From Candidatus Nitrososphaera evergladensis SR1 (GTDB taxonomy: Archaea > Thermoproteota > Nitrososphaeria > Nitrososphaerales > Nitrososphaeraceae): DNA of 64,000 nucleotides. Each line of letters starts with the position of its first letter. Within the stretch, counting starts at the first letter, position 1. The notes below the pieces were generated by a model that saw only the letters and a program-made list of their open reading frames with translations, did no database searches and was not told the origin of the DNA. Positions 1 through 64,000 of this stretch are shown in pieces. Position numbers and translations under genes: made by a program. The stretch covers positions 2,232,001 to 2,296,000 of the forward strand of contig NZ_CP007174.1 of NCBI RefSeq assembly GCF_000730285.1, in the 5' to 3' direction.

Positions 1-125
1 CTACTTTGAAGAGCGCCTTTTGAACTGCCATTTGTACTAGATAGATCATATCTTGGATAATAGGTTGCAGCCTTACAATTGTAAAGTGCCGTCTTTATCT
101 ACGATGCAATGCCTATTAATGGCAC

Positions 126-269
126 ATGTTCAAAGACCCTGTTTGCAAAATGATGGTTGACGAGAGGACTGCAAAGCACGTATCAGAGGCGGGAGGCAGA
201 AAAGTCTACCTGTGCTCTGCAGCATGCAAGTCACAGTTTGACGCCAACCCATCAAAGTTCGGATATTAA
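126..269 (+). CDS. YHS-domain microprotein (47 aa)
   Basis: A complete 47-residue frame opens with MFKDPVCKMMVDE and continues with VYLCSAACKSQFDANPSKF, which is almost exactly one YHS domain: a DPVCxM entry, then CxxxC and FxxNPxKF. YHS domains occur in metal-handling proteins such as copper P-type ATPases and are thought to bind metal through these cysteines. Here the domain stands alone with no membrane segment, so a soluble metal carrier or sensor is a reasonable guess. The ATG is the only start that gives the whole domain. The role is inferred from the domain alone. Confidence 0.82.
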   Translation: MFKDPVCKMMVDERTAKHVSEAGGRKVYLCSAACKSQFDANPSKFGY

Positions 270-395
270 AGAGACGACGCACTTTTTTATCAATGCGGCC
301 TCTTGTTTTTCCGTGCGTATGCGTAAATGCGTATTTACAATAATAATAAAAAAGCACGGTTTTCTTTGGCTTTCTTTTGAGCAGTTTTTGATCTA

Positions 396-710
396 CTATT
401 TTTCTGGCCGCTTATTTTCTTCCAGCTTGAATCCTATTTTCTTCAAGTATTCATCAATTTCCCTCTTGCGGTTATCTTGCTCTGTCTTGACAGGCTCTAT
501 TTGCGCCAGTCTCTCTCTTACCTTGTCGATCATCAATAAGAGATCTTTGAATTTGAAATCTTTGGAAACGCTGAATTGCATGACGGGTTCTAACCTGTCA
601 GATCCTTCGCACTTGATCACCGCAACGCGCAGCATCGCAACACATTCTTCGTCATTGGCAACCTTATCGCCTACCTTGGGGTTTTCGACATCCAAAGAGC
701 CGTCTCTCAT
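396..710 (-). CDS. Conserved hypothetical protein
   Basis: A 104-residue soluble protein if started at MRDGSLDVENPKVGDKVAND, which looks like a natural N-terminus. A longer start at 761 would add a hydrophobic, AT-rich tail (MLLLESILYF) and is less likely. The middle holds VAMLRVAVIKCEG, probably a beta strand. The C-terminal half is helical and charged (KDLLLMIDKVRERLAQIEP). I recognise no family. It stands alone between two plus-strand genes. Confidence 0.55.
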   Translation of the reverse strand: MRDGSLDVENPKVGDKVANDEECVAMLRVAVIKCEGSDRLEPVMQFSVSKDFKFKDLLLMIDKVRERLAQIEPVKTEQDNRKREIDEYLKKIGFKLEENKRPEK

Positions 711-921
711 ATTTATCACTAAAAAATGGGAAAAATATAAAATAGATTCCAGCAAAAGCATGAACTGATTCCGGCAATTCTTTCAAGCACTTCCATAGCT
801 ACATACAAACAAATGCCAGCTTGCTTTTTTTTCAGTACGAAATGGCCGGCAAATCAGCGATTGTTTTTGGCGTCATTCTGGACATAATCGTTAAGTAATT
901 ATCGATGCAATTTCCTTCAAG

Positions 922-1401
922 ATGGAACTGCCCTCTCACCGATACAGGCGGTTCGCAGGTGCGGGGCTTTGCATTGTCTGTGCCTTTCTTTTCATGCCAA
1001 TAATAATAACGCCGTCCGTTTATGCTCAGAGCGCTCCCTACCCAATCGAGATTGAAAGCGTCAGATTAATGGACCCCAGCGGGCACCCTCTCAATGACTG
1101 CCGATCAGGCGAGGGACTGGTCATGATCGCTGTCACGCTCAGAAATCTCTCAAATTCAGTCCAGCCTGCAGCTATCATAGTCGACCTTCAAGACAATAGC
1201 AATGGCATTTCACAATTCGTCCAGTGGCAGACAATGTCCATCAATTCAAACGATGTGCAGCAGATGGCCCTAAGTTTCGATCCTTCTTCCCTGCCGTCAT
1301 CATCAACAGTTCAATATGACGCCAAGGTTTTCGTATGGGACAAGGTGTTGACGCCTGTGCCTTTAGCAGACCCATTAAAAGTCCCGATTAGCTGCAAATA
1401 A
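922..1401 (+). CDS. Exported beta-rich protein of unknown function
   Basis: A 159-residue protein with an arginine-rich N-terminus (HRYRRFAG), a hydrophobic core at about residues 13-32 and a likely signal peptidase site after VYAQS. The mature part alternates short hydrophobic and polar stretches (IEIESVRLMD, MIAVTLRNLS), as in CARDB- or Ig-like folds, and has two cysteines that could form a disulfide. It resembles the exported protein at 7681-8118 in style, for example QFVQWQT there against MNWQTG here. The substrate is unknown. Confidence 0.65.
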   Translation: MELPSHRYRRFAGAGLCIVCAFLFMPIIITPSVYAQSAPYPIEIESVRLMDPSGHPLNDCRSGEGLVMIAVTLRNLSNSVQPAAIIVDLQDNSNGISQFVQWQTMSINSNDVQQMALSFDPSSLPSSSTVQYDAKVFVWDKVLTPVPLADPLKVPISCK

Positions 1402-1458
1402 CACTATACGAGCAGGTTCCCATTGGATGGCACGGTAAGGATAGAGATGACATTCTCT

Positions 1459-2742
1459 CTATTTTCTCCAGTTTCTTCTTCTGCCCCCGCCAAAACCGCT
1501 GCGGTTTCGGTTGCTGCGCCTGTGCTGCTGCGGATGCTGCTGCCGGCCATGTTGATTGGGGTGTCGTTGCTGCATCGCAGGAACTTCAATCCCCATCGCC
1601 TCGTTCAGCCTGCTTATTGGAAGCTTGGTCTGCCTCAGTATCCTTTCAAACTCGCCGAACCGGTCAGGGGACACGAGCGAGACGGCGGTGCCCTCCGCGC
1701 CTGCCCTTGCGGTCCTGCCTATCCTGTGAAAGTAGGTTTCCGGCTCGTTTGGGACGTCGTAGTTTATCACGTGACCTACCGCCGGCACGTCGATTCCCCT
1801 TGCGGCAATGTCCGTTGCGACAAGCACGCTGTCTGCGCCCTTTCGGAACCTGTTCATGACGTGGTCCCGCTCTTTTTGCGACAGGTCGCCGTGTATGGCA
1901 GACGCCCTAAAGCCTCCTGCTTTCAGGTTTGCCGCCAGCTTGTCCGCCCTGCGCTTTGTCGCGGCAAATACTATCACCTGCTCCTTGTGCGGGCGGATGA
2001 GGTTTGTCAGGTGGTTGAATTTCTGCTGCTCGCCTACCAGCAGGTACGACTGCTCGATGTTGTCAAGGCCGACTTCCTTTGTGTTCAGCCTTATCTCGCG
2101 TATCTGCCCTTCCCGCATGTGGCCCTTGGCAAGCCTGAGGATCTCCGGCGACATTGTCGCGGAAAACAATAGCGTCTGCCGGTCCTTGCTGCTCCCGCTC
2201 TTGCCCAGCCTTGACAGGATGAACTCGATGTCCTCGATGAATCCCATGTCAAGCATCCTGTCAGCCTCGTCAAGCACGACAAACTTGACTCCGTCCAGCT
2301 TTATCGTGCCCCGCTTTATGTGGTCGATGAGCCTTCCCGGCGTGGCGACTACAACGTGGGCGCCCCTCTTTAGCAGGCCGGTCTGGACTCCAAAGCTCTG
2401 CCCGCCATAGATTGAAACCGTCCATATCTGCGCGTATTTTGAAAATTTTATCAATTCGCTTGTAACCTGCACCGCGAGCTCCCTCGTCGGCACGAGTATC
2501 AGCGCCTGCACCTGCCTGGTGTCGTTTCTCATTTTTGACAAAAGCGGCAACCCAAACGCTGCCGTCTTGCCGGTGCCCGTGTGCGCCTGCCCTATGACGT
2601 CTTTGCCCTGCAGGATGAGGGGTATTGCCATCTCTTGTATCGGAAAGGGTTTCTCAAACCCGTTTTCTGCAAGCGCTCTTTGGACCTTCCCGTCAAGCCC
2701 CAGTTCATTAAACGTGATTGCGGATTCTCTTGGCACTGTCAT
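1459..2742 (-). CDS. DEAD-box ATP-dependent RNA helicase
   Basis: A 427-residue helicase. The Q motif is FNELGL...PFPIQEMAIP, motif I AHTGTGKT, Ia PTRELA, motif II VLDEADRMLD, motif III SAT, and motif VI HRIGRTARAG, so both RecA-like domains are complete. The last 40 residues are basic and rich in Gln, Arg and Gly (GFGGGRRRNWRK), a usual RNA-binding tail. It would unwind RNA duplexes during ribosome assembly or mRNA turnover. The start MTVPRESAITF is chosen because the upstream 67 residues are not helicase-like and lie between the predicted promoter and the gene. Confidence 0.93.
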   Translation of the reverse strand: MTVPRESAITFNELGLDGKVQRALAENGFEKPFPIQEMAIPLILQGKDVIGQAHTGTGKTAAFGLPLLSKMRNDTRQVQALILVPTRELAVQVTSELIKFSKYAQIWTVSIYGGQSFGVQTGLLKRGAHVVVATPGRLIDHIKRGTIKLDGVKFVVLDEADRMLDMGFIEDIEFILSRLGKSGSSKDRQTLLFSATMSPEILRLAKGHMREGQIREIRLNTKEVGLDNIEQSYLLVGEQQKFNHLTNLIRPHKEQVIVFAATKRRADKLAANLKAGGFRASAIHGDLSQKERDHVMNRFRKGADSVLVATDIAARGIDVPAVGHVINYDVPNEPETYFHRIGRTARAGAEGTAVSLVSPDRFGEFERILRQTKLPISRLNEAMGIEVPAMQQRHPNQHGRQQHPQQHRRSNRNRSGFGGGRRRNWRK

Positions 2743-2851
2743 TTCTTTTCTTTTCACTATTTTCTTATACAAAAGCCACGGATGCGTTGTTTTTATTGCG
2801 TGACAAACCTGCCGGAGTCTCTTTGTATACCTGACGCAATAGGCCGGCGCA

Positions 2852-2861
2852 TGATATAAAC
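2852..2861 (-). promoter_or_regulatory. TATA box, probable promoter of the DEAD-box helicase
   Basis: Read on the minus strand the bases are GTTTATATCA, a fair archaeal TATA box. Initiation about 25 bases downstream would leave a leader of roughly 85 bases before the helicase start. Confidence 0.4.
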
Positions 2862-2899
2862 TGTGGCAACTCGCCAAGGCTTGTGTGCATACATAGCAT

Positions 2900-2909
2900 G
2901 ATTTAAATT
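2900..2909 (+). promoter_or_regulatory. TATA box of the ferredoxin-dph2 operon
   Basis: GATTTAAATTG fits the archaeal TATA consensus TTTAWATA. Its centre lies about 30 bases before the TTG start at 2937, which implies a leaderless or nearly leaderless transcript and supports that start. Confidence 0.5.
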
Positions 2910-2936
2910 GAATTCGGCGAGATTTTCTCTCGCAAC

Positions 2937-3248
2937 TTGCCAATCGATCCAGACTTTCAGGCGCACAGGCATCCAGAAGAATCGTACGGCAACCTGAAGG
3001 TATGGCGAGACAACAAGGGCACGCTTGGCATCTATGGCACCAGTGTCACAGTTGATTTCGACCTCTGCGTCGGCGACGGCGCGTGCATCGACGTATGCCC
3101 TGCAGACGTGTTTGAGTGGCACGGCGAGGGCGCAGAGAGAAAGGCCATGCCAGAGCGCGAGCGCGACTGCACATACTGTTTTGGCTGCGAGGCAGTCTGC
3201 CCCAAGTTTGCAATCAGAGTCACCATTCCATTGCAGGTGAAAAGATAG
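2937..3248 (+). CDS. Dicluster ferredoxin of the crenarchaeal seven-iron type
   Basis: A 103-residue electron carrier. The first cluster motif is C44-x2-D47-x2-C50-x3-C54-P and the second C78-x2-C81-x2-C84-x3-C88-P. An aspartate replaces the second cysteine of motif one, as in the Sulfolobus zinc-containing ferredoxin, which carries one [3Fe-4S] and one [4Fe-4S] cluster. The N-terminus (IDPDF) and the GTxxxVDFDLC segment also resemble that protein. The Sulfolobus zinc histidines are not clearly kept; only an HRH at residues 10-12 region is present. It lies 4 bases before dph2, so it may serve Dph2 as electron donor (inference). Confidence 0.88.
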   Translation: MPIDPDFQAHRHPEESYGNLKVWRDNKGTLGIYGTSVTVDFDLCVGDGACIDVCPADVFEWHGEGAERKAMPERERDCTYCFGCEAVCPKFAIRVTIPLQVKR

Positions 3249-3252
3249 AAAA

Positions 3253-4254
3253 ATGATCAAGATAGACGAGAACCGCATCTTCCAGATAATCGAGGAGCGC
3301 AAGCCCCGTTCCATTGCGCTAAACGGCGCCGAGGCGCTCATCCCGCGGCTGCAGGACGTGGCCGACCACGTGCACGAAAAATTCGGCATTGAAGCGTACG
3401 TCATTGGCGACCCGTGCTGGGGCTCGTGCGACCTGAACACGCACGCGGCAGACATGCTCGGGGCAGACCTGCTGTTCAACGTGGGTCACACGGTGGCGAT
3501 GGAGACATTTGGCGAAAAGGTGGTGATGATAAACGCGTACGACGATGTCAGCTTTGATTCCGTGGCAAGGAAATTTGCCAAGGACATGCAGGGCAGGTAC
3601 AAGGCGATATCGCTCGTAACAGACAGCCAGCACCTGGAAGAAGTGGATAAAGCGCGGCAGGTCTTTGAGGAGTTTGGCTACAAGGTGATAATCGGGCGCG
3701 GAAAGGGCCAGCTGCGCGACGCGCAGGTGTTTGGCTGCGAGTTCTACCCTGCATGGAACGTGCAAAAGCAGGTCGACTGCTATGTTTTCTTGGGCCAGAG
3801 CCAGTTCCACTCGGCAAGCGTGGCCATGTCGACAGAGAAGCCGACGTTCATGCTGGACCCCTATTTTGAGGAATACACGCAGGTAAACGAGTTTGCACAG
3901 GGGCTGCAAAAGCGCGCCATACTTTCAATATACAAGGCGGCAGACGCCGAGCGCATCGGGATCGTTATCGGCCTGAAGGAGGGTCAGTTTGCGCACGTGC
4001 GCGCGCTGGAGCTGAAAAAAGAGTTTGAAAGACTGGGCAAAAAGGTGCAGCTGATAGCGATTACTGAAATCACAAGCGACAGGATGCAGATATTCAAGGG
4101 AATCGACGCCTTTGTGCAGGTCGCCTGCCCAAGGATAGCAACGGACAACCACTTTACCAAGCCGATGCTTTCCGTGCCCCAGGCGCTTGCGCTGATAAAA
4201 CTGCTAAAGAAGGAACCCATCGAAGACTTTCTCAGGATACAGCACTGGCTGTAG
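3253..4254 (+). CDS. dph2: Diphthamide biosynthesis enzyme Dph2
   Basis: A 333-residue 2-(3-amino-3-carboxypropyl)histidine synthase. It transfers the aminocarboxypropyl group of S-adenosylmethionine to the target histidine of elongation factor 2, the first step of diphthamide formation. The three cysteines that hold the [4Fe-4S] cluster in the Pyrococcus enzyme are present at the expected places: C59 in GDPCWGSCD, C162 in VFGCEF and C292 in VACPR. The length matches archaeal homodimeric Dph2. It is translated from the same transcript as the upstream ferredoxin. The cluster must be reduced for activity, so the pairing makes sense. Confidence 0.95.
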   Translation: MIKIDENRIFQIIEERKPRSIALNGAEALIPRLQDVADHVHEKFGIEAYVIGDPCWGSCDLNTHAADMLGADLLFNVGHTVAMETFGEKVVMINAYDDVSFDSVARKFAKDMQGRYKAISLVTDSQHLEEVDKARQVFEEFGYKVIIGRGKGQLRDAQVFGCEFYPAWNVQKQVDCYVFLGQSQFHSASVAMSTEKPTFMLDPYFEEYTQVNEFAQGLQKRAILSIYKAADAERIGIVIGLKEGQFAHVRALELKKEFERLGKKVQLIAITEITSDRMQIFKGIDAFVQVACPRIATDNHFTKPMLSVPQALALIKLLKKEPIEDFLRIQHWL

Positions 4255-4633
4255 TAACAAGCTTTGTAGCGTTGCCTCCCTTGATATTTCCGCCTCATGG
4301 AAACAATTAAATAGAGCATCAAGATTTTTGCAGTTTTCTTGAAAATCTTGCAGAATTCCGCATTCGTCGAAGCACTAGTGAAATACTTTCACAATAATCA
4401 GTGTGACATCGCATAAAATATTGAACAGATAACTATGATTTTCCCATATTTTATTTAGAACATTTACAATAAGGAGCAGAAACAAGTTATACAAATTTTG
4501 ACATTATCCAGCTTTTGATGATAGAATATTTGTATAAATCTTAAATAGATATTGCGTGTAATTGAAGCAAGGGAAAAAGAAGACCAAGGCGGGCAACACC
4601 GCCATGTGCCAGTATTTTGCCCAGTGATAAAAA
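4255..4633. other. AT-rich intergenic stretch without a recognisable gene
   Basis: About 380 bases much richer in A and T than the flanks. It holds one inverted repeat near its start (4321-4349) and, at about 4541-4552, a TATA-like CTTAAATAGA that may drive the zinc-ribbon gene at 4634. I see no open frame with protein-like composition in it. Confidence 0.5.
4321..4349. repeat. Inverted repeat, AAGATTTT / AAAATCTT
   Basis: Two perfect 8-base arms are separated by 13 bases, about 70 bases after the dph2 stop. It could be a transcript-end hairpin or an operator; there is no strong T run directly after it. Confidence 0.4.
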
Positions 4634-4876
4634 ATGACTTGCAAGGGTATATGCATACGTCACAAGGCTCAAAAGCCAGTCGGCTCGGGCAGGTACGCCA
4701 GCGGCCAAAAGAGGTGCCAGATCTGCGAGATATTCATCAAGTGGGATGGACTCTGGTGTCCGTGCTGTGGGTACAGGCTGAGGACAAAGCCAAGGAACTT
4801 GAAGTACAAGGCAAAGCTGCGGGCCAGAGCGAAAAAGATGGCCGTGGCCAAGCCTATAGCGGTCCGCTCAAGATAA
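4634..4876 (+). CDS. Small basic zinc-ribbon protein
   Basis: An 80-residue protein with two CxxC knuckles, CQIC and CPCC, around residues 28 and 42, a likely single zinc ribbon. Two further cysteines are near the N-terminus (MTCKGIC). The C-terminal third is almost all lysine, arginine and alanine (LRARAKKMAVAKPIAVRSR), which suggests binding to nucleic acid or the ribosome. From memory, similar short proteins are common in thaumarchaeal genomes, without known function. The ATG is preceded by an A-rich stretch. A competing overlapping frame (4552-4881) lacks protein-like composition. Confidence 0.75.
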   Translation: MTCKGICIRHKAQKPVGSGRYASGQKRCQICEIFIKWDGLWCPCCGYRLRTKPRNLKYKAKLRARAKKMAVAKPIAVRSR

Positions 4877-4899
4877 CATAAAAGCGAGCAGGACTGGCA

Positions 4900-5274
4900 A
4901 TGGAGAGCGGAACTGGAGCGCCAAGCAGGGAAGAGGTTCGCTCTGACAGCGGAAGAAGTTTTCTGCTTGATGCCAATTTTTACGGCAACGGCTGTTTTTT
5001 AGCCATTTCAGAAGGGCAGGACAGGAGGATTGGCGCCATATCGGTAGCGATAAGCTCGCAGAACAACACGACTGCGGCAAAGGTGATACCGAGCAAGAGC
5101 GACCCGCTTTTTGTCAACACCATTGCAGAAAAGGTGGCTTCCATGATAAACGGCATCTGCATAGTCTCGTTTTATGCCAAGACCCAGCTGAAGCTGGAAG
5201 ACATGAAAGCAATTATGGGAGGGGTTATGCATATCGTGGGGGCAGAAAATGGCAAACAGCAGCAACAACAATAA
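4900..5274 (+). CDS. Small alpha/beta protein, possible PAC4-like chaperone fold
   Basis: A 124-residue soluble protein without a confident family. The core runs strand (CFLAISEG), strand (IGAISVAIS), a turn with NNTTAAKVIPSKSD, a helix (PLFVNTIAEKVASMI) and strand (ICIVSFYA). This order and spacing resemble eukaryotic proteasome assembly chaperone 4 as I recall it, in which a serine/threonine-rich loop precedes a helix and a VFVSYN strand. That is a proposal, not an identification. The tail is five glutamines. Its last 26 bases overlap the start of the UbiD-family gene, so the two are probably translated together. Confidence 0.7.
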   Translation: MESGTGAPSREEVRSDSGRSFLLDANFYGNGCFLAISEGQDRRIGAISVAISSQNNTTAAKVIPSKSDPLFVNTIAEKVASMINGICIVSFYAKTQLKLEDMKAIMGGVMHIVGAENGKQQQQQ

Positions 5275-6661
5275 TGGTGGCGACCTCCGCAGCTACCTTG
5301 AGCTCCTTGAGAAAGAGGGCGAGCTTGTACGCATAAAAAAGCCAGTCAGCACAAAATTCGAGCTTGCGGCCGTGGTGTCCAAGTTTGACTCCAAGCAGGC
5401 AGTGCTGTTTGAGAAGGTAAAAGAGGGCGGCAAGATATCTACTGTCGCAAGCAACGTCTGCGGAACGCCAGGGAGGTTCTACATGGCGACAAGCTCGGCA
5501 AAGAGCGCACCAAAGGGCATCGCCGAGACAAAAAAGGCGATACGCAGCAGGGTGAGCGAGGCGCTTGCAGGCATGTCTGCGCCTTTGAAAACGCAAGAGG
5601 GCAAGGCGCTTTTTGAGCAAAATTCCTCAAGGAACCTGAACGACCTGCCGATAGTAACGCATTTTGAAAAGGACGCCGGCGCGTTTGCCACGGCGTCGGT
5701 CGTTTTTGCAAAGGACGGCGAGCGGAGGAACCAGAATTCTTCCACCCACCGCCTGCTGCGCCTGGACGAAAAACATATGGCAATAAGGATGGTGGAGGGC
5801 AGGCACCTGCACAAGTGCTACACGTACGCAAAGGAGCACGGCGAGGACCTGAAGGTGGCAATAGCAGTAGGCGTGCATCCTGCTGTCAGCATTGCAGCGG
5901 CGTACCAGGCAGCGTACGGCGTCGATGAAATGATGATTGCAAACGCGCTCTTGGAAGGCAAGCTAAAGCTTGCAAAAACAGGCTATTCTCAACTGTACGT
6001 GCCAAATCACTCTGAGATAATCATCGAGGGCAGGATACTCAAGGACAGGGTGCAGGAGGAGTGGATGGTCGAGATGCTCCGCACGTACGACTTCAAGCGC
6101 AAGCAGCCGGTGTTTGAGCTTGAAAAATTAAGTTTCCGCGACGGCGCAATCTACCACGACATCCTGCCCGGCTATGCGGAGCATCGATTGTTGATGGGCC
6201 TGCCGGTGGAAGCCAAGATGTACGACTATGTCAAAAGCGTCGTTCCAACCACGCAGGCGGTGCACCTCACAGACGGCGGGAGCAACTGGCTCTCTGCAGT
6301 CATCCAGATAAAAAAGCGCCTTGAAGGCGAGCCCAAGAACGCAATAATGGCCGCGTTTGCCGCCCACCCATCGCTAAAGATGGCTACCGTTGTGGACGAC
6401 GACATCGACCCGACTGACGCAGTGGCGGTGGAATATGCCGTTGCGACGAGGTGCCAGGCCGACAGGGGCTTTGTAGTCATCCCAAACGCAAAGGGCTCCA
6501 GCCTCGACCCTTCAAGCGACCAGCAGAACCTGCTCACCACCAAGGTGGGCATCGACGCCACCGCGACAATCCTGAAACCAAAGGAAAGGTTCGAGATTGC
6601 AAGGATTCCGGGCGAGGACGAGATCAATGTAAGCGATTACGCCTCTAATAAGATTAAATAG
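5249..6661 (+). CDS. UbiD-family decarboxylase, likely anhydromevalonate phosphate decarboxylase
   Basis: A 470-residue member of the UbiD family, prenylated-FMN-dependent (de)carboxylases. Diagnostic parts include the N-terminal LRSYLELLEKEGELVRI, a central IAVGVHPAVSIAAAY, and EIIIEGRIL. Length is typical. In most archaea a UbiD homologue performs decarboxylation of trans-anhydromevalonate 5-phosphate in the modified mevalonate route to isopentenyl phosphate, and this is the best guess here; a role in quinone synthesis is the alternative. The prenyl-FMN synthase UbiX is not in the window. The ATG lies inside the preceding gene in another frame. Confidence 0.85.
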   Translation: MANSSNNNNGGDLRSYLELLEKEGELVRIKKPVSTKFELAAVVSKFDSKQAVLFEKVKEGGKISTVASNVCGTPGRFYMATSSAKSAPKGIAETKKAIRSRVSEALAGMSAPLKTQEGKALFEQNSSRNLNDLPIVTHFEKDAGAFATASVVFAKDGERRNQNSSTHRLLRLDEKHMAIRMVEGRHLHKCYTYAKEHGEDLKVAIAVGVHPAVSIAAAYQAAYGVDEMMIANALLEGKLKLAKTGYSQLYVPNHSEIIIEGRILKDRVQEEWMVEMLRTYDFKRKQPVFELEKLSFRDGAIYHDILPGYAEHRLLMGLPVEAKMYDYVKSVVPTTQAVHLTDGGSNWLSAVIQIKKRLEGEPKNAIMAAFAAHPSLKMATVVDDDIDPTDAVAVEYAVATRCQADRGFVVIPNAKGSSLDPSSDQQNLLTTKVGIDATATILKPKERFEIARIPGEDEINVSDYASNKIK

Positions 6662-6685
6662 CCTCATACACTAACACTGTGCGCC

Positions 6686-7015
6686 ATGAAAGCTAACAAT
6701 TATGCCATGAAAGACTGGCACCTTGAACACGTTGAAAAAGTAATTGTTCGCTATGTCAAGGGCGTGTCCCCTGACGCTTCCTCTTTTGAAAAACGCAACT
6801 ACAAGAAATACAGCACGGTCTCCAGCTGCGCCAAGCAGATAGAGTACGACATCAAGCACGGCGTGACGCATGAAGAAGTAATGGCAGTCGTGCGCAAGGT
6901 CCGCCACGACAAGTCTTTTAAGGACCTGCAAAAGAACCCCGAGTCGCTGCAGCGCCTTGACGAGCTGGAACGGCAGATCTGCGCCCCGAAAAAAGTGGCG
7001 GCATCGTTCTTCTGA
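6686..7015 (+). CDS. Conserved hypothetical helical protein
   Basis: A 109-residue, charged, mostly helical protein (MKDWHLEHVEKVIVRYV, EEVMAVVRKVRHDKSFKDL). It has two cysteines and no signal or membrane segment. No family is recognised. It sits 24 bases after the UbiD-family gene on the same strand and may share its transcript. The start could also be the second methionine at 6707. Codon use is like that of its neighbours, so it is probably a real gene. Confidence 0.6.
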   Translation: MKANNYAMKDWHLEHVEKVIVRYVKGVSPDASSFEKRNYKKYSTVSSCAKQIEYDIKHGVTHEEVMAVVRKVRHDKSFKDLQKNPESLQRLDELERQICAPKKVAASFF

Positions 7016-7059
7016 AATAGTTATATTGGCGTTGTCGGGCAAGACTGGTGCTACAGCAG

Positions 7060-7620
7060 ATGTCAGAGTACCGGTTCACCGACGGCAACCTTCTTGTCCT
7101 GTACGCAGTCCACAGGGGCAAGTCCCAAGACGGCGGCCTGCCTGATTATGTACAAGAGCGCGTCAAGGTCGGCCTTGAAACGTACAACATGATAATGAAG
7201 TCAAGGCCGGACAGGCACAAGACGATGGTGATGATAGTCGGCGAGCCGGGCCCGTCAGAGAAGGTTAAGGAGATGCTGGTAAAGGGCGGGGTCAAGCCAG
7301 AGATCATCGCCATTGATTCTGAATCCAGAAGCATCGGGCAGACAATCGACTATATCCACAGCATGATAAGCAAAAAGCCAAACCCGCCTTTCATCTACTT
7401 TATCGCATCCGTCTGGCTGCACGACACGTACAACGCGACCGCAATTTCCAAGCTGAAGGGCATCAAGACGCAGTTCTACGGAGCGCTGGACCACAGGCCT
7501 GTGCACGAGGTGGAGCAGGAAAAGACGTACGATGCCCCGAAAAAGGGTGGCGAGTACTACAAGCGCAAGCTGACAAACAAGGCGGTAGACGTCGTTTTGA
7601 ACATAATTTTCCCAGACTGA
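7060..7620 (+). CDS. YdcF/DUF218-like protein of unknown function
   Basis: A 186-residue protein. The pattern LLVLYAVHRGKS, then ERVKVGLETYNMIM, MVMIVGEPG, an SRSIGQTIDYI helix and IYFIASVWLHDTYNATAI follows the order of the DUF218 (ElyC/SanA/YdcF) fold. There the middle helices gather a ligand and an SRNT-like motif is usual; here it reads SRSIGQT. The match is weak and the usual GGG near the N-terminus is absent. A GTG at 7048 would add four residues; ATG 7060 gives a cleaner start. Confidence 0.6.
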   Translation: MSEYRFTDGNLLVLYAVHRGKSQDGGLPDYVQERVKVGLETYNMIMKSRPDRHKTMVMIVGEPGPSEKVKEMLVKGGVKPEIIAIDSESRSIGQTIDYIHSMISKKPNPPFIYFIASVWLHDTYNATAISKLKGIKTQFYGALDHRPVHEVEQEKTYDAPKKGGEYYKRKLTNKAVDVVLNIIFPD

Positions 7621-7680
7621 CTACTAGAGCAACAACAGCTTTATTCCATATTGCTTAAATCCTATGGATACTTGGACATC

Positions 7681-8118
7681 ATGCGGTTGTCCCAGTACAG
7701 GCTGGCGGTGGCGCTCATTTCCATGATATCAACAATCTCGCTGATCCCATTGGCGTTTGCATCATACATCGTCCTGATGACTCCTTCCATCCCAAAAGCC
7801 ATAACAATCGACAATCTATCTGTAAAGGAGGCAATAGTTGGACAGCAGTTAGTGATAACAACCACTGTCCAGAGCAATCTAAAGGAGGCGAGGTCCTATG
7901 CAATCATAATCGAGGCAAGGGATTATGACGGAGTAACAATGGCAATGAACTGGCAAACTGGAAATATGGACGCCCACGGCTCAACATCGATGGGAATGTC
8001 ATGGATTCCACAAAAAGCAGGCACATATCAATTGCGCACATTTGTAATGAGCGGCATACACAATGCACAAGTCTATTCGGCCGTGGAATCTTCGGAGATC
8101 AAGATAAGCACGCGCTGA
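7681..8118 (+). CDS. Membrane-anchored or exported beta-sandwich protein
   Basis: A 145-residue protein from MRLSQYRLAVALISM. A hydrophobic helix at about residues 8-36 acts as signal or anchor. The rest looks like one extracytoplasmic Ig/CARDB-type domain: ITIDNLSVKEAIVGQQLVIT, then YAIIIEARDYDG and GTYQLRTFVMSG. This resembles archaeal domains described as structural rather than enzymatic. A TTG at 7651 is possible but would put polar residues before the helix. It is followed by tRNA-Gly. Confidence 0.6.
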   Translation: MRLSQYRLAVALISMISTISLIPLAFASYIVLMTPSIPKAITIDNLSVKEAIVGQQLVITTTVQSNLKEARSYAIIIEARDYDGVTMAMNWQTGNMDAHGSTSMGMSWIPQKAGTYQLRTFVMSGIHNAQVYSAVESSEIKISTR

Positions 8119-8158
8119 TGTGCATAACTCAAAGCCAGATTATGCAAACTGATAAGGA

Positions 8159-8165
8159 TTTAATA
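8159..8165 (+). promoter_or_regulatory. TATA box of tRNA-Gly
   Basis: TTTAATA lies 27 bases before the first base of the tRNA, the usual archaeal spacing. Confidence 0.55.
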
Positions 8166-8231
8166 CCCTTGCCACTTTCGCTAGTCCAAGTGCGGTCATC
8201 GTCTAGTTTGGTCTAGGACGCTGGCCTTCCA

Positions 8232-8249
8232 CGCGCGTTGCGCGAAGAA
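8232..8249 (+). other. tRNA-Gly intron 1 (position 37/38)
   Basis: Eighteen bases at the canonical archaeal intron site after the anticodon. The intron can form a CGCGC-GTT-GCGCG hairpin. The exact ends are set by the exon stems and could shift by one base. Confidence 0.8.
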
Positions 8250-8264
8250 AGCCCGCGACCCGGG

Positions 8265-8291
8265 ACCCAGTTTTTCAAAATTGGGCGGGAA
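8265..8291 (+). other. tRNA-Gly intron 2 (T-arm, about position 53/54)
   Basis: Twenty-seven bases split the T stem from the T loop. They contain a strong hairpin (CCCAGTTTT paired with AAAATTGGG around TC), fitting a bulge-helix-bulge substrate of the archaeal splicing endonuclease. Removing exactly this stretch restores a perfect T arm. Confidence 0.7.
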
Positions 8292-8394
8292 TTCGAATCC
8301 CGGTGACCGCACTCTCTTTTCCAATACTCGTTTGGTTGATACAAAAGCTGATCTTCCTTTCTAAAACTTGACGGACTCATCACAGAGGAGCTGC

Positions 8395-9354
8395 TTACTT
8401 CAGATTGGACCTGAGCTTTTTTCTTGGCTCCTTTGATCTGTTTCTTACGGTTGCCTCAGTCACGCCGGTAGCGTTTGCAATTTCTGCCTGCGTCCTGTAT
8501 TCGCCTGTATTACGCGATGCGACATAAAGCACGGAAGCAGCTATCACCGTCGGATCCTTGCCAACAATAAAGTTCTTCGAATTTGCTTCCTTTAGGATTC
8601 CAAGCGCCTTGCGCTTGATGTTTTCGCTGAATCCAAGGTTGTTTGCCACCTTGGCTATATACCTTACAGGGTCTGTCGCCGGGACCCTGAGGTCTAGCTT
8701 GGACACCAGCGTCCTGTAAGAGCCTGCAATATCTTTGGGCGAAACACCTGTTTTTGCAGATACGTCTTCCAGCGATCTTGGCATGTCCATTTGCCTGCTT
8801 GCGATGTAGATCGACGCAGCAAGCACAGAGTCAATGGTTCTTCCTTGAATCAACTTCTTTTTCAGGGCCTTTCTGTACAGATACGCGACTTTTTCTACCA
8901 CGGGATCGGATAGCGCCATCCTGTCCTTCATTCTTGCAAGCATGTCAAAAGCCCGCTGCAGGTTTCGCTCCGAAGGCGAGCTTTTCTGACTCCGAGCATT
9001 CCATGTCCTGAGCCTTGCCATCCTTGAGCGCACGCCGGCGTCCAGGACGTTGCCCCCGGCATCCCTGTTCGTTTTACCTATGATTGTAGATAGGTCTGGA
9101 TCTTGGCGGGCAAGCGAGACAGGCGCGCCGGTTCTTGCGCGTTCACCTGCTTTTTCGGTGCCAAAAGCGCGCCATTCTTTTTCGCCTGACAGTAAGGGGC
9201 TCTCGGAAATTACCTGGCCGGTCTTGATGTCGATTAGTTCGCCAGTTTCAGGATCAGTTACCAGGTGCCTATTTTGCAAAGAAGATGACTTTTTTTCTTT
9301 TTCTTCTTCTGGAGAAGCAGCAGATTGCGGATTCTCGGACGGATCCTCTGGCAC
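8395..9354 (-). CDS. tfb: Transcription initiation factor B without zinc-ribbon cysteines
   Basis: A 319-residue TFB. TFB bridges TBP-bound promoter DNA and RNA polymerase. Two cyclin-like repeats are clear: about residues 125-210 (VEKVAYLYRKALKKKL, VLAASIYIASR) and 215-300 (IKRKALGILKEA, VIAASVLYVASRNTG), ending in a helix-turn-helix. The B-reader region with WRAF and DLSTIIGK is kept. The N-terminal zinc ribbon is not: the segment matching LVTDPETGELI is present, but the whole protein has no cysteine. Start is GTG. It stands alone on the minus strand. It is probably one of several TFB paralogues. Confidence 0.93.
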   Translation of the reverse strand: MPEDPSENPQSAASPEEEKEKKSSSLQNRHLVTDPETGELIDIKTGQVISESPLLSGEKEWRAFGTEKAGERARTGAPVSLARQDPDLSTIIGKTNRDAGGNVLDAGVRSRMARLRTWNARSQKSSPSERNLQRAFDMLARMKDRMALSDPVVEKVAYLYRKALKKKLIQGRTIDSVLAASIYIASRQMDMPRSLEDVSAKTGVSPKDIAGSYRTLVSKLDLRVPATDPVRYIAKVANNLGFSENIKRKALGILKEANSKNFIVGKDPTVIAASVLYVASRNTGEYRTQAEIANATGVTEATVRNRSKEPRKKLRSNLK

Positions 9355-9391
9355 CGTGTTTCTATATTACGGTTCGCCACTTGATATTGAT

Positions 9392-9976
9392 TTACAATAG
9401 CGTCTTTTTGAATAGCCACGGTCTCAGCAATCTTGTGACAGACGGCATGACGACGTAGGTCATCAGCAGCACCATTATGGCGACCACTACAAGCGTCCTG
9501 AACTGGAATGGAAGATCCTTGGTGGCTAGCTGTATCTGTGGAACCAAGATGCTTAGGAGAACGAAAATAACTGCACCTGTCACCATCGCCATTTTGTAGC
9601 GCGGTGGCACCGCCAAGCTACCGCTACTTGGCGTGAACCAGAACTCAAGACCCGTTTGCATCTCGACCTTTGGCTCGCCCTCGGTCACATCCCTGCTTTT
9701 TTTGAGCCATTCTTTTCTTATCTCAGACCTTTCCCATTTTGCCAGGTTTTCGTACGTGTTAAAGCGGAAGATTATGACATATTCTCGATTCAACGGTGGA
9801 TCAGACGGCCGGATTATGTGTACTCCCATGTGCCCCTCAAACTTCATGGCTTCGTGGATGATGCCGTCCATCCATTCCTCAAATTCCTTGATTCTGCCTT
9901 TCTTGGCTTTTCTGGTCACAATAACGGTCACGGGATCATTTGCGCCATGATCATTATTCTGCGGATGTGGATGCAT
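9392..9976 (-). CDS. Antibiotic-biosynthesis-monooxygenase domain with membrane tail
   Basis: A 194-residue protein. Residues about 15-110 form an ABM-type ferredoxin-like domain (VTVIVTRKAKKGRIKEFEEW, GHMGVHIIRP, YVIIFRFNTYENLAKWERS), a fold used by small heme- or quinone-oxidising monooxygenases. The rest has two membrane helices (MVTGAVIFVLLSILV and TLVVVAIMVLLMTYVVM), which put the domain at the inner face of the membrane. The histidine-rich N-terminus MHPHPQNNDHG may bind metal. Such ABM-plus-two-helix proteins are known in many microbes, without a defined substrate. Confidence 0.8.
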   Translation of the reverse strand: MHPHPQNNDHGANDPVTVIVTRKAKKGRIKEFEEWMDGIIHEAMKFEGHMGVHIIRPSDPPLNREYVIIFRFNTYENLAKWERSEIRKEWLKKSRDVTEGEPKVEMQTGLEFWFTPSSGSLAVPPRYKMAMVTGAVIFVLLSILVPQIQLATKDLPFQFRTLVVVAIMVLLMTYVVMPSVTRLLRPWLFKKTLL

Positions 9977-10193
9977 ACAGACAACACATCTTCTTGCCTT
10001 TTCATGGCATCACCTCGTCTTTAGCATTTGTGCTCGGTGCGGATCTTCGAGGTTCATCTCCTCACGTCAAAGGTATGTGCCTATTTTTGGCTCAATATTT
10101 TCCGAAAAACTCGATGACTTGAGTGTTGATCGGTTACTGAAATGTTCAGTTGGTATCACATGTATGACAACAATCAGAATAAAAAATACGGAT

Positions 10194-10616
10194 CTATTGC
10201 TGCCTCATCAAGATATCATCGGGCGTTCTTGGCTTTCCGTCCTTAAAGACGGTTGTAGGCATATGCCTCATTGAAAAGGAAGCGGCGGCAAGCAACACCG
10301 GCTCGAATTCTTTACCCAGATCCGTCAGCCCGTACTCCACCCTGATTGGAGAGTCCGATACGATTTGCCTCCTGACAATTCCAAACCGTTGAAGCTCTCG
10401 CAGGCGTTCTGTGAGAACCTTTGGCGTTATGCCTTCTATATTTTCCAGAAAACGGTTAAACTGCGTTGTGCCTCTGAGCAGTTCCCTTATTATTAGAACG
10501 GTCCATCTTTTTCCTATGATTTTAAAAGTCGTTTCAATCGGGCAGGACTTTAGTTCAGGCATGTCATAAACGGCTTCCATTATCATTGAACATTCTTTAT
10601 CGCTCATTCTTCCCAT
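10194..10616 (-). CDS. HxlR-family winged-helix regulator
   Basis: A 140-residue DNA-binding protein. The family signature is plain: CPIETTFKIIGKRWTVLIIRELL, then TQFNRFLENIEGITPKVLTERLRELQ and the wing IRVEYGLTDLGKE. HxlR proteins bind as dimers and often respond to oxidants or aldehydes through the conserved cysteine near the N-terminus, present here. The gene is divergent from the membrane protein at 10689, with 72 bases between starts, so that gene and itself are the likely targets. Confidence 0.92.
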   Translation of the reverse strand: MGRMSDKECSMIMEAVYDMPELKSCPIETTFKIIGKRWTVLIIRELLRGTTQFNRFLENIEGITPKVLTERLRELQRFGIVRRQIVSDSPIRVEYGLTDLGKEFEPVLLAAASFSMRHMPTTVFKDGKPRTPDDILMRQQ

Positions 10617-10660
10617 TCACTTTCCATCTGGTGACTAGCTATTGATCTGGTTACGTGAGG

Positions 10661-10669
10661 CTTATAAAC
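10661..10669 (+). promoter_or_regulatory. TATA box deciding a leaderless start
   Basis: CTTATAAAC is centred about 25 bases before ATG 10689. The upstream in-frame ATG at 10671 would lie before the expected transcription start, so 10689 is preferred. Confidence 0.55.
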
Positions 10670-10688
10670 TATGCTTTTGATATCAGGT

Positions 10689-11126
10689 ATGAAAATGAAA
10701 CTACTCGATGGCCGTTCAAAACAAACGCAGTACAACAACACGACTTATATCTTGATAGCCCTGCAAACGTGGAGGGTGGCTGGCATAGTTTTCCTGTGGG
10801 GCGTGACCCAGGGAATCCTGCATCCTGCCTTTGGAATACCCGCAGGAGTTGGGGATATTCTGGTCGGGGTGACGGCGATCCCCTTTGCCCTTTTTCTGTT
10901 AAAAGGATACAGCTGGTCCAAGTACGCCCTCGTAGTCTGGAACGTGCTGGGCATCGCAGATCTGGTAATGGCAGTCAGCCTCGGCCTCCTTACGTCGCCT
11001 GATTTTGGAGCCTCGACAATGACGACATTTCCGTGGGTTCTCATTCCCGCTGTCGCGGTGCCGGCTGCGCTAGCACTGCATGTGATTACGCTGTACCGCC
11101 TGAGGCGCTGGGCGCAATTGCAATGA
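10689..11126 (+). CDS. Four-helix membrane protein, probable HxlR target
   Basis: A 145-residue integral membrane protein with about four helices (ILIALQTWRVAGIVFLWGV, ILVGVTAIPFALFLL, ALVVWNVLGIADLVMAV, VLIPAVAVPAALALHVI). It ends in a basic RLRRWAQLQ tail. I do not recognise the family. The function may follow its divergent HxlR neighbour, which suggests an inducible stress or transport role. The start follows the TATA box spacing. Confidence 0.7.
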   Translation: MKMKLLDGRSKQTQYNNTTYILIALQTWRVAGIVFLWGVTQGILHPAFGIPAGVGDILVGVTAIPFALFLLKGYSWSKYALVVWNVLGIADLVMAVSLGLLTSPDFGASTMTTFPWVLIPAVAVPAALALHVITLYRLRRWAQLQ

Positions 11127-11271
11127 CTGGCAAATCATGACGCATGCACAGTGAATCGAGCAAGCAAAGAGATCACCAGATCTCCTTCCCGCTTTTATTT
11201 CATCATCTGTTCATCAGCAGCCGACAATGGACGAGCCTTTGATTGACTGTACTCTTTTTTAAAAAGAAGTC

Positions 11272-11766
11272 TTAAATCTCGTTGTTAAAGTCCCTTGTCG
11301 CTATCGTAAGGGTGGACTCGATTTGTGCCGTACCGCTTGCGCGCCACTTTATCGAGTCAGGATTGTCCTTTATCTTGTTGTAAATGTCGGCCACCTTGTC
11401 GTCGAACTGGAGCGTAAAGCTGTCTGGCACGGGCACGCTCATCCCTGAGAATATCGCCGGCCTGCCGTTGAGCGGGACATCCTCGTACGACAGGGTGTGC
11501 GAGCCCAGAGACACGCCGTCGGCAAAGAGCTCATAGTCTACCTTTGACGTCGTTATCGTCACGTCAGTAGGGTTCATTATGGTAAAGATGGGTTTTATCT
11601 CCATGCTCTGCTCAGTCGAGTCCGCAATGGTCACGTTTGAGAGCCGCACGCCAATCTGGTTAAAGTCGGGCGCGTTTAATGTAAAGATGATTGGCACCAG
11701 GATAATGGTGGCGGCGACGGCGGCAATCACGCCGATGAGCAGGGCTCTACGCGGGCCTATAAGCAC
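11272..11766 (-). CDS. Membrane-anchored LEA14-like protein
   Basis: A 164-residue protein with one N-terminal helix (RALLIGVIAAVAATIILVPIIF). One extracytoplasmic domain follows, of the LEA14/WHy type: IGVRLSNVTIAD, then IKPIFTIMNPTDVTITTSKVDYELFADG. The NPTDVTI turn is typical of this family. WHy domains are beta sandwiches linked with desiccation and cold tolerance, though the mechanism is not known. The gene is convergent with nothing and ends about 145 bases from the membrane protein gene to its left. Confidence 0.7.
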   Translation of the reverse strand: MLIGPRRALLIGVIAAVAATIILVPIIFTLNAPDFNQIGVRLSNVTIADSTEQSMEIKPIFTIMNPTDVTITTSKVDYELFADGVSLGSHTLSYEDVPLNGRPAIFSGMSVPVPDSFTLQFDDKVADIYNKIKDNPDSIKWRASGTAQIESTLTIATRDFNNEI

Positions 11767-11837
11767 GGGCTATGCTCTTCGGGGTGCGCATTAAAACCTT
11801 TCCTCCTCTAGCAGCATCGATAATATAATGCTAGAGC

Positions 11838-12347
11838 GTGGCTCTGGTATTGGCTGTTGCGGACGGCCTTGTCACGTGGGTGCACCTGATCTGCGCGTCA
11901 ATATGGGTGGGAGGCTCTATCTTTATCGCGGCGGTCGCGGTGCCTGTGCTGAGATCGCACACCAAGTCTGTCGAAGAGCTTGTCGGCCTGATGGTCAAGC
12001 TGGGCAGGCAGTTCAACAAGGTGACCGTGCCTGCGTTTGCAATCCTCATCGTGTCTGGTATATACAACGCAAGGGCGTTCATGTCAGACCCCGGCGCGCT
12101 TGTGGACTCTAACTATGGCATCCTGCTTTTGATAAAGATAATACTGGTGCTTGCAACCGTGGGCGCGTACGTCGTCCACGTGCGCACGCTAAACGCTGAC
12201 ATGGAGCGCAGGATCCTGTCTGGAAACGCCGGCGCCGTGTACGTGCAGTCAGTGCGCTCCAAAATAATCCACCTTGGAAGGATAATAGTATTTTTGTCAA
12301 TAGCGATACTCTTGCTTGCCGCGCTCTTGGACAGCGGCGGGTTCTAG
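11838..12347 (+). CDS. CopD-like membrane protein
   Basis: A 169-residue protein with four predicted membrane helices. It follows the copper resistance D pattern: an early helix with WVHLICASIWVGGSIFIA, a central FNKVTVPAFAILIVSGIYNA and a later helix with a histidine (IIHLGRIIVFLSIAILLLA). CopD-type proteins are linked to copper import across the membrane. Ammonia oxidisers depend on copper enzymes, which fits. Start is GTG. Its last four bases overlap the end of the convergent rtcA. Confidence 0.78.
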   Translation: MALVLAVADGLVTWVHLICASIWVGGSIFIAAVAVPVLRSHTKSVEELVGLMVKLGRQFNKVTVPAFAILIVSGIYNARAFMSDPGALVDSNYGILLLIKIILVLATVGAYVVHVRTLNADMERRILSGNAGAVYVQSVRSKIIHLGRIIVFLSIAILLLAALLDSGGF

Positions 12348-13408
12348 TAGGCGCCTTCTATTGTTATCACGGATTCGTTCTTGCCCGGCGGCTGGGCGAT
12401 ATTGTACCTGCAGCCTGCTACTATCTGGCTTGCGACCTGCAGGTTTGTACGCAGGTGCTCCGTGACTTTAGACGTCCTGTATCTTGACACGCCCTTTGCA
12501 AGGCAAAGCGGCAGGACGAGCATGTCTGCAAGGAAAGGGTCGACCGCAGCCTCTGCAAGCGTGCTTTCCAGGTATCTTGCGGCAGCCTCCTGTCCCACCT
12601 GCTCGGCGCGCTTGCCAACCTCGCCTATAGAATCGCCCCCCACAAAGGGCCCGCCAAAATCAGAGACAGAATAAACCAGTACGGACGTGCCCGGCGAAAG
12701 CGCAGTCTCAAACGACGCCGTGTAGTTGGTGCACTTGACCCCGCTCTTTTCAAGGCTCAAGAGGGCCGACGAAATCTGCCTTTCGGCCACGTGCTTTGGA
12801 AGCTGGCTGCATACGCTTGTTATCCGGGGCGCAACCGCCCTGCCGTTTACAAATTCTGCGGGCGCAGGCTCGCCGCACGGCTCTATCGTCGCCTTTACAA
12901 TACCACCGCCCTTTGGATAGTAGCCCCTCTTCAGCACGTCCAGCGAGAACTTGATCCCTACGCTCCTGTACGCCTCTGACACGACGTACCGCAAATAGTC
13001 GATGGTAGGGCTTGCCCTGACGTCGGTGCCTCCCGTTATCTCGATTTCAAGGCTGTTTCCAGACAGCGAGACTGCAGGAATTGCAGCCATCAGCGTGAGC
13101 GATATGCTCCCGGCGGTGCCAATGTCCACCTTGCACGGGCCGCCGGCGAACTTGCCTTTGGCAGGAGAAAAGCGCACCCAGTCGGCTCCAACCTGCAGGT
13201 TTTCCACCTTGGCGCCAAACAGGTCTGCAACAACCTTTACCGCGGCAAGGTGCGAGGGGCGCAGGCCGGGGTTTTCCCTCTTGGCCCGAATTCCGGTTAT
13301 TTCAACTGGCGTGCCTGTCACTGCAGAAAGCGAGATCGCAGTACGCAGTATCTGGCCTCCACCTTCGCCCTGCGACCCGTCGATCTTTATTATTGTCGGT
13401 GGTTTCAT
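12344..13408 (-). CDS. rtcA: RNA 3'-terminal phosphate cyclase
   Basis: A 354-residue RtcA. It uses ATP to convert an RNA 3'-phosphate to a 2',3'-cyclic phosphate through a histidine-AMP intermediate. The N-terminal signature is IDGSQGEGGGQILRTAISLS and a second is RAKRENPGLRPSHLAAV. The candidate catalytic histidine is in TEHLRTNLQV near the C-terminus. Length is normal. It does not sit with an RtcB ligase gene here. Role in archaeal RNA repair or tRNA processing is known only in outline. Confidence 0.95.
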   Translation of the reverse strand: MKPPTIIKIDGSQGEGGGQILRTAISLSAVTGTPVEITGIRAKRENPGLRPSHLAAVKVVADLFGAKVENLQVGADWVRFSPAKGKFAGGPCKVDIGTAGSISLTLMAAIPAVSLSGNSLEIEITGGTDVRASPTIDYLRYVVSEAYRSVGIKFSLDVLKRGYYPKGGGIVKATIEPCGEPAPAEFVNGRAVAPRITSVCSQLPKHVAERQISSALLSLEKSGVKCTNYTASFETALSPGTSVLVYSVSDFGGPFVGGDSIGEVGKRAEQVGQEAAARYLESTLAEAAVDPFLADMLVLPLCLAKGVSRYRTSKVTEHLRTNLQVASQIVAGCRYNIAQPPGKNESVITIEGAY

Positions 13409-13518
13409 GCCTGGATGATGTGTGTGATTTTTTCACAGGCGCTCTCTTATTAGTTGTTGAACGGCAAAAAGCGTGCAAGCAAAACTCCTTTAGAATTTCG
13501 TGCCGAGCTTTCCCAGTA

Positions 13519-14541
13519 ATGGTCAGGATATCTTTCATGGTGGCGCACGAGCAGGTAAATTCAAGGGACCTGCTAAAAGACGTGGCATTGATGGAGGAAA
13601 ACGGCCTTGAGCGGTGCTGGTCAAGCGACCACTACATGCCGTGGTGGCACACAGGCGCGGCCGGCGGCGCGACGTGGCCGTGGCTTGGCGCGGCCCTTGC
13701 CCGAACAGACGACATACAGGTAGGCACGTCCGTCACGGCCCCCATCCTGCGCTACAACCCTGCAATAGTCGCGCAGGTGTTTGCCACGCTTGACAACATG
13801 TTTCCAGGCAGGACGTTTCTCACGGTCGGTACTGGCGAGTCGCTCAACGAGGTCCCAACAGGCAACCAGTGGCCTCCGTACCCGGAGAGGCTTGGAAGGC
13901 TGAAAGAGGCGATGCAGGTAATTAAGAGGCTGTGGAGCGAGGACTGGGTGGATTTTGAGGGCACTTATTACACGATAAAAAAGTCAAACCTGTACACCAA
14001 GCCGGAGACCAAGATACCGCTGTACGTGGCTGCGCTTGGCAGGCAGTCGGCAGAGCTTGCGGGGGCAGAGAGCGACGGGCTTGTAACAAACGAGGTGAAC
14101 TCCACCCTGATAAAGGAGCGGCTGCTCCCTGCGTTTGAACAGGGAGCAAGGCAGGCGGGCAAGGACCCTGACTCGATGCTAAAGGCCGTGCTCATGCCTG
14201 CTTCGTACGACGAGGACAAGCAAAAAGCGCTGGAATCAATGGGCTACTGGAAGGGCGCCATGATAAAGGCGTTTTTCGACGTCAACTATCCGGACCCCCG
14301 CGACATTGAAGAAAACGGTCAGGCGGTCGGAAACGACACGATAGAAAAGATGATGCCCGTGATATCAAGCGCAGAGGAAGGGATAAAGAAACTGCAGAAA
14401 TACGCAGACCTTGGCTTTACCGACATCATCCTGGTAAATTCAAGCCCCGATAGGTCCAAGCTTATCGAGCTGGTGGCAGGGCAGATAGCGCCTGCACTTG
14501 AGGGCGCTGCAGGCGAGCGCGTGACCACTGCAGAAGCATAA
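13519..14541 (+). CDS. F420-dependent LLM-class oxidoreductase
   Basis: A 340-residue luciferase-like TIM-barrel protein. Key parts are CWSSDHYMPWWHTG, GTSVTAPILRYNPAIVAQVFATLD and FLTVGTGESLNE. Their order and the GTGE segment match the coenzyme F420-dependent glucose-6-phosphate dehydrogenase branch of the family. Thaumarchaea make F420, so the cofactor is available. The substrate cannot be read from sequence; the glucose-6-phosphate label is often wrong in archaea. The start MVRISFMVAHEQ removes 42 upstream residues with no homology to the family. Confidence 0.88.
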   Translation: MVRISFMVAHEQVNSRDLLKDVALMEENGLERCWSSDHYMPWWHTGAAGGATWPWLGAALARTDDIQVGTSVTAPILRYNPAIVAQVFATLDNMFPGRTFLTVGTGESLNEVPTGNQWPPYPERLGRLKEAMQVIKRLWSEDWVDFEGTYYTIKKSNLYTKPETKIPLYVAALGRQSAELAGAESDGLVTNEVNSTLIKERLLPAFEQGARQAGKDPDSMLKAVLMPASYDEDKQKALESMGYWKGAMIKAFFDVNYPDPRDIEENGQAVGNDTIEKMMPVISSAEEGIKKLQKYADLGFTDIILVNSSPDRSKLIELVAGQIAPALEGAAGERVTTAEA

Positions 14542-14597
14542 CGACATATACAACGTAGCTAAAAAATGTCTTTAAATTAGCGCCCGCACAAGGGAGG

Positions 14598-15152
14598 ATG
14601 CCACACATGACCACAGGCCTCTTTGTCGGCAGGTTTCAGCCCTTCCACCTGGGCCACCTTGCGACTGTCAAGTTTGCGCTAAAATCCGTGGACGACCTTG
14701 TCATTGTGGTCGGCAGCGCGCAAAAGAGCCACGAGCAGAGAAACCCGTTTACCGCCGGCGAGCGCATCGCAATGATAAGGGCGGCGCTAAAGGCCGACGA
14801 TGGTGTCGACATGGGCAGGATAATGACGATACCCGTACCGGATGTCGACGTTCATTCGCTCTGGACACGGCAGGTCGACATGCTCGTACCGGCATACAAC
14901 ATCGTGTTTGTAAACGACCCTTTCACGCTCTTTTTGTTCCGAGAGCGAGGCGTCAAGACAGTAGAGCCTCCCCTGCAGGAGCGCAGCAGGCTTATGGCGA
15001 CAGAGGTGAGGCGCAGGATGGCAGAAGGCGAAAAGTGGCAGGAATTGGTGCCGGCAGCTGTCGCCAAGGCCATAGAGCAGATAGACGGCGTTGAAAGAGT
15101 AAAGGCAGTCACGCAGCAAGACTATCACCATCATAATCACAATCATCACTAG
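14598..15152 (+). CDS. nadM: Archaeal nicotinamide-nucleotide adenylyltransferase
   Basis: A 184-residue enzyme forming NAD from NMN and ATP. The nucleotidyltransferase signature GRFQPFHLGH follows the start directly, and the C-terminal motif ERSRLMATEVRRRM fits the ISSTxxR region of NadM. The extra tail DYHHHNHNHH is unusual and could bind metal. A TATA box (14571-14577) lies about 25 bases before the start, so ATG 14607 is an equally possible leaderless start. It is followed closely by an unknown gene. Confidence 0.94.
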   Translation: MPHMTTGLFVGRFQPFHLGHLATVKFALKSVDDLVIVVGSAQKSHEQRNPFTAGERIAMIRAALKADDGVDMGRIMTIPVPDVDVHSLWTRQVDMLVPAYNIVFVNDPFTLFLFRERGVKTVEPPLQERSRLMATEVRRRMAEGEKWQELVPAAVAKAIEQIDGVERVKAVTQQDYHHHNHNHH

Positions 15153-15185
15153 AAAGTTATATGACTAGCTAGTGCGAAAGATCAT

Positions 15186-15578
15186 GTGTTGTTGGGCAAA
15201 TCATCGTCAGAAGTGCAACAAAAGCCAGTCGCAGAGGAGCTTTGGTACGCAGACCTGGCCAAGCTGTCAAATGACGAGCTCATGCGCATGTACACCATGA
15301 TAAAGGACGGCAGGTACGAGTTTGCCAAGAACGCGTGGTACATCCCGATAGGCGGAGACCAGCGCTGCCCGATAATGGTGGCAAAAGGGTTCCGCTCGCC
15401 GGACACGCTTGCCAAGATGGCCGAGTTTCAGGATACCGCCAAAATCCTTGAAGGAGAGTACCGCAACTTTATCGACGCGTGGGATTTTGGCTACATCACG
15501 ACAAAGGACATAGAAAAAGCCGTGCTAAAGATCCTCGAAGAGCGCAACATCGAGATCGCCGAGCGCTCCCCGGTGTAG
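15186..15578 (+). CDS. Conserved hypothetical protein
   Basis: A 130-residue soluble protein from a GTG start. It is helical and acidic in the first half (LWYADLAKLSNDELMRMYTMIK) and has a likely turn GGDQRCPIMVAKG. The C-terminal half (YITTKDIEKAVLKILEERNIEIAE) is helical. I recognise no family. It lies 33 bases after nadM on the same strand and may be co-transcribed. Confidence 0.55.
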   Translation: MLLGKSSSEVQQKPVAEELWYADLAKLSNDELMRMYTMIKDGRYEFAKNAWYIPIGGDQRCPIMVAKGFRSPDTLAKMAEFQDTAKILEGEYRNFIDAWDFGYITTKDIEKAVLKILEERNIEIAERSPV

Positions 15579-15707
15579 AGCGCACGTATGTGTGTGTGAC
15601 GCAAAAACCAGAGATACTCTAGCATTTACAGAAATTGGCCCACGCAGCACTGGATTTGCGGTCAACAGGCTATTATAATTGCGTCAAGAGTACAATTCCG
15701 ATAAATT

Positions 15708-16079
15708 ATGAGCACTACTACAACATCAGCAACAATACAAGAAGTTGTGGACAAGTTTAACACGCTTGACGATGCGCTGAAGGCAGCATTTCCAAAAGTA
15801 GATCCACGGCTGGTAGTGGGATTGATAATTCGCGAAAAAACAGAAAAGAGGCCAATCTATACTCTGGAAACAGTCATCAAACCGGGCCAAAAGATAGACT
15901 CTATCAGGAACGACATACTGAACGTGACAGGCATGGCGCCCGGCTTTTATCTTCAAAATACCAAGATCATCGTGACACATGCACTGGATCTAGAACTCTT
16001 GAAGCGGATAAACGACCTTGACTACGTGGTATCTATCAAGGGCAGCCCGTACAGCGCAGGCGGATCTTCGGACTTTTGA
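15708..16079 (+). CDS. Conserved hypothetical alpha/beta protein
   Basis: A 123-residue soluble protein. The threonine-rich N-terminus is likely disordered. It then alternates helix and strand: TIQEVVDKFNTLDDALKAAF, RLVVGLIIREK, TLETVIKPG, KIIVTHALDLELLKRI. The repeating strand-helix order suggests a ferredoxin-like fold. No family is recognised. It has its own upstream region (15579-15707), in which I see no other feature. Confidence 0.5.
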   Translation: MSTTTTSATIQEVVDKFNTLDDALKAAFPKVDPRLVVGLIIREKTEKRPIYTLETVIKPGQKIDSIRNDILNVTGMAPGFYLQNTKIIVTHALDLELLKRINDLDYVVSIKGSPYSAGGSSDF

Positions 16080-16167
16080 TGATGATTATGGCGGCAGGCA
16101 GCTGGAAAGAAGAAAAAATCCAATATTATTAAATTAATATAACCAGCAAGCGAATTCTGAAAATATA

Positions 16168-17505
16168 TTGTCAAGCGGCTCGTACAGGGGGGCAGGTGCA
16201 GAACTGCTGTCAAAGCATGGTGTCTCCGCCGGCGACACTGTCTCGATATCGATTGACGGCGGAGAGACGATGACAGGCGTCCTCATGCCGCGCTACGAGT
16301 CGGCAAGCGACAGTTACATTGTGATAAAGCTGAAAAGCGGCTACAACACCGGAATCGAAGCAGCCAAGATAAAATCGATAACAAAGATCGCAGGCGCTGC
16401 CGGGACTGCGGCAACAAAAGTTACGCAACAACAACAGCCGAGCCCGCCTTCCAAACAAGAAGATGTCAAGCTCCCAAAAATCGCGCTCATCAGCACAGGA
16501 GGAACGATAGCAAGCAAGATAGACTACAGGACGGGAGGAGTCAGGGCGGCATTGTCGGCAGAAGAGCTGTACGCGTCCGTGCCCGAGCTTGCCAGCATTG
16601 CCTCCGTGGACCCGGAGGTGCTCATGAGCGAGTACAGCGAGAACATAAACCCCGGGCACTGGACAATAATGGCGGACAGGATTGCCGATAAAGTCCGGTC
16701 CGGCAGGTACGACGGCATTATAGTTTCGCACGGCACCGACACGATGCACTACACCGCGTCGGCGCTCAGCTTTGCCCTGCAGGGCCTGCCAATCCCGGTG
16801 GTGCTTGTCGGCGCGCAGAGGTCATCGGACAGGCCGTCGTCGGACGCGGCATTGAACCTGATTGGCGCAACCACTTTTGCGGCAAAGGCTCCGGTGGCAG
16901 GCGTGTTTGTTGCGATGCACGCAGGCACCTCTGACGACGCCGTGGCCGTCCACATCGGGACGCGTGTTAGAAAGAACCACACGAGCAGGCGCGACGCGTT
17001 TGAGTCGATAGACGTGACGCCTGTTGCACTGGTAAAGGACGGCAGGGTAGAGATGCAAAAGCAAAGCGGCATCGATCTTGTGCCAAGAGGCAAGGGGAAA
17101 CTGAACCTGCAATCGTCGTTTGACAGCAGGGTGGCGCTGGTAAAATACCACCCCGGCTTTGACCCTACGCTTGTCTACTGGCTGATTTCCAAAGAGTGCG
17201 GAGCGATAGTGTTTGAAGGTACGGGCCTTGGCCACGTCAACAAGAACCTGTTCGGAGTCCTAAAAGAGGCCGCGGAAAAGGGAGTGCACATGTTCATGAC
17301 GTCGCAGTGCATCTGGGGCAGGGTCAGTATGACAGTCTATGACACGGGCCGCGACCTGCTTGACATCGGAGTCGTCCCGCTGTCGGACATGATATCTGAA
17401 ACTGCGGTTGTCAAGGCGATGTGGGCGCTTGCCAACACGCAGGACCTCAAAAAAACAATGCAGGAAAACCTTGCCGGCGAGATGTCGTCAGCCATCCCAA
17501 TTTAA
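16168..17505 (+). CDS. gatD: Glutamyl-tRNA(Gln) amidotransferase subunit D
   Basis: A 445-residue asparaginase-like subunit that releases ammonia from glutamine for amidation of Glu-tRNA(Gln). An N-terminal beta-barrel domain (about residues 1-95, GDTVSISIDGGETMTGVLMPR) is followed by the amidase. There ISTGGTIASK holds the nucleophilic threonine and SHGTDTMHYTA the second Thr-Asp pair. This GatDE pathway is archaea-specific and stands in for a glutaminyl-tRNA synthetase. Start is TTG. A linker of glutamines and prolines (about residues 88-96) joins the domains. The partner gatE follows 59 bases later. Confidence 0.97.
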   Translation: MSSGSYRGAGAELLSKHGVSAGDTVSISIDGGETMTGVLMPRYESASDSYIVIKLKSGYNTGIEAAKIKSITKIAGAAGTAATKVTQQQQPSPPSKQEDVKLPKIALISTGGTIASKIDYRTGGVRAALSAEELYASVPELASIASVDPEVLMSEYSENINPGHWTIMADRIADKVRSGRYDGIIVSHGTDTMHYTASALSFALQGLPIPVVLVGAQRSSDRPSSDAALNLIGATTFAAKAPVAGVFVAMHAGTSDDAVAVHIGTRVRKNHTSRRDAFESIDVTPVALVKDGRVEMQKQSGIDLVPRGKGKLNLQSSFDSRVALVKYHPGFDPTLVYWLISKECGAIVFEGTGLGHVNKNLFGVLKEAAEKGVHMFMTSQCIWGRVSMTVYDTGRDLLDIGVVPLSDMISETAVVKAMWALANTQDLKKTMQENLAGEMSSAIPI

Positions 17506-17564
17506 TCCAGTAGCAGTAATAGCAGGCAAGGCTTTATACGTGCACAGGGGCAATTTTTCATGCA

Positions 17565-19475
17565 GTGACAACAGACTTATCGTCGCTTGACCTCAAGGTA
17601 GGCTTTGAGATTCATCAGCAGCTTGCGACAAAGAGCAAGCTGTTCTGCAACTGCTCATGCGCAGAGGCAGAGACCTACGGCCGCACGTTCGTACGCAGGC
17701 TGCGCCCGACGCAGAGCGAGCTTGGCGCCTACGACCCTGCGGCAATGTTCGAGTTTTCCAAGATGCGCCTGGCAGAGTACCATGCATCGGCAGGAACGAG
17801 CTGCCTTGTAGAGGCAGACGAGGAGCCTCCGCACGAGGTAAACCCGGAGGCGCTAGAGACAGCGCTCGTGTTTGCTCTTGCGCTGCATTCCCGCGTCATG
17901 GACGAGGTCCACGTCATGCGCAAAATAGTTATTGACGGCTCTAACACCAGCGGTTTTCAGCGCACCATGCTTGTCGCTTCCGGCGGCTACCTTGACGTTT
18001 CCGGGAAAAAGGTCGGCGTGCAGAGCATCTGCCTTGAAGAAGACGCGTCCAAGGCACTTGGCGATGATAAGCAAATCAAGAAATACGGCCTTGACAGGCT
18101 TGGAGTCCCATTAGTTGAAATCGCGCTAGAGCCGGTCACTGGCAAGCCCGATGAAATAATGCAGGTGGCACTCACGCTTGGCAGGCTCCTTCGCGCAAGC
18201 AAGCGGGTCGCGCGCGGGCTCGGCAGTATCAGGCAGGACGTCAACGTCTCTATTCTTGGAGGCGCTGTGGTCGAGGTAAAGGGCGTCCAGCAGCTGGACC
18301 AGCTGATCAAAGTTATCGAGCATGAGGCGACAAGGCAGCATGGCTTTGTCCTCATTGCTGAAAAGCTCAAGGAAAACAAGATTGCAAAAGACGGGATAGG
18401 CGACAGGGTCGAAGACGTTACAGACCTTTTGTCAAAGTCGCAGTCAAAAGTAGTGAAAAAGATCTTTGAAGGAATAAGGCCGGTTTTCCGTGCAATACGT
18501 GTCAGAGGCTTTGCAGGGATGATAGGGTACGAGCCGTACCCAGGCATCAGGCTTGGAAAGGAGCTTGGCGAGCTTGTGCGCTTTTACGACCTTGGAGGCG
18601 TGTTCCACTCTGACGAGCTTCCAAACTATGGCATCACAAAGGAAGAAGTCGAATCTGTAAGAGCAAGGCTGGACCTTGGCGGCAATGATGCGTTTGTAAT
18701 CGTAGGCGGGCCGGAAGAAAAGGTATCCTTTGCCACTGACGCCATAGTCCGCAGGCTAGCTGCCGCGCTTGACGGCGTCCCGGCGGAGACGAGGGCGGCA
18801 ACTCTGGACGGCAGGACGGTGTTCAGCAGGCCCCGGCCGGGCGCTGCAAGGATGTATCCAGAGACAGACATACCAACGATCCCGGTCACCGGCAAGATGC
18901 TTGACGCTCTTTCAGGCAAGGTTCCAAGGCCGTGGGACGAGGTAGTGGATGCCATAGCCAAGAAATACAGCATGAACAAAAAGCTGGCAAGCCAGATCTT
19001 TGACTCGGACTACCTTTCAGTGTTTGAGCAGGTTGTCGCAAGCACAAAGGTGCAGCCGACGTTTGTCGCGTCCAAGCTGACGGAGGACATCACCAGCCTG
19101 CAGAGGCAGGGCCTTGACCCGGCGGCGCTGACAGACCAGATAATCGCAGAGGTGTTTGCAAAACTTGACGCAGGCCAGATAGCAAAAGAGTCGGTGATAC
19201 TCATCTTTGAAAAGCTGATGAAAAAGGAGGCAGGCACGGTCGATGACGCGGTAAAGGCACTTGGCGTCTCCTCCATAAGCGACGACGAGCTTGCCTTCGC
19301 ACTTGACAAGGTGATAGGCGACAACATGGCGCAGGTAAGGGAAAAGGGCATGGGCGCCCTTTCAATGCTCATGGGAAGGAGCATGGCAATCCTTCGGGGC
19401 AAAGCCGACGGGCAAAAGATAAACGCGATGCTGAAAGAAAAGCTGGAAAAGATGGTCGGCAGTGGCAAAAAATGA
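17565..19475 (+). CDS. gatE: Glutamyl-tRNA(Gln) amidotransferase subunit E
   Basis: A 636-residue subunit that binds misacylated Glu-tRNA(Gln), phosphorylates the glutamate and amidates it with ammonia passed from GatD. The GatB-like core begins LKVGFEIHQQL; later VRRLRPTQSELG and the RKIVIDGSNTSGFQRT stretch are typical. A GAD insertion domain lies around residues 300-420, and a YqeY-like helical tail ends the protein. Start is GTG, about 28 bases after a TATA-like CTTTATAC, so it may also have its own promoter. It overlaps the next gene by 4 bases. Confidence 0.97.
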   Translation: MTTDLSSLDLKVGFEIHQQLATKSKLFCNCSCAEAETYGRTFVRRLRPTQSELGAYDPAAMFEFSKMRLAEYHASAGTSCLVEADEEPPHEVNPEALETALVFALALHSRVMDEVHVMRKIVIDGSNTSGFQRTMLVASGGYLDVSGKKVGVQSICLEEDASKALGDDKQIKKYGLDRLGVPLVEIALEPVTGKPDEIMQVALTLGRLLRASKRVARGLGSIRQDVNVSILGGAVVEVKGVQQLDQLIKVIEHEATRQHGFVLIAEKLKENKIAKDGIGDRVEDVTDLLSKSQSKVVKKIFEGIRPVFRAIRVRGFAGMIGYEPYPGIRLGKELGELVRFYDLGGVFHSDELPNYGITKEEVESVRARLDLGGNDAFVIVGGPEEKVSFATDAIVRRLAAALDGVPAETRAATLDGRTVFSRPRPGAARMYPETDIPTIPVTGKMLDALSGKVPRPWDEVVDAIAKKYSMNKKLASQIFDSDYLSVFEQVVASTKVQPTFVASKLTEDITSLQRQGLDPAALTDQIIAEVFAKLDAGQIAKESVILIFEKLMKKEAGTVDDAVKALGVSSISDDELAFALDKVIGDNMAQVREKGMGALSMLMGRSMAILRGKADGQKINAMLKEKLEKMVGSGKK

Positions 19476-19804
19476 GCCACAGGCCAAAGCCGGTAAGGGA
19501 CCACTATACCGAATCGCTTGCGGTAAATTCCGAGAACCTCGGCAAGCAGCTGTCTGCCGAGTCGGTCCCAAGGGAACAAGTCCAGAAGATACTTGACTCT
19601 ATTTCTCGTTTGTATCTTGCAGAGACTGAGAAAATCGTGCACGAATGCGAAAAGGACATGATGGCCCTTGAAAGGGTGCCAAGCCCTCTCAGGCTTTTCA
19701 TAGATTCAATAGCGCAGGTAATGACCATGAAATCAAATGCTATTTCGCCTGCGGCTTTTACGCTGCTGAAAAGATATGCATCGGCGTGGGAAGACTGGAT
19801 GTAG
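19472..19804 (+). CDS. Small helical protein of unknown function
   Basis: A 110-residue helical protein whose ATG overlaps the gatE stop (ATGA), so translation is probably coupled. It has heptad-like stretches (LYLAETEKIVHECEKDMMALERV) and a hydrophobic C-terminal half with methionines (SIAQVMTMKSNAI). No membrane segment is evident. I recognise no family. Genomic place suggests a helper of GatDE or a passenger only. Confidence 0.65.
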   Translation: MSHRPKPVRDHYTESLAVNSENLGKQLSAESVPREQVQKILDSISRLYLAETEKIVHECEKDMMALERVPSPLRLFIDSIAQVMTMKSNAISPAAFTLLKRYASAWEDWM

Positions 19805-19863
19805 CAATGTGTAACCATAGCCAGAAACATCTTTAGATTGGTACAAAGCCCTAGGCACTTGCA

Positions 19864-20511
19864 GTGGCGGAAGCAAAAAGAGGGCGGTTTGCAGACGAAA
19901 AAGCCGATTTCAACCCGCGCACGTGGCTGACAAAATACCGCAGGAACTCTATCGGCTACCTAGTCAAGATGCTCCTGTTCTACCACGGGATAGGAGTCGG
20001 CCTGCTTGTCGCCGGCACTCTCATACTTGAGCAAATCATCCCCGGCTACCAGGAACCGGACATCCCCCGCTCGCTCATCGGCGTGCTTTCGGCAGGCCCG
20101 CTTGAAGAAACAGTGTTTTTTGGCGTGCCGTTCTACGTGTTCAACAGCTCGCACGCGGTGATTGTCACGGGCGCAATGTGGGCGGTCCTGCACATATTCA
20201 ACACTCCAAACATCGAGCTTGCAAGCCTTGCGTTTGGCAACTGGCTGTTTGTAATTCCGTCGCTTTTCTTTAGCCTCAGGACGTGGGCAAGTGGCAAGGG
20301 ATGGTTCTCCGTGGTGGTCCACTCTGCGTGGAACGGCATATTTTTTGCGGCAGGGTGCTGGGGCGGAGACATCAACTGCACCATGCTGGAACCCGACCCA
20401 TTCACTAATTTTCTCATGGCAGGGCTTTCTGCCGCGCTCTTGGCCGGCACGTACGTGCTGTACAGGTGGCGCAAGAAAAGAGAGCAAGCCGCAACCGGCC
20501 GAATTCAATAA
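19864..20511 (+). CDS. CPBP-family intramembrane metalloprotease
   Basis: A 215-residue membrane protein with about five helices. The CPBP (Abi/Rce1-like) motifs are present: GPLEETVFFGVPF, WAVLHIFNTP and the final HSAWNGIFF, giving the two glutamates, the two histidines and the asparagine of the active site. Members cleave prenylated or other membrane-proximal peptides, and many serve as self-protection or protein-processing factors. Start is GTG. The usual arginine in EExxxR is replaced by a glycine (EETVFFG), seen in some family members. Confidence 0.9.
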   Translation: MAEAKRGRFADEKADFNPRTWLTKYRRNSIGYLVKMLLFYHGIGVGLLVAGTLILEQIIPGYQEPDIPRSLIGVLSAGPLEETVFFGVPFYVFNSSHAVIVTGAMWAVLHIFNTPNIELASLAFGNWLFVIPSLFFSLRTWASGKGWFSVVVHSAWNGIFFAAGCWGGDINCTMLEPDPFTNFLMAGLSAALLAGTYVLYRWRKKREQAATGRIQ

Positions 20512-20538
20512 ATATGTGGCGGCAAGTGTTAAAACGAA

Positions 20539-21051
20539 ATGAGCCAGCCTGAAACCGTCAGTGTTTCCGTCACCGTGGGCGACGTCAAGGTGCAGTTCTC
20601 CGGCACCGCCGACTCGGTGATGGCCTCTGTGTTTAACTTTCTCTCAAAGCAGGTGCCTTCCATGGACCTTGCCAAGAGGATCTCGCTCAACTATGAAGTG
20701 ACAGAGCTGATAAGCAGGTACGCGCACCTCGTGAAAATAACGCCGGAGGGGCCTCGCGTCATACCCGATTCCTCTGACGCAAGGCTGTCGGACAAGGACA
20801 TGGTGGCGCTACAGCTGGTTTCTGCAAGGATAGCAAAAGACACTGGCAAGGCGCAGGACGACGCGATGCAGGTGTCAGAGATTCAGTCGGCGACAGCGCT
20901 GAACCCCAAGTCCATCAGCTCCAGAATATCAGAGATGGTAAAGGCAGGCCACGTGGCACGCGACGAAAAAGAGCCGGGCAAGTACAGGATAACGACAGCA
21001 GGAATACACTGGCTAAACTCAATAGTTGAAAAGAAGGTCAGCCGGGCGTAG
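20539..21051 (+). CDS. Winged-helix protein with N-terminal beta domain
   Basis: A 170-residue protein in two parts. Residues about 5-45 alternate as a beta domain (VSVSVTVGDVKVQFSGTADS). The C-terminal half is a winged helix: VSEIQSATALNPKSISSRISEMVKAGHVARD, with KYRITTAGIHWL as the wing. It probably binds DNA or another nucleic acid. The convergent neighbour at 21038-21604 has the same architecture and overlaps it by 14 bases, so the two look like diverged paralogues. Confidence 0.7.
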   Translation: MSQPETVSVSVTVGDVKVQFSGTADSVMASVFNFLSKQVPSMDLAKRISLNYEVTELISRYAHLVKITPEGPRVIPDSSDARLSDKDMVALQLVSARIAKDTGKAQDDAMQVSEIQSATALNPKSISSRISEMVKAGHVARDEKEPGKYRITTAGIHWLNSIVEKKVSRA

Positions 21052-21604
21052 CAGTAACTTCGCTTGGCGGCCTTTTCTGGATGTAGCGGTAGTTGCGCAT
21101 GGTGCCGTTTCTTGTCATGATGTTTTCCCGCACCATGTCGGTAAGCGAGTGCGACACTGCTGTTCGGTCATAGTTGTAGCCGCGCCTTGACAGCTCTTCA
21201 TGCACGTCGCCAAGCGATTTTTCGCTTGCAAAATATCCTTCAACCCACAGCGTTTCAAGGAGGCCCCGGCAGGTCATGCCACCCTTTGCGATGGTTTTGG
21301 TGTCATTAGAGACAACAGAAGGACGGACGTCAACAAGAGACCTTGACTTTAGCGCATCAATCTCGCGGCGCAGCTCGTCAATCTGGCCCCGGATTGCAGG
21401 GTCCACTATCTTGGCCGAGTCAAGGCTTGACAAGACGGTTTCGACGACCTGCTTGACCTTGCTCTCAAGGCACGTGATTTCTATCTCCCACTCGCCGTGT
21501 TTCAGCTTTATTTTGACCTCGTCCAGCGACTGGCGGGTCGCCTCGCTCACAGTCAATCCGTTTGCAAAGCTATTGATAAACCTGTTGCTGACCATATTGT
21601 TCAT
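21038..21604 (-). CDS. Winged-helix protein, paralogue of the convergent neighbour
   Basis: A 188-residue protein from ATG 21604 (or 21595). It opens with a beta domain (VKIKLKHGEWEIEITCLESK), then a helical middle (RGQIDELRREIDALKSR) and a C-terminal winged helix (SLGDVHEELSRRGYNYDRTAVSHSLTDMVRENIM). The build matches that of the gene it overlaps tail to tail. It is divergent from nurA, with starts only about 50 bases apart, so it might regulate that operon (inference). The longer start at 21679 would run into nurA and is rejected. Confidence 0.7.
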   Translation of the reverse strand: MNNMVSNRFINSFANGLTVSEATRQSLDEVKIKLKHGEWEIEITCLESKVKQVVETVLSSLDSAKIVDPAIRGQIDELRREIDALKSRSLVDVRPSVVSNDTKTIAKGGMTCRGLLETLWVEGYFASEKSLGDVHEELSRRGYNYDRTAVSHSLTDMVRENIMTRNGTMRNYRYIQKRPPSEVTATPG

Positions 21605-21651
21605 GTTGCGCAATATTAATATAATTGTGCCCGCATTTATTGTTGACCAAC

Positions 21652-22662
21652 ATGGCCACGCAATTAAATCCGCCTGCAAGCATCAGCCTCGGCGACTTTG
21701 GAATCATGGAATCGGTGAGCAAGTGCCTCACGCCCAAACTGGACGAGTTGAGAGGAAAAAAGATCCTCTTTAGTTCTGACGACAAGACCCTCGTGCCCGC
21801 TGAAGGGTGGGGCGCAAGACCTTCCAGCTATTGCGCAACAACAATAACCACTTTCAGGCCCATCCGCGAAAGCACGATGGTTGCCGCCATCGATTCAAGC
21901 AGCATCAAGCTGGCCGAGACGGAGGAGGGCGCGCTGTACGCGATAAAGTGCGGCATTGCGATGGCCTATGGCGGAGCGGCGCTTATGCACTTCAAGATTG
22001 GCCCGATGTTGTTCTACCTGAGCGAGAGCACGGTGTTTGACTCGGAGCTTGACGACAGGCTGGCAAGGCTGGTTCTTGCAGACAGCGACATCGCCCGGCG
22101 CCTCGTGCGGGTCAGGGCCGAGCGCGCAATACAGCACGAGCTATCGTCTCATCTGCACAACGCCATAATCCTGGTGGACGGGTCGCTTCGCACCTCGGTG
22201 TTTGAGGACAGAAACCGCAGCATGGCAAAAATCGCGGAAAACTGCGTGCTCCACAAGAACCTCATTGCAGGCATCAGCAAGAACACGAAACTAAAGATAC
22301 TTGAAAGGGCGGCGGCGCCTCTTGCCAAGGTGCCGGGGCCGGCGTATATTGAGGTAGACGTCATCATAAAGAGCCTGGTCAGGGGCTCCGTTGGAAACAA
22401 CCTGATGGCAAAACTCGACAAGAGCACGCCTGTTCTGAGGGTCGACATAGTGGGCGACAAGAACCAGGCACTTGGCAGGCTGCTTGGCAACGACCCTATT
22501 GCGTGCGGCTACCCTGAAACGCTTAGGCTTGCGCACCACATCTCTACCTTTACAAACACGGAGGTGACGTGCCTGCGCAGCCACGTGCTCAACAGCTATG
22601 ACGTGACAGAGCTTGCCGCCGACGACATCAGGCACACGCTCTTGGGGTCGATAATGGTATGA
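21652..22662 (+). CDS. nurA: NurA 5'-3' nuclease
   Basis: A 336-residue NurA-domain protein. The nuclease core has VAAIDSSS near residue 78, an acidic metal site typical of the family, IILVDGSLRTS in the middle with the second acidic residue, and VDIVGD nearer the end. NurA works with the hexameric ATPase HerA to resect DNA ends for recombination after Mre11-Rad50. The stop overlaps the herA start (ATGA), so the two are an operon. Mre11 and Rad50 are not in the window. Confidence 0.9.
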   Translation: MATQLNPPASISLGDFGIMESVSKCLTPKLDELRGKKILFSSDDKTLVPAEGWGARPSSYCATTITTFRPIRESTMVAAIDSSSIKLAETEEGALYAIKCGIAMAYGGAALMHFKIGPMLFYLSESTVFDSELDDRLARLVLADSDIARRLVRVRAERAIQHELSSHLHNAIILVDGSLRTSVFEDRNRSMAKIAENCVLHKNLIAGISKNTKLKILERAAAPLAKVPGPAYIEVDVIIKSLVRGSVGNNLMAKLDKSTPVLRVDIVGDKNQALGRLLGNDPIACGYPETLRLAHHISTFTNTEVTCLRSHVLNSYDVTELAADDIRHTLLGSIMV

Positions 22663-24095
22663 AGATCCTGTCAAAGAACGGCAACGAGCTGTTGCTGCTT
22701 GCGATGAAGGACGACAGCGCGGCAAAGGGCGACTATTTGCTCATCGAGGACAGGGGAAGGAGCATGGTGGTGCAGGTTTATGACGAAGAATATTTGTCGT
22801 CGCAGGCACTGGTCGAGGACATTGTCAAAGAAGAGGTAGTAAACGCGACAAGCGCCGAGAATCTGCACGACCCGCTCAACATAGGCTCGCTCTCGCGTTT
22901 AGTCAGGGACGCAAGGATATTCAAGGCCAAAATAAGGGCGGCAGTTGCCGACGGCAGGCTGGCAAGCGACGTGACGTGGCTTCCTTCGCGGGTAGAGTCG
23001 CGCATACGCAGGCTAAAGGCAAAAGAGCTTGACGCGCTCCTTGGCAGGTCAGGCGTCTATCCCATCCCGCTTGGGCGGGCCGGCGACAACGAGGATTTCG
23101 AGATATTTGCAGAGGACCTTGACGGCAAGCTGACCATAATAACGGGCAAAAAAGAGTCTGGCAAGTCGCACCTGTCAAAACTGCTCGTAAAAACGCTCGT
23201 GCAGCATGGCGCCTTTGTGGTGGTGTTTGACCTCAACAACGAGTACAGCGGCCTGCGGTGGAACCGCGACGGCACGCCCTCTCAGGTGCACGACAGGGTG
23301 ATGGTTCTGGAACCAGGCAAGGGATTGCAGTTTTCGCTTGACTACTGCGGAAAAGCCGCGGTGGCCGGCATGTTGAAAAACGCGCTTGACATCCCGGCCG
23401 CTTCGATGCGCGAGTTTTTCCGGATTTGGGACTGGCTTGAGAACAAGCGCACGCTTGGCATCGAGGCAATTGGAAATGCCATAAATACGTGGAACATCAA
23501 CGAGCTTGTGCGCGATGCGCTTGTTTCAAGGTATCATTCAATACAGCAGTCGCGCCTGTTCACCGACAACGGCAATGCGGGCTTTCGTTTTGAGGAAGCC
23601 ATGAAGTCAGGCGGCGCGGCAATGGTGATAAACATGGGCGAGTCGTCGGGAACCACGCGCCGGATGACGGTTGAACTCGTGCTGAGCAAAATAGTAGACC
23701 TGCTAGAGAGAAAGGCCATCCCGCCGATATTTCTCTTTGCAGAGGAGGCTCATTTGTATATCCGCGAGACGTACTGGGAAGACCTCATCACGCGCATGAG
23801 GCACTTTGGCGTGTACACGACGTTTGTAACGAACCAGCCCGACGCTATAAACGACGGAATCTACAGGCAGGTGGACAACATTTTCCTGTTCAACTTTACG
23901 AACGACTCGGACCTTGACAAGATAGCCAAGGTATCCCTGGCAGACAGCGACACGATACGATCCATCGTGCGGACGCTGCCTCAGCGGCAGTGCCTTGCAA
24001 TCGGCAAGGCGGTGTGCGACCTGCCGGTTGTAGTCAAGGTGGCTGCCGCAGAAGTGCTTGCCCTCGGCGAGACGAAAAGGTTCTTCAAGAAATAG
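22659..24095 (+). CDS. herA: HerA-type DNA helicase/translocase
   Basis: A 478-residue ATPase. The N-terminal HAS-barrel (about residues 1-60) comes before the motor. Walker A is TGKKESGKSH and Walker B with its glutamate is FLFAEEAH. An arginine-containing TLPQRQCLAIG segment near the C-terminus fits the sensor region. HerA forms hexamers that pump DNA through for NurA. It starts within the last codon of nurA. It is the only FtsK/HerA-like motor in the window. Confidence 0.93.
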   Translation: MKILSKNGNELLLLAMKDDSAAKGDYLLIEDRGRSMVVQVYDEEYLSSQALVEDIVKEEVVNATSAENLHDPLNIGSLSRLVRDARIFKAKIRAAVADGRLASDVTWLPSRVESRIRRLKAKELDALLGRSGVYPIPLGRAGDNEDFEIFAEDLDGKLTIITGKKESGKSHLSKLLVKTLVQHGAFVVVFDLNNEYSGLRWNRDGTPSQVHDRVMVLEPGKGLQFSLDYCGKAAVAGMLKNALDIPAASMREFFRIWDWLENKRTLGIEAIGNAINTWNINELVRDALVSRYHSIQQSRLFTDNGNAGFRFEEAMKSGGAAMVINMGESSGTTRRMTVELVLSKIVDLLERKAIPPIFLFAEEAHLYIRETYWEDLITRMRHFGVYTTFVTNQPDAINDGIYRQVDNIFLFNFTNDSDLDKIAKVSLADSDTIRSIVRTLPQRQCLAIGKAVCDLPVVVKVAAAEVLALGETKRFFKK

Positions 24096-24098
24096 CAG

Positions 24099-24446
24099 CT
24101 AGACCATGCCGGACTGGCTGCGCTTTTTAGAGCCAATGTCGACTGCTTCGCCCACGGACGAGACGAATATCTTGCCGTCGCCTGCCGAGCCCGTGCTTGC
24201 GGCATCGAGTATCGCCTTGATTACCCTGTCGACATCGCCGTCGTCTACCACCGTAATGACGTTAGCTCTAACTGAGAATTCTGCAAGGTGTGCAGAGGTT
24301 CCCCTGCCACCTGCCACCCTTGGCTTTTCGCCCTTGCCTCTTCCCTTTGCGTCGAGAATAGTAGCGCCGCCCACTCCCGCCTTCTTGAGCGCCTCGTTCA
24401 CGGCGTTGACCTTTTCGCTGGCGATGATTGCCTCTATACGCTTCAT
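24099..24446 (-). CDS. PII-family nitrogen regulator without T-loop tyrosine
   Basis: A 115-residue PII protein. MKRIEAIIASEKVNAVNEAL starts the core, and the C-terminal signature TGSAGDGKIFVSSVGEAV is complete. PII proteins bind ATP, ADP and 2-oxoglutarate and control ammonium channels and other targets through the T-loop. The loop here (KGRGKGEKPRVAGGRGTS) has no tyrosine at the position uridylylated in enterobacteria; glycine takes its place. No ammonium transporter gene is adjacent, so it is probably one of several PII copies. It is convergent with herA. Confidence 0.92.
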   Translation of the reverse strand: MKRIEAIIASEKVNAVNEALKKAGVGGATILDAKGRGKGEKPRVAGGRGTSAHLAEFSVRANVITVVDDGDVDRVIKAILDAASTGSAGDGKIFVSSVGEAVDIGSKKRSQSGMV

Positions 24447-24582
24447 GGCACGTTCTAAAGGAGGTTACAATATAAGGTTTTCAAACAATTATTCTATACG
24501 AGTTCAAAATTACCTGCAAGAGCATATGCAGTGCAAATATCATAAAATCTGCAAAAATAATACATATGTACGGTAATAGCAA

Positions 24583-25551
24583 CTAGCAGCCGTTCCGGCG
24601 GGCCCAGTCCTTGCTTGAGAACTCGCTCGTACTGCATTGCTTCTTGTCTAGCTGCACAAGCTTGCTGTCTAGCAGCTCTTGGTTGAGGTTGTGCGAAGAG
24701 CAGTAGACCTCTCCGACGAGGTTCTTGCCATTTACCTTCTTTGAATCGTCCTGATCTACAAGCACGCTACTTCCAAAGCACAGGTTTCGCGTGTACGAGA
24801 CGGCTTTGTCGTAGTTCTTGTCACTCCTTGCAGGCGCCTTTGTAAGCGAGAGGTCGACTTTGTACCTTTCCTTGCCCACCTGGATGTACAGGGTATCAGG
24901 GTCGGCTATTGTCACGCCTATTCCTTCGACGCACCTGCCCGAACACTTGGCGCTTGAAGAAGCGCTTGCCTGTTGCTGTCCTCCACCATTGTTGCTGCTA
25001 CTGCCGCCGTCCGATGCCTGAGAACTGGACGCAGGCTTGATTGCAGGAGAATTAAATGCGCCCTTTGTTTGTTCCTTGAACTTCCACTCACTTCCGCCGT
25101 CTGGCACGCGCTGCCACGTTTGCGAGTCGTCGTTTCGGTCCACGAGCGAGGGCGTCTTGTCTGCCACCCGGCCAGATCCGTCAATCAGGGAGATAGATTC
25201 GGCGCTGTTGTAGAGCTTTTCGCCGCTTATCGCAAGGACGTAGAAGTTGCCGGCGCCTATCGTAGTCCCTGCCGGGATGGATATCGTGACTGGCTTGAAC
25301 GAGGTCTTGACCTTGAAATTGCCTATTGAAACGGCACTTGAGGTAGGGTTGTACAGCTCGACCCATTCGCCCTTGCTGTCGTTGCCCTTGGGGTTCAACT
25401 CTACCTCGTTTATGACGACACTTGTAGTAGTAGTAGGAGACTGAGCGTATACGCTAGCAACGACAAGGCCCATGCTGCCAACCCCGCTGACAGCCACAAG
25501 GCCAGCCAACAACAGCCCCACAAAGAGGCCGGATTTACTGGTGGTAGCCAT
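24583..25551 (-). CDS. Exported lamin-tail and nuclease-like protein
   Basis: A 322-residue exported protein. A signal peptide ends near VYAQS. A lamin-tail domain (about residues 43-150) follows, marked by VVINEVELNPKG, EWVELYNPTS and IPAGTTIGAGNFYVL. After a Ser/Gly/Gln linker (about 165-200) comes a staphylococcal-nuclease-like domain (IADPDTLYIQVG, KNLVGEVYCSSHNLNQELLDS). The three usual nuclease catalytic residues (Arg, Glu, Arg) appear lost: the first arginine position is lysine-like and the later one reads NGKN. It may bind nucleic acid or cell-surface ligands rather than cut. Six cysteines suggest disulfides. Confidence 0.82.
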   Translation of the reverse strand: MATTSKSGLFVGLLLAGLVAVSGVGSMGLVVASVYAQSPTTTTSVVINEVELNPKGNDSKGEWVELYNPTSSAVSIGNFKVKTSFKPVTISIPAGTTIGAGNFYVLAISGEKLYNSAESISLIDGSGRVADKTPSLVDRNDDSQTWQRVPDGGSEWKFKEQTKGAFNSPAIKPASSSQASDGGSSSNNGGGQQQASASSSAKCSGRCVEGIGVTIADPDTLYIQVGKERYKVDLSLTKAPARSDKNYDKAVSYTRNLCFGSSVLVDQDDSKKVNGKNLVGEVYCSSHNLNQELLDSKLVQLDKKQCSTSEFSSKDWARRNGC

Positions 25552-25612
25552 TAAGGATACGTGCTACCTTTCCCCACCCCCTACGCTATATTAACACTTG
25601 TGAATACAGTCT

Positions 25613-25837
25613 CTAGTTCCGGTAAAGTTTTCTATTTGCATAGGCGCGCTTTAGCCTGCTCAGGCCAAATGCGAGAAGCGCCACTGCGGCAATAGCAATT
25701 ACTGCTTGGACGGCAGAGACGGCTATCCTCGGGCTTCCTTTCATTGCGATATCAAGCGGGGCTATGGCAAGGACGAGAAACGCCGAGACGGCCAGCACCA
25801 TGACCCACATTGCCACGATAAAGAGCTCAAGCCCCAT
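25613..25837 (-). CDS. Small two-helix membrane protein
   Basis: A 74-residue protein with two membrane helices (LFIVAMWVMVLAVSAFLVLAI and VSAVQAVIAIAAVALLAFGL) and a basic tail (RLKRAYANRKLYRN) on the cytoplasmic side. It starts 5 bases after the sugar-phosphate transferase gene, so it probably belongs to that operon. Function unknown; it may support membrane sugar-lipid synthesis. Confidence 0.6.
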   Translation of the reverse strand: MGLELFIVAMWVMVLAVSAFLVLAIAPLDIAMKGSPRIAVSAVQAVIAIAAVALLAFGLSRLKRAYANRKLYRN

Positions 25838-25842
25838 ATGCC

Positions 25843-26862
25843 TTATTTCACGACCACCATGAGAAAGTAGTACTGGATTGCAATCGTGGCAAACGCAAGG
25901 AGAGCAGAAAACATTGAGAGCCAGAATATCTTTTGCGCCACCTCTTTCTCGGAAAGCGGCCCGTCTGCAAGTATGAGGCGCACCAGCGTCGCCGGGGCCG
26001 CCTTGTCTAGTGAGGGGGCAAGCTTGTAGTCGTCAAGGAGCGCAACCGGCCGGGCCTTTACCTGCCGGTGCTCCACTATGCGCTTGACGCTAGAGAGGAA
26101 TAGGAACGAGTTGACCACCGCCGGTAGGAGGGCGACCACGCCTATTATCTCGGCCCTGCCGGCTATGGCAAGGGCGCCGTACATGGCGCCAAGGAGGAGC
26201 GTCCCAGAGTCGCCAGGGAATATCTTGCTTGGATACTTGTGGAACTTGAAAAACGCTATCGATGCAAAGAAAAGTGGAAGCCCGGCAAGGAAGACGTCTA
26301 AACTCCCAAAAATCGCAATTGCCGCAAGGAGAGGCACCGTGGCTATTGCAACGAACCCGCTTGCCACGCCGTTTAGGACGTCGATGGAATTGACGGTGTT
26401 GCCCGCTATGGGAATTATGACGAGTATCAGCGGGATGTATAGCAGCGGTATGAACGCGCTGCCAAAAACAAGGTTCAGGCTGTTGGCGTGCGCGCCAAGC
26501 ACGATTATCGGCACGGCGGCTGCGATGAGCGCCACGGGCTTGAACCAGCCGGGCATGACCTTCTTGTCGTCGACATAGCCTACTACAAACGCTATCACGG
26601 TTGCGGCAAGGATGGCAAGGACCGCATAGTTTGTAGTGACTGCAAAGAGCACGAGCTCTGCCGCAGCGATGCCTATCATCAGCACCGGCCCGGCGGGGCG
26701 GGGCACAGATGGCTTGCCGGGCTTGTGGTAGTCCTGCACCACGCTCCCTTTTGCCACAAGCGACCTTATCGCAAGAGGCGTCAGGAAATACACCGCAAGA
26801 AATGATATTGCAGATACTATTGCGGCGTACGCAAGCGCCTCATAGCCAACTGCAGCAATCAC
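25843..26862 (-). CDS. MraY/GPT-type sugar-1-phosphate transferase
   Basis: A 339-residue membrane enzyme with about ten helices. Motifs of the polyprenyl-phosphate sugar-1-phosphate transferase family are present: the early HKPGKPSVPRPAGP, the DD pair in VGYVDDKKVMPG, NTVNSIDVLNG, and FPGDSGTLLLGA. It would move a UDP-activated sugar phosphate to dolichyl phosphate, the first step of N-glycan assembly. The start overlaps the end of hel308 by four bases. No other glycosylation gene is near. Confidence 0.9.
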   Translation of the reverse strand: MIAAVGYEALAYAAIVSAISFLAVYFLTPLAIRSLVAKGSVVQDYHKPGKPSVPRPAGPVLMIGIAAAELVLFAVTTNYAVLAILAATVIAFVVGYVDDKKVMPGWFKPVALIAAAVPIIVLGAHANSLNLVFGSAFIPLLYIPLILVIIPIAGNTVNSIDVLNGVASGFVAIATVPLLAAIAIFGSLDVFLAGLPLFFASIAFFKFHKYPSKIFPGDSGTLLLGAMYGALAIAGRAEIIGVVALLPAVVNSFLFLSSVKRIVEHRQVKARPVALLDDYKLAPSLDKAAPATLVRLILADGPLSEKEVAQKIFWLSMFSALLAFATIAIQYYFLMVVVK

Positions 26863-28997
26863 TGCGTTTGTCTCCTTGCTAGCTGCGCTTTTATCTTTTC
26901 GGCTACCGCCGGTCCAATTTTTGGTATGGACGCCAGTTTTGCCTGCGGAGCCTTGGCCACCTTTGGCACGTCGGTCAGGCCTGCGTTGTAAAGCGCCCTT
27001 GCGCGCACGCGGCCCACCCCTTCAAGGGCGACAAGCGAGATGAGCTCGTCCTTTATGCCGTAGCGAATGCGCGTCCGGAGCGCGTACAGATCAGAGAGCA
27101 TATCCTCGCGCCCCAGAAGCTTGGCCACCTCGTACAGCGAGTAGGCAAGCCATTCGCCGGTCTCGACCATCCTGTGCATGTCCCCCGGCTCAACCCCCAT
27201 CCTGTCTCCAAGCACCCTGTCGCCGGCTTCTTCCATCCACTCGGCAAGCGCCCAAAAGCTCCTTGAGCAGTCGTACTCGCTAATGTCGTACAGCAGTTCG
27301 CCGCGCCTTTCCTGCAAGAGCAGGCTAACTTCGTCAGGGTCTTTTTTGCGAAGCGAGAGTTTCGGGTAAAAGTCAGGGCTCTGCGTGACAAGGTGCAAAA
27401 AGCCAAGCGTGCGCTTGCGCCTCCCCTTTTCTGCCCTGTTCAGAGCGTCGCGAAAGTCCACTGCAGTCTGCGGGTCTATGTACAAAAGCGACGTGCGCTT
27501 GCCAAACTCGGTTGCTATGTAGCGCTCGTTTCTTGCCTTGACAAGCTCTTCGGATTCTAAATATTCGAGCGCCGACTCGACCTTGAACTGGACCGTGGCG
27601 CTTCTGTATTGCCGGGCAAAGAGCGTGCTTGCAAACACCTCCAGAATCTCTGGCTTTTTCATGCCCGGCACCGACGCTATTGTCGAGAGGAGGTGGAACC
27701 TTATCGCCCTGTCGCCGGCCAGCTGCGACCGCAGGGGCTCGGGCGTGCCAAGTACATAGTGGTCATAGATTTCGTCTCCGTTTGTTGCTGTTGTTGATTC
27801 AGCGACAATGATGGCCTCGCCGGCGGTGTCGTACTTGGGCCTGCCGGCCCTGCCGCACAGTTGTTTGTACTCCATGACGCTTATCGGCACGTTTCCCCCG
27901 TACTCGGCGTCATAGCGCAGGATGCTTGCCACCACCACTCTTCGCGCAGGCAGGTTCACGCCTGCCGCAAGCGTCGGGGTCGCAGTCAACAATTTCACGA
28001 TGCCTGCCTTGAACGACTCTTCAACTATCTTGCGGCTGGAAGGCGCAAGGCCGGCGTGGTGGAACGCGACCCCTTTTCCCACGAGCTGCGCCAGAGTCCG
28101 CGTGAGCTCGGCGTCGTCGCCCTTGTCAAGGATCTCAGCCGACGCCTTTGCGGCAAGCTCTCTGGCTCCCTTGTCAAGGCGCTTGTACACGCCCTCTGCA
28201 GCCTTTGCCGCAAGCGACGATGCCCTCTTCCTCGTTTCTGCAAATATCAGCGCCTGGCCGCCGTTGTCAAGCGCGTCGATTGCAAGGTCGACCGACGCGG
28301 ACGTTCCGGCAGTCTGCACCCGGAAGGTCCGGCCGTCACCCATTCGCACGCTTCCATACTCATAGACGCCCTCTACAAGCTTTGTTGGACGCCAGCAGCT
28401 TTCAACAAGAGTGCACGACAGCCAGTCGGATATTTCATCGGCGTTTGACACGGTGGCGGAAAGCGCGACTATTTGCGCATCTGAATACAGCTTGCGTATC
28501 CTTGTAAGCATCATCTCAAGCGTGGGCCCGCGCTCCCTGTCTCCGATGAGGTGGACCTCGTCGGCCACAAACAGCCCCACCTCGCCAAGCCACCCCACTC
28601 CGTGCCTAAAGAGCGTGTCCATCTTTTCATTTGTAAGCACTATAACATCGGCAAACGCAAGCTCTTTGCCGGACGAGTCATAGTCGCCGGTTGCCACCAT
28701 CACCTTTGCCTTTCTGCCAAGGCCGAGATCAATGCCTTCAAGCGCCTTTAGGTCTGACGCCTTTTCGCTTGCAAGCGCCCGAAGAGGCGTCAGGTACACC
28801 GCCTTTTTGCTCCTCTGCAGGGTTCTTGCTATCGCCATCATTGCGACAAGCGTCTTGCCGCTTGCCGTCGGCGTCGTGACAAGCACGTTTTTCCCATCAA
28901 GGATACCTGCGGCCATCGCCTTTTCCTGCGGCGGGTACAATGACTCGTAACCGAGGCTGCCAAGGATGGCCTTTATCGTGTCAGGTATGGTCTGCAT
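26859..28997 (-). CDS. hel308: Hel308-type DNA helicase
   Basis: A 712-residue superfamily 2 helicase of the Ski2/Hel308 group. TPTASGKT is motif I, ADEVHLIGDRERG motif II, LSATVSN motif III, and GRAGRPKYD motif VI. A winged helix, a ratchet domain and a C-terminal helix-hairpin-helix (LVALEGVGRVRARALYNAG, IPKIGPAVAEKI) complete the fold. Hel308 unwinds lagging strands at stalled forks. It is downstream of mcm and a metalloprotease gene on the same strand, which puts three replication-repair genes together. Confidence 0.94.
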   Translation of the reverse strand: MQTIPDTIKAILGSLGYESLYPPQEKAMAAGILDGKNVLVTTPTASGKTLVAMMAIARTLQRSKKAVYLTPLRALASEKASDLKALEGIDLGLGRKAKVMVATGDYDSSGKELAFADVIVLTNEKMDTLFRHGVGWLGEVGLFVADEVHLIGDRERGPTLEMMLTRIRKLYSDAQIVALSATVSNADEISDWLSCTLVESCWRPTKLVEGVYEYGSVRMGDGRTFRVQTAGTSASVDLAIDALDNGGQALIFAETRKRASSLAAKAAEGVYKRLDKGARELAAKASAEILDKGDDAELTRTLAQLVGKGVAFHHAGLAPSSRKIVEESFKAGIVKLLTATPTLAAGVNLPARRVVVASILRYDAEYGGNVPISVMEYKQLCGRAGRPKYDTAGEAIIVAESTTATNGDEIYDHYVLGTPEPLRSQLAGDRAIRFHLLSTIASVPGMKKPEILEVFASTLFARQYRSATVQFKVESALEYLESEELVKARNERYIATEFGKRTSLLYIDPQTAVDFRDALNRAEKGRRKRTLGFLHLVTQSPDFYPKLSLRKKDPDEVSLLLQERRGELLYDISEYDCSRSFWALAEWMEEAGDRVLGDRMGVEPGDMHRMVETGEWLAYSLYEVAKLLGREDMLSDLYALRTRIRYGIKDELISLVALEGVGRVRARALYNAGLTDVPKVAKAPQAKLASIPKIGPAVAEKIKAQLARRQTQ

Positions 28998-29029
28998 CGC
29001 GGCTTGTGGGTGTTATAGCGTGCCGTGTT

Positions 29030-29500
29030 TTATTTTAAGTGTCGCAGTTCTCCTGAAAGCCACTTTATGTAATTTCGCTCCGTCCTGCGCACACCTATTG
29101 CCCGCTCGCACAGAGCCTTTGCCTGCACCCTGTTGCGCAGCCATCGCTCCCGGTGCCAGTGGCGCAGGAGATAGTATGGCTGCTCGTCAAGCATCTCAGC
29201 AGGCAGGCGGGCCACAGCCCAAATGTCGCAGGCTTTTTCTCCGTGCGGAACGCCGTCGCTTCCCTGCAAAAGATGCGTCAGCTCGTGCGCAATGGTCATG
29301 CGGCCGACGTTTGGCTGCAGCGAAATTTGCTTTGGAGTTGTCCATCCCCGCGCCGTGCCTAAAAGCCGCATTCCTTTTCGGATGTAGCCGCATTTTATGT
29401 CGTGTTCTGCAAGCTCGGGAAACAATCCATAGACTTTTAGTACCCGCTCTTGAAACTCGCCGGAAAACTTGGCCTCTGCTACCCGCGTGAACCTGAGCAA
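29030..29500 (-). CDS. HExxH zinc protease, SprT-like
   Basis: A 156-residue single-domain protein. TIAHELTHLLQG contains the zinc motif HELTH at residues 72-76. Ten residues later comes HGEKACDIWAVAR, which offers either H86 (as in SprT/SPRTN, HG..F..W) or E88 (as in ImmA/IrrE, E..A..wA) as third ligand. A strand before the helix (KQISLQP) fits both. The C-terminus is basic (RHWHRERWLRNRVQ), suited to DNA binding. It starts 2 bases after the mcm stop and ends 32 bases before hel308. A role in removing DNA-protein crosslinks at forks is inferred. Confidence 0.78.
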   Translation of the reverse strand: MLRFTRVAEAKFSGEFQERVLKVYGLFPELAEHDIKCGYIRKGMRLLGTARGWTTPKQISLQPNVGRMTIAHELTHLLQGSDGVPHGEKACDIWAVARLPAEMLDEQPYYLLRHWHRERWLRNRVQAKALCERAIGVRRTERNYIKWLSGELRHLK

Positions 29501-29502
29501 GC

Positions 29503-31578
29503 CTAGGCTTTGGCCCAGAACCCCGGCCTTCTTTCGTATATCCTGCCTTCGCGGTTGAACTTGCTTATCTGCGACCTTGCCTCCTCGTCGGTGAACCTGC
29601 CTGTTTTCACAAGCTCGGCCACGAGGTTCTTGTCCTCAACCTCGTTGTTGTCCGGGCCGGACAGGCCGTTGAACACCTCCATGAACAGTTTCTGCTTTGA
29701 CACCTCGCTCTGCGGCTTGCCGTACAGGACGCCGACGTCCATCTTGCCGGTGTTGACGTCAACTCCGGCGGTCTTTAGCATCTGGTCGACAAGGTAAATC
29801 GCGCGCTTGGCGTCGTCTGCGTCCACCCTGTCCTTGAGAAGCAGCCTTGCGCGAGCGGTGGCAAGCCTTACCAGACCTTCAAGCTGCCTCGGAGTGACCG
29901 TGATCATGCCCTCCGACTCGGCTTTTCTCATGTCCATGTAGTAGCTTCTGATGATGTCTATGGCCTCAGAGGTGAGCCCCGGCTCTATGCGCTTTGCGTA
30001 CGTCAAATACTTTGAAAACAGGTCGATGTCAATTGCGGGCTTGGCCGCGTGCGTAACGTCCTTGTGGATTTCAAGTATGTGGCTTGCAATCAGGTTGTCC
30101 TTGTCTTTTTCCGGTATGTCCCGGACTATGAATATCAGGTCAAACCTTGTCAACAGCGGCACAGGCAGGTTCACGTTTTCCGTGATGTTCTTGTACGGGT
30201 CGTACTTGCCGTACATCGGGTTTGCGGCTGAAAGTATCGACGTCCTTGCGTTCAGCGTTGCAACGATACCACCCTTTGCGACCGAGCAGGTCTGCTGCTC
30301 CATAACCTCGTGCAGCGCCGAGCGGTCTTCGGGCTTTATCTTGTCAAACTCGTCGATGCATACGAGGCCCTGGTCGCCCAAAACGACTGCGCCTGCCTCA
30401 AGCATCATTATCCCGGACTTGTCTCGGATAACAGCAGCTGTGAGTCCGGCAGCGGTAGAACCTCTGCCCGACGTATACAGTCCTCTGGGAGCGATTTTTG
30501 CGGCAAACTTTAACATCTCTGATTTTGCAGTTCCAGGATCCCCGACAAGGAGCACGTTGATGTCTCCCCTGCGGGTCGAGCCGTCTTCCAGTTTTTTGGT
30601 GACAGAGCCGACTATCAAAAGCAGAATGGATTCTTTGATGACTTCCTGCCCGTAGATGTGCGGCGCAAAAGACGCGACCAGTTTTTCATAGGCGTCAGGC
30701 TTGCTGCCTATAGTCTGTATCTGGCGTTCATCTTCGGTGCTTATCGCTATCCTTTCCACCGTACGGGTGTCCTTACTCCCCGCCCTGCCTCCCAGGTACT
30801 CGATGTTGTTTCCTTCCATGCGCAGGCGGAAGAGGCTGGTCTTGGCCTGCGGAGCCATCTGCTCCTGCTCGATGCGTATGATGCCTGTCAGCATTATCCT
30901 GTCGCCGGGCCTGCACTGGTCCACGAGGTCGCCCATCACGGTGACTTCGACATAGTGCGGCAGCTGCCCTGCGGGCAAATCTTCTGGAAGCTCTTGCAGG
31001 CGCACCATCTGGAAGTCGATGAATATGCTGTTTTCCGGGTCCATGTCGAGTTCTTTTTCGCCGCACGCAATGCATTTTGAAGGCTTTTTCAGCACGAGGC
31101 CCTTTAGCGTCGCTTCAGTGACGGCGTTGCAGTTTGTGCACTTGTAGGCCACCTTTTTTGCAAGCGGCTTGACCTCAGACGAGCGCACGACCATCCCAGA
31201 CACGCTCACGAGTTTGTCGATAAGGTCGGCGTTTATGTCCCGGAGCCCTTTCTGGACCGTATAGTTGCCTATCCTGACCTTTATCCTGTCGTGGATTTCC
31301 TGCTCGTAGTCGTGGTGTATCTCGCGCAGGATTGCAAGCGCGGCTTCATTGAACGCCCCAAGCATCTCGTCAGGCTTGTGCGTCAGCTGCTTTGCCAGGT
31401 CGGGGTTGTACGAGTCAAAGTCGATGTAGTCGACTACAAGCGACTGGGCGCCGGACGCCATCATGTTGTTTATGCGATCGAAATAGCGGTAGTTACCTTC
31501 CCTGTCCTTGAACGCCTGCAGGAACTCTTTGAGGTTGTCTGCAAGAGCGGCAGACGTTGCCTGCTGTTGCTCAGCCAA
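29503..31578 (-). CDS. mcm: Replicative helicase MCM
   Basis: A 691-residue MCM subunit, the motor of the archaeal replisome. The N-terminal domain has a zinc site (CTNCN and CIACG) at about residues 147-175. The AAA+ part has Walker A GDPGTAKSE, Walker B VCIDEFDK and the arginine finger LTRFDLIF. A C-terminal winged helix follows. The start overlaps the end of the GINS gene by eight bases, so the pair is co-translated. Length fits thaumarchaeal MCM. Confidence 0.97.
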   Translation of the reverse strand: MAEQQQATSAALADNLKEFLQAFKDREGNYRYFDRINNMMASGAQSLVVDYIDFDSYNPDLAKQLTHKPDEMLGAFNEAALAILREIHHDYEQEIHDRIKVRIGNYTVQKGLRDINADLIDKLVSVSGMVVRSSEVKPLAKKVAYKCTNCNAVTEATLKGLVLKKPSKCIACGEKELDMDPENSIFIDFQMVRLQELPEDLPAGQLPHYVEVTVMGDLVDQCRPGDRIMLTGIIRIEQEQMAPQAKTSLFRLRMEGNNIEYLGGRAGSKDTRTVERIAISTEDERQIQTIGSKPDAYEKLVASFAPHIYGQEVIKESILLLIVGSVTKKLEDGSTRRGDINVLLVGDPGTAKSEMLKFAAKIAPRGLYTSGRGSTAAGLTAAVIRDKSGIMMLEAGAVVLGDQGLVCIDEFDKIKPEDRSALHEVMEQQTCSVAKGGIVATLNARTSILSAANPMYGKYDPYKNITENVNLPVPLLTRFDLIFIVRDIPEKDKDNLIASHILEIHKDVTHAAKPAIDIDLFSKYLTYAKRIEPGLTSEAIDIIRSYYMDMRKAESEGMITVTPRQLEGLVRLATARARLLLKDRVDADDAKRAIYLVDQMLKTAGVDVNTGKMDVGVLYGKPQSEVSKQKLFMEVFNGLSGPDNNEVEDKNLVAELVKTGRFTDEEARSQISKFNREGRIYERRPGFWAKA

Positions 31579-32110
31579 ACTTTTTCAAAACACCTCTCTT
31601 GAATTTCGTCGACGCCTCGTGTATGGTGCGGTACAGCTCTTTTTCCTCCGCCGCCAGCCTTCCTTCCAGCTCTGCCGACAGGGGCGAAGCGGCTGCAAGT
31701 TTCACGATCTTTTCAAGCCGCGACGCGACAAACGTGTTTAGCGATACCGCCAGATTTTCGCGCTCTCGCTCCCTCAGCGTGTCAAGGTGGTCGTTTACCC
31801 GCACGTAAAAGTCAATGTCGATGCCCGACAGGTCGTGCGGCCTTGCAATGCGCTCTCTGTTCAGGGTCCTTGAAATATAGCCGGCGATGTCGTTTGACTG
31901 GATCTCTATTGCGCCCTGCTCTGAAAGGATCTTTGCTACCCAGCGCGGAAGCGAAGACATGTCGCCCTCTTTGGCGTCGATTGCCACTGCGCCCACTGCC
32001 AGCTTGACGTCCCGCTTGTAGGATATCCGAACTTCCTCGTTCATGTAGCCGACGTGGTAGGCGTCCTGTATAGCTTCAATCCTGCTGTCGGCGGCTGGCG
32101 AATCGGCCAT
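31571..32110 (-). CDS. GINS complex subunit, probably Gins23
   Basis: A 179-residue protein from ATG 32110. Its order is a small beta domain (VKLAVGAVAIDAKEGDMSSLP, RWVAKILSEQGAIEI) followed by the helical domain (FYVRVNDHLDTLRERERENL). Beta-then-helical is the arrangement of Psf2/Psf3-like Gins23, not of Gins51. GINS couples MCM to Cdc45/GAN in the replicative helicase. It starts the mcm operon. An upstream TTG or ATG at 32206 would add 32 residues with no GINS resemblance. Confidence 0.8.
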   Translation of the reverse strand: MADSPAADSRIEAIQDAYHVGYMNEEVRISYKRDVKLAVGAVAIDAKEGDMSSLPRWVAKILSEQGAIEIQSNDIAGYISRTLNRERIARPHDLSGIDIDFYVRVNDHLDTLRERERENLAVSLNTFVASRLEKIVKLAAASPLSAELEGRLAAEEKELYRTIHEASTKFKRGVLKKFG

Positions 32111-32269
32111 GTTGGCAAATTGTAAAAGCTGGTGTTCAGTTATATCTTTTGTTAGAACGATTTTAGCTGAGCTCTCAGCTAGCTTGCGCGAGCTCTTGTA
32201 AGACAAGCTTTTTTCTCGCAGGCAAGAGCAGCAATCTATTAATCCTTTGCAGGGGCTGAAAAGGGCTGT

Positions 32270-33280
32270 TTGTCAGTAACAACAAAAAAGAGCGACCTTG
32301 CCAACCTGATGTGGACAGAGAAATACAGGCCGCAAAAGCTGGATGAAGTTGTCGATCAAAAGGACATTATCAAGGGCATTTCAAACCTCATCAAAGGACG
32401 CGATCTTCCGCACATGCTGTTTTCCGGTCCTGCCGGCGTGGGCAAGACCACAGCCGCGCTCTGTATAGTAAAGGAACTGTTTGGAGAAAGCTGGAGGGAC
32501 AACGTGCTCCAGCTCAACGCGTCTGACGAGCGTGGCATAAAGATGGTGCGCGAAAAAGTCAAAGAGTTTACGAGGTGGGGCTCCCCAACAGGCGAGCAAG
32601 AAACAAAAGAGCTCTTCAAGATAATAATCCTGGACGAGGCCGACGAGATGACGTCAGAGGCGCAGACTGCTCTGCGCAGGATGATGGAAGACGGCGCAAG
32701 GACGACGCGCTTTATCATTATTTGCAACTATTTGTCGCAGATAATCGAGCCCATACAGAGCAGGTGCGTCGTTTTCAGGTTCACGCGCCTGCCAAGGGAA
32801 GCCGTGCTTGAGCACATGGAAGAGATTGCCAAAAAAGAAGGGGCGAAGTATGACGAAAAGGCACTTGTACACATCTACGACGCCACCGGAGGTGACATGC
32901 GCCACTCGATAAACATCATGCAGGCAGCCGCAGGCATGGGCGCGATAAACTCTGCCAACGTGACTTCTGCCATAGGGCTTTCAGGCAGGTCCAAGGTGGG
33001 CGACGTGGTAAAGCTTGCCCTTGCCGGCAAGTTCAACGAGGCCCGCGCAAAACTGCTGGAACTGACGCAGGTGTACGGCATGTCTGAAGGTGACTTTATG
33101 AAGTATGCAAGCCAGGAGGCGTACGAAATGAAGCTGGAAAACCCCGGCGAGTTTGCAGAGATTATGGCAGAATACGACTATAGGCTTGCATCGGGCGCGC
33201 ACCCCGAGATACAGATGGCCGCGCTCTTGGCGCAGCTGGGAAAACTTGGCGGCAGCAGTAGCAGTAGCAAGAAAGATTAG
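32270..33280 (+). CDS. rfcS: Replication factor C small subunit
   Basis: A 336-residue clamp-loader ATPase. MWTEKYRPQKLDEVV opens the domain; Walker A is SGPAGVGKTTAA, Walker B ILDEADEMT, and the arginine finger is SRC in EPIQSRCVVFRF. With RfcL (61385 here) it forms the pentamer that opens the PCNA ring. It is transcribed away from the GINS-mcm cluster across a short divergent region. Start is TTG, about 60 bases past the nearest plausible promoter. The last residues are a serine run. Confidence 0.96.
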   Translation: MSVTTKKSDLANLMWTEKYRPQKLDEVVDQKDIIKGISNLIKGRDLPHMLFSGPAGVGKTTAALCIVKELFGESWRDNVLQLNASDERGIKMVREKVKEFTRWGSPTGEQETKELFKIIILDEADEMTSEAQTALRRMMEDGARTTRFIIICNYLSQIIEPIQSRCVVFRFTRLPREAVLEHMEEIAKKEGAKYDEKALVHIYDATGGDMRHSINIMQAAAGMGAINSANVTSAIGLSGRSKVGDVVKLALAGKFNEARAKLLELTQVYGMSEGDFMKYASQEAYEMKLENPGEFAEIMAEYDYRLASGAHPEIQMAALLAQLGKLGGSSSSSKKD

Positions 33281-33283
33281 TTA

Positions 33284-33556
33284 TTAGTACTCTTCCTCAA
33301 ACTCTTCGCCCGACTCTTCTTCCTCTACTTCCTCAAAGTCCTCTTCAAGTTCCTCGCGCTCTTCTGCGCTCTTGTATGGAAGGTCGGCCTCGCCGAGTGC
33401 ACCGCAGACAGGGCATTTGAACTCTATTGTCTGGCCCTCCAGGTCGAGAGGGAACTCCTTCTGGAATACCTCGTCGCACTTTGAGCACACTAGCGTAGTC
33501 TGTATGTTGTCCTGGCTGAACTTGTGTGCCTGCACCCGGAAAGAAGTATTGGCCAA
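33284..33556 (-). CDS. Zinc-ribbon protein with acidic tail
   Basis: A 90-residue protein. A zinc ribbon (CSKC at about 24-27, CPVC at about 48-51) sits between a polar N-terminus and an acidic tail of about 25 residues, mostly Glu (EREELEEDFEEVEEEE). A TATA box lies before it on the minus strand (near 33583-33594, CTTATAAAAA). Acidic tails of this sort often mimic DNA or bind basic proteins. No family is recognised. It is convergent with rfcS. Confidence 0.75.
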   Translation of the reverse strand: MANTSFRVQAHKFSQDNIQTTLVCSKCDEVFQKEFPLDLEGQTIEFKCPVCGALGEADLPYKSAEEREELEEDFEEVEEEESGEEFEEEY

Positions 33557-33644
33557 TATTCGACTTGGTATTGGATAGCTGCTTTTTTATAAGCGTTCTC
33601 GTCCTCGTCTCTGTTCGCCTGTACAGGAAGGCAGGTCAGCATGG

Positions 33645-33682
33645 ACTTACCAGATAAGGTTGCAATGACGTACTTGGTAAGT
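33645..33682. repeat. Inverted repeat before the pirin gene (ACTTACCA / TGGTAAGT)
   Basis: Two perfect 8-base arms, 22 bases apart, lie just upstream of the TTAAATAT box (33697-33704) of the pirin gene. They have the shape of a regulator binding site. A separate 10-base palindrome CCTGTACAGG is at 33619-33628. Confidence 0.45.
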
Positions 33683-33720
33683 TATTACTACTGTAGTTAA
33701 ATATCCTGGCTCCCATTATA

Positions 33721-34608
33721 ATGGCAGATATGACAATTAGAACCGTCAAGAAAATAGTAAACAGCGTCGCAACAATGGAAGGCGAAGGCTTTCTCGTCCA
33801 CAGGTCGTTTCCCACCAACGCATTGATGCAGTTTGACCCGTTCCTGCTCCTTGACGAGATGGGTCCAAAGGAGTACGGGCCGGGAGAGGCCAAGGGCGCG
33901 CCGGACCACCCCCACCGGGGCTTTGAGACTGTCACCTACATGCTTGAAGGAAAGTTTCAGCACAAGGACTCTAACGGCAACTCGGGCCGGCTTGGACCCG
34001 GCGACGTGCAGTGGATGACTGCAGGAGCAGGCGTGGTGCACTCGGAAATGCCGGAAGAAGAGTTCGCAGACGCAGGAGGGCGCCTGCACGGGTTCCAGCT
34101 GTGGGTCAACCTGCCAAAACGCGACAAGATGGCCAAGCCCCGCTACCAGGACATTTCTGCGTCAAAAATACCTGTCGCAAGTACAGAAGGTACAAGCGTG
34201 CGCGTCATAGCAGGTGAGGCGCTTGGCAAAAAGGCAGTTATTGATACGCACACGCCCATAGTGTACCTGCATTACACGTTAAAGCCGGGCGCCAGGGTCG
34301 AGCAGGAGGTGCCCCGCGACTATAACGTGTTTGCGTACGTGGTCGAAGGCGAGGGCGAATTTGGAGAGAAAGAAAAGAAGAAGAAGGCAAAGCGCGGCCA
34401 GATGGCGATATTTGAGCGCGACGGCGACAGCGTGTCGATAGCTGCTCCAAAGGACGCGGCGTCGGACCTGAGCGTGCTTTTGATAGGCGGAGTCCCGCTC
34501 GGCGAGCCAGTTGCCCGGTACGGGCCGTTTGTCATGAACACGCAGGACGAAATCTATCAGACCATAGAAGACTATCGTGAAGGGAGGTTTGGCAGGATCG
34601 GCGTTTAG
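33721..34608 (+). CDS. Pirin-family cupin protein
   Basis: A 295-residue two-cupin protein. The N-terminal metal site is DHPHRGFETVTY plus GVVHSEMP, giving the three histidines and the glutamate that bind iron in human pirin. Bacterial and human pirins act as quercetin dioxygenases or redox-sensing cofactors; the archaeal role is open. The TATA box spacing allows a leaderless start at ATG 33721 or ATG 33730. The gene overlaps the convergent patatin gene by four bases. Confidence 0.9.
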   Translation: MADMTIRTVKKIVNSVATMEGEGFLVHRSFPTNALMQFDPFLLLDEMGPKEYGPGEAKGAPDHPHRGFETVTYMLEGKFQHKDSNGNSGRLGPGDVQWMTAGAGVVHSEMPEEEFADAGGRLHGFQLWVNLPKRDKMAKPRYQDISASKIPVASTEGTSVRVIAGEALGKKAVIDTHTPIVYLHYTLKPGARVEQEVPRDYNVFAYVVEGEGEFGEKEKKKKAKRGQMAIFERDGDSVSIAAPKDAASDLSVLLIGGVPLGEPVARYGPFVMNTQDEIYQTIEDYREGRFGRIGV

Positions 34609-35687
34609 GCGGGGCGGGCCTTCTTCAAGGCCTGCTCGGCGTCCTGCTCGCCTTTCCGTATCAGTTTCCGTATAGTCGCTATTGAAAAGTCGGCATCTTC
34701 AAATATGAAAGGGATGTCCTCCTTGCGCTCAATTTTTACCACGTTTTCGATTATTGCGCCTCGCTCGCGGGCAACGCGGTGGTACTTTTTCTCTATCTCC
34801 AGGAACTTTTCCTTCTTGGCGTCGTCAAGCGGCATGTCGCTGATGAACTCGTACATGTCACGCAAGAGCTCCAGGTAGCGCTTGACCGCCTTTGACATCT
34901 TGATGTTGTGATCGGTCCTGTCGGTATACATGATGTCCCTTGCCCTGTGCAGCGAGTCCATCATGCTCTCAGGCAGCCTCTCCGCGTATTTCGGGAACAG
35001 GTTGACGATGTAGACGCGCTTGTCGTTTCTTGGCGAGACGTCTATCACCTCGCGCAGCGGCGTGTTGCTCATCATGCTTCCATCCCACAGGTAGCGGCCG
35101 TCTACCTTTGTCCACGATATGCCGTAAAACGGATAGCCGGCGCAGGCAATCAGGTGATCCGCAGACAGGCGCTCGCTATGGCTGTCAAACACCACAGATT
35201 CGCTCTTTTTTATGTCCGTGGCGGTGACTACCAGGCGCGGTATCGAGTTGTTTTTGTTGTCGGATGCAAGTTTTTCAAAGTCGATGTAGTTCTTTAGCGT
35301 GGATTTCAAGGGTTCCAGGTCGTACAGGTGCGTCGAGTTTGGCATAAAAGGCCACGCTGGCGCAAACATTTTCGCGTTTCCGTACGTGGCGCTGTACATC
35401 CACGCGGCCACGCTGCGCGCCTTGTCTGAAAGCGTAACAGGAGTCACGTACTCGGCGATGTGCAGCCAGAAATCCTCAAGGTCTTTTGCAGGTTGGCCGC
35501 TTTTTGAGCCGGCTATAATGCCGGCGTTGATGGCGCCAATCGACGTGCCGGCGACAATGTCGAATTTTATGCCGTGGCGTTCAAGCACCTTGTACACGCC
35601 GCATTCGTATGCGCCAAGCGAGCCCCCGCCCTGCATGACAAGAACGGTTTCAAACTGGATCTTGTGTATTCCTTCTTCACTTTTCAT
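34605..35687 (-). CDS. Patatin-like phospholipase
   Basis: A 360-residue soluble hydrolase. The oxyanion loop is GGGSLGAYECGV, the nucleophile serine is in GTSIGAINAG, and the catalytic aspartate is in DGSMMSNTPL. Patatins cut acyl ester bonds; archaeal membranes have ether lipids, so the natural substrate is unclear (perhaps polyhydroxyalkanoate or scavenged lipids). The C-terminal third is helical and charged. No signal peptide. It is tail-to-tail with pirin. Confidence 0.92.
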   Translation of the reverse strand: MKSEEGIHKIQFETVLVMQGGGSLGAYECGVYKVLERHGIKFDIVAGTSIGAINAGIIAGSKSGQPAKDLEDFWLHIAEYVTPVTLSDKARSVAAWMYSATYGNAKMFAPAWPFMPNSTHLYDLEPLKSTLKNYIDFEKLASDNKNNSIPRLVVTATDIKKSESVVFDSHSERLSADHLIACAGYPFYGISWTKVDGRYLWDGSMMSNTPLREVIDVSPRNDKRVYIVNLFPKYAERLPESMMDSLHRARDIMYTDRTDHNIKMSKAVKRYLELLRDMYEFISDMPLDDAKKEKFLEIEKKYHRVARERGAIIENVVKIERKEDIPFIFEDADFSIATIRKLIRKGEQDAEQALKKARPA

Positions 35688-35813
35688 GTGTGTATGCGGT
35701 GTATTAATTCGCGTTTTGCACTTTTAAGGGCTTGCGGCCTCTGTTCCAAGAAAAACCGACTATTGATGCCAAGGTGGACACAAGTATTATTACTTTAATC
35801 CGATACCGCGGGA

Positions 35814-36377
35814 TTGATTGTGAAAAGGCCAGTTCTTCTGATGATTATTGGTGCTGTTCTGATAACAGGAGGTGTGGCAATAGGTGGAGTAACAGGATGG
35901 CTCATAGAGAAGTCAATGCTTGCTGGCCTGCCGGATGTCGCAACCCAAAATACGTTAGGACCCGGTGAAAACATTACACGAACTATCATGGCCAAAACTG
36001 GCGAGTCGTTCACTGTCATCGCAAGAACTCCATCACCAAGTCATACAATTGCAACAATTGTTTATGGCCCTGATGGCAAAATCGTGCTTCAGTCTCAGGG
36101 ACAGGAAGCAAATCCAGTTTTAGCAATCAAAGACGGGCCTCATGTAGTTACAGTAAGAAATGAAGGGTCAGAGCCGGTCACTACAACACTTCTGGTTTTC
36201 AGAGTCGGAGTGTTTAGTGATAATAGCGTCGAGTTTAGCCCATTTCTCAAGCAGGTGTTTTCATTCTTGGGGTACATTGTTTTGGCAGGTGTTCTGGTTC
36301 TCGCAGGGATCATAGTTCTGATTATTGGAGCGGTCAAGTACTTTAGAGAGCGGAAAAGGCCAGCCGTCGGTGTTTGA
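35814..36377 (+). CDS. Membrane protein with extracytoplasmic beta domain
   Basis: A 187-residue protein with a membrane helix at each end: VLLMIIGAVLITGGVAIGG at about 7-28 and GYIVLAGVLVLAGIIVLIIGAV near 155-177. Between them is a domain of about 110 residues (ITRTIMAKTGESFTVIAR, TIATIVYGPDGKIVL, GPHVVTVRNEGSEP). The C-terminal tail is basic (KYFRERKRPAVGV). Starts TTG 35814 or GTG 35820 are both possible. No family is recognised. Base composition is AT-richer than the core genes on either side. Confidence 0.65.
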   Translation: MIVKRPVLLMIIGAVLITGGVAIGGVTGWLIEKSMLAGLPDVATQNTLGPGENITRTIMAKTGESFTVIARTPSPSHTIATIVYGPDGKIVLQSQGQEANPVLAIKDGPHVVTVRNEGSEPVTTTLLVFRVGVFSDNSVEFSPFLKQVFSFLGYIVLAGVLVLAGIIVLIIGAVKYFRERKRPAVGV

Positions 36378-36453
36378 ACGCCCGGGAATAGACTAACTTT
36401 ATCATCTCCTGAGAAAATCAGAAAAAGAACTGGCATGGTTAAGGGAAGGTCAT

Positions 36454-36659
36454 GTGACGGCGGGATTCCATGAGATCCTGATTGGGATAAAGCAATTGCT
36501 TGATGATCCAAAGTATGTCATGATTGATTTGATGATGCAAGCAAGGCGGAGGCTTTTCGCATAGCCCTGCGCGATCTGTGGCGTCAGGCCGAGGAGCAAA
36601 AAATCATGCAGAACCCACGAGCAAGGATTGTCGAGGCAGTAGAGGCCAAAGAGTACTAG
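36454..36659 (+). pseudogene. Possible broken small gene
   Basis: Two adjoining frames look protein-like but do not join. From GTG 36454 the frame reads TAGFHEILIGIKQLLDDPKY and stops at 36562-36564. In another frame, from 36531, DDASKAEAFRIALRDLWRQ runs to a stop at 36657-36659 but has no start codon of its own. One indel near 36528 would fuse them into a protein of about 70 residues. The 330-base gap around it (36378-36707) holds nothing else I can support. Confidence 0.35.
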
Positions 36660-36707
36660 CAGCAAGTTTGAGAGCGTCTTATTTTCTTGTTGCTACAGAG
36701 AGCTCGC

Positions 36708-39050
36708 CTAGTGGTCTTCGATGTCAATGTCGGCTCTTTTGCTGCCCGTCGCCGGCCTGTCAAGGTCTGCGCGCGACTTTCTTGCTGACTCGATTGCCTT
36801 TTTGCGCCTTGGCTGCAGCCATAGCACGTATATCGACCCTGCGAGGTAGACTGCAAGCAGCGCCACCTGCGCCACCACGGTCTCCAAGGTCGGGTGTATG
36901 CCAGTCATTGCTGCAAGGTTGATGTCAAGGCGCGGTATAGTCCCTATCAGGTGCGTGGTCTCTATCAGGCCTATTTCCTGGAACTCGCGAATCGCATTGC
37001 CCATGAACGCGATTGACATGTACGCGCCCACGCCCATAGTGAGCCCAAAGAGCACGCGCAGCGGGAGCTTTTTGCCCAGCTTGCGCACAAGAAACGTCAC
37101 GCCGATTATGATGCCAAGGCCTATTGCCAGGCCGGCGGCCACGTAAAACTCCATGTATTTTGCGTACGAAAGCATCGCCTGGTAAAACAGCACAGTCTCA
37201 AAGCCCTCTCGGTACACGGTAAAGAAGGAGAGCATGACAAAGACCATGACGCTTCCAGTTGTCGTCGCTTTCCACACCTTGGCCTTGACAAACTCGATCC
37301 ATTTCTTTGTCTCGACCTTGTTGAGTATCCAGAAGCTGACCCAGAACAGCACGGCCACAGCAGAGATGCCGGCCACCGCCTCTATGATGGAGGCGTTTGC
37401 GCCAGAGATCTCGATAAGGAACTGGGCGGCAAACCACGTGGCCGCAGTGCCGGCAAACGCAAGGACGATGCCGTAATAGACGTGCTTTTTAAAGCGCTCG
37501 TTCCTTGACGCTTCAAGATAAGTGAGGATGGCGCCAACAATGAGCGCAGACTCGAGCCCTTCGCGGAATATTATGGAAAACGACGTTGAAAACGCTATTG
37601 CCGGGGCAAGCGAGCCGGTTCCTGTCACCAGTCGCTCGGACTCGTCAAGGCCCTTTCTTATCTCTACCACCTTTGCCGCAACCTGCTCGTACGGAGCGCC
37701 TGCCTGCATTTGGTTGCGCAGTTCGGCAAACTTGATCTCCATTTCAAGCGTGAAATCAGGGTTTATCGGCCGTAGCGGGATCTCGATGTTTTCATAGCTG
37801 TCAAGGTAGGCCGAGCGCGACGCCTGGATAGCGCCCTGCGCATCGCCGTCGCGGTATATCTTTAGCGTTTCGTCAAGCTTGACCCTTATCTTGTCGATGT
37901 TCTGGCGCACCTCCTCCTTGGCAGTGTCGGCCGCGTCGCCCCGCTCCTTTATCGGGCCCTTGTATGCGCCAAAGCCCTGGCTCAGCTCGTCAATGCTGAC
38001 AAAAGAAGAGCCCGAGCCTGCTGCCTGAGCAGAATAGCCGGGGTCGTTCTTGAGCAGGCCCTCGGCGGTTTGCAGGTTGGCGAGGATGGCGTTTACGTGA
38101 TCTTGAATGGCCGAAGGCGCCTCGCGGGCCTGGATCTTTTCGCGCAGCTGCACCCTCATCTGCTGCTCTATCGTAGTCATCAGCTTGGCGTCATGCTTTT
38201 CAATCGGTGCCTCCAGAAACTCGAAATTGTCAAGGTACGCGGTTATCCCGTCCTGCTCGGCCTGCTTGTAGTTGCCGGCCTGCACCCCGCTTACCACCTT
38301 TGCCAAGAGATCGCGAATAGTTGTAAAGTACTGGGCATAGCCGCCCGAGCCCTCGCTTTCAGACAGGTTTTCTGCAAGGTCCCGCTCTATTGCGGCCTGG
38401 AGCTTGGCCACCGAGTCGACGTCGGCCTTTTGCGCCATTGCGGATTTCATGTCTGAAAAGAACGACTCGATCTCTTGCTGCCTTGACTCTTCCATCGAGC
38501 CGGACACCAACTGGTATTTTGCATATGCAGCGTCAACCAGGCCGCCTGCGCTCTGGTAGTCTTGCTGCCTGTAGGACTGCACCGCGTCGCGCAAGAGAAA
38601 CGCCGACACCTGCGACACTGCATCCTCGTCAGAAGCCCTGCCTGTTTTTGCGGCAAGTGAATCAAGCAGAACACCTATCTGCGATGCCTGCCCCTTTGCC
38701 TGCTCTGCCGAAAGTGTGCCGTCCTTTATCTGAAAAGCATAGTCGGTCAGCGCGGACTCGAGCTTTCCTGTAGAGCCGGCGTCAAGCGCGCTCAGCTGCG
38801 CTTTGACGGATGGAAATACGGTGGTATGAGAGATAAATGCGTGAGAAAAGGCGCCGTCCCTGTCGCCGGATTGCAGGAGGTTTTCTGCGAGGTTGACCTG
38901 CGTCCTGATGCGCTCCAGATTGACCAAGACGACCATCGCTGTAGCGTCAGAATTGCTGCCAGCAGTCTGCGCAAGGGCAGGCCGTACGGCTGCAGCTACA
39001 ATAAGCAGAGCGAGCAATGCAGAGACAACGACGAAATTCTTGGTTTCCAT
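36708..39050 (-). CDS. FTR1-family iron permease with large repeat-built ectodomain
   Basis: A 780-residue protein. A signal peptide (to about residue 28, VRPALAQ) leads to an extracytoplasmic part of about 460 residues, then seven membrane helices. Two iron-permease motifs are present: REGLE at about 496 (IIFREGLESALIVG) and REGFE further on (FFTVYREGFETVLFY). The ectodomain shows four related helical units that each start with GD/NY..A and AY..f (near residues 61, 162, 258 and 401). It should import iron and its ectodomain may capture it. A DtxR-like palindrome lies at its predicted transcription start. Confidence 0.93.
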   Translation of the reverse strand: METKNFVVVSALLALLIVAAAVRPALAQTAGSNSDATAMVVLVNLERIRTQVNLAENLLQSGDRDGAFSHAFISHTTVFPSVKAQLSALDAGSTGKLESALTDYAFQIKDGTLSAEQAKGQASQIGVLLDSLAAKTGRASDEDAVSQVSAFLLRDAVQSYRQQDYQSAGGLVDAAYAKYQLVSGSMEESRQQEIESFFSDMKSAMAQKADVDSVAKLQAAIERDLAENLSESEGSGGYAQYFTTIRDLLAKVVSGVQAGNYKQAEQDGITAYLDNFEFLEAPIEKHDAKLMTTIEQQMRVQLREKIQAREAPSAIQDHVNAILANLQTAEGLLKNDPGYSAQAAGSGSSFVSIDELSQGFGAYKGPIKERGDAADTAKEEVRQNIDKIRVKLDETLKIYRDGDAQGAIQASRSAYLDSYENIEIPLRPINPDFTLEMEIKFAELRNQMQAGAPYEQVAAKVVEIRKGLDESERLVTGTGSLAPAIAFSTSFSIIFREGLESALIVGAILTYLEASRNERFKKHVYYGIVLAFAGTAATWFAAQFLIEISGANASIIEAVAGISAVAVLFWVSFWILNKVETKKWIEFVKAKVWKATTTGSVMVFVMLSFFTVYREGFETVLFYQAMLSYAKYMEFYVAAGLAIGLGIIIGVTFLVRKLGKKLPLRVLFGLTMGVGAYMSIAFMGNAIREFQEIGLIETTHLIGTIPRLDINLAAMTGIHPTLETVVAQVALLAVYLAGSIYVLWLQPRRKKAIESARKSRADLDRPATGSKRADIDIEDH

Positions 39051-39108
39051 TGTATTACCAACCATCAACTACTGCTGCAGCCATCGCGCGTCAACGACAT
39101 CACAATTA

Positions 39109-39122
39109 TTAGGCTTACCTAA
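39109..39122 (-). promoter_or_regulatory. DtxR-like operator of the iron permease gene
   Basis: TTAGGCTTACCTAA is an inverted repeat of TTAGG and CCTAA around four bases. TTAGG/CCTAA arms are those of DtxR/IdeR metal-repressor sites, though the spacing here is shorter than in the classic 19-base site. It covers the position about 25 bases downstream of the TATA box, so a bound repressor would block initiation. Confidence 0.55.
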
Positions 39123-39130
39123 TTCATCAC

Positions 39131-39140
39131 TATATTTAAA
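39131..39140 (-). promoter_or_regulatory. TATA box of the iron permease gene
   Basis: Read on the minus strand this is TTTAAATATA, a near-consensus archaeal TATA box, giving a start near 39110 and a leader of about 60 bases. Confidence 0.65.
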
Positions 39141-39271
39141 CCATCTTTGCGGGTACTGTTAACTTGTCGTTTGCCAAATGGATATTTGAAACACAAGTCT
39201 AGCCGATGCCAAATTACCAGTACCCTAATTAAATACATTATATTAACATCTAATGCATCTTTTTTATAGAT

Positions 39272-40252
39272 ATGAAACCATTATATCTTTTAATAATTCT
39301 GGCAGTGTCAGCATCTTTCATCAGCGGTATTGGTTTTGCCATGTTAATGTCATCATCTTACATATCAAATGAACCACCAAACCATGTTGTTATGGCTGAT
39401 CAAATTGATAATAACACGTTCATCCCTCAAGATAACGGTACTGTTTTTGCAGCTGTCAACCCGAATACAAACCGGATCTATGTAGCAAATGAAGTCAGCC
39501 ATACTGTATCTGTCGTAGATGGAAACAACAACAAAAAGATTGCAAGCATACCGGTTGGCGCATATCCAAAAATAGCTGTCAACCCAGTCACAAACCGAAT
39601 CTATGTTACAGAACAACATATGGTTAACAACATACAACAAAATGGTACAATATCTGTCATAGATGGAAACAATAACTACACAAAGATTGCAAGCATAGAG
39701 GTTGACGTGAATCCTTCTGGAATAGCTGTCAACCCGAATACAAACAAGATCTATGTGACACACCACCATATTGAAATAAATGGCAAACGGCAAAATGGTA
39801 CAGTAACTGTAATAGACGGAAATGATAACACAAAGATTGCAACCATACAGGTTGGCGAAAATCCTTTTGGAATAGCCGTTAACCCGAATACAAACCGAAT
39901 CTATGTTACTAACTATATAGATGGCACCGTCTCTGTGATTGATGGTAATAGTAACAAAGTCATAGGCAAGCCAATCAAATTAGATTTTGGTGCTGAAGGA
40001 ATAGCAGTTAATCCTCTTGCAAATAAGATCTATGTCGCTAATGGAATAACTGCCACCATATATGTCATAGATGGTGGTGATACTGGAAGCAAAGTGGATG
40101 AGATTCGGAAACTATTTGCCTGGAACGTAGCTGTCAATCCAGTCACAAACAAGATCTATGTGCCAAGCTATTTCTTTAACAATCTTTCAGTAGTAGACGG
40201 CAAGTATGATAACGTAATGACAGTTATTCCAATAGGAATGTATCCTGACTAA
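39272..40252 (+). CDS. Exported YVTN/YncE-type beta-propeller
   Basis: A 326-residue exported protein. A hydrophobic N-terminus (LYLLIILAVSASFISGIGFAM) is followed by about six repeats of roughly 45 residues, each with a core like AVNPNTNRIYVTN then G(T/N)VSVIDG and I..I.VG. These are YVTN propeller blades, also found in archaeal surface-layer proteins. Coding bias is markedly more A+T than the core genes, with AAT, AAA and ATA common, so horizontal gain is likely. The number of blades is odd for a closed propeller, which may need another chain. Confidence 0.88.
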   Translation: MKPLYLLIILAVSASFISGIGFAMLMSSSYISNEPPNHVVMADQIDNNTFIPQDNGTVFAAVNPNTNRIYVANEVSHTVSVVDGNNNKKIASIPVGAYPKIAVNPVTNRIYVTEQHMVNNIQQNGTISVIDGNNNYTKIASIEVDVNPSGIAVNPNTNKIYVTHHHIEINGKRQNGTVTVIDGNDNTKIATIQVGENPFGIAVNPNTNRIYVTNYIDGTVSVIDGNSNKVIGKPIKLDFGAEGIAVNPLANKIYVANGITATIYVIDGGDTGSKVDEIRKLFAWNVAVNPVTNKIYVPSYFFNNLSVVDGKYDNVMTVIPIGMYPD

Positions 40253-40253
40253 G

Positions 40254-40379
40254 ATGATCGAAGAGCGTAGAGTAAATGCAGAAGAAAGGGACACTCGTAT
40301 TTTTGCAGCAAAAGCCTGTAATCGACTAAAGAACATACTTTGGACTTTTGACGGTCAGTATATTGTGGTATACACTTGA
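40254..40379 (+). CDS. Small ORF of 41 residues after the propeller gene
   Basis: An ATG two bases after the propeller stop opens MIEERRVNAEERDTRIFAAK and ends in WTFDGQYIVVYT. The amphipathic helix and strand look like a real small protein or the end of a larger one, but the frame is short and no family is recognised. The stretch from here to 40516 shows no other gene. Confidence 0.35.
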   Translation: MIEERRVNAEERDTRIFAAKACNRLKNILWTFDGQYIVVYT

Positions 40380-40465
40380 ACTTACAAGTCATCCAACGAA
40401 AGTGTCACCGCCAAGAAAAACGCGACCGATCTGACGATACAAGTTAGTTATACCAGTGCTTCTTT

Positions 40466-40500
40466 GTGAGTAAAAAAGCGAGAGAAAGAGAAAAGGAGAA
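40466..40500 (-). terminator. Pyrimidine-rich terminator after rps7
   Basis: On the minus strand, beyond the rps7 stop, the bases are CTTTCTCC, then TTTTCTCTTTCTCTC and a TTTTTT run. Such T-rich stretches end archaeal transcripts. Confidence 0.5.
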
Positions 40501-40516
40501 AGATTTGCAGAGGCTT

Positions 40517-41122
40517 TTAACGGGAAGCCATCGCAATTCTTTCTTGCTCGTTCTTTTTCTTGACGGCGTGGCTGGCCATGTCGTTGTTTGAGGCCAGAAT
40601 TATCTCTTTTGCCAGCGCCTCTTCAATCGTCTGCGGGTTTCCGTACGTGGATTCCCTGACGCCCTCTGCGATGAAGCGGAGCGCAAGGTCGACCCTGCGA
40701 AGCGGCGCAACATCTACCGACACGTGGTAGACCACACCACCGTACACGATGCGGGTCGTGTCCTCGTTTGGAGACGAGTTCTCGATAGCGCGAACGAGAA
40801 GTTCCACGGGGTTCTTGCCCGTTTCAAGGTAGATGATGTCAAAGGCGGTGCGGACCATGTTGAGGGCGCGAGCCTTTTTGCCTCCCATCCTGCCCGTGTT
40901 CTTGGCGTATTTCTTGCCAAAGTGCATCATCTTGTTTGCAAGCCTCTCGACAATGTTGACGTCGGCCTTTTTCAGGCGCTGGTGCTCGTGCCTTCCAAAG
41001 GTGTTCGGAAGGACTGCAGGCTTTAGCGAAATTGCCGTCTTTAGGCCGGGGTCGTTTATCTCGATCTCCTTGGTCTCCCACTTGTTGAAAAGCGTGATAG
41101 TTACCTGCTCTTTTCCACTCAT
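40517..41122 (-). CDS. rps7: 30S ribosomal protein S7
   Basis: A 201-residue S7 (uS7), longer than bacterial S7 as usual in archaea. Core stretches include [44 protein letters not shown] and [21 protein letters not shown]. It binds the 3' domain of 16S rRNA and starts assembly of the small-subunit head. It starts four bases before the rps12 stop, so translation is coupled in a nusA-rps12-rps7 operon. Confidence 0.97.
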
Positions 41123-41556
41123 CTTCTTGGCTTCTCCTTTCTTCCGTATACAAGCTCTTTAAGGGAAACGCCGTTTACCTTGAACACCTGCCACCTGACA
41201 CCGGGGATGTCGCCCATTGCGCCACCCATGGAACCACCGATGCCCTCAACCATGACCTCGTCGTGCTCGTCGACAAAGTTGAGAGCGCCGTCCCTTGGGA
41301 GGAAGGCGGTGACGGACTTGCCGTTCTTTATCAGCTGCACCCTGACGCACTTGCGCACGGCAGAGTTTGGCTGCTTTGACTCGATGCCTACTTTTTCCAG
41401 CACAATGCCCCTTGCCTGCGGCGCGCCCTCTAGAGGGTTTGCCTTCTTGTCAAGCATAAGCATACGTCTCTTGTAATACTTGTCTGCCCACCTGCCGCGG
41501 CTCTTTTTCGTTCTGAGCACGCCGCCGGCAAACAATCCTAGTGGAGATTTACCCAT
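41119..41556 (-). CDS. rps12: 30S ribosomal protein S12
   Basis: A 145-residue S12 (uS12). It sits at the decoding centre and contacts the codon-anticodon helix. Diagnostic stretches are [18 protein letters not shown] and [21 protein letters not shown], with the conserved lysine and PNSA loop. The neighbours rps7 downstream and nusA upstream are the usual archaeal order. It overlaps nusA by eight bases. Length is normal for archaea. Confidence 0.97.
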
Positions 41557-42034
41557 TATTCATATTCACCCTGTTGTTTGTCGTTATCTGCTGTTCAGGA
41601 CTTACGATCAGGACACTGGATATATTGAAGTATCGCTTTGCCAAAAGCCTGGCCTTCTCGGCGTTTCTGCCTTCCCGGCCGACCACTGCGCCCTTTTTCT
41701 TGGCGTCGACGGTGACTACGGCCTGCTTGCTTCCATCCATCCTTTCGGATATGCGCACGTCTGACACCATGTCGGCGTTGAGCATGTTGCGGATGAACTC
41801 GGCAGGGTCTTCAGAGAACTCGACGAGCTCGACCTTGCGGCCCACGACCTGCTGCAGCTGCTTTATGGTGGCGCCACCCTTGCCGATGGCAAGGCCCATC
41901 TGGCCCTTGTTCACGACAAATATGACGCGGTCCATCTTGTCGTCAACTATGCAGTCGCGCGCCGACGCGCTTGTCACGCTTCCAAAAAGCGATATCAAGC
42001 GCAGCTCGTCAGAGGTCAGCTTTATCTCCGTCAT
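41549..42034 (-). CDS. nusA: Archaeal NusA-like RNA-binding factor
   Basis: A 161-residue protein made of two KH domains: [25 protein letters not shown] at about 47-75 and [32 protein letters not shown] at about 105-135. It lacks the N-terminal domain and S1 domain of bacterial NusA, as is normal in archaea. It is thought to bind nascent or ribosomal RNA and act in transcription termination. It opens the nusA-rps12-rps7 operon. Confidence 0.94.
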
Positions 42035-42116
42035 ATTCAGATTGTCCCTCTAGCGTAGAGCCTTTTTCCTTCTTCAGCAGCAGACGACAAATACAATTTG
42101 AGCACTGTCCCGAAGT

Positions 42117-42127
42117 TCAATTTAAGT
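42117..42127 (-). promoter_or_regulatory. TATA box of the nusA-rps12-rps7 operon
   Basis: The minus strand reads GACTTAAATTG about 85 bases before the nusA start. With the T-rich stretch at 42178-42196 this separates the operon from rpl30e. Confidence 0.4.
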
Positions 42128-42177
42128 CTTGGCGCCTCGTGGTAGAACAAAAGTAGTGATGATGAAAAGATACGAGG

Positions 42178-42196
42178 AGGAGAGAAAAAAGAGAGA
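42178..42196 (-). terminator. T-rich terminator after rpl30e
   Basis: Directly after the rpl30e stop the minus strand reads GTGATCTCTCTTTTTTCTC, a pyrimidine-rich tract with a T6 run. Confidence 0.45.
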
Positions 42197-42511
42197 TCAC
42201 TTGCCCTTCTTTTCTTCGTCAGCCATCACGGCCTTGACTTCGGCGTCGGTTGCGCCCTTGATGGCAATTGCCGTTATGCGGAAGGGCTTGTTGCAGAGCT
42301 TGCCCAGCTGCACCGAGTTGCCGTCAAACTCGTAGATGGCAACTCCGGCAGACTTGGCCTGCTCGTCAAGTTTTGCCCTGTCGCCTGCGTCAAGCGACTT
42401 TGAAACAATCACCAGTTTTGAGCTCTTGGCCGACTGGAGGACTTCTTTTACCCCACTCTTGTACTTGTTGGCCGCTACTGCGTCTTTGATCACTTTATCT
42501 ATTGTCTTCAT
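42197..42511 (-). CDS. rpl30e: Ribosomal protein L30e
   Basis: A 104-residue L30e/L7Ae-superfamily protein. KYKSGVKEVLQSAKSSKLVIVSKSLD and VQLGKLCNKPFRITAIAI fit the fold and the kink-turn RNA-binding face. It lies just downstream of rpoA and is followed by nusA, the standard archaeal rpoA-rpl30e-nusA-rps12-rps7 order. The last residues are lysine and glutamate rich. Confidence 0.95.
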   Translation of the reverse strand: MKTIDKVIKDAVAANKYKSGVKEVLQSAKSSKLVIVSKSLDAGDRAKLDEQAKSAGVAIYEFDGNSVQLGKLCNKPFRITAIAIKGATDAEVKAVMADEEKKGK

Positions 42512-42518
42512 TATTATT

Positions 42519-45500
42519 TTATTCCTCTTTACCTTCCTTGACCTTCATGTAGAGGTCAACCATTCCGGTGCCGACGGGTACTGTGGCACCTACTATAACG
42601 TTTTCTGTCACGCCCCGCAGGGTCTCCACCTGCCCTTCAAGCGAAGCCCTTGCGATTGTCGGGACCGTGATTTCAAACGCCGCCCTTGCAAGCACCGACG
42701 TCTTTGTACCGGCGATACCATGGCGACCGATCTGCTGCAGGTAGCCCTTTGAGGTCATCAGGTCTGCGACCAGCATGATGTGGCGGACGTCGACTTCAAG
42801 ACCCTGCTCCTCAAGCGTGTTTGTGATCTCCTTGACAAGCGCGGTCCTTGCCGCCTCGATGCCAAGCGTCTGCCATATCTCGTAGACGTTGTTGGTGGCA
42901 ATCCTTGAAGTGTCCACGCCGTCGACGAGCACGACCTTGGCAAGGTTGGAGCCGGCAGTCTGTATGACCCATTCCTCATCCTGCTTTACAATCGTGACGC
43001 GCTCGATGTCCGGCACGCCCTTTACCCTTGTGTTTAAGAGCTTGTTCTTGAGCGTCAGGAGCGTCTGCGCATCAGGCTCATCCGGGACTGTAACCTTGAT
43101 GGAGCGCTTGCCTTCGTTCATCTTGACTTCGTACTTTTTCTTGGTGCCTTCAAGAACTGCGTTAGCCTCTTCGAGGGTGCAGCCCCGTTCGGCAAGCTTG
43201 GCTTCGGAGAAGTAGAACGTGAGCACGCCGGAGTAGTCTGTCTCGGATTTCTCGATGAGGTCGCCTACCTGCGTAAAGAGGATCTCGCGTGCGACTTCAA
43301 GCGCCTTTTCGCGCGAGCCGCGGTGAGCCTCGTCAAGGTAGATGTCCATCGTAGGCGTCACTGGCTTTTTGCGTGCGTCGACAAGCTCGATGAGCCTTGG
43401 CAGGCCGAGCGTGACGTTGCGCTCCTTGACTCCTGCAAAGTGGAACGTCCTGAGGGTCATCTGGGTTCCCGGCTCGCCTATCGACTGCGCGGTAACGACG
43501 CCGATGGCTTCTCCCGGCTCTGCAAGCGCCCTGTCGACCAGGTCGACCACCTTTCTCATGACCTTCTCGACGCCTTCCCTGCTGAGCTTGTTCTCAAGCA
43601 GAGCCTTTTCCAAGCTGGCGCGCATCCTCGGGTTGAGGCTGGCGCCGTGCTCTTCGATTATCTTCTTTATCGCTTCTTCTGTAGCCTTGCGGCCCTCGTC
43701 GACAATGGCCTCCGCTTCGATGAGCCTTGAAATGTTGACCGCTTCTCCGTGGTCGCTCTTTGCAGGGTCGATTCCGTCCTCGCCGTACAGGTACTGGACT
43801 ATGTTGCCGTGCGGGTCCCTCACGGTCTGGTCGTACTCTATCTTCAGGTGCTCCAGTGCGTTGATGAGCCTTCTCTGCATGTAGCCGGACTGCTGGGTCC
43901 TGACCGCAGTGTCGACAAGGCCCTCGCGCCCGCCCATCGCGTGGAAAAAGAACTCCAGCGGGCTCAGGCCGTCGCGGTAGTTGGACTTGACAAAGCCCCT
44001 CGCATCAGGGCTTGTCTCGTTTGGAATATAGTGCGGCAGGGCACGGTTGCGGTAGCCCTTCTGGATGCGCTTGCCACGGATTGACTGCTGGCCAAGCGCT
44101 GCAGTCATCTGGCCGATGTTGAGAGTCGAGCCTCTTGCGCCGGTGGAAGCCATGATTATTCCAGAGTTGTTGTCAGGAAATGCCCTGTCTGCTGTCCTGC
44201 CTGCGCGGTCGCGGGCGCGTGACAGCTCGTTGACCACGTATAGTTCCAGCGCCTCTTCTGCGGATAGACCCCTTGTGAGCGGGAGCGAGCCATCGCGGTA
44301 CTGCTGTATCAGCTCGTGGACCTTGTCGTAGGTCTTTTGGATGATGTCAGAGATCTCCTGCCTCGTCTCCGGCGACAGCCAGAGGTCCGAGTAGCCGTAC
44401 GTGAACCCGCGGTGCGTGATGTACGTCTTTAGCATTATCAGGATGGAGTCGAGGAACTTGCGTGCGACGTCGGTGCCATAGTCTTTTGCTATCCTGTGCA
44501 GGACAGAGTCCGGCTCTTCTGCGCCAATCGACGCCTTGTCGATTACGCCGGAGATGAGCTGTCCGTTCTTTATCACCACGTCCCTGCCCTCCCCCTTGGC
44601 GGCCTTGTTCCACTTGCTTGTGATGACAAAGTTAAAGTCCTTTGGCAGGAACAGCGAGAATAGCTGGCGCCCACTGTACAGCTTTTGCCCGTCCTTTGTT
44701 GCCACTGCCGGCTCTGGGAGCGGGCCCCTGTAGCCTCCGACAAGCGCCAGGTTTGCAAACTCGTCGCGGGTGAGCACCGTTTCGTCGCGTGTGAGCATAA
44801 AGGCGCCCGTGATAAAGTCGCGGATTCCCCCGATGATGGGACCGCCGTACCTTGGCGATATGAGCTGGTCCTGCACGCGCATCAAAAGCGTTGCTTCGGC
44901 TCGCGCTTCTTCGCTCTGCGGGACGTGGAGGTTCATCTCGTCTCCGTCAAAGTCGGCGTTGTAAGGCGGGCACACTGCGGGGTGCAACCTGAACGTGCGG
45001 TACGGGAGCACCACCACAGAGTGCGCCATTATTGACATCCTGTGGAGCGACGGCTGGCGGTTGAAAATGACAATGTCGCCGTCTGACAGGTGGCGCTCGA
45101 CGATGTAGCCGGGTGCTAGCGAGTCGGCTATTGTCTTTCTGTCGGTGACGTAGTCGAGCCTTATCTTGACGCCGTCCGGCCTGATGATATAGTTGGCGCC
45201 GGGGTAGGTGTTGGGGCCGTTTGTCACAAGCGCCTTTAATTTTTCAAGGTTCCACTGCGACACTGTTTCAGGGATTGTCAGTTTCTTGGCGACGTCGGTC
45301 GGCACGCCCACGTTTGATATCGTAAGGTTTGGGTCCGGCGAAATGACGGTCCTGCTGGAAAAGTCGACGCGCTTGCCGGAAAGCGAGCCACGGAAGCGGC
45401 CTTCCTTTCCCTTCAACCTTTGCGTCAGCGTCTTTAGCGGCCTGCCCGACCTGTGGTGGGCCTGCGGGATGCCGGACACTTCGTTGTCAAAGTATGTCGT

Positions 45501-46334
45501 GACGTGGTACTGCAGGAGGTCTACAAGGTCCTGCACGATGAGCGGCGGAGTCCCGGCCTCCTTGCTCTCCTTGAGGCGCTGGTTGACGCGTATGATGTCG
45601 ACCAGCTTGTGCGTCAGGTCGTCCTCTGACCTGATGCCCGTTTCAAGGATAATGGAAGGCCTGACAGTGACGGGTGGCACTGGCAGCACCTGCAGCACGA
45701 ACCACTCTGGCCTTGCAGTCGTCGGGTCATAGCCGAGAAGCATCAAGTCTTCGTCTGGCACGTGGCTCAGGCGCTCGCGGATAGTGATTGGAAGCAGCCT
45801 GTTCTCGCCTGCCTCCGTCCTTTCCACGAATATCGTCGGCTTTGTGAATATCAGGTCGTATTGTTCTTTGCCGCAGTGCGGGCACGACTTGACCTTCTTG
45901 GCCTTTTCGATTATCTCGTCGCGAATGTTTTCAAGCGTTATAACAGCATAGGGCGCCTTGCTCTCGCGGATTGCCTTGTAGTGTGCCAGTTCCTCGGGAT
46001 CGAGCTTTATCCTGTTGCACGACCTGCACGTCGTCAGCAACAGCTTGTGCACGTCGTCTACAAAGGCGATGTGTAGCACTGGCTCGGCAAGCTCGATGTG
46101 CCCAAAGTGCCCGGGGCACTTGGCAGAGGTGTTGCCGCACGTGGCGCACTTTTGCCCCGGCTCCAGAGTCCCCAGCCTGTTGTCCATCAGGCCTCCCTGC
46201 ACCGGCATTCCGTCTTCGTCGTACGTCTCTGGCGCCGTGACCTCTGCGACTGAGAACTTGCGCACCTCGGTAGGCGACCAGACGCTGAACTTGATTCCAC
46301 CGAGAATCTTGGCTGATTCTTCCATCATTGTCAT
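42519..46334 (-). CDS. rpoA: RNA polymerase subunit A, fused A' and A''
   Basis: A 1271-residue catalytic subunit of RNA polymerase. The N-terminal zinc site is CATCGNTSAKCPGHFGHIEL. The active-site triad is in NADFDGDEMNLHVP and the trigger-loop region is in GEPGTQMTLRTFHFAGV, which in most archaea lies on a separate A'' chain. Here the whole eukaryote-like subunit is one protein. A fused gene is a known trait of thaumarchaea. It follows rpoB by 13 bases and precedes rpl30e by 7. Start could be any of three nearby methionines. Confidence 0.98.
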   Translation of the reverse strand: MTMMEESAKILGGIKFSVWSPTEVRKFSVAEVTAPETYDEDGMPVQGGLMDNRLGTLEPGQKCATCGNTSAKCPGHFGHIELAEPVLHIAFVDDVHKLLLTTCRSCNRIKLDPEELAHYKAIRESKAPYAVITLENIRDEIIEKAKKVKSCPHCGKEQYDLIFTKPTIFVERTEAGENRLLPITIRERLSHVPDEDLMLLGYDPTTARPEWFVLQVLPVPPVTVRPSIILETGIRSEDDLTHKLVDIIRVNQRLKESKEAGTPPLIVQDLVDLLQYHVTTYFDNEVSGIPQAHHRSGRPLKTLTQRLKGKEGRFRGSLSGKRVDFSSRTVISPDPNLTISNVGVPTDVAKKLTIPETVSQWNLEKLKALVTNGPNTYPGANYIIRPDGVKIRLDYVTDRKTIADSLAPGYIVERHLSDGDIVIFNRQPSLHRMSIMAHSVVVLPYRTFRLHPAVCPPYNADFDGDEMNLHVPQSEEARAEATLLMRVQDQLISPRYGGPIIGGIRDFITGAFMLTRDETVLTRDEFANLALVGGYRGPLPEPAVATKDGQKLYSGRQLFSLFLPKDFNFVITSKWNKAAKGEGRDVVIKNGQLISGVIDKASIGAEEPDSVLHRIAKDYGTDVARKFLDSILIMLKTYITHRGFTYGYSDLWLSPETRQEISDIIQKTYDKVHELIQQYRDGSLPLTRGLSAEEALELYVVNELSRARDRAGRTADRAFPDNNSGIIMASTGARGSTLNIGQMTAALGQQSIRGKRIQKGYRNRALPHYIPNETSPDARGFVKSNYRDGLSPLEFFFHAMGGREGLVDTAVRTQQSGYMQRRLINALEHLKIEYDQTVRDPHGNIVQYLYGEDGIDPAKSDHGEAVNISRLIEAEAIVDEGRKATEEAIKKIIEEHGASLNPRMRASLEKALLENKLSREGVEKVMRKVVDLVDRALAEPGEAIGVVTAQSIGEPGTQMTLRTFHFAGVKERNVTLGLPRLIELVDARKKPVTPTMDIYLDEAHRGSREKALEVAREILFTQVGDLIEKSETDYSGVLTFYFSEAKLAERGCTLEEANAVLEGTKKKYEVKMNEGKRSIKVTVPDEPDAQTLLTLKNKLLNTRVKGVPDIERVTIVKQDEEWVIQTAGSNLAKVVLVDGVDTSRIATNNVYEIWQTLGIEAARTALVKEITNTLEEQGLEVDVRHIMLVADLMTSKGYLQQIGRHGIAGTKTSVLARAAFEITVPTIARASLEGQVETLRGVTENVIVGATVPVGTGMVDLYMKVKEGKEE

Positions 46335-46347
46335 ATCTCCTCCTCTT

Positions 46348-49300
46348 TTACACCTTCTCCTTGGCTATCAGCCTGGGAGCGACGTTGAGGCTCATCATCT
46401 CCTGCAACAAGAGCTTGAACGCGTACGCGATCACTACTGACGAGATCTTGGCCTTTTCTCCGCACACGCGGCAGACGTATCTGCGCTGCTTGACGTCATA
46501 ATACGCCAGCAGTCCACATCTTTCGCAGACGTTGACCTCTGCCTTGTCTGACTCTTCAAGCAAGCGGTCCTTGAGCATCATGGACGCGCCGTACGCGATG
46601 AGGCAGTCGCGCTCCATCTCTCCGAACCTGAGACCTCCGCCACGCGCACGACCTTCTGTCGGCTGCTTTGTCAGCATCTGAACCTGCCCGCGGGCGCGGC
46701 TGTGTATCTTGTCTGCGACCATGTGGTGCAGTTTTTGATAGTAGACGACTCCGACATAGACGTCTGCAGGGAAGCGCCTGCCCGTCCTGCCGTCGTACAT
46801 CACTTCCTTGCCCGTGTACTTGAAGCCGTACTGCTCCATTGCGCCCTTGATGTCGTCCAGTTTCTCTCCAAGGAACGCCGAGCCGTCTGCGATCTTGCCC
46901 CGGAGCGACGCCGCCTTTCCGCCAAGCGACTCCATGAACATGCCGACGGTCATCCTTGATGGGAACGCGTGCGGGTTGATCATGACGTCAGGCACAAGGC
47001 CGTCCTCGGTGTACGGGACATCTTCCTGATTTACCAGCATACCTACCACACCCTTTTGGCCGTGCCTTGAGGCAAACTTGTCGCCGATTTCAGGAATGCG
47101 CATGTCGCGGACTCTGATCTTGTACATCTTGCCGCCCTCTACCGACTGGGTGATGATGACAGTGTCGACCACCCCGTTTTCAGACGGCCTGACGCCCACT
47201 GAAGTGTCGCGCCTGTACGGGCCCTTGACCTCAAACTCTTTGTATTCCTCCATGAACCTTGGAGGCGAAGTCCTTCCGATCAGAATGTCGCCTCCGTTGA
47301 CCACGGCCTCGTGCATGATTGCACCGTCTGCTTCAAGCAGGCGGTACGCCTTTTCGCCACGGTAGCCCCGGATGTTGGCGTCGGCCTGCGGGAGCTCAAA
47401 CGTGTCCTTCATGCCGCCCGGATACTGCTTTGCTTCTGCTTCGTATATCCTGTAAAAGAACGTCCTGCCAAGCCCGCGGTCGACAGAGGACTTGTTGAAC
47501 ACCACTGCGTCCTCGATGTTATAGCCTTCAAACGGAAGCACAGCGACGACGCAGTTCTGGCCCGTCGGGCGGTCTTCAAGTCCAAGCAGGTTTATCGCTT
47601 TTGTAGAGACAACAGGTATCTGCGGGTACAGCATAAAGTGCTGGCGCACGTAGGTGCTTGCGTTCATCAGAGGAGTAGAGAACCCAAGCGACTGCTTGGC
47701 CATCGCGCTTTCATACGTGTTTCTTGGCGACTGGTTGTGCTCTGGGTACGGGATGATTGATGCGCCGACCCCAAGGATTGCGGAGGGGAATATCTCCAGG
47801 TGCGTGTGCTTGCCTGCCTCTACCTTCTTGGGCTCCATCGCCACGTACGAGTTTTCTTCCTCGTTTGCGTCTACGAGCTCGATGACTCCCATGTAGAGCA
47901 GGTCCATCCACGACAGGAACTTTTTGGACACCTTTTCGATTATCTCCATCGTGACAAGGGGCTTGCCGTCCTTTAGCACGACTAGCGGGCGCATGACCCT
48001 GCCGGCGTTGCAGCTGATGTACAATCTCTTTGTCGCGTTCTCGTTTTGCGAGCTGTACAGGTAGATGCCGACGTGCGGGTGAACCTTGCCGGATCTCCTC
48101 ATGTTCCTGAGCGTCTCTGCAAGGACGTCGCCCTTTTCCACGTAGCCGATGAGCCGGCCGTCGACGAAAACCCTCGTGCCTGCAGCGCGGAGTTTCTCGT
48201 TTGCCTCGTCCACGTTCTGGACTCCAAGTTCATAGAGCTTTTCCGTGACTTCGGCAGAAAGCACGTTTACGGAAATGATTGCAGAAAGCGCGAGGTTCTT
48301 GACCAGTCCACAGTTAGAGCCTTCAGGGGTCTCTGCGGGGCATATCCTGCCAAAGTGCGTTGCGTGCAGGTCGCGTGCCTCAAAGTTGGGCTGGCTCCTT
48401 GACAGCGGGGATTGTATCCTGCGCAGGTGGCTGATTGTCGACATGTAGTTTGTCCTGTCCAGCAGCTGCGTCACGCCGACGCGGCCACGGCCCCAGTTGC
48501 CCGTTGCGATGGCGTTGTTCAATTTGTCAGAGACGATGCCCGGCCTCACTGCTGCTGCAACGGCGTTGATGCCGCGCTTTTGCCCGGAGCGCTCTAGCTG
48601 GTATTTCATGTCGCGGATAAGGTTGCGGAATGCGGTGCGGAACAGGTCTGCGAGCATCTGGCCTGCGAACTTTATCACTTTGTTGCCATAGTGGTCCTTG
48701 TCGTCGGCCTCTATCCAGCCAAGTTTCAGTTCAATAAGTTTGCTTGCGGCCTCGCCTAGGAACAGCGCCTTTTCGTGCCTGTTCTCGGGGTTCTTGCCAA
48801 TGTGCGGGAGAAGTCCCCAGTCAAGCAATGTCTCGGCGCGCTTTATCTGGAACTCTTCAAGCATACCAGGCGCAATCCTCTTTGAGATGTAGACGATTGC
48901 GTCGCGGCTTGACGCCACGTCGCCGGCCTTTTCAAACGAGGGCTCCAGTTCGTCCTGTATCTGCTCGTTGAGCGAGACAGAGTCGGCAATGTCCTTGTCT
49001 GCCTCCAGGCCGAGGGCGCGGATTAGCGTGATGAGCGGTATGTCGACAGGCGAGCCCGGTATCTTGGTCACAATCGAGCCGTCGGGGCGCATGATGAGCT
49101 CCAATTTCGCACGATAGCCGACTATGGACGAGTAGACTTTGGCCTTGTACAAGAGCGTGCCTGTTGTTTCCTCGGTGTCGACGATTATTTTGTTGTACGA
49201 CAGGTCTTCAAGTCCCACGATGACGCGCTCTGATCCGTTGATGACAAAGTATCCGCCGGGGTCGCGTGGGTCCTCGCCGTATTCGACCAGCTTGACCTCT

Positions 49301-49701
49301 GGCAGGTTGTGCAGGATGCACGTGTTGGACTTAACCATCACAGGCATGTCGCCGATGTGGATAAAGCGCGATTCAAGTATCTTGCCATCTTCGACGACGG
49401 AGCACTCTAGCATTATCGGAGAAGCGTACGTCAGGTTGCGCAGGCGCGCCTCCATCGGAGCGACGTGCGTGATAGAGCCGTCAAGCTCCATTATCCTTGG
49501 CTGCTGCAACTTGACTTTGCCAAGTTTTATCTTGTACGGGTATTCGGCGGTTTCAATTTCAATCTCGCCTACTTCGTCGATAATGCTCTGCAGTCCGCGC
49601 TCCATAAACTCGTTATAAGAGTTCAGGTGCTGGCGCGCGACTCCTTCCCTTCTCAAAATGTCATTAATAATTGGCCACATCTCGATAGAATTCTCTATCA
49701 T
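46348..49701 (-). CDS. rpoB: RNA polymerase subunit B, unsplit
   Basis: A 1117-residue subunit that forms the other half of the active cleft. RDPGGYFVINGSERVIVGLEDL, the switch-region EIGDKFASRHGQKGVVGM, and a C-terminal zinc site (CERCGLLAYY and CRVCGEK) are all present. Many archaea split this gene into B' and B''; here it is single. Order on the minus strand is rpoH, rpoB, rpoA. The second methionine (49680) is a possible start. Confidence 0.98.
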   Translation of the reverse strand: MIENSIEMWPIINDILRREGVARQHLNSYNEFMERGLQSIIDEVGEIEIETAEYPYKIKLGKVKLQQPRIMELDGSITHVAPMEARLRNLTYASPIMLECSVVEDGKILESRFIHIGDMPVMVKSNTCILHNLPEVKLVEYGEDPRDPGGYFVINGSERVIVGLEDLSYNKIIVDTEETTGTLLYKAKVYSSIVGYRAKLELIMRPDGSIVTKIPGSPVDIPLITLIRALGLEADKDIADSVSLNEQIQDELEPSFEKAGDVASSRDAIVYISKRIAPGMLEEFQIKRAETLLDWGLLPHIGKNPENRHEKALFLGEAASKLIELKLGWIEADDKDHYGNKVIKFAGQMLADLFRTAFRNLIRDMKYQLERSGQKRGINAVAAAVRPGIVSDKLNNAIATGNWGRGRVGVTQLLDRTNYMSTISHLRRIQSPLSRSQPNFEARDLHATHFGRICPAETPEGSNCGLVKNLALSAIISVNVLSAEVTEKLYELGVQNVDEANEKLRAAGTRVFVDGRLIGYVEKGDVLAETLRNMRRSGKVHPHVGIYLYSSQNENATKRLYISCNAGRVMRPLVVLKDGKPLVTMEIIEKVSKKFLSWMDLLYMGVIELVDANEEENSYVAMEPKKVEAGKHTHLEIFPSAILGVGASIIPYPEHNQSPRNTYESAMAKQSLGFSTPLMNASTYVRQHFMLYPQIPVVSTKAINLLGLEDRPTGQNCVVAVLPFEGYNIEDAVVFNKSSVDRGLGRTFFYRIYEAEAKQYPGGMKDTFELPQADANIRGYRGEKAYRLLEADGAIMHEAVVNGGDILIGRTSPPRFMEEYKEFEVKGPYRRDTSVGVRPSENGVVDTVIITQSVEGGKMYKIRVRDMRIPEIGDKFASRHGQKGVVGMLVNQEDVPYTEDGLVPDVMINPHAFPSRMTVGMFMESLGGKAASLRGKIADGSAFLGEKLDDIKGAMEQYGFKYTGKEVMYDGRTGRRFPADVYVGVVYYQKLHHMVADKIHSRARGQVQMLTKQPTEGRARGGGLRFGEMERDCLIAYGASMMLKDRLLEESDKAEVNVCERCGLLAYYDVKQRRYVCRVCGEKAKISSVVIAYAFKLLLQEMMSLNVAPRLIAKEKV

Positions 49702-49710
49702 ATAGAGTAC

Positions 49711-49962
49711 TCACCCTTCCACCACGTAGCGGTAATATACACTTTCACCCGCAGTCGGGCTCTTTCTCGTGATCTTGATAATGTCGCCCGGCCTCACGTC
49801 CAGATCCTCGATGGCCTTGTCGCTCATCAGGATGTACGGGAGCTGGCCAGGCTTGGCGTTGTACTTTTTCAGCACTTCTTCGGCCTCGGCCTTGGGGATG
49901 ATCTCGTGCTTTGGCTGGTACACGTGATTTGTAATCTTGACTACTTTCTTTTCAGACGACAA
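49711..49962 (-). CDS. rpoH: RNA polymerase subunit H
   Basis: An 83-residue subunit, the archaeal form of the C-terminal domain of eukaryotic RPB5. HEIIPKAEAEEVLKKYN and LPYILMSDKAIEDLDVRPGDIIKITRKS are family marks. It contacts downstream DNA at the jaw. It opens the operon, nine bases before rpoB. Length is typical. Confidence 0.97.
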   Translation of the reverse strand: MSSEKKVVKITNHVYQPKHEIIPKAEAEEVLKKYNAKPGQLPYILMSDKAIEDLDVRPGDIIKITRKSPTAGESVYYRYVVEG

Positions 49963-50057
49963 GGGATGCTATACTACCTCCTCCACAGACAACGACGACA
50001 ACAATAGCTTGTGCTCAAGAGAAAACATCAAAGTCAAATTGATGAATAAAAAAATAG

Positions 50058-50069
50058 TATATTTAAGCA
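50058..50069 (-). promoter_or_regulatory. TATA box of the RNA polymerase operon
   Basis: GCTTAAATATAC on the minus strand lies about 95 bases before the rpoH start, so the leader would be about 70 bases. Confidence 0.45.
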
Positions 50070-50170
50070 TTGTGAATATTTGATCCAAAAGCCGATTTTA
50101 TTTGGAAAATTGAGAGATGCTTTTTCGCAGGGTTGCCTGAAATGAGTACAAGTGTTAGAGTTCCTACACA

Positions 50171-50184
50171 AAAAGGATAAATAG
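50171..50184 (+). promoter_or_regulatory. TATA box of the PEFG surface-protein gene
   Basis: AAAGGATAAATAGT lies about 45 bases before ATG 50223, so the leader would be about 20 bases, with GAGGGA just before the start as a possible ribosome-binding site. Confidence 0.45.
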
Positions 50185-50222
50185 TAACGGAAATATAGCG
50201 TGTTAGGTGTGCATGAGGGATA

Positions 50223-51041
50223 ATGGAGTATAAAGCGTACGCACTAATGGCAATATTGCTGGCATCTGTATCGGCTGTCGGCATGTTTGGCTCTGCATAT
50301 GCACAAACTAGCAGTGGCCTTACAGTAACGACAGACAAGACAGATTACAGCGCAGCCGACACCGTAAAAATCTCCGGAAACGTCGGAGTAACCCCAACAG
50401 GCCAACCACTTGTGCTTCAAGTGTTCAATCCAAACGGCGCAGCATACAGATTTGACCAAGTCCCGGTAGCTGCGGATGGATCGTATACTTATAATCTCAA
50501 GGTCGGAGGCAAGCTGGGCGTAACCGGCGCATACAAAGTCACAGTCAGCTACAACGGCGTCTCAAAGACCGCAAACTTCAACTTCGCAGCAGGAGAACAA
50601 TGGCAGACAATCAAGATGCAGCTCAAGAGCGGAACAGTCGACATCAAGTACCAAATCACTGGCGGTACACTCAAGAGCCTCACAGGTGATTCAGACACAT
50701 CAACAATCACTGCAATGATCACTGCCGCTTCAGACGGCCAGCTGAAGATCCAGCTGCCAAGGACCGTTGCAGACGCGAAAATGGCAGGCAACACCACTGA
50801 CGCAGAATATGTGATCTTTGTCGACGAGATTGAGGACTTTGCAGATGACGACCACGGCAAAGACGTGAGAACACTGACCATTCCGTTCGCGGCACAGTCA
50901 GAGCAGATTGACATCACTGGTACCTTCGTAGCGATCCCAGAGTTCGGTGCAATCGCTGCAATCGTTCTCGCAGTCGCAATCGTCGGCATAATCGTCGCCA
51001 CGACAAAATACAGCAAGTTCAGCTTCTTGCCAAAGATGTAA
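50223..51041 (+). CDS. PEFG-CTERM surface protein
   Basis: A 272-residue exported protein. A signal peptide ends near SAYAQT. One or two beta-sandwich domains follow (TTDKTDYSAADTVKISG, YTYNLKVGGKLGVTGAYKVTVSYNG). Near the C-terminus is PEFG at 239-242, then a membrane helix and the basic tail TKYSKF. This is the sorting signal of thaumarchaeal substrates of an archaeosortase, which probably cuts the signal and attaches the protein to the surface. The likely use is cell envelope or adhesion. It has a clear promoter and a hairpin terminator of its own. Confidence 0.93.
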   Translation: MEYKAYALMAILLASVSAVGMFGSAYAQTSSGLTVTTDKTDYSAADTVKISGNVGVTPTGQPLVLQVFNPNGAAYRFDQVPVAADGSYTYNLKVGGKLGVTGAYKVTVSYNGVSKTANFNFAAGEQWQTIKMQLKSGTVDIKYQITGGTLKSLTGDSDTSTITAMITAASDGQLKIQLPRTVADAKMAGNTTDAEYVIFVDEIEDFADDDHGKDVRTLTIPFAAQSEQIDITGTFVAIPEFGAIAAIVLAVAIVGIIVATTKYSKFSFLPKM

Positions 51042-51044
51042 GGC

Positions 51045-51082
51045 AGGCTGGACGAGCCTCTCTTTTTCCTTTTTTCATTTTT
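51045..51082 (+). terminator. Hairpin and T-run terminator of the PEFG gene
   Basis: AGGCT (51045-51049) and AGCCT (51055-51059) form a five-base-pair stem around GGACG, followed by TCTTTTTCCTTTTTTC and further T runs. Confidence 0.6.
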
Positions 51083-51140
51083 TGCCGAGAACCACTGTCA
51101 AGTATTCGTGTTATCACAATTTAACTGAAAAATCAAGTGG

Positions 51141-51244
51141 GGCCTTCGGAGGGATTTGAACCCTCCTCAAGCGGTGTCTGCCGAAATTTCATATTCAGAA
51201 CAGTCCACAGCCGCCTATACTCACCAGGCTATACTACGAAGGCC
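51141..51244 (-). tRNA. tRNA-His (anticodon GUG) with one intron
   Basis: On the minus strand the acceptor arms GCCTTCG and CGAAGGC pair, with G-1 at 51244 encoded before G1 and C73 at 51141. This G-1:C73 pair is the identity mark of tRNA-His. The anticodon GTG is at 51208-51206. The anticodon stem GGCGG pairs with CCGCT with one G-U. The T arm is GAGGG, TTCAAAT, CCCTC. Removing 29 bases after position 37 gives a 75-base tRNA. CCA is not encoded. Confidence 0.95.
51176..51204 (-). other. tRNA-His intron
   Basis: A 29-base intron at the canonical 37/38 site of the anticodon loop. The flanking stems fix its ends to within a base. Confidence 0.85.
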
Positions 51245-51270
51245 GCCAGTGCAATCTGCGGAAACCACAT

Positions 51271-51277
51271 TATATAA
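51271..51277 (-). promoter_or_regulatory. TATA box of tRNA-His
   Basis: TTATATA on the minus strand ends 27 bases before the first base of the tRNA. Confidence 0.65.
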
Positions 51278-51289
51278 TCGTTCGATCAC

Positions 51290-52120
51290 TTACGTGCTTG
51301 GCAAGAGCCCTATCCTGACCGTTTCAACACCCATTTCTTGTTCAAGTTTGCCGGCAAGCGCGTTCAGACCAAGCGAGTCGCCTGCAAGGTGGCCCAAGAC
51401 AACCAGATTTCCTTGCAGTTTTTCCTCGCGCATTTTCACCAAATCGCCATAGTCGACGTGCAAATAGATGACAGTGTCGACGCCGTGCTGGAAATACGCC
51501 TTGGCAATCGAGTAGCCTCCATTGGTCCCTGCGGCTATTACAAGCGCCCAGTGACCCACTCTGTTTTTTTCGCTTCCATGCCTCACTTGCACCCGTGTTT
51601 CGGCGTGGCGGAATTCAGGTATCCTGCTTACAGACTCGACGATGTCAGAGACGTATTCTGTCTTGCCAGACTTTATCTTGGCTAAAATGGCCTGCCTCAT
51701 GTACTCGTCGCAGGGCTGGTGTATGTTGACAAGGGGCATCTTCATTGCCCTTGCCGCGCCCACCACGTCGTCGTAAATGTTGGCGTGCGTCTTTGTCTCC
51801 ACCCGCTCTTTGAGTTTCTCTGTCGCTTCTTTGGCGACACTTTTTGGCACGCCGTGTTCGACCATGTAGTCGGTATGCTTGTCAAAGACCTTGTAAAAGT
51901 TGATAGCGGCTATCCCTATTGGGTGATGCGCAATGACGGCGTCGCAGCCAAGGCTCTTTGCAAGCAAGAGCTCTGCGGTCCCGATGTCGATTGCCATCAT
52001 TACTTTTTTGATGTTTTTGCCCCTGACGTGCACCATGCTGTCGGCAGGCATCTTTTTCCATCCGGCAAGCTCTAGCCCGGCCTTCATTATCTCCTCCGTG
52101 TCAACACCGCTTGTCACCAT
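51290..52120 (-). CDS. NIF3-like metal-binding protein
   Basis: A 276-residue member of the NIF3 (GTP cyclohydrolase I type 2-like) family. The metal site VIAHHPIG and the C-terminal LVVLGHLAGDSLG mark it; the usual GHxxxE glutamate is an aspartate here. ANIYDDVVGAARAM and THANIYDD add the family THT-like segment. Members form hexamers with two metal ions; the reaction is unknown. A longer start at 52147 is possible but puts HHATGWPY ahead of the core. It is divergent from taw1 with about 65 bases between. Confidence 0.8.
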   Translation of the reverse strand: MVTSGVDTEEIMKAGLELAGWKKMPADSMVHVRGKNIKKVMMAIDIGTAELLLAKSLGCDAVIAHHPIGIAAINFYKVFDKHTDYMVEHGVPKSVAKEATEKLKERVETKTHANIYDDVVGAARAMKMPLVNIHQPCDEYMRQAILAKIKSGKTEYVSDIVESVSRIPEFRHAETRVQVRHGSEKNRVGHWALVIAAGTNGGYSIAKAYFQHGVDTVIYLHVDYGDLVKMREEKLQGNLVVLGHLAGDSLGLNALAGKLEQEMGVETVRIGLLPST

Positions 52121-52184
52121 ATATGGCCAGCCGGTGGCGTGGTGCAAAATTTAAATCTGATCCGGCCTTTTCAACATACTATAG

Positions 52185-53222
52185 ATGAGCTGCTCTGACG
52201 AATATTTCTCGCACTCGACGACAGGCGAAGATAATAACCTGATACAGATAACGCCCAGAGTCAAGGAGAAGCTCAAAAAAGCCAAGTACGGCGTCTACAA
52301 CCACTCGGCGGTGGAGCTGTGCCACTGGACGAAAAAGTCGTTTGCAAACGAGGGTTCTTGCTACAAGCACAAGTTCTACGGCATATCGACGCACCAGTGC
52401 ATGGAGATGACCCCCACCGCGATGAACTGCGAGAACAGGTGCGTGTACTGCTGGCGGCCGGCGGAATTCTACGATACGCTTGAAATGCCGGAGCAGATGG
52501 TAGACGAGCCAGAAGTCATCGTCCAGAACCTGATGGCCGAGCGCAAGAAGCTGATAAACGGATTTTACGGCAACTCCAAGAACGACGAGACCAAGCTTGA
52601 CGAGTCGCTTTTGCCAGCGCATTACGCGATCTCGCTTTCCGGCGAGCCTACCATGTACCCAAAACTGCCGCAGCTGATAAAATACCTAAAGACGTTAAAG
52701 GCCACGAAATCGATATTCCTTGTGACAAACGGCCAAGAGCCGGACATGCTGCGCAGGCTCGAAAGCGAAGACGCGCTTCCGACCCAGATCTACCTGTCTA
52801 CAAACGCGTCGAACAGGAAAATGTTTCTGCAGGTAAACCGCCCGCGACACAAGGGCGCGTGGGAGCGCTGGCAGGACAGTCTGCACTTTCTGTCGACTGT
52901 CGACACACGGACGGTCCTGCGCATGACGATAATCCGGGGCTACAACGACGGCTCAGACGACATCAAGGATTTTGCAAAGGTGATGTCAGAAGGAGACCCT
53001 CACTTTATCGAGATCAAGTCGTACATGCACGTCGGCATGTCCACCCAGCGCCTGGAGAGGGACAACATGCTAGGCATGGAGGAGGTGCGCGGCTATGCGA
53101 ACAAGCTGTGCGAAAAGATGCCGGCGTTTTCAGTGATGGACGAAAGCGAGATTTCCAGGATTGTAGTGTTGCAGAACAAAAAACGGTACGTCGACCGCTG
53201 GATCAAGTCCTATTTTGAATAA
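52185..53222 (+). CDS. taw1: tRNA 4-demethylwyosine synthase Taw1
   Basis: A 345-residue radical-SAM enzyme. It joins pyruvate carbons to N1-methylguanosine-37 of tRNA-Phe, forming the tricyclic core of wyosine. The cluster motif is C82-x3-C86-x2-C89 in MNCENRCVYCW. ISLSGEPTMYP and FLVTNGQEP match the SAM site. Cysteines at about residues 46, 59 and 72 may hold the second cluster. It is convergent with rdgB, sharing 20 bases at the ends. Confidence 0.95.
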   Translation: MSCSDEYFSHSTTGEDNNLIQITPRVKEKLKKAKYGVYNHSAVELCHWTKKSFANEGSCYKHKFYGISTHQCMEMTPTAMNCENRCVYCWRPAEFYDTLEMPEQMVDEPEVIVQNLMAERKKLINGFYGNSKNDETKLDESLLPAHYAISLSGEPTMYPKLPQLIKYLKTLKATKSIFLVTNGQEPDMLRRLESEDALPTQIYLSTNASNRKMFLQVNRPRHKGAWERWQDSLHFLSTVDTRTVLRMTIIRGYNDGSDDIKDFAKVMSEGDPHFIEIKSYMHVGMSTQRLERDNMLGMEEVRGYANKLCEKMPAFSVMDESEISRIVVLQNKKRYVDRWIKSYFE

Positions 53223-53775
53223 GAAGTTGCCATTCCGCAAACTTTTCAAGCGCTTTTTTCCTGTGTGAATAGTCGTTTTTCTTGTCTGCCAGCTCGGCAA
53301 AAGTTACATCTGCTCCTTCCGGCGCAAATATCGGGTCATAGCCCCATCCTCCCTCGGTGATTTTTTCAGAGATCCGGCCCTGAACTTTGCCTTCAAACAA
53401 TTGCAGGTTGTTGCCATCAAAAAAAGCGACGAGCGAGCGAAACGACGCCAAGCGATCTTGTTTTCCTTCAAGGAGCTTCAATACCCCGGCATTGCCTATG
53501 GTCTTGAAAACGTACGATGAGTACTGGCCCGGAAAGCCGCCAAGCGCGTCAACAAAGAGCCCATCGTCTTCCACTATCACCGGCTTTTGGACCCTGGCGT
53601 ACGCGCTCTTTGCCTTTTCCCGGGCGATTTCCTCAAGCGAGTCTGACTGGATTTCCACAAGCTCTATCTTGGCAAAGCTTGCCTGTATTCCCCTCATAGC
53701 GAGTATCGACTCGACTTCGCGGAACTTGTTTTGGTTGGTGCTTGCAAATGTCACTATTGCTGTTGCTGGCTGCAA
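53203..53775 (-). CDS. rdgB: XTP/dITP pyrophosphatase (RdgB/HAM1)
   Basis: A 190-residue house-cleaning enzyme that hydrolyses non-canonical purine triphosphates such as dITP. FASTNQNKFREVESIL at the start, VEDDGLFVDALGGFPGQYSSY and GWGYDPIF in the middle match the family exactly. Starts TTG 53775 (kept) or GTG 53754 are possible; both give the full fold. It is downstream of bud32 on the minus strand, an arrangement I recall from several archaea. Confidence 0.95.
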   Translation of the reverse strand: MQPATAIVTFASTNQNKFREVESILAMRGIQASFAKIELVEIQSDSLEEIAREKAKSAYARVQKPVIVEDDGLFVDALGGFPGQYSSYVFKTIGNAGVLKLLEGKQDRLASFRSLVAFFDGNNLQLFEGKVQGRISEKITEGGWGYDPIFAPEGADVTFAELADKKNDYSHRKKALEKFAEWQLLIQNRT

Positions 53776-53821
53776 TTGCTCAAAAAGAGGTGTTGTCGCG
53801 GGCGAATAAAAATGTGCATAG

Positions 53822-54439
53822 TCATGCCACGCGGGCGTACCTGCCCCGCTGCTCTATCTCCCTGACGTTTTCAAGGATCTTTGTAGTTTTTTTCTTGCCC
53901 GCCACGCTTTCGTAACCTTTCACAAAGCTTGAAAACGCGCCCCTGACTGAAATGTGGGCGCTTGTAAACACCTCCTTTATGAGCCGGACGTCGACTGCCA
54001 TGTCTTCCGTCCTTTCGGAATAGTAAGAAAGGCCAAAATCAAGGAGGACGAGCCTGTTATTGTTGTCAACAATAAAGTTTGAAGTGGTCAGGTCGCCATG
54101 CACGATTCCTGCGGCGTGCAGCAGTGCGGCATACCGGCCCATCTCTTGGCACAGCTTTGCAGTGAGCGCATCCCTTGCAGGCGTGCCATCCACGCGCTCC
54201 ATGATTATCTCCGCCCTTTCAGGGTCGACAAAATAGACAAACGGGGTGCGGACGCCGGCTGACTTGGCGGCCGACATGAACCCTGCCTCGTGCACCGTCC
54301 GCTGCCTCCTTATGGAGGAATCTAGGGCGCTGTGGCGGTACGGCTTTGGCTCCCGCACCTTTGCTATCGCCTGCTTGCCGTGCCAGTCTGCAAGGTAATA
54401 GATGTCTGCCTCAGCGCCCTTTTTCAAAAGCTGCTGCAA
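53822..54439 (-). CDS. bud32: Bud32 kinase/ATPase of the KEOPS complex
   Basis: A 205-residue RIO-related kinase from TTG 54439. KKGAEADIYYLADW is the nucleotide loop, MERVDGTPARDAL follows, GIVHGDLTTSNFIV is the catalytic loop and LLDFGLSYYS the metal-binding DFG. With Kae1, Pcc1 and Cgi121 it makes t6A37 in tRNA. Kae1 lies on the same strand about 350 bases upstream but is not fused to it. A start at 54583 would read through the opposite-strand gene. Confidence 0.93.
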   Translation of the reverse strand: MQQLLKKGAEADIYYLADWHGKQAIAKVREPKPYRHSALDSSIRRQRTVHEAGFMSAAKSAGVRTPFVYFVDPERAEIIMERVDGTPARDALTAKLCQEMGRYAALLHAAGIVHGDLTTSNFIVDNNNRLVLLDFGLSYYSERTEDMAVDVRLIKEVFTSAHISVRGAFSSFVKGYESVAGKKKTTKILENVREIEQRGRYARVA

Positions 54440-54472
54440 TAGTAATATACCGTCTAAAGTGGAGATAAAAAC

Positions 54473-54787
54473 GTGAGTTTTGAGCCCCAGGAAGGCGAAA
54501 AGGTCCTGCTCAGGGAGGACTGCGCTGAGGATAGGCTGAAAAGCGGCGTCCTTATCCTTACAAACAAGCGCATTCTCTTTCAAAAGACAGAGGGGCGCAT
54601 GGCCACGTTTTCAAAGAAGGAAGGAGAGATCATCCTGGATATACCGCTCCAGGCGATTTCCGCTTTCAGGGCGGAAGGGTTTCTCGTGAAAAAGTTTGTC
54701 ATCGTCGCAGTGGACCAGACCTACAAGTTTGGCGTGTTTTCAAACAGCAAGTGGGAAAAGGAAATGCGCCAGGCCAAGGGCCTCTAA
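54473..54787 (+). CDS. PH/GRAM-like small protein
   Basis: A 104-residue protein. LREDCAEDRLKSGVLILTNKRILFQ, then IPLQAISAFRAEGFLVKKFVIVAVDQTYKFGVFSN is the order of strands of a bacterial PH-like or GRAM domain, the TNKRILF turn being typical. The C-terminal helix is short and basic. It lies between kae1 and bud32 on the opposite strand; it overlaps the kae1 end by four bases and starts 33 bases from the bud32 start. It may bind a membrane lipid. Start is GTG. Confidence 0.7.
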   Translation: MSFEPQEGEKVLLREDCAEDRLKSGVLILTNKRILFQKTEGRMATFSKKEGEIILDIPLQAISAFRAEGFLVKKFVIVAVDQTYKFGVFSNSKWEKEMRQAKGL

Positions 54788-55782
54788 TTACGCCACGCGA
54801 CATTGACGGTGTCAAGCCGCCACGACTGCGTGACTGACGCGTCCTTTACTGCGACTTTGTTCTTTGTGGCTGCATAGTCTAGGAGCGCTGTCCACGCTAT
54901 CTGCGCGCCGTTGTCGCCGGCAAACTTTATCGGGCACGCAAAAAACCTGCTGTCCTGCCTTGCGCACGCCGACTCGAGCATGGAGGCAAGGCGCCTGTTT
55001 GCAGAGACGCCGCCTACTATCATCATCTCCCGTTTGCCAGTAAAGGAAAGCGCCCGCTCGACTGCCTCGGCAAGCATTGCAAACGACGTTTCCTGGAGCG
55101 AATAACAGACATCTGACAGGTCCGCCTTGTCTTTTTGCGCCAAGCGTACAGCGGCAGTCAGCAGGCCGGAGAAGGACACGTCGTTTCCCTTTACCACGTA
55201 CGGCAGCTGCGTATAGTTTTTCTGCTGCGACTCGCCTGCAAGCTGCTCTACCTTGCCGCCACAGGGCGACGCGAAGCCCATCGCCCTTCCAAACTGGTCC
55301 AGCAGCTGGCCGATGGTGATGTCAAGCGTTTCTCCAAAGACGCGCCAGCGGCCGTGCGAAAACGCAAGTATCATGGTGTGGCCGCCGGACACCAAAAGTA
55401 CAAGCGGATCGTGCGCCCCAGTCAGCATCGCGCCAAGCTCGATGTGCCCCAGAGCGTGGTTTACAGGCACAAGCGGCTTTTTGTAAAATCCCGCAAGGGT
55501 CCTTGCCACCACCGCTCCAACGCGCAGGCACGGACCGAGGCCGGGCCCGGCAGAGTAGCCGATGATATCGACGTCTTTCATGGTCGCGCTGGCATCCTCA
55601 AGTGCCTGCCTCAGTACTTGCGACGACACTTCAATGTGGTGCCTTGACGCCTCCCTTGGGTGAATGCCCTTTCCCTCCGGCGCCTTGTACGCATCACGGG
55701 CGTCTGACAAAACCTTGCCATTTCTGTCCACGACTGCGCATCCAAACGTGTGCGCAGTGCTTTCAATCCCAAGGCAGAGCAT
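54784..55782 (-). CDS. kae1: tRNA threonylcarbamoyladenosine synthase subunit Kae1
   Basis: A 332-residue catalytic subunit of KEOPS. It moves the threonylcarbamoyl group to A37 of ANN-decoding tRNAs. LGIESTAHTFGCAVV starts the fold. NHALGHIELGAML gives the two histidines for the iron. LLVSGGHTMIL and GGVSANRRLASML fit the ASKHA nucleotide site, with CPIKFAGDNGAQIAW near the end. It is transcribed with the YchF-like GTPase just upstream (11 bases). Confidence 0.96.
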   Translation of the reverse strand: MLCLGIESTAHTFGCAVVDRNGKVLSDARDAYKAPEGKGIHPREASRHHIEVSSQVLRQALEDASATMKDVDIIGYSAGPGLGPCLRVGAVVARTLAGFYKKPLVPVNHALGHIELGAMLTGAHDPLVLLVSGGHTMILAFSHGRWRVFGETLDITIGQLLDQFGRAMGFASPCGGKVEQLAGESQQKNYTQLPYVVKGNDVSFSGLLTAAVRLAQKDKADLSDVCYSLQETSFAMLAEAVERALSFTGKREMMIVGGVSANRRLASMLESACARQDSRFFACPIKFAGDNGAQIAWTALLDYAATKNKVAVKDASVTQSWRLDTVNVAWRN

Positions 55783-55793
55783 TTCTGTTATTG

Positions 55794-56996
55794 TTATCCC
55801 CTGCTTGACGCAGACACTATCTTTATCACGTCGCCGCTCTTTAGTTGGTGGTCGGCGCCGATGCGCTGCTTTGTCCTTGCGTCCACGGCGTACAGGAAGC
55901 CTTTTGCAAGGTCTGCGTGCACCGTCCCGGCAAGGTCCTTTGCAGTCGAGCCTGTTGGCAGCAGTCGAACATCGGGAAGCACGTTTCCCTTTTTGTCTGC
56001 CAGCTTGAACTCGTCTTCAACTGGATACACTGCAACGAGGTGCAAGAGATCAAAGCATGCGATGTTTATCGCCTCTTGCACGCCTGTCGAGCCGTACTTT
56101 TCTATGAGCGCCCTGACAATGTCAAGCGCCTTTTTCTGCTGATCGTTGAGCGCGACATCAGGCTTGACATCAAACGAGTCGTCCCCCGGCAGGTAGTGGA
56201 GTATGCCTTTTTTAGAAGCTTTTTTGAGCATCGCCTCTGCCTCTGACGCGCATGGAACGACGGTGAGGCCGGCTTTTTTCATCCTGTCAATGTTGGCCTC
56301 TGCGGTGGGCAGGTCGGCCTTGTTTGCCGCCACCAGAAAGGGCTTAGCCTTTGCCCGAAGCACCTTGCAAAAGTGCAGTATGTCAGCCTCGCTCCACAAA
56401 GTCGGCTTTTTCGACGCAAGGCCGGACTCGTGCACGGCTGCAAAAATCTGGTGCTCAGGTATCGCAAGCCCAGACAGCCTCTTGGCAAGCATCTGCTCCA
56501 GTTTCTGGCCCTGGTTTTCCGCCTCCCTTGCAGTCTTGCTCCAGTCCCGGGAGACAATGCCGGCCATCCAAAGGTCAAACTCTTCTTCCACGAAATTGAT
56601 GTCAAACATAGGGTCGCCCGTGCCTGCAGGGACTGTTTTGCCGGCGCTGTCAGTCGAGCCTGACGCGTCCACGACGTGTATCAGCACGTCTGCCTGCCTT
56701 GCATCGTCAAGGAACTTGTTGCCAAGGCCCTTACCTGCGTGCGCGCCCGGCACGAGGCCGGCGACGTCTATTAGTTTGACAGGTATGAAGCGGTTGCCGT
56801 CAATGCACATCGAGTGGACAGGGTTGTCCTGCACGCCAAACTCGCGGCAGACGCACTTTACCCTTGCGTAGGCGACGCCCACGTTTGGTTCTATGGTGGT
56901 AAACGGGTAGTTTGCCGCAGGCACGGCAAGCTCTGTAGCAGCATTAAAGAATGTGGACTTGCCCACGTTGGCCTTGCCGATGAGCCCTATTATCAT
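55794..56996 (-). CDS. YchF/Ygr210-type GTPase with TGS domain
   Basis: A 401-residue translation-associated GTPase of the Obg/YchF group, archaeal branch. G1 is GKANVGKST, switch II IDVAGLVPGAH, and G4 reads ANKAD. The C-terminal TGS domain is about residues 325-401 (VLPDVRLLPTGSTAKDLAGTVH, KGFLYAVDARTKQRIG). It probably binds ribosomes. The start MIIGLIGKANVG is chosen over one 12 residues earlier. Confidence 0.93.
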   Translation of the reverse strand: MIIGLIGKANVGKSTFFNAATELAVPAANYPFTTIEPNVGVAYARVKCVCREFGVQDNPVHSMCIDGNRFIPVKLIDVAGLVPGAHAGKGLGNKFLDDARQADVLIHVVDASGSTDSAGKTVPAGTGDPMFDINFVEEEFDLWMAGIVSRDWSKTAREAENQGQKLEQMLAKRLSGLAIPEHQIFAAVHESGLASKKPTLWSEADILHFCKVLRAKAKPFLVAANKADLPTAEANIDRMKKAGLTVVPCASEAEAMLKKASKKGILHYLPGDDSFDVKPDVALNDQQKKALDIVRALIEKYGSTGVQEAINIACFDLLHLVAVYPVEDEFKLADKKGNVLPDVRLLPTGSTAKDLAGTVHADLAKGFLYAVDARTKQRIGADHQLKSGDVIKIVSASSRG

Positions 56997-57068
56997 ATAA
57001 GAAGACAATAACAAAAGGCTTTGAACCAGCATTAATGTTTTTCAAGACCCTTGCCTGCAACGAAGGAC

Positions 57069-57554
57069 ATGGACGCAAGGGCGTGGGTAAAGGCGCTTGG
57101 CCTGAAAGAGCACCCAGAGGGAGGCTATTTCAAAGAGACGTACCGCGCAGGGATGGAAATTGACCTGCCGGGCTTTGATGGGCGCAGGAGCGCAGGTACG
57201 GCAATATACTATCTCTTGAAAAGCGGCCAGTTTTCCGCGTTTCACAGGATCAAGTCTGACGAAGTATGGCACTTTTACGCAGGAAGCCCGCTTGCGGTCC
57301 ACGTCATAGACAGAGAAGACGGCAAATACCAGAAAATGACAATAGGCAAAGGCAAAAGACCGGCATTGCAGGCCGTCGTAAAGGCAGGGTGCTGGTTTGC
57401 CGCCTCTGTAGACAAACCTCATTCATACTCGCTTGTCGGGTGCACGGTTGCGCCGGGTTTTGATTTTCGTGACTGGGAGGCAGGCTGGCGCGACGAGCTG
57501 CTTGCATCGTACCCAGAGCACAAACAGATAATAGTAAAGTTCACAAGACAATAA
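57069..57554 (+). CDS. Cupin of the DUF985 family
   Basis: A 161-residue protein from ATG 57069 (TTG 57051 would add six residues). LKEHPEGGYFKETYR, then SAFHRIKSDEVWHFYAGSPL with the two histidines and the glutamate, and VAPGFDFRDWE are characteristic of DUF985. The cupin barrel probably binds metal. It is known from structural work in related bacteria without a defined reaction. It precedes the queC-queE-folE operon by 30 bases but shares no clear function with it. Confidence 0.85.
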   Translation: MDARAWVKALGLKEHPEGGYFKETYRAGMEIDLPGFDGRRSAGTAIYYLLKSGQFSAFHRIKSDEVWHFYAGSPLAVHVIDREDGKYQKMTIGKGKRPALQAVVKAGCWFAASVDKPHSYSLVGCTVAPGFDFRDWEAGWRDELLASYPEHKQIIVKFTRQ

Positions 57555-57584
57555 TAATTAATCCCAATAACCAACTCTGCCCTC

Positions 57585-58289
57585 GTGCCAAGGCAGGCTG
57601 CGGCCGTTTGCATCGTAAGCGGAGGGCTGGACTCGGTATGCTATGCCGCCACGCTTGCCAGAGATTATGATATTTACATGATAACGTTTGCGTATGGCCA
57701 GCGGGCTAGGAGGGAGATAGACGCGGCCAGGTATTTTGCCAGGGTCCTAAAGGCAAAAGAGCACAGGATAGTTGACATCAGCTTCATGAAAGGGCTGTAC
57801 GGCAAGAGCAACGCGCTCACAGACGGCAGGCAAGAGCTGTCAAAGGATTTTTCGCAAAGCCTTGTCGTTCCCATACGGAACGCGATATTCATAGCGATTG
57901 CAGGCGCATGGGCAATGAGCATCAACGCAAGGGCGGTGGCGTACGGCGCCCATTCCGGCGACGTGCCGCACTATGCCGACTGCAGGCCCGAGTTTGCCAA
58001 GGCGATGGCAGAGGCGCTAAACATCGCTGACATTGACAGCATCAGGTCGGGCCAGAGGCAGCAAATAGAGATAGCGTCGCCGGCGGTGCAGGGCCTGAGC
58101 AAGTCAGAGCTTTTAAAGGCAGGACGGGCCACGCTTGGAGACAGCCTGTTCAGGACGTGGAGCTGCTACTCTAACGGCGTTAGGAGAGCAGGCAAATACG
58201 TCCACTGCGGCGCGTGCGAATCGTGTATAAGTAGGAAAAAGGCATTCACTGACGCCCAGATACATGACAGGACGCGCTATGCAGCGTGA
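57585..58289 (+). CDS. queC: 7-cyano-7-deazaguanine synthase QueC
   Basis: A 234-residue ATP-dependent enzyme that turns 7-carboxy-7-deazaguanine into preQ0, the precursor of archaeosine. IVSGGLDSVCYAATLA is the PP-loop, VPIRNAIFIAIAGAWA and YGAHSGDVPHYADCRPEF fit the family. The zinc cysteines are at the end: CSYCNGV-like SCYSNGVRR and HCGACESCISRKKAF. Start is GTG. The next gene queE overlaps by 26 bases. Confidence 0.96.
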   Translation: MPRQAAAVCIVSGGLDSVCYAATLARDYDIYMITFAYGQRARREIDAARYFARVLKAKEHRIVDISFMKGLYGKSNALTDGRQELSKDFSQSLVVPIRNAIFIAIAGAWAMSINARAVAYGAHSGDVPHYADCRPEFAKAMAEALNIADIDSIRSGQRQQIEIASPAVQGLSKSELLKAGRATLGDSLFRTWSCYSNGVRRAGKYVHCGACESCISRKKAFTDAQIHDRTRYAA

Positions 58290-59031
58290 GCAGCAGGGGC
58301 GGAGGACCGCCGGGACGGTAAGGCTGAGCGAGATCTTTACCAGCATCGAGGGCGAAGGAGTGTTCTTTGGCACCAAGACGATGTTTGTCAGGCTTGCAGG
58401 CTGCCCGCTGAAATGCCACTGGTGCGATACGCCGTACGCAATACCCATGGATTCTGGCGAGAGCCATACGGTAGAAGAGGTAAAAGAGATGATCTCCAAT
58501 GACCTGCAGGAAAACACCTACAAGGTAAATTTCACGGGAGGCGAGCCTCTGGCGCAGCATGAAGCGGTGATGGAGTTGGCCAAGTTTGTCAGGGAAAAAA
58601 AAGGCGTCAAGACATACCTTGAATCGGCCTGCTACGACTCGGCCCGCTTTGCCAAAGTCCTGCCGTACATCGACATTTGCAAGATCGAGTTCAAGATGAA
58701 AGACGCAAGGGCAGTCGTTGACGACAAGCACTATAACAATCTGCTGAAAAACGAGCTTGAATGCCTGAGAATAGCAGTCGATGCAGGCAAGATGCCCTAC
58801 GTCAAAGTGGTAGTGACCAATTCGACAGACGTTGACGAGTTTGCAAGCCTGGTCAGGCAGGTATTCAGAGTCGCCAGTCCTAAAAACATAGCAGGATTTA
58901 TAATACAGCCGAGCCATAAGACAGACGAGCCCGTGTTGGAGAGGCTTTTTGCGTTTTATGACGCAGTCTACCCATTCTACGATCAGGTCAGGGTCGTACC
59001 GCAACTTCACAAGATAATAGGAGCGCGCTAG
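58264..59031 (+). CDS. queE: 7-carboxy-7-deazaguanine synthase QueE
   Basis: A 255-residue radical-SAM enzyme that rearranges 6-carboxytetrahydropterin into 7-carboxy-7-deazaguanine. SEIFTSIEGEGVFFGT is the substrate loop. The cluster motif is C47-x3-C51-x2-C54 (GCPLKCHWCD) and NFTGGEPLAQ is the SAM site. Start could be ATG 58264 or 58279. It is between queC and folE, with the three in pathway order for preQ0. Confidence 0.95.
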   Translation: MTGRAMQREQQGRRTAGTVRLSEIFTSIEGEGVFFGTKTMFVRLAGCPLKCHWCDTPYAIPMDSGESHTVEEVKEMISNDLQENTYKVNFTGGEPLAQHEAVMELAKFVREKKGVKTYLESACYDSARFAKVLPYIDICKIEFKMKDARAVVDDKHYNNLLKNELECLRIAVDAGKMPYVKVVVTNSTDVDEFASLVRQVFRVASPKNIAGFIIQPSHKTDEPVLERLFAFYDAVYPFYDQVRVVPQLHKIIGAR

Positions 59032-59040
59032 CACAGCATA

Positions 59041-59607
59041 ATGAAGGATAACGGCAAAATCAACAAGAAAAAGATAGCAAAACTTCTCAGGCAGCTCCTC
59101 ATAGAGCTTGGCGAAAACCCGGACCGCGAGGGACTGATGGGAACCCCGGACCGCATGGCCAACATGTACGAGGAGATTCTCGGGGGGTACACCATGGACG
59201 CCGAGCTTGACGTGACGTTTAGCGACGAGACGGACGTCATCGTGGCAAGGGACATCCAGTTCTACAGCATGTGCGAGCACCACATGCTCCCGTTCTTTGG
59301 CAAGGTGCACGTAGCCTACGTGCCGGCAGGCAAGGTGTTTGGCGTTTCAAAACTTGTAAGGCTGGTAGAGAAATACTCTCGCAGGCTGCAGATACAGGAG
59401 CGCCTCACAAAAGAAGTCGCCGACGAGCTGGTGCGCATGGGCGTGAAAGGCGCGATGGTGATAGCAGAGGGAGACCACCTGTGCATGAGGATGCGCGGGG
59501 TGCGCAACAACAGTTCCATGCTCACGATAGCGTACCGCGGAGTGATGGAGCAGAAGGACCTGCGCGAGCACGTGCTTGCCATGATAAAGGCTCCAAAGGC
59601 ATTCTAA
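59041..59607 (+). CDS. folE: GTP cyclohydrolase I
   Basis: A 188-residue type IA enzyme that opens GTP to dihydroneopterin triphosphate, the entry to both folate-like pterins and deazapurines. MCEHHMLPFFGKVHVAYVP and HLCMRMRGVRNNSSMLT have the zinc cysteines and histidine. LVRLVEKYSRRLQIQERLT is in place. It follows queE by 9 bases. The intermediate enzyme QueD is not in the window. Confidence 0.97.
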   Translation: MKDNGKINKKKIAKLLRQLLIELGENPDREGLMGTPDRMANMYEEILGGYTMDAELDVTFSDETDVIVARDIQFYSMCEHHMLPFFGKVHVAYVPAGKVFGVSKLVRLVEKYSRRLQIQERLTKEVADELVRMGVKGAMVIAEGDHLCMRMRGVRNNSSMLTIAYRGVMEQKDLREHVLAMIKAPKAF

Positions 59608-59612
59608 TGTTG

Positions 59613-60119
59613 CTAGGGGTCTGTTGCTGACAGGTCAAAGAATGCCAAATCCCGGTCGTTCCCAATTACTTGGCCGCTTTTGGCATCTATCAGGTAATAA
59701 TAACCCCGGTAGCCGTCATTACCGGATGTTGTAACTTCCACGTGCCAGAAATGCTGGTTCCAATAGGCTTGTAAAAACCGATGTTCTTTGGTGTAAAGCC
59801 ACATGTCTGCAGACGGACTTTTTTCATCATCTGCCATGAAGGCTAGCCCATTAGCTGTTACGTGGATGAGTTTTGCAGTCGATTCTTTGTCGGGAAAGAG
59901 GCTTGCGTCCCTGTTAGGCTCTCTATCGACCTGATTGAGGGCGATCCTGGTTGCGTCATCCTTTGATATCGCATAGGGTTTTGAGCTGGCAGCAAACTTC
60001 TGCTGGTAGAGAAGTGCTGCGGCAGCAAATATCCCAAAGGCAAAAAGAGCGACGGTAAGCACCCTGAGGGACATCTTGTTTTTCTTTAGACCTTGCGAGC
60101 CGTTTGTCGCAGAGGACAA
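59613..60119 (-). CDS. Membrane-anchored PepSY-like protein
   Basis: A 168-residue protein with one N-terminal helix (LRVLTVALFAFGIFAAAALLYQ) after a basic KKNK. The extracytoplasmic part begins ISKDDATRIALNQV, as PepSY domains do, and ends with YYYLIDAKSGQVIGND. PepSY domains bind or inhibit surface peptidases. The TTG 60119 start keeps the basic flank; ATG 60074 is possible. It is convergent with folE (5 bases between). Confidence 0.7.
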   Translation of the reverse strand: MSSATNGSQGLKKNKMSLRVLTVALFAFGIFAAAALLYQQKFAASSKPYAISKDDATRIALNQVDREPNRDASLFPDKESTAKLIHVTANGLAFMADDEKSPSADMWLYTKEHRFLQAYWNQHFWHVEVTTSGNDGYRGYYYLIDAKSGQVIGNDRDLAFFDLSATDP

Positions 60120-60241
60120 CTGCGTTATCTATTGCTGCTAGACGACCTTAAGTAGTTTCATCCAAATGACGAATCTGCCAAGAAATGGGTGGTGTGAATA
60201 GTTAAATAAGAAAAGCATCAGAATACCGCTCGTTATCTCAT

Positions 60242-61378
60242 ATGAGCGGCAAAGACGAGTCAATCTTTTCAAAGGAGGCCCTTATGGGCACGCAGGCCGG
60301 CAAGGACATCATGAAGCAAGGCCTTCTGCGCAGCAAGGGCTACAAGCAGTTCAACCAGTACAAGGAAAAGACCGAGCAGGAGTTTGGCGCCTTTGCCAAG
60401 AGGTTCGTCATGTCGCTCCACGCCGCGATAAACGCCGACAGCAGCCCTGCGTCAACCATGCAGAAATTTGCTGAAGAGGTCAGCGCTTCCGAGCTGGTTC
60501 CGGAAGCTGGCAGCATTTCAGACATCAAGGCAAGGCTGTCAAGCCCGAATGTCTTGCAGGACAGGGTTGCAAGGATACTAAATTCAAATTTTGTCAAGAT
60601 GACGTTTCCTGTCTTTAACGCGCTGTACGACGGCGCGTCGGAATACTTTGGCGATTCTCCGTCGCAGGAAAAGCGCGACGCAGTCATCGACGGCCACATC
60701 ATCGCAATCGACCTGTCAGAGCCTATGGACAGGATTGTTGACAGGGACGAAGACTTGGAATACCTTGAAGACTACAAGTTCATGAACCCGTACATCCTTG
60801 GGATCGCAAGGCACAAGATATCGCAGGGAGGCGACGCGGTGCTCAAGGCGTTTGAGGAGGGGTTCAAGGACGCAAGGCTTGGACAATACATCGATGTCAA
60901 ACTAAAGATAAAACCGGCGTCGATAAGTGACGAGAACATGAACGACTGCTACAAGAAATACCGCGCAGTCATGGGAACCGCCGGCAGGAACATGGCCCTC
61001 AACCGCCGTCCGCTGGGCGACATTTTCCACCTCGGCATGGCCAAGGCAGGAGAAGGCGTCGGGTGCGGAAACGAGATCGAAGACGCCATCAAAAACGGTG
61101 CAGTCAAGGTCCCGTCGTGGCCGCTCTATTACGCGCTCAACACCGGCGACGTCAGGCGAGGGTTTGAGCTTACCATGCAAAAGAGCGAGCTGTACCTGCA
61201 AGAAGCAGAGATGGCAGTCGAGATGCTGCCTGAAAATTTCCAGCTAAAGCCGTTCCTAGAGTTTTTGTTCTTGACAGTTCGCCACTATAACCAGTACTGG
61301 TACAACGAGCTTCAAAAACGCGCGCCGTTTGCAGATTTCCAGAAAAAGATACAAGCCGTAGCAGCGGTGGAAAAGTAA
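60242..61378 (+). CDS. Conserved protein of unknown function
   Basis: A 378-residue soluble protein. It is mainly helical, and mid-protein segments such as AIDLSEPMDRIVDRDEDLEYL and LGDIFHLGMAKAGEGVGCGNE look like conserved surfaces. The end is aromatic-rich (YNQYWYNELQKRAPF). A TATA-like AGTTAAATAAG near 60201 serves it. I recognise no family. It is 6 bases before rfcL and therefore probably in its operon, so a replication or repair link is possible but unsupported. Confidence 0.7.
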   Translation: MSGKDESIFSKEALMGTQAGKDIMKQGLLRSKGYKQFNQYKEKTEQEFGAFAKRFVMSLHAAINADSSPASTMQKFAEEVSASELVPEAGSISDIKARLSSPNVLQDRVARILNSNFVKMTFPVFNALYDGASEYFGDSPSQEKRDAVIDGHIIAIDLSEPMDRIVDRDEDLEYLEDYKFMNPYILGIARHKISQGGDAVLKAFEEGFKDARLGQYIDVKLKIKPASISDENMNDCYKKYRAVMGTAGRNMALNRRPLGDIFHLGMAKAGEGVGCGNEIEDAIKNGAVKVPSWPLYYALNTGDVRRGFELTMQKSELYLQEAEMAVEMLPENFQLKPFLEFLFLTVRHYNQYWYNELQKRAPFADFQKKIQAVAAVEK

Positions 61379-61384
61379 GCAAAG

Positions 61385-62671
61385 ATGCCACAGCAGCCTT
61401 CCTCTTCTCCTCCTTCTCTCATGTGGTCCGAAGTGCACAGGCCCCAGAGGGTGGAGCAGATGGTGGGAAACGAGGACGCAAGGATAACAGTGGTCAAGTG
61501 GCTGTCAGGCTGGGTCAGTGGCACTAAACCCCTGCTCCTCGTGGGTCCGCCGGGCGTCGGCAAGACGACAATCGTTCACGCGCTTGCGCGCCAGTTCGAC
61601 TATGATCTTGTAGAGATGAACGCAAGCGATGCAAGAAACCGCGACAGCATCGAGACAAGGATAAAGCCGGTGTTTGCCAACACAGGCCTCTTTGGCCGCA
61701 AGATCCTCCTGTTCCTCGACGAGGTGGACGGCATCTCTGGCAGGGAGGACTCGGGCGGGCTTGATGCGCTTGTCGACCTGATAAAAGAGCCCACCGTCCC
61801 GGTGATAATGGCCGCAAACGAAAAGTCGGCCAAGATAAAAGAGCTTGCCAAGGGCTGCAAGGTAGTCGAGTTTGCGCCGGTTCCGCCAAGGCTCCTCCTG
61901 ATGTTCCTTGACCACGTGCTTGCAAAGGAAAAGGTCAAGCTCGGCCCCGGCGACAAGGTGTCAATCGTGCTGAACAGCGGAGGCGACATCAGGTCGCTTC
62001 TCAACAGCGCCCAGTCGCGCGCCGCTGGATACGCCACCGTGTCAAACAGCGACGTGACAGAGATAGACATTGCAGACGCGATAAACAGCTATTTTGCAGC
62101 CAAGGACAGGGCTGCTGCAATGCAGGTCTTTGCAAGGGCTGACGCCTCGTTTCCGGACCCCCGGTACGAGGGCATGTCGCCGGAGGCAAGGCGCAAGGAC
62201 ATGGTTGCCGCGCTGTTTTCATCCATCGTTTCGTCGCACGCTGTTGACAAAGAGTCGCTTGCAGAGCTTCTCGACGTCCTTTCAAAAGCAGACGTGGTGG
62301 TGGGCAGGGTCAGCAGGAACAGGCAGTGGAGCCTCTTGCGCTATGTGCGGGACATGCTTTCAGCCGGCCTGTACGCCAAGTCTAGGGGCAAGGACATCAA
62401 GTACAGCCAGTATGCTATGCCTTGGCCGGTGATGGGCCCCATATTTGCAAGGTCGCAGACCACTCGAAAAATCGCGTCCGCAGTCGGCCCTGCCATGAAC
62501 GTGTCAAGGAGCACTGCAAGCTCGACAGTGCTGCCGTACCTCGTGCGCGCCATCATCGATGAAAAGGTCGACACTTCTGAATTTGCAATCACGAACTTTG
62601 GCGACGAGTCGATAGGCGAGTCGCTTGGAAAGGAAGTCGAGCGGGCAAAGGGGGCCAGGAAGAAAAAGTGA
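61385..62671 (+). CDS. rfcL: Replication factor C large subunit
   Basis: A 428-residue AAA+ clamp-loader subunit. SLMWSEVHRPQRVEQMVGNE opens the domain, Walker A is VGPPGVGKTT, Walker B LFLDEVDGISG. It lacks the arginine finger of the small subunit, as usual. The C-terminal part is lysine-rich (KGARKKK). It completes the RfcS4-RfcL pentamer with the rfcS gene about 29 kb away. It overlaps the next gene by four bases. Confidence 0.95.
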   Translation: MPQQPSSSPPSLMWSEVHRPQRVEQMVGNEDARITVVKWLSGWVSGTKPLLLVGPPGVGKTTIVHALARQFDYDLVEMNASDARNRDSIETRIKPVFANTGLFGRKILLFLDEVDGISGREDSGGLDALVDLIKEPTVPVIMAANEKSAKIKELAKGCKVVEFAPVPPRLLLMFLDHVLAKEKVKLGPGDKVSIVLNSGGDIRSLLNSAQSRAAGYATVSNSDVTEIDIADAINSYFAAKDRAAAMQVFARADASFPDPRYEGMSPEARRKDMVAALFSSIVSSHAVDKESLAELLDVLSKADVVVGRVSRNRQWSLLRYVRDMLSAGLYAKSRGKDIKYSQYAMPWPVMGPIFARSQTTRKIASAVGPAMNVSRSTASSTVLPYLVRAIIDEKVDTSEFAITNFGDESIGESLGKEVERAKGARKKK

Positions 62672-63054
62672 GCGACGGCAAAGAGTTCTGGATAAAGTTG
62701 CTGGTAAAGTACAAGGGCAAGTGCGCCGTCTGCGGCAAAGAAATCCCGCAGGGAGAATACGCGCTCTGGTCAAGGGCATCCAAGGCCATCAAGCATGTCA
62801 AGTGCGAGGTGCAGCTGCAGCAACAGAAAGAAGGACAGCGGCATGATGAAGCGCCGGAAGAAGAGACGTCGCTGGAACTAAAGTGCTTTGTATGCGGCAA
62901 AAACGCCGGCTGCGCCACGTGCAGCCTGGAGGCCGACTGCAACCGCGCAATAGTGTCGCAGGCGTGCATATGCGAGTCTTGCCTGTCAGGGCCGGACGCT
63001 TATGACAGATATCAGCAGGCGTTCTTGGCAAAAATAGCAAAGCTTAAAATGTAA
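62668..63054 (+). CDS. Cysteine-rich zinc-binding protein coupled to rfcL
   Basis: A 128-residue protein with eleven cysteines. The first module KGKCAVCGKEIPQGEYALW closes with HVKC and looks like a treble-clef finger. The second half has CFVC, GCATC, ADC and QACICESC, enough for two more zinc sites. It starts within the rfcL stop (GTGA), so the two are made together. It might bind DNA or the clamp loader. No named family is known to me. Confidence 0.75.
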   Translation: MSDGKEFWIKLLVKYKGKCAVCGKEIPQGEYALWSRASKAIKHVKCEVQLQQQKEGQRHDEAPEEETSLELKCFVCGKNAGCATCSLEADCNRAIVSQACICESCLSGPDAYDRYQQAFLAKIAKLKM

Positions 63055-63056
63055 AT

Positions 63057-63296
63057 GTGCCAGACGCATCATTGGTGGAAAAAATGTCAAGCGAATACGA
63101 GCAAAACGTTGGCCAGCTTTTGGCAGAAAAAAAGGCGGAGCTTGAGGAGCTTGCCAAGAACCCAAAAGAGAACGCCGTCAAGATCTCGCAGCTCACACTT
63201 GAAATTGATTCGCTTGAAGCCATGTACGAGAACTATAACCTTGGCCTGAACGTCTTTCGCAGGGCGCAGGGCGGAAGGGCAGGCCTGAGAGAGTAA
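63057..63296 (+). CDS. Small coiled-coil protein
   Basis: A 79-residue protein from GTG 63057. It is one long charged helix (SEYEQNVGQLLAEKKAELEEL, AVKISQLTLEIDSLEAMYENY) with heptad-like hydrophobic spacing and a basic, glycine-rich end (RRAQGGRAGLRE). It follows the cysteine-rich gene by 2 bases in the rfcL operon. It probably dimerises; partner unknown. Confidence 0.65.
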   Translation: MPDASLVEKMSSEYEQNVGQLLAEKKAELEELAKNPKENAVKISQLTLEIDSLEAMYENYNLGLNVFRRAQGGRAGLRE

Positions 63297-63324
63297 GTGC
63301 TACTCCTCTCTCTAAAGATGTGGT

Positions 63325-63633
63325 TTAACCGCCCTTGACCTTTTTCACTACGGCATCAAAGTTGCTGAGCGGCACTATTTTCACAGTATTGAAGGCGGAG
63401 ATGCCAGCCTCTATGCACATTGCTTCGATCTCATGCGGGCTGTCTGCCTCTACAATGATTACCCATTCATGCTCCAGCACAGACATATAGAACCCGTGGA
63501 TCTTCCTAACATGGAATTTTTCAGTGATCGACTTGATCTTGTCGTCGATCATTATCATCGTGTCCTTGCTCTGCTTGTTGTTAAGCGGGCATGATTCCGG
63601 GCTGTGGGTTGCAAATACTCCAAATAATGCCAT
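63325..63633 (-). CDS. Small protein with ferredoxin-like fold
   Basis: A 102-residue protein. It runs ALFGVFATHSPESCPLNN, then KIKSITEKFHVRKIHGFYMSVLEHEWVIIVEADSPHEI, giving strand-helix-strand twice as in GYD or DUF3303-type proteins. The first cysteine in ESCPLNN is a usual feature of such stand-alone proteins. The function is unknown. A TATA-like GTTTTAATATTC lies upstream (about 63655-63664). It is convergent with the coiled-coil gene. Confidence 0.65.
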   Translation of the reverse strand: MALFGVFATHSPESCPLNNKQSKDTMIMIDDKIKSITEKFHVRKIHGFYMSVLEHEWVIIVEADSPHEIEAMCIEAGISAFNTVKIVPLSNFDAVVKKVKGG

Positions 63634-63755
63634 GTATCAAAAAAAATGCAGCAGAATATTAAAACGTAATTATCCATTCAACTTGATCATTCCTGCGCCT
63701 TGAGAACGCGCCTATGAGGTTTCTTTCGCAGTGCTTCTCACTTCCCGGTTGCGGT

Positions 63756-63775
63756 AGAATGCCAGAAGGCATTTT
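63756..63775. repeat. Short hairpin AATGCC-AGAA-GGCATT
   Basis: A six-base-pair stem (extendable to eight with a G-T pair) around AGAA, about 95 bases beyond the stop of the gene at the right edge. It may end that transcript. The rest of the 235-base gap (63634-63868) shows no gene. Confidence 0.4.
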
Positions 63776-63868
63776 GGATAGCTGAATCAGAGAATGCTGC
63801 TCATGTTCCTCGGATTGTCAATGAATCATAAATAAAACTAGAGTACTTTCTTTAGAAAACCTTCTTTT

Positions 63869-64000
63869 TCAGAGTCTCTGCGGAGTCGTCACTATCTTGC
63901 CGAACAGCTGCGAGTCTGCCATCTTGACGTGGCCTTCGACCATGTTGCCAAATGGAAGGATGGTGTCAATCACTGGCTTTATTCTGCCCTTGCTTACCCA
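63869..64000 (-). CDS. C-terminal end of a medium-chain dehydrogenase (partial)
   Basis: The last 43 codons of a gene that runs past the right edge. WVSKGRIKPVIDTILPFGNM, then EGHVKMADSQLFGKIVTTP is the end of the MDR family (zinc alcohol dehydrogenase or quinone oxidoreductase), whose members finish with IKPVID...P...A...M..g..fGKIVL.P. The substrate cannot be judged from this part. Confidence 0.75.
   Translation of the reverse strand, partial: WVSKGRIKPVIDTILPFGNMVEGHVKMADSQLFGKIVTTPQRL

Follow-up and report, generated by a model that had tools for sequence, protein, structure and literature searches.

The zinc ribbon of TFB and TFIIB is generally taken to be an invariable component of archaeal and eukaryotic initiation. 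Other members of the family are known to depart from the canonical plan: the truncated TFB3-type co-activators of Sulfolobus are without the B-reader and the second cyclin repeat, and human Brf2, a TFIIB-family factor tied to oxidative stress, senses redox via a cysteine. Loss of metal ligands from an archaeal basal factor has been described for TFE alpha/beta of Haloferax volcanii, in which the Cys ligands have been replaced by Ser, Ala or Thr and the protein still folds and functions (PMC5861453). In Bacillus, a nitroreductase is among the genes controlled by HxlR/DUF24 regulators, which sense quinones and thiol stress (PMC6943732).

In this study, we describe a TFB that contains no cysteine, encoded within a 64,000-nucleotide stretch of the Candidatus Nitrososphaera evergladensis SR1 genome (hereafter the window; the genome is a single contig of 2,954,373 bp). 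The protein shares with canonical archaeal TFB and eukaryotic TFIIB the two cyclin repeats, a B-reader/linker segment (altered in its motif), the TDPxxGExI hairpin and the helix-turn-helix of the second repeat, but differs in having no zinc ligand, no cysteine and no Pfam zinc-ribbon match; by fold it is homologous to TFB, yet it lacks the zinc ribbon with four Cys/His ligands. Unlike the Sulfolobus co-activators it retains the linker region and two cyclin repeats, and unlike Brf2 it has no cysteine through which to sense redox. Haloferax TFE is a precedent, as an archaeal basal factor with degenerate metal centres that works (PMC5861453), but it is a different factor that keeps one Cys and weak zinc binding, and it is a lineage-wide replacement, whereas the cysteine-free TFB exists beside normal TFBs and, in six of seven genomes, has the promoter element of a stress-type regulon. 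The YodB, CatR and HypR electrophile regulons of Bacillus resemble that regulon in gene content (a nitroreductase) and in having an HxlR-type regulator (PMC6943732), but they are bacterial and include no initiation factor, and the archaeal regulator is represented by candidates only. We did not find a published description of a cysteine-free TFB in the open-access literature.

A clade of TFBs without zinc ligands

The features of the gene and its product are as follows.

8395..9354, (-): coding sequence of the cysteine-free TFB, 319 aa, GTG start; the alternative later start is a TTG at residue 26
9205..9264, (-): zinc-ribbon remnant, residues 31-50, LVTDPETGELIDIKTGQVIS (alignment and AF2 strands)
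9085..9105, (-): residues 84-90, QDPDLST, changed from the near-universal B-reader/linker motif HDMGLST (alignment)
8680..8982, (-): first cyclin repeat, residues 125-225 (Pfam, PDB matches, AF2)
8419..8679, (-): second cyclin repeat, spanning residues 226-312; it includes the helix-turn-helix for promoter recognition, VTEATVRNRSKEP (Pfam, PDB, AF2)

A first-pass annotation made from the sequence alone had described a TFB with no cysteine that had lost all four zinc ligands and kept both cyclin repeats, the B-reader and part of the ribbon. The cyclin repeats are indeed intact, with two stretches matching PF00382 (TFIIB cyclin repeat; 6e-38), and no zinc-ribbon model in Pfam matches the protein, even at E<=1. 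Its relatives in the PDB are Pyrococcus TFBc and human TFIIB, with 1d3u and 1ais among the matched entries, and the best Foldseek matches are TFIIB and TFB, with human Brf2 (4roc) and related entries also matched. The open reading frame encodes zero cysteines and the former ligand columns are occupied by S23, L26, D42 and T45, the first two just upstream of the remnant. The description of the B-reader holds for the relatives of this protein and not for the protein itself: the motif RTGxPxSLARHDMGLST is largely present in six orthologues, each of which keeps HDMGLST, but the window member reads RTGAPVSLARQDPDLST, with H84, M86 and G87 changed to Q, P and D in this member only. The window member may thus be specialising or drifting. 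Neither a mis-annotated start nor a frameshift can conceal the cysteines, because the frame upstream of the GTG holds only four codons (YRNT, none of them Cys) and the position of the second-knuckle CxxC sits within an unbroken reading frame; the possibility that a corrected N-terminus or sequence would restore them is further contradicted by the six cysteine-free orthologues.

Alignment with paralogues and related genomes, proposed at the outset as a check on whether the loss is conserved, demonstrated that it is clade-wide. The six orthologues, all in Nitrososphaera (genomes G001, G005, G006, G009, G011 and G016), share 50-60% of aligned residues with the window protein. All seven proteins are free of cysteine over their whole length and substituted in all four zinc-ligand columns. 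They form a clade with 100/100 support in a maximum-likelihood tree of 71 TFBs. In a search of 70 family genomes the seven score 532-581 bits, compared with at most 425 for every other TFB, and all seven family-level cysteine-free matches belong to one genus (g1). A survey of 398 genomes taken from the phylum added none; independent losses elsewhere would escape both searches. An origin in a virus or mobile element was rejected, as viral contigs in IMG/VR contain no relative of this TFB. The 59 aligned canonical TFBs all retain three or four ribbon cysteines; compared column by column, C42 and C45 are present in 59/59 and C23 and C26 in 55-57. Seven other TFB genes were found in the window genome, each with at least three ribbon cysteines, and the published count for this species is at least nine (PMC4084955). 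The cysteine-free state is a conserved trait of single origin, under selection.

Two observations concern TFBs outside this clade. In a canonical subclade (L002, L019, L021, L022 and L023, from G000, G017, G003, G004 and G015, respectively), the first ribbon Cys alone is lost, to V or I, and a CKH or CRH motif is present in which His possibly serves as ligand instead. Two very divergent, Cys-containing TFBs of the window genome sit on long branches of the tree (L007, G000:C1:360676-361527; L008, 1692359-1693279).

A promoter element shared with redox-type genes

The first functional clue to the cysteine-free TFB is given by a promoter element. Six of the seven genes carry in their upstream regions the sequence TRCTACYN4TTAAAT (T[AG]CTAC[CT]N4TTAAAT), itself preceded by two palindromes of the CTTAC..GTAAG kind, one resembling CTTACC..GGTAAG and the other resembling CTTACTWAGTAAG. 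The element is absent, within one mismatch, from all 72 other TFB ORFs, and its shuffled rate is 7e-5 per upstream region. The exception among the seven is the window's own TFB gene, which does not have the element upstream. Start codons mostly fall 24-30 nt downstream of the initial T in TTAAAT, a spacing that matches leaderless archaeal promoters and also establishes that the orthologues have short N-termini. The exact element gave 30 matches in 18 genomes of the genus compared with 3 for the reversed pattern, and its upstream half gave about 42 exact matches across the family compared with 3; a looser operator scan allowing 2 mismatches performed little or no better than its control. Elsewhere in the window, the pattern scan of the window genome located the element in front of a pirin gene.

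33646..33702, (+): promoter element, CTTACCAGATAAGGT ... CTTGGTAAGTTATTACTACTGTAGTTAAAT, upstream of pirin
33721..34608, (+): pirin gene behind the element

In the remainder of that genome the element precedes a second pirin and a nitroreductase, the latter located at G000:C1:638000-641500 (L155).

Within the genus, the genes downstream of the element encode two pirin families, luciferase-like monooxygenases, luciferase-domain proteins, nitroreductases, a Rieske protein, the cysteine-free TFB and an HxlR regulator that starts at the element. The readable targets outside the genus are mostly pirin, together with one DsbA-like protein, and in another genus (g5) one recurrent element site has no downstream gene. 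The element also occurs in genomes that do not encode the cysteine-free TFB (G017, G004 and G015). Since it precedes pirin there, we rejected the idea that it is a private BRE of this TFB. Its family-wide occurrence, including genomes without the factor, indicates that the regulon is older and wider than the cysteine-free TFB, which joined later. The factor was apparently added late to a regulon of redox/electrophile type; it is a target of that regulon, and an effector role is not implied. The gene content of the regulon would point to both its inducer and its regulator.

HxlR-type regulators with or beside the element are candidate regulators of the pirin regulon in Nitrososphaeraceae (L157, G003:C215, near 12367; L136, G014). 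Tiny ORFs of 31-35 codons also lie behind the element (L135, G013; L153, G017), with starts at the expected spacing. They end alike (..AARE and ..EARE) and are possible small proteins of the same regulon.

The ribbon remnant and competing explanations

The ribbon segment said to survive in the window protein is kept across the clade as TDP[ED]TGE..I....G.V, with T33, D34, P35, T37, G38, E39, I41, G46 and V48 invariant in the seven. Over residues 31-50, nonsynonymous change is 0.00-0.27 per site compared with 0.40-0.99 (near-saturated) for synonymous change, a constraint equal to that on the cyclin core, which has w of ~0.07-0.20 for comparisons with finite dS. The remnant is under purifying selection. 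AF2 places strands at residues 31-33, 40-42 and 48-50 of the window protein (pLDDT ~56) and three short strands at the ribbon of the CRAIB_MAG52 orthologue (pLDDT ~63); confidence in this three-stranded ribbon is weak, and metal-free folding cannot be shown from such models. The clade-wide loss, the conserved hairpin and the modestly supported model fit the earlier suggestion that the protein is an alternative TFB and its ribbon metal-free.

The explanation we favour, tentatively, is that these proteins are alternative Nitrososphaera TFBs whose hairpin docks without metal and which can be used when thiolates are damaged. All four zinc ligands and the usual cyclin-domain cysteines would have been lost in one ancestral event, with the N-terminal hairpin retained and probably able, without metal, to fold and to dock on RNA polymerase; the cyclin core would bind TBP and promoter DNA in the normal way. 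The gene would then have been recruited, in most species, to the redox/electrophile-type regulon of pirins, nitroreductase, luciferase-family flavoproteins and HxlR regulator. The presumed benefit is a protein with no thiols or zinc-thiolates open to alkylation, oxidation or nitrosylation, so that initiation might continue, or be redirected, while ordinary zinc-ribbon TFBs are impaired. The single origin, conservation and purifying selection of the trait and, for six of the seven genes, the membership of the promoter in the regulon are observations; from the conserved hairpin, the redox-gene company and the thiol-free protein together, we infer an initiation factor resistant to such chemistry. 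That the gene usually shares its promoter element with detoxification and redox genes suggests that the factor operates while thiols are being attacked; soil ammonia oxidisers make NO and handle much copper. It is possible, though doubtful, that the protein goes further and serves as a zinc-free, thiol-free general initiation factor held as a stress spare, induced when electrophiles, oxidants or NO destroy ordinary TFB ribbons and then carrying initiation; if so, the basal machinery of these archaea would itself undergo a change of chemistry. An indirect parallel comes from AOA biofilms, where each of the three species tested shows a rise in at least one TFB and in a nitroreductase (PMC12448741). 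A conserved, ligand-less paralogue offers a direct test of whether zinc is needed for docking, and its promoter company suggests one specific reason why soil ammonia oxidisers might keep many TFBs.

The main rival, unlikely in our estimation but deserving of attention, is a repressive or dominant-negative TFB, whose core would occupy TBP-promoter complexes while the metal-less ribbon recruits no polymerase, shutting chosen promoters in stress. That the ribbon is an established contact of the polymerase dock (PMC7865254), that ligand loss takes away a known stabiliser of its fold, and that the B-reader/linker motif of the window member is also changed would all fit such a role. A pure repressor would not need a conserved ribbon surface, yet that surface is under purifying selection, as is HDMGLST, conserved in 6/7 members. 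We give a similarly low likelihood to an alternative TFB with its own promoter set, in which docking without metal would be incidental, either neutral or zinc-sparing, and thiol resistance irrelevant. AOA have many TFBs with condition-dependent expression (PMC4084955; PMC12448741), and clade-specific changes, evident in the alignment, extend into the core. Avoidance of cysteine outside the ribbon is also not significant: the tree-based expectation is 1.2-2.2 Cys gains on the branches of the clade, with a probability of none of 0.30-0.11, and selection against cysteine protein-wide was rejected on this count. This reading leaves aside that the gene shares its element with redox/electrophile-type genes, as no other scanned TFB does.

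It is improbable that the ribbon still binds metal through Asp, His or Ser, as D42 and the nearby H30 of the window member might suggest, since the ligand columns vary across orthologues (S/V/A, L/Q/A/V, D/S/R and T/S) with no conserved His/Asp/Glu set, and in some members only ~9 residues precede the hairpin. A decaying duplicate or sequencing artefact is scarcely credible despite the long branch and unusual substitutions of the window member, and is already refuted for the clade as a whole, given the same state in six further assemblies, full-length frames with w ~0.1 and a promoter element kept in 6/7 members.

Gene neighbourhood

Two further genes, transcribed in the same direction, precede the window TFB.

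9392..9976, (-): gene for an ABM-like membrane protein, directly upstream of that for the TFB
10194..10616, (-): gene for a regulator of the HxlR family, upstream of the ABM gene; its link to the TFB is uncertain

In G001 the ABM orthologue adjoins the TFB orthologue with the order swapped, and in G001, G005 and G011 a pirin orthologue lies upstream of the cysteine-free TFB on the same strand. We found no fixed operon, with pirin adjoining the gene in three orthologues and ABM in two. A role of the HxlR gene as dedicated partner of the TFB is unsupported, as it has a close orthologue (90%) in G017, a genome without the cysteine-free factor. Just downstream of the TFB gene, at 8194-8312 (+), is a tRNA-like sequence, uncalled by ARAGORN and Rfam, with a possible intron in the anticodon loop.
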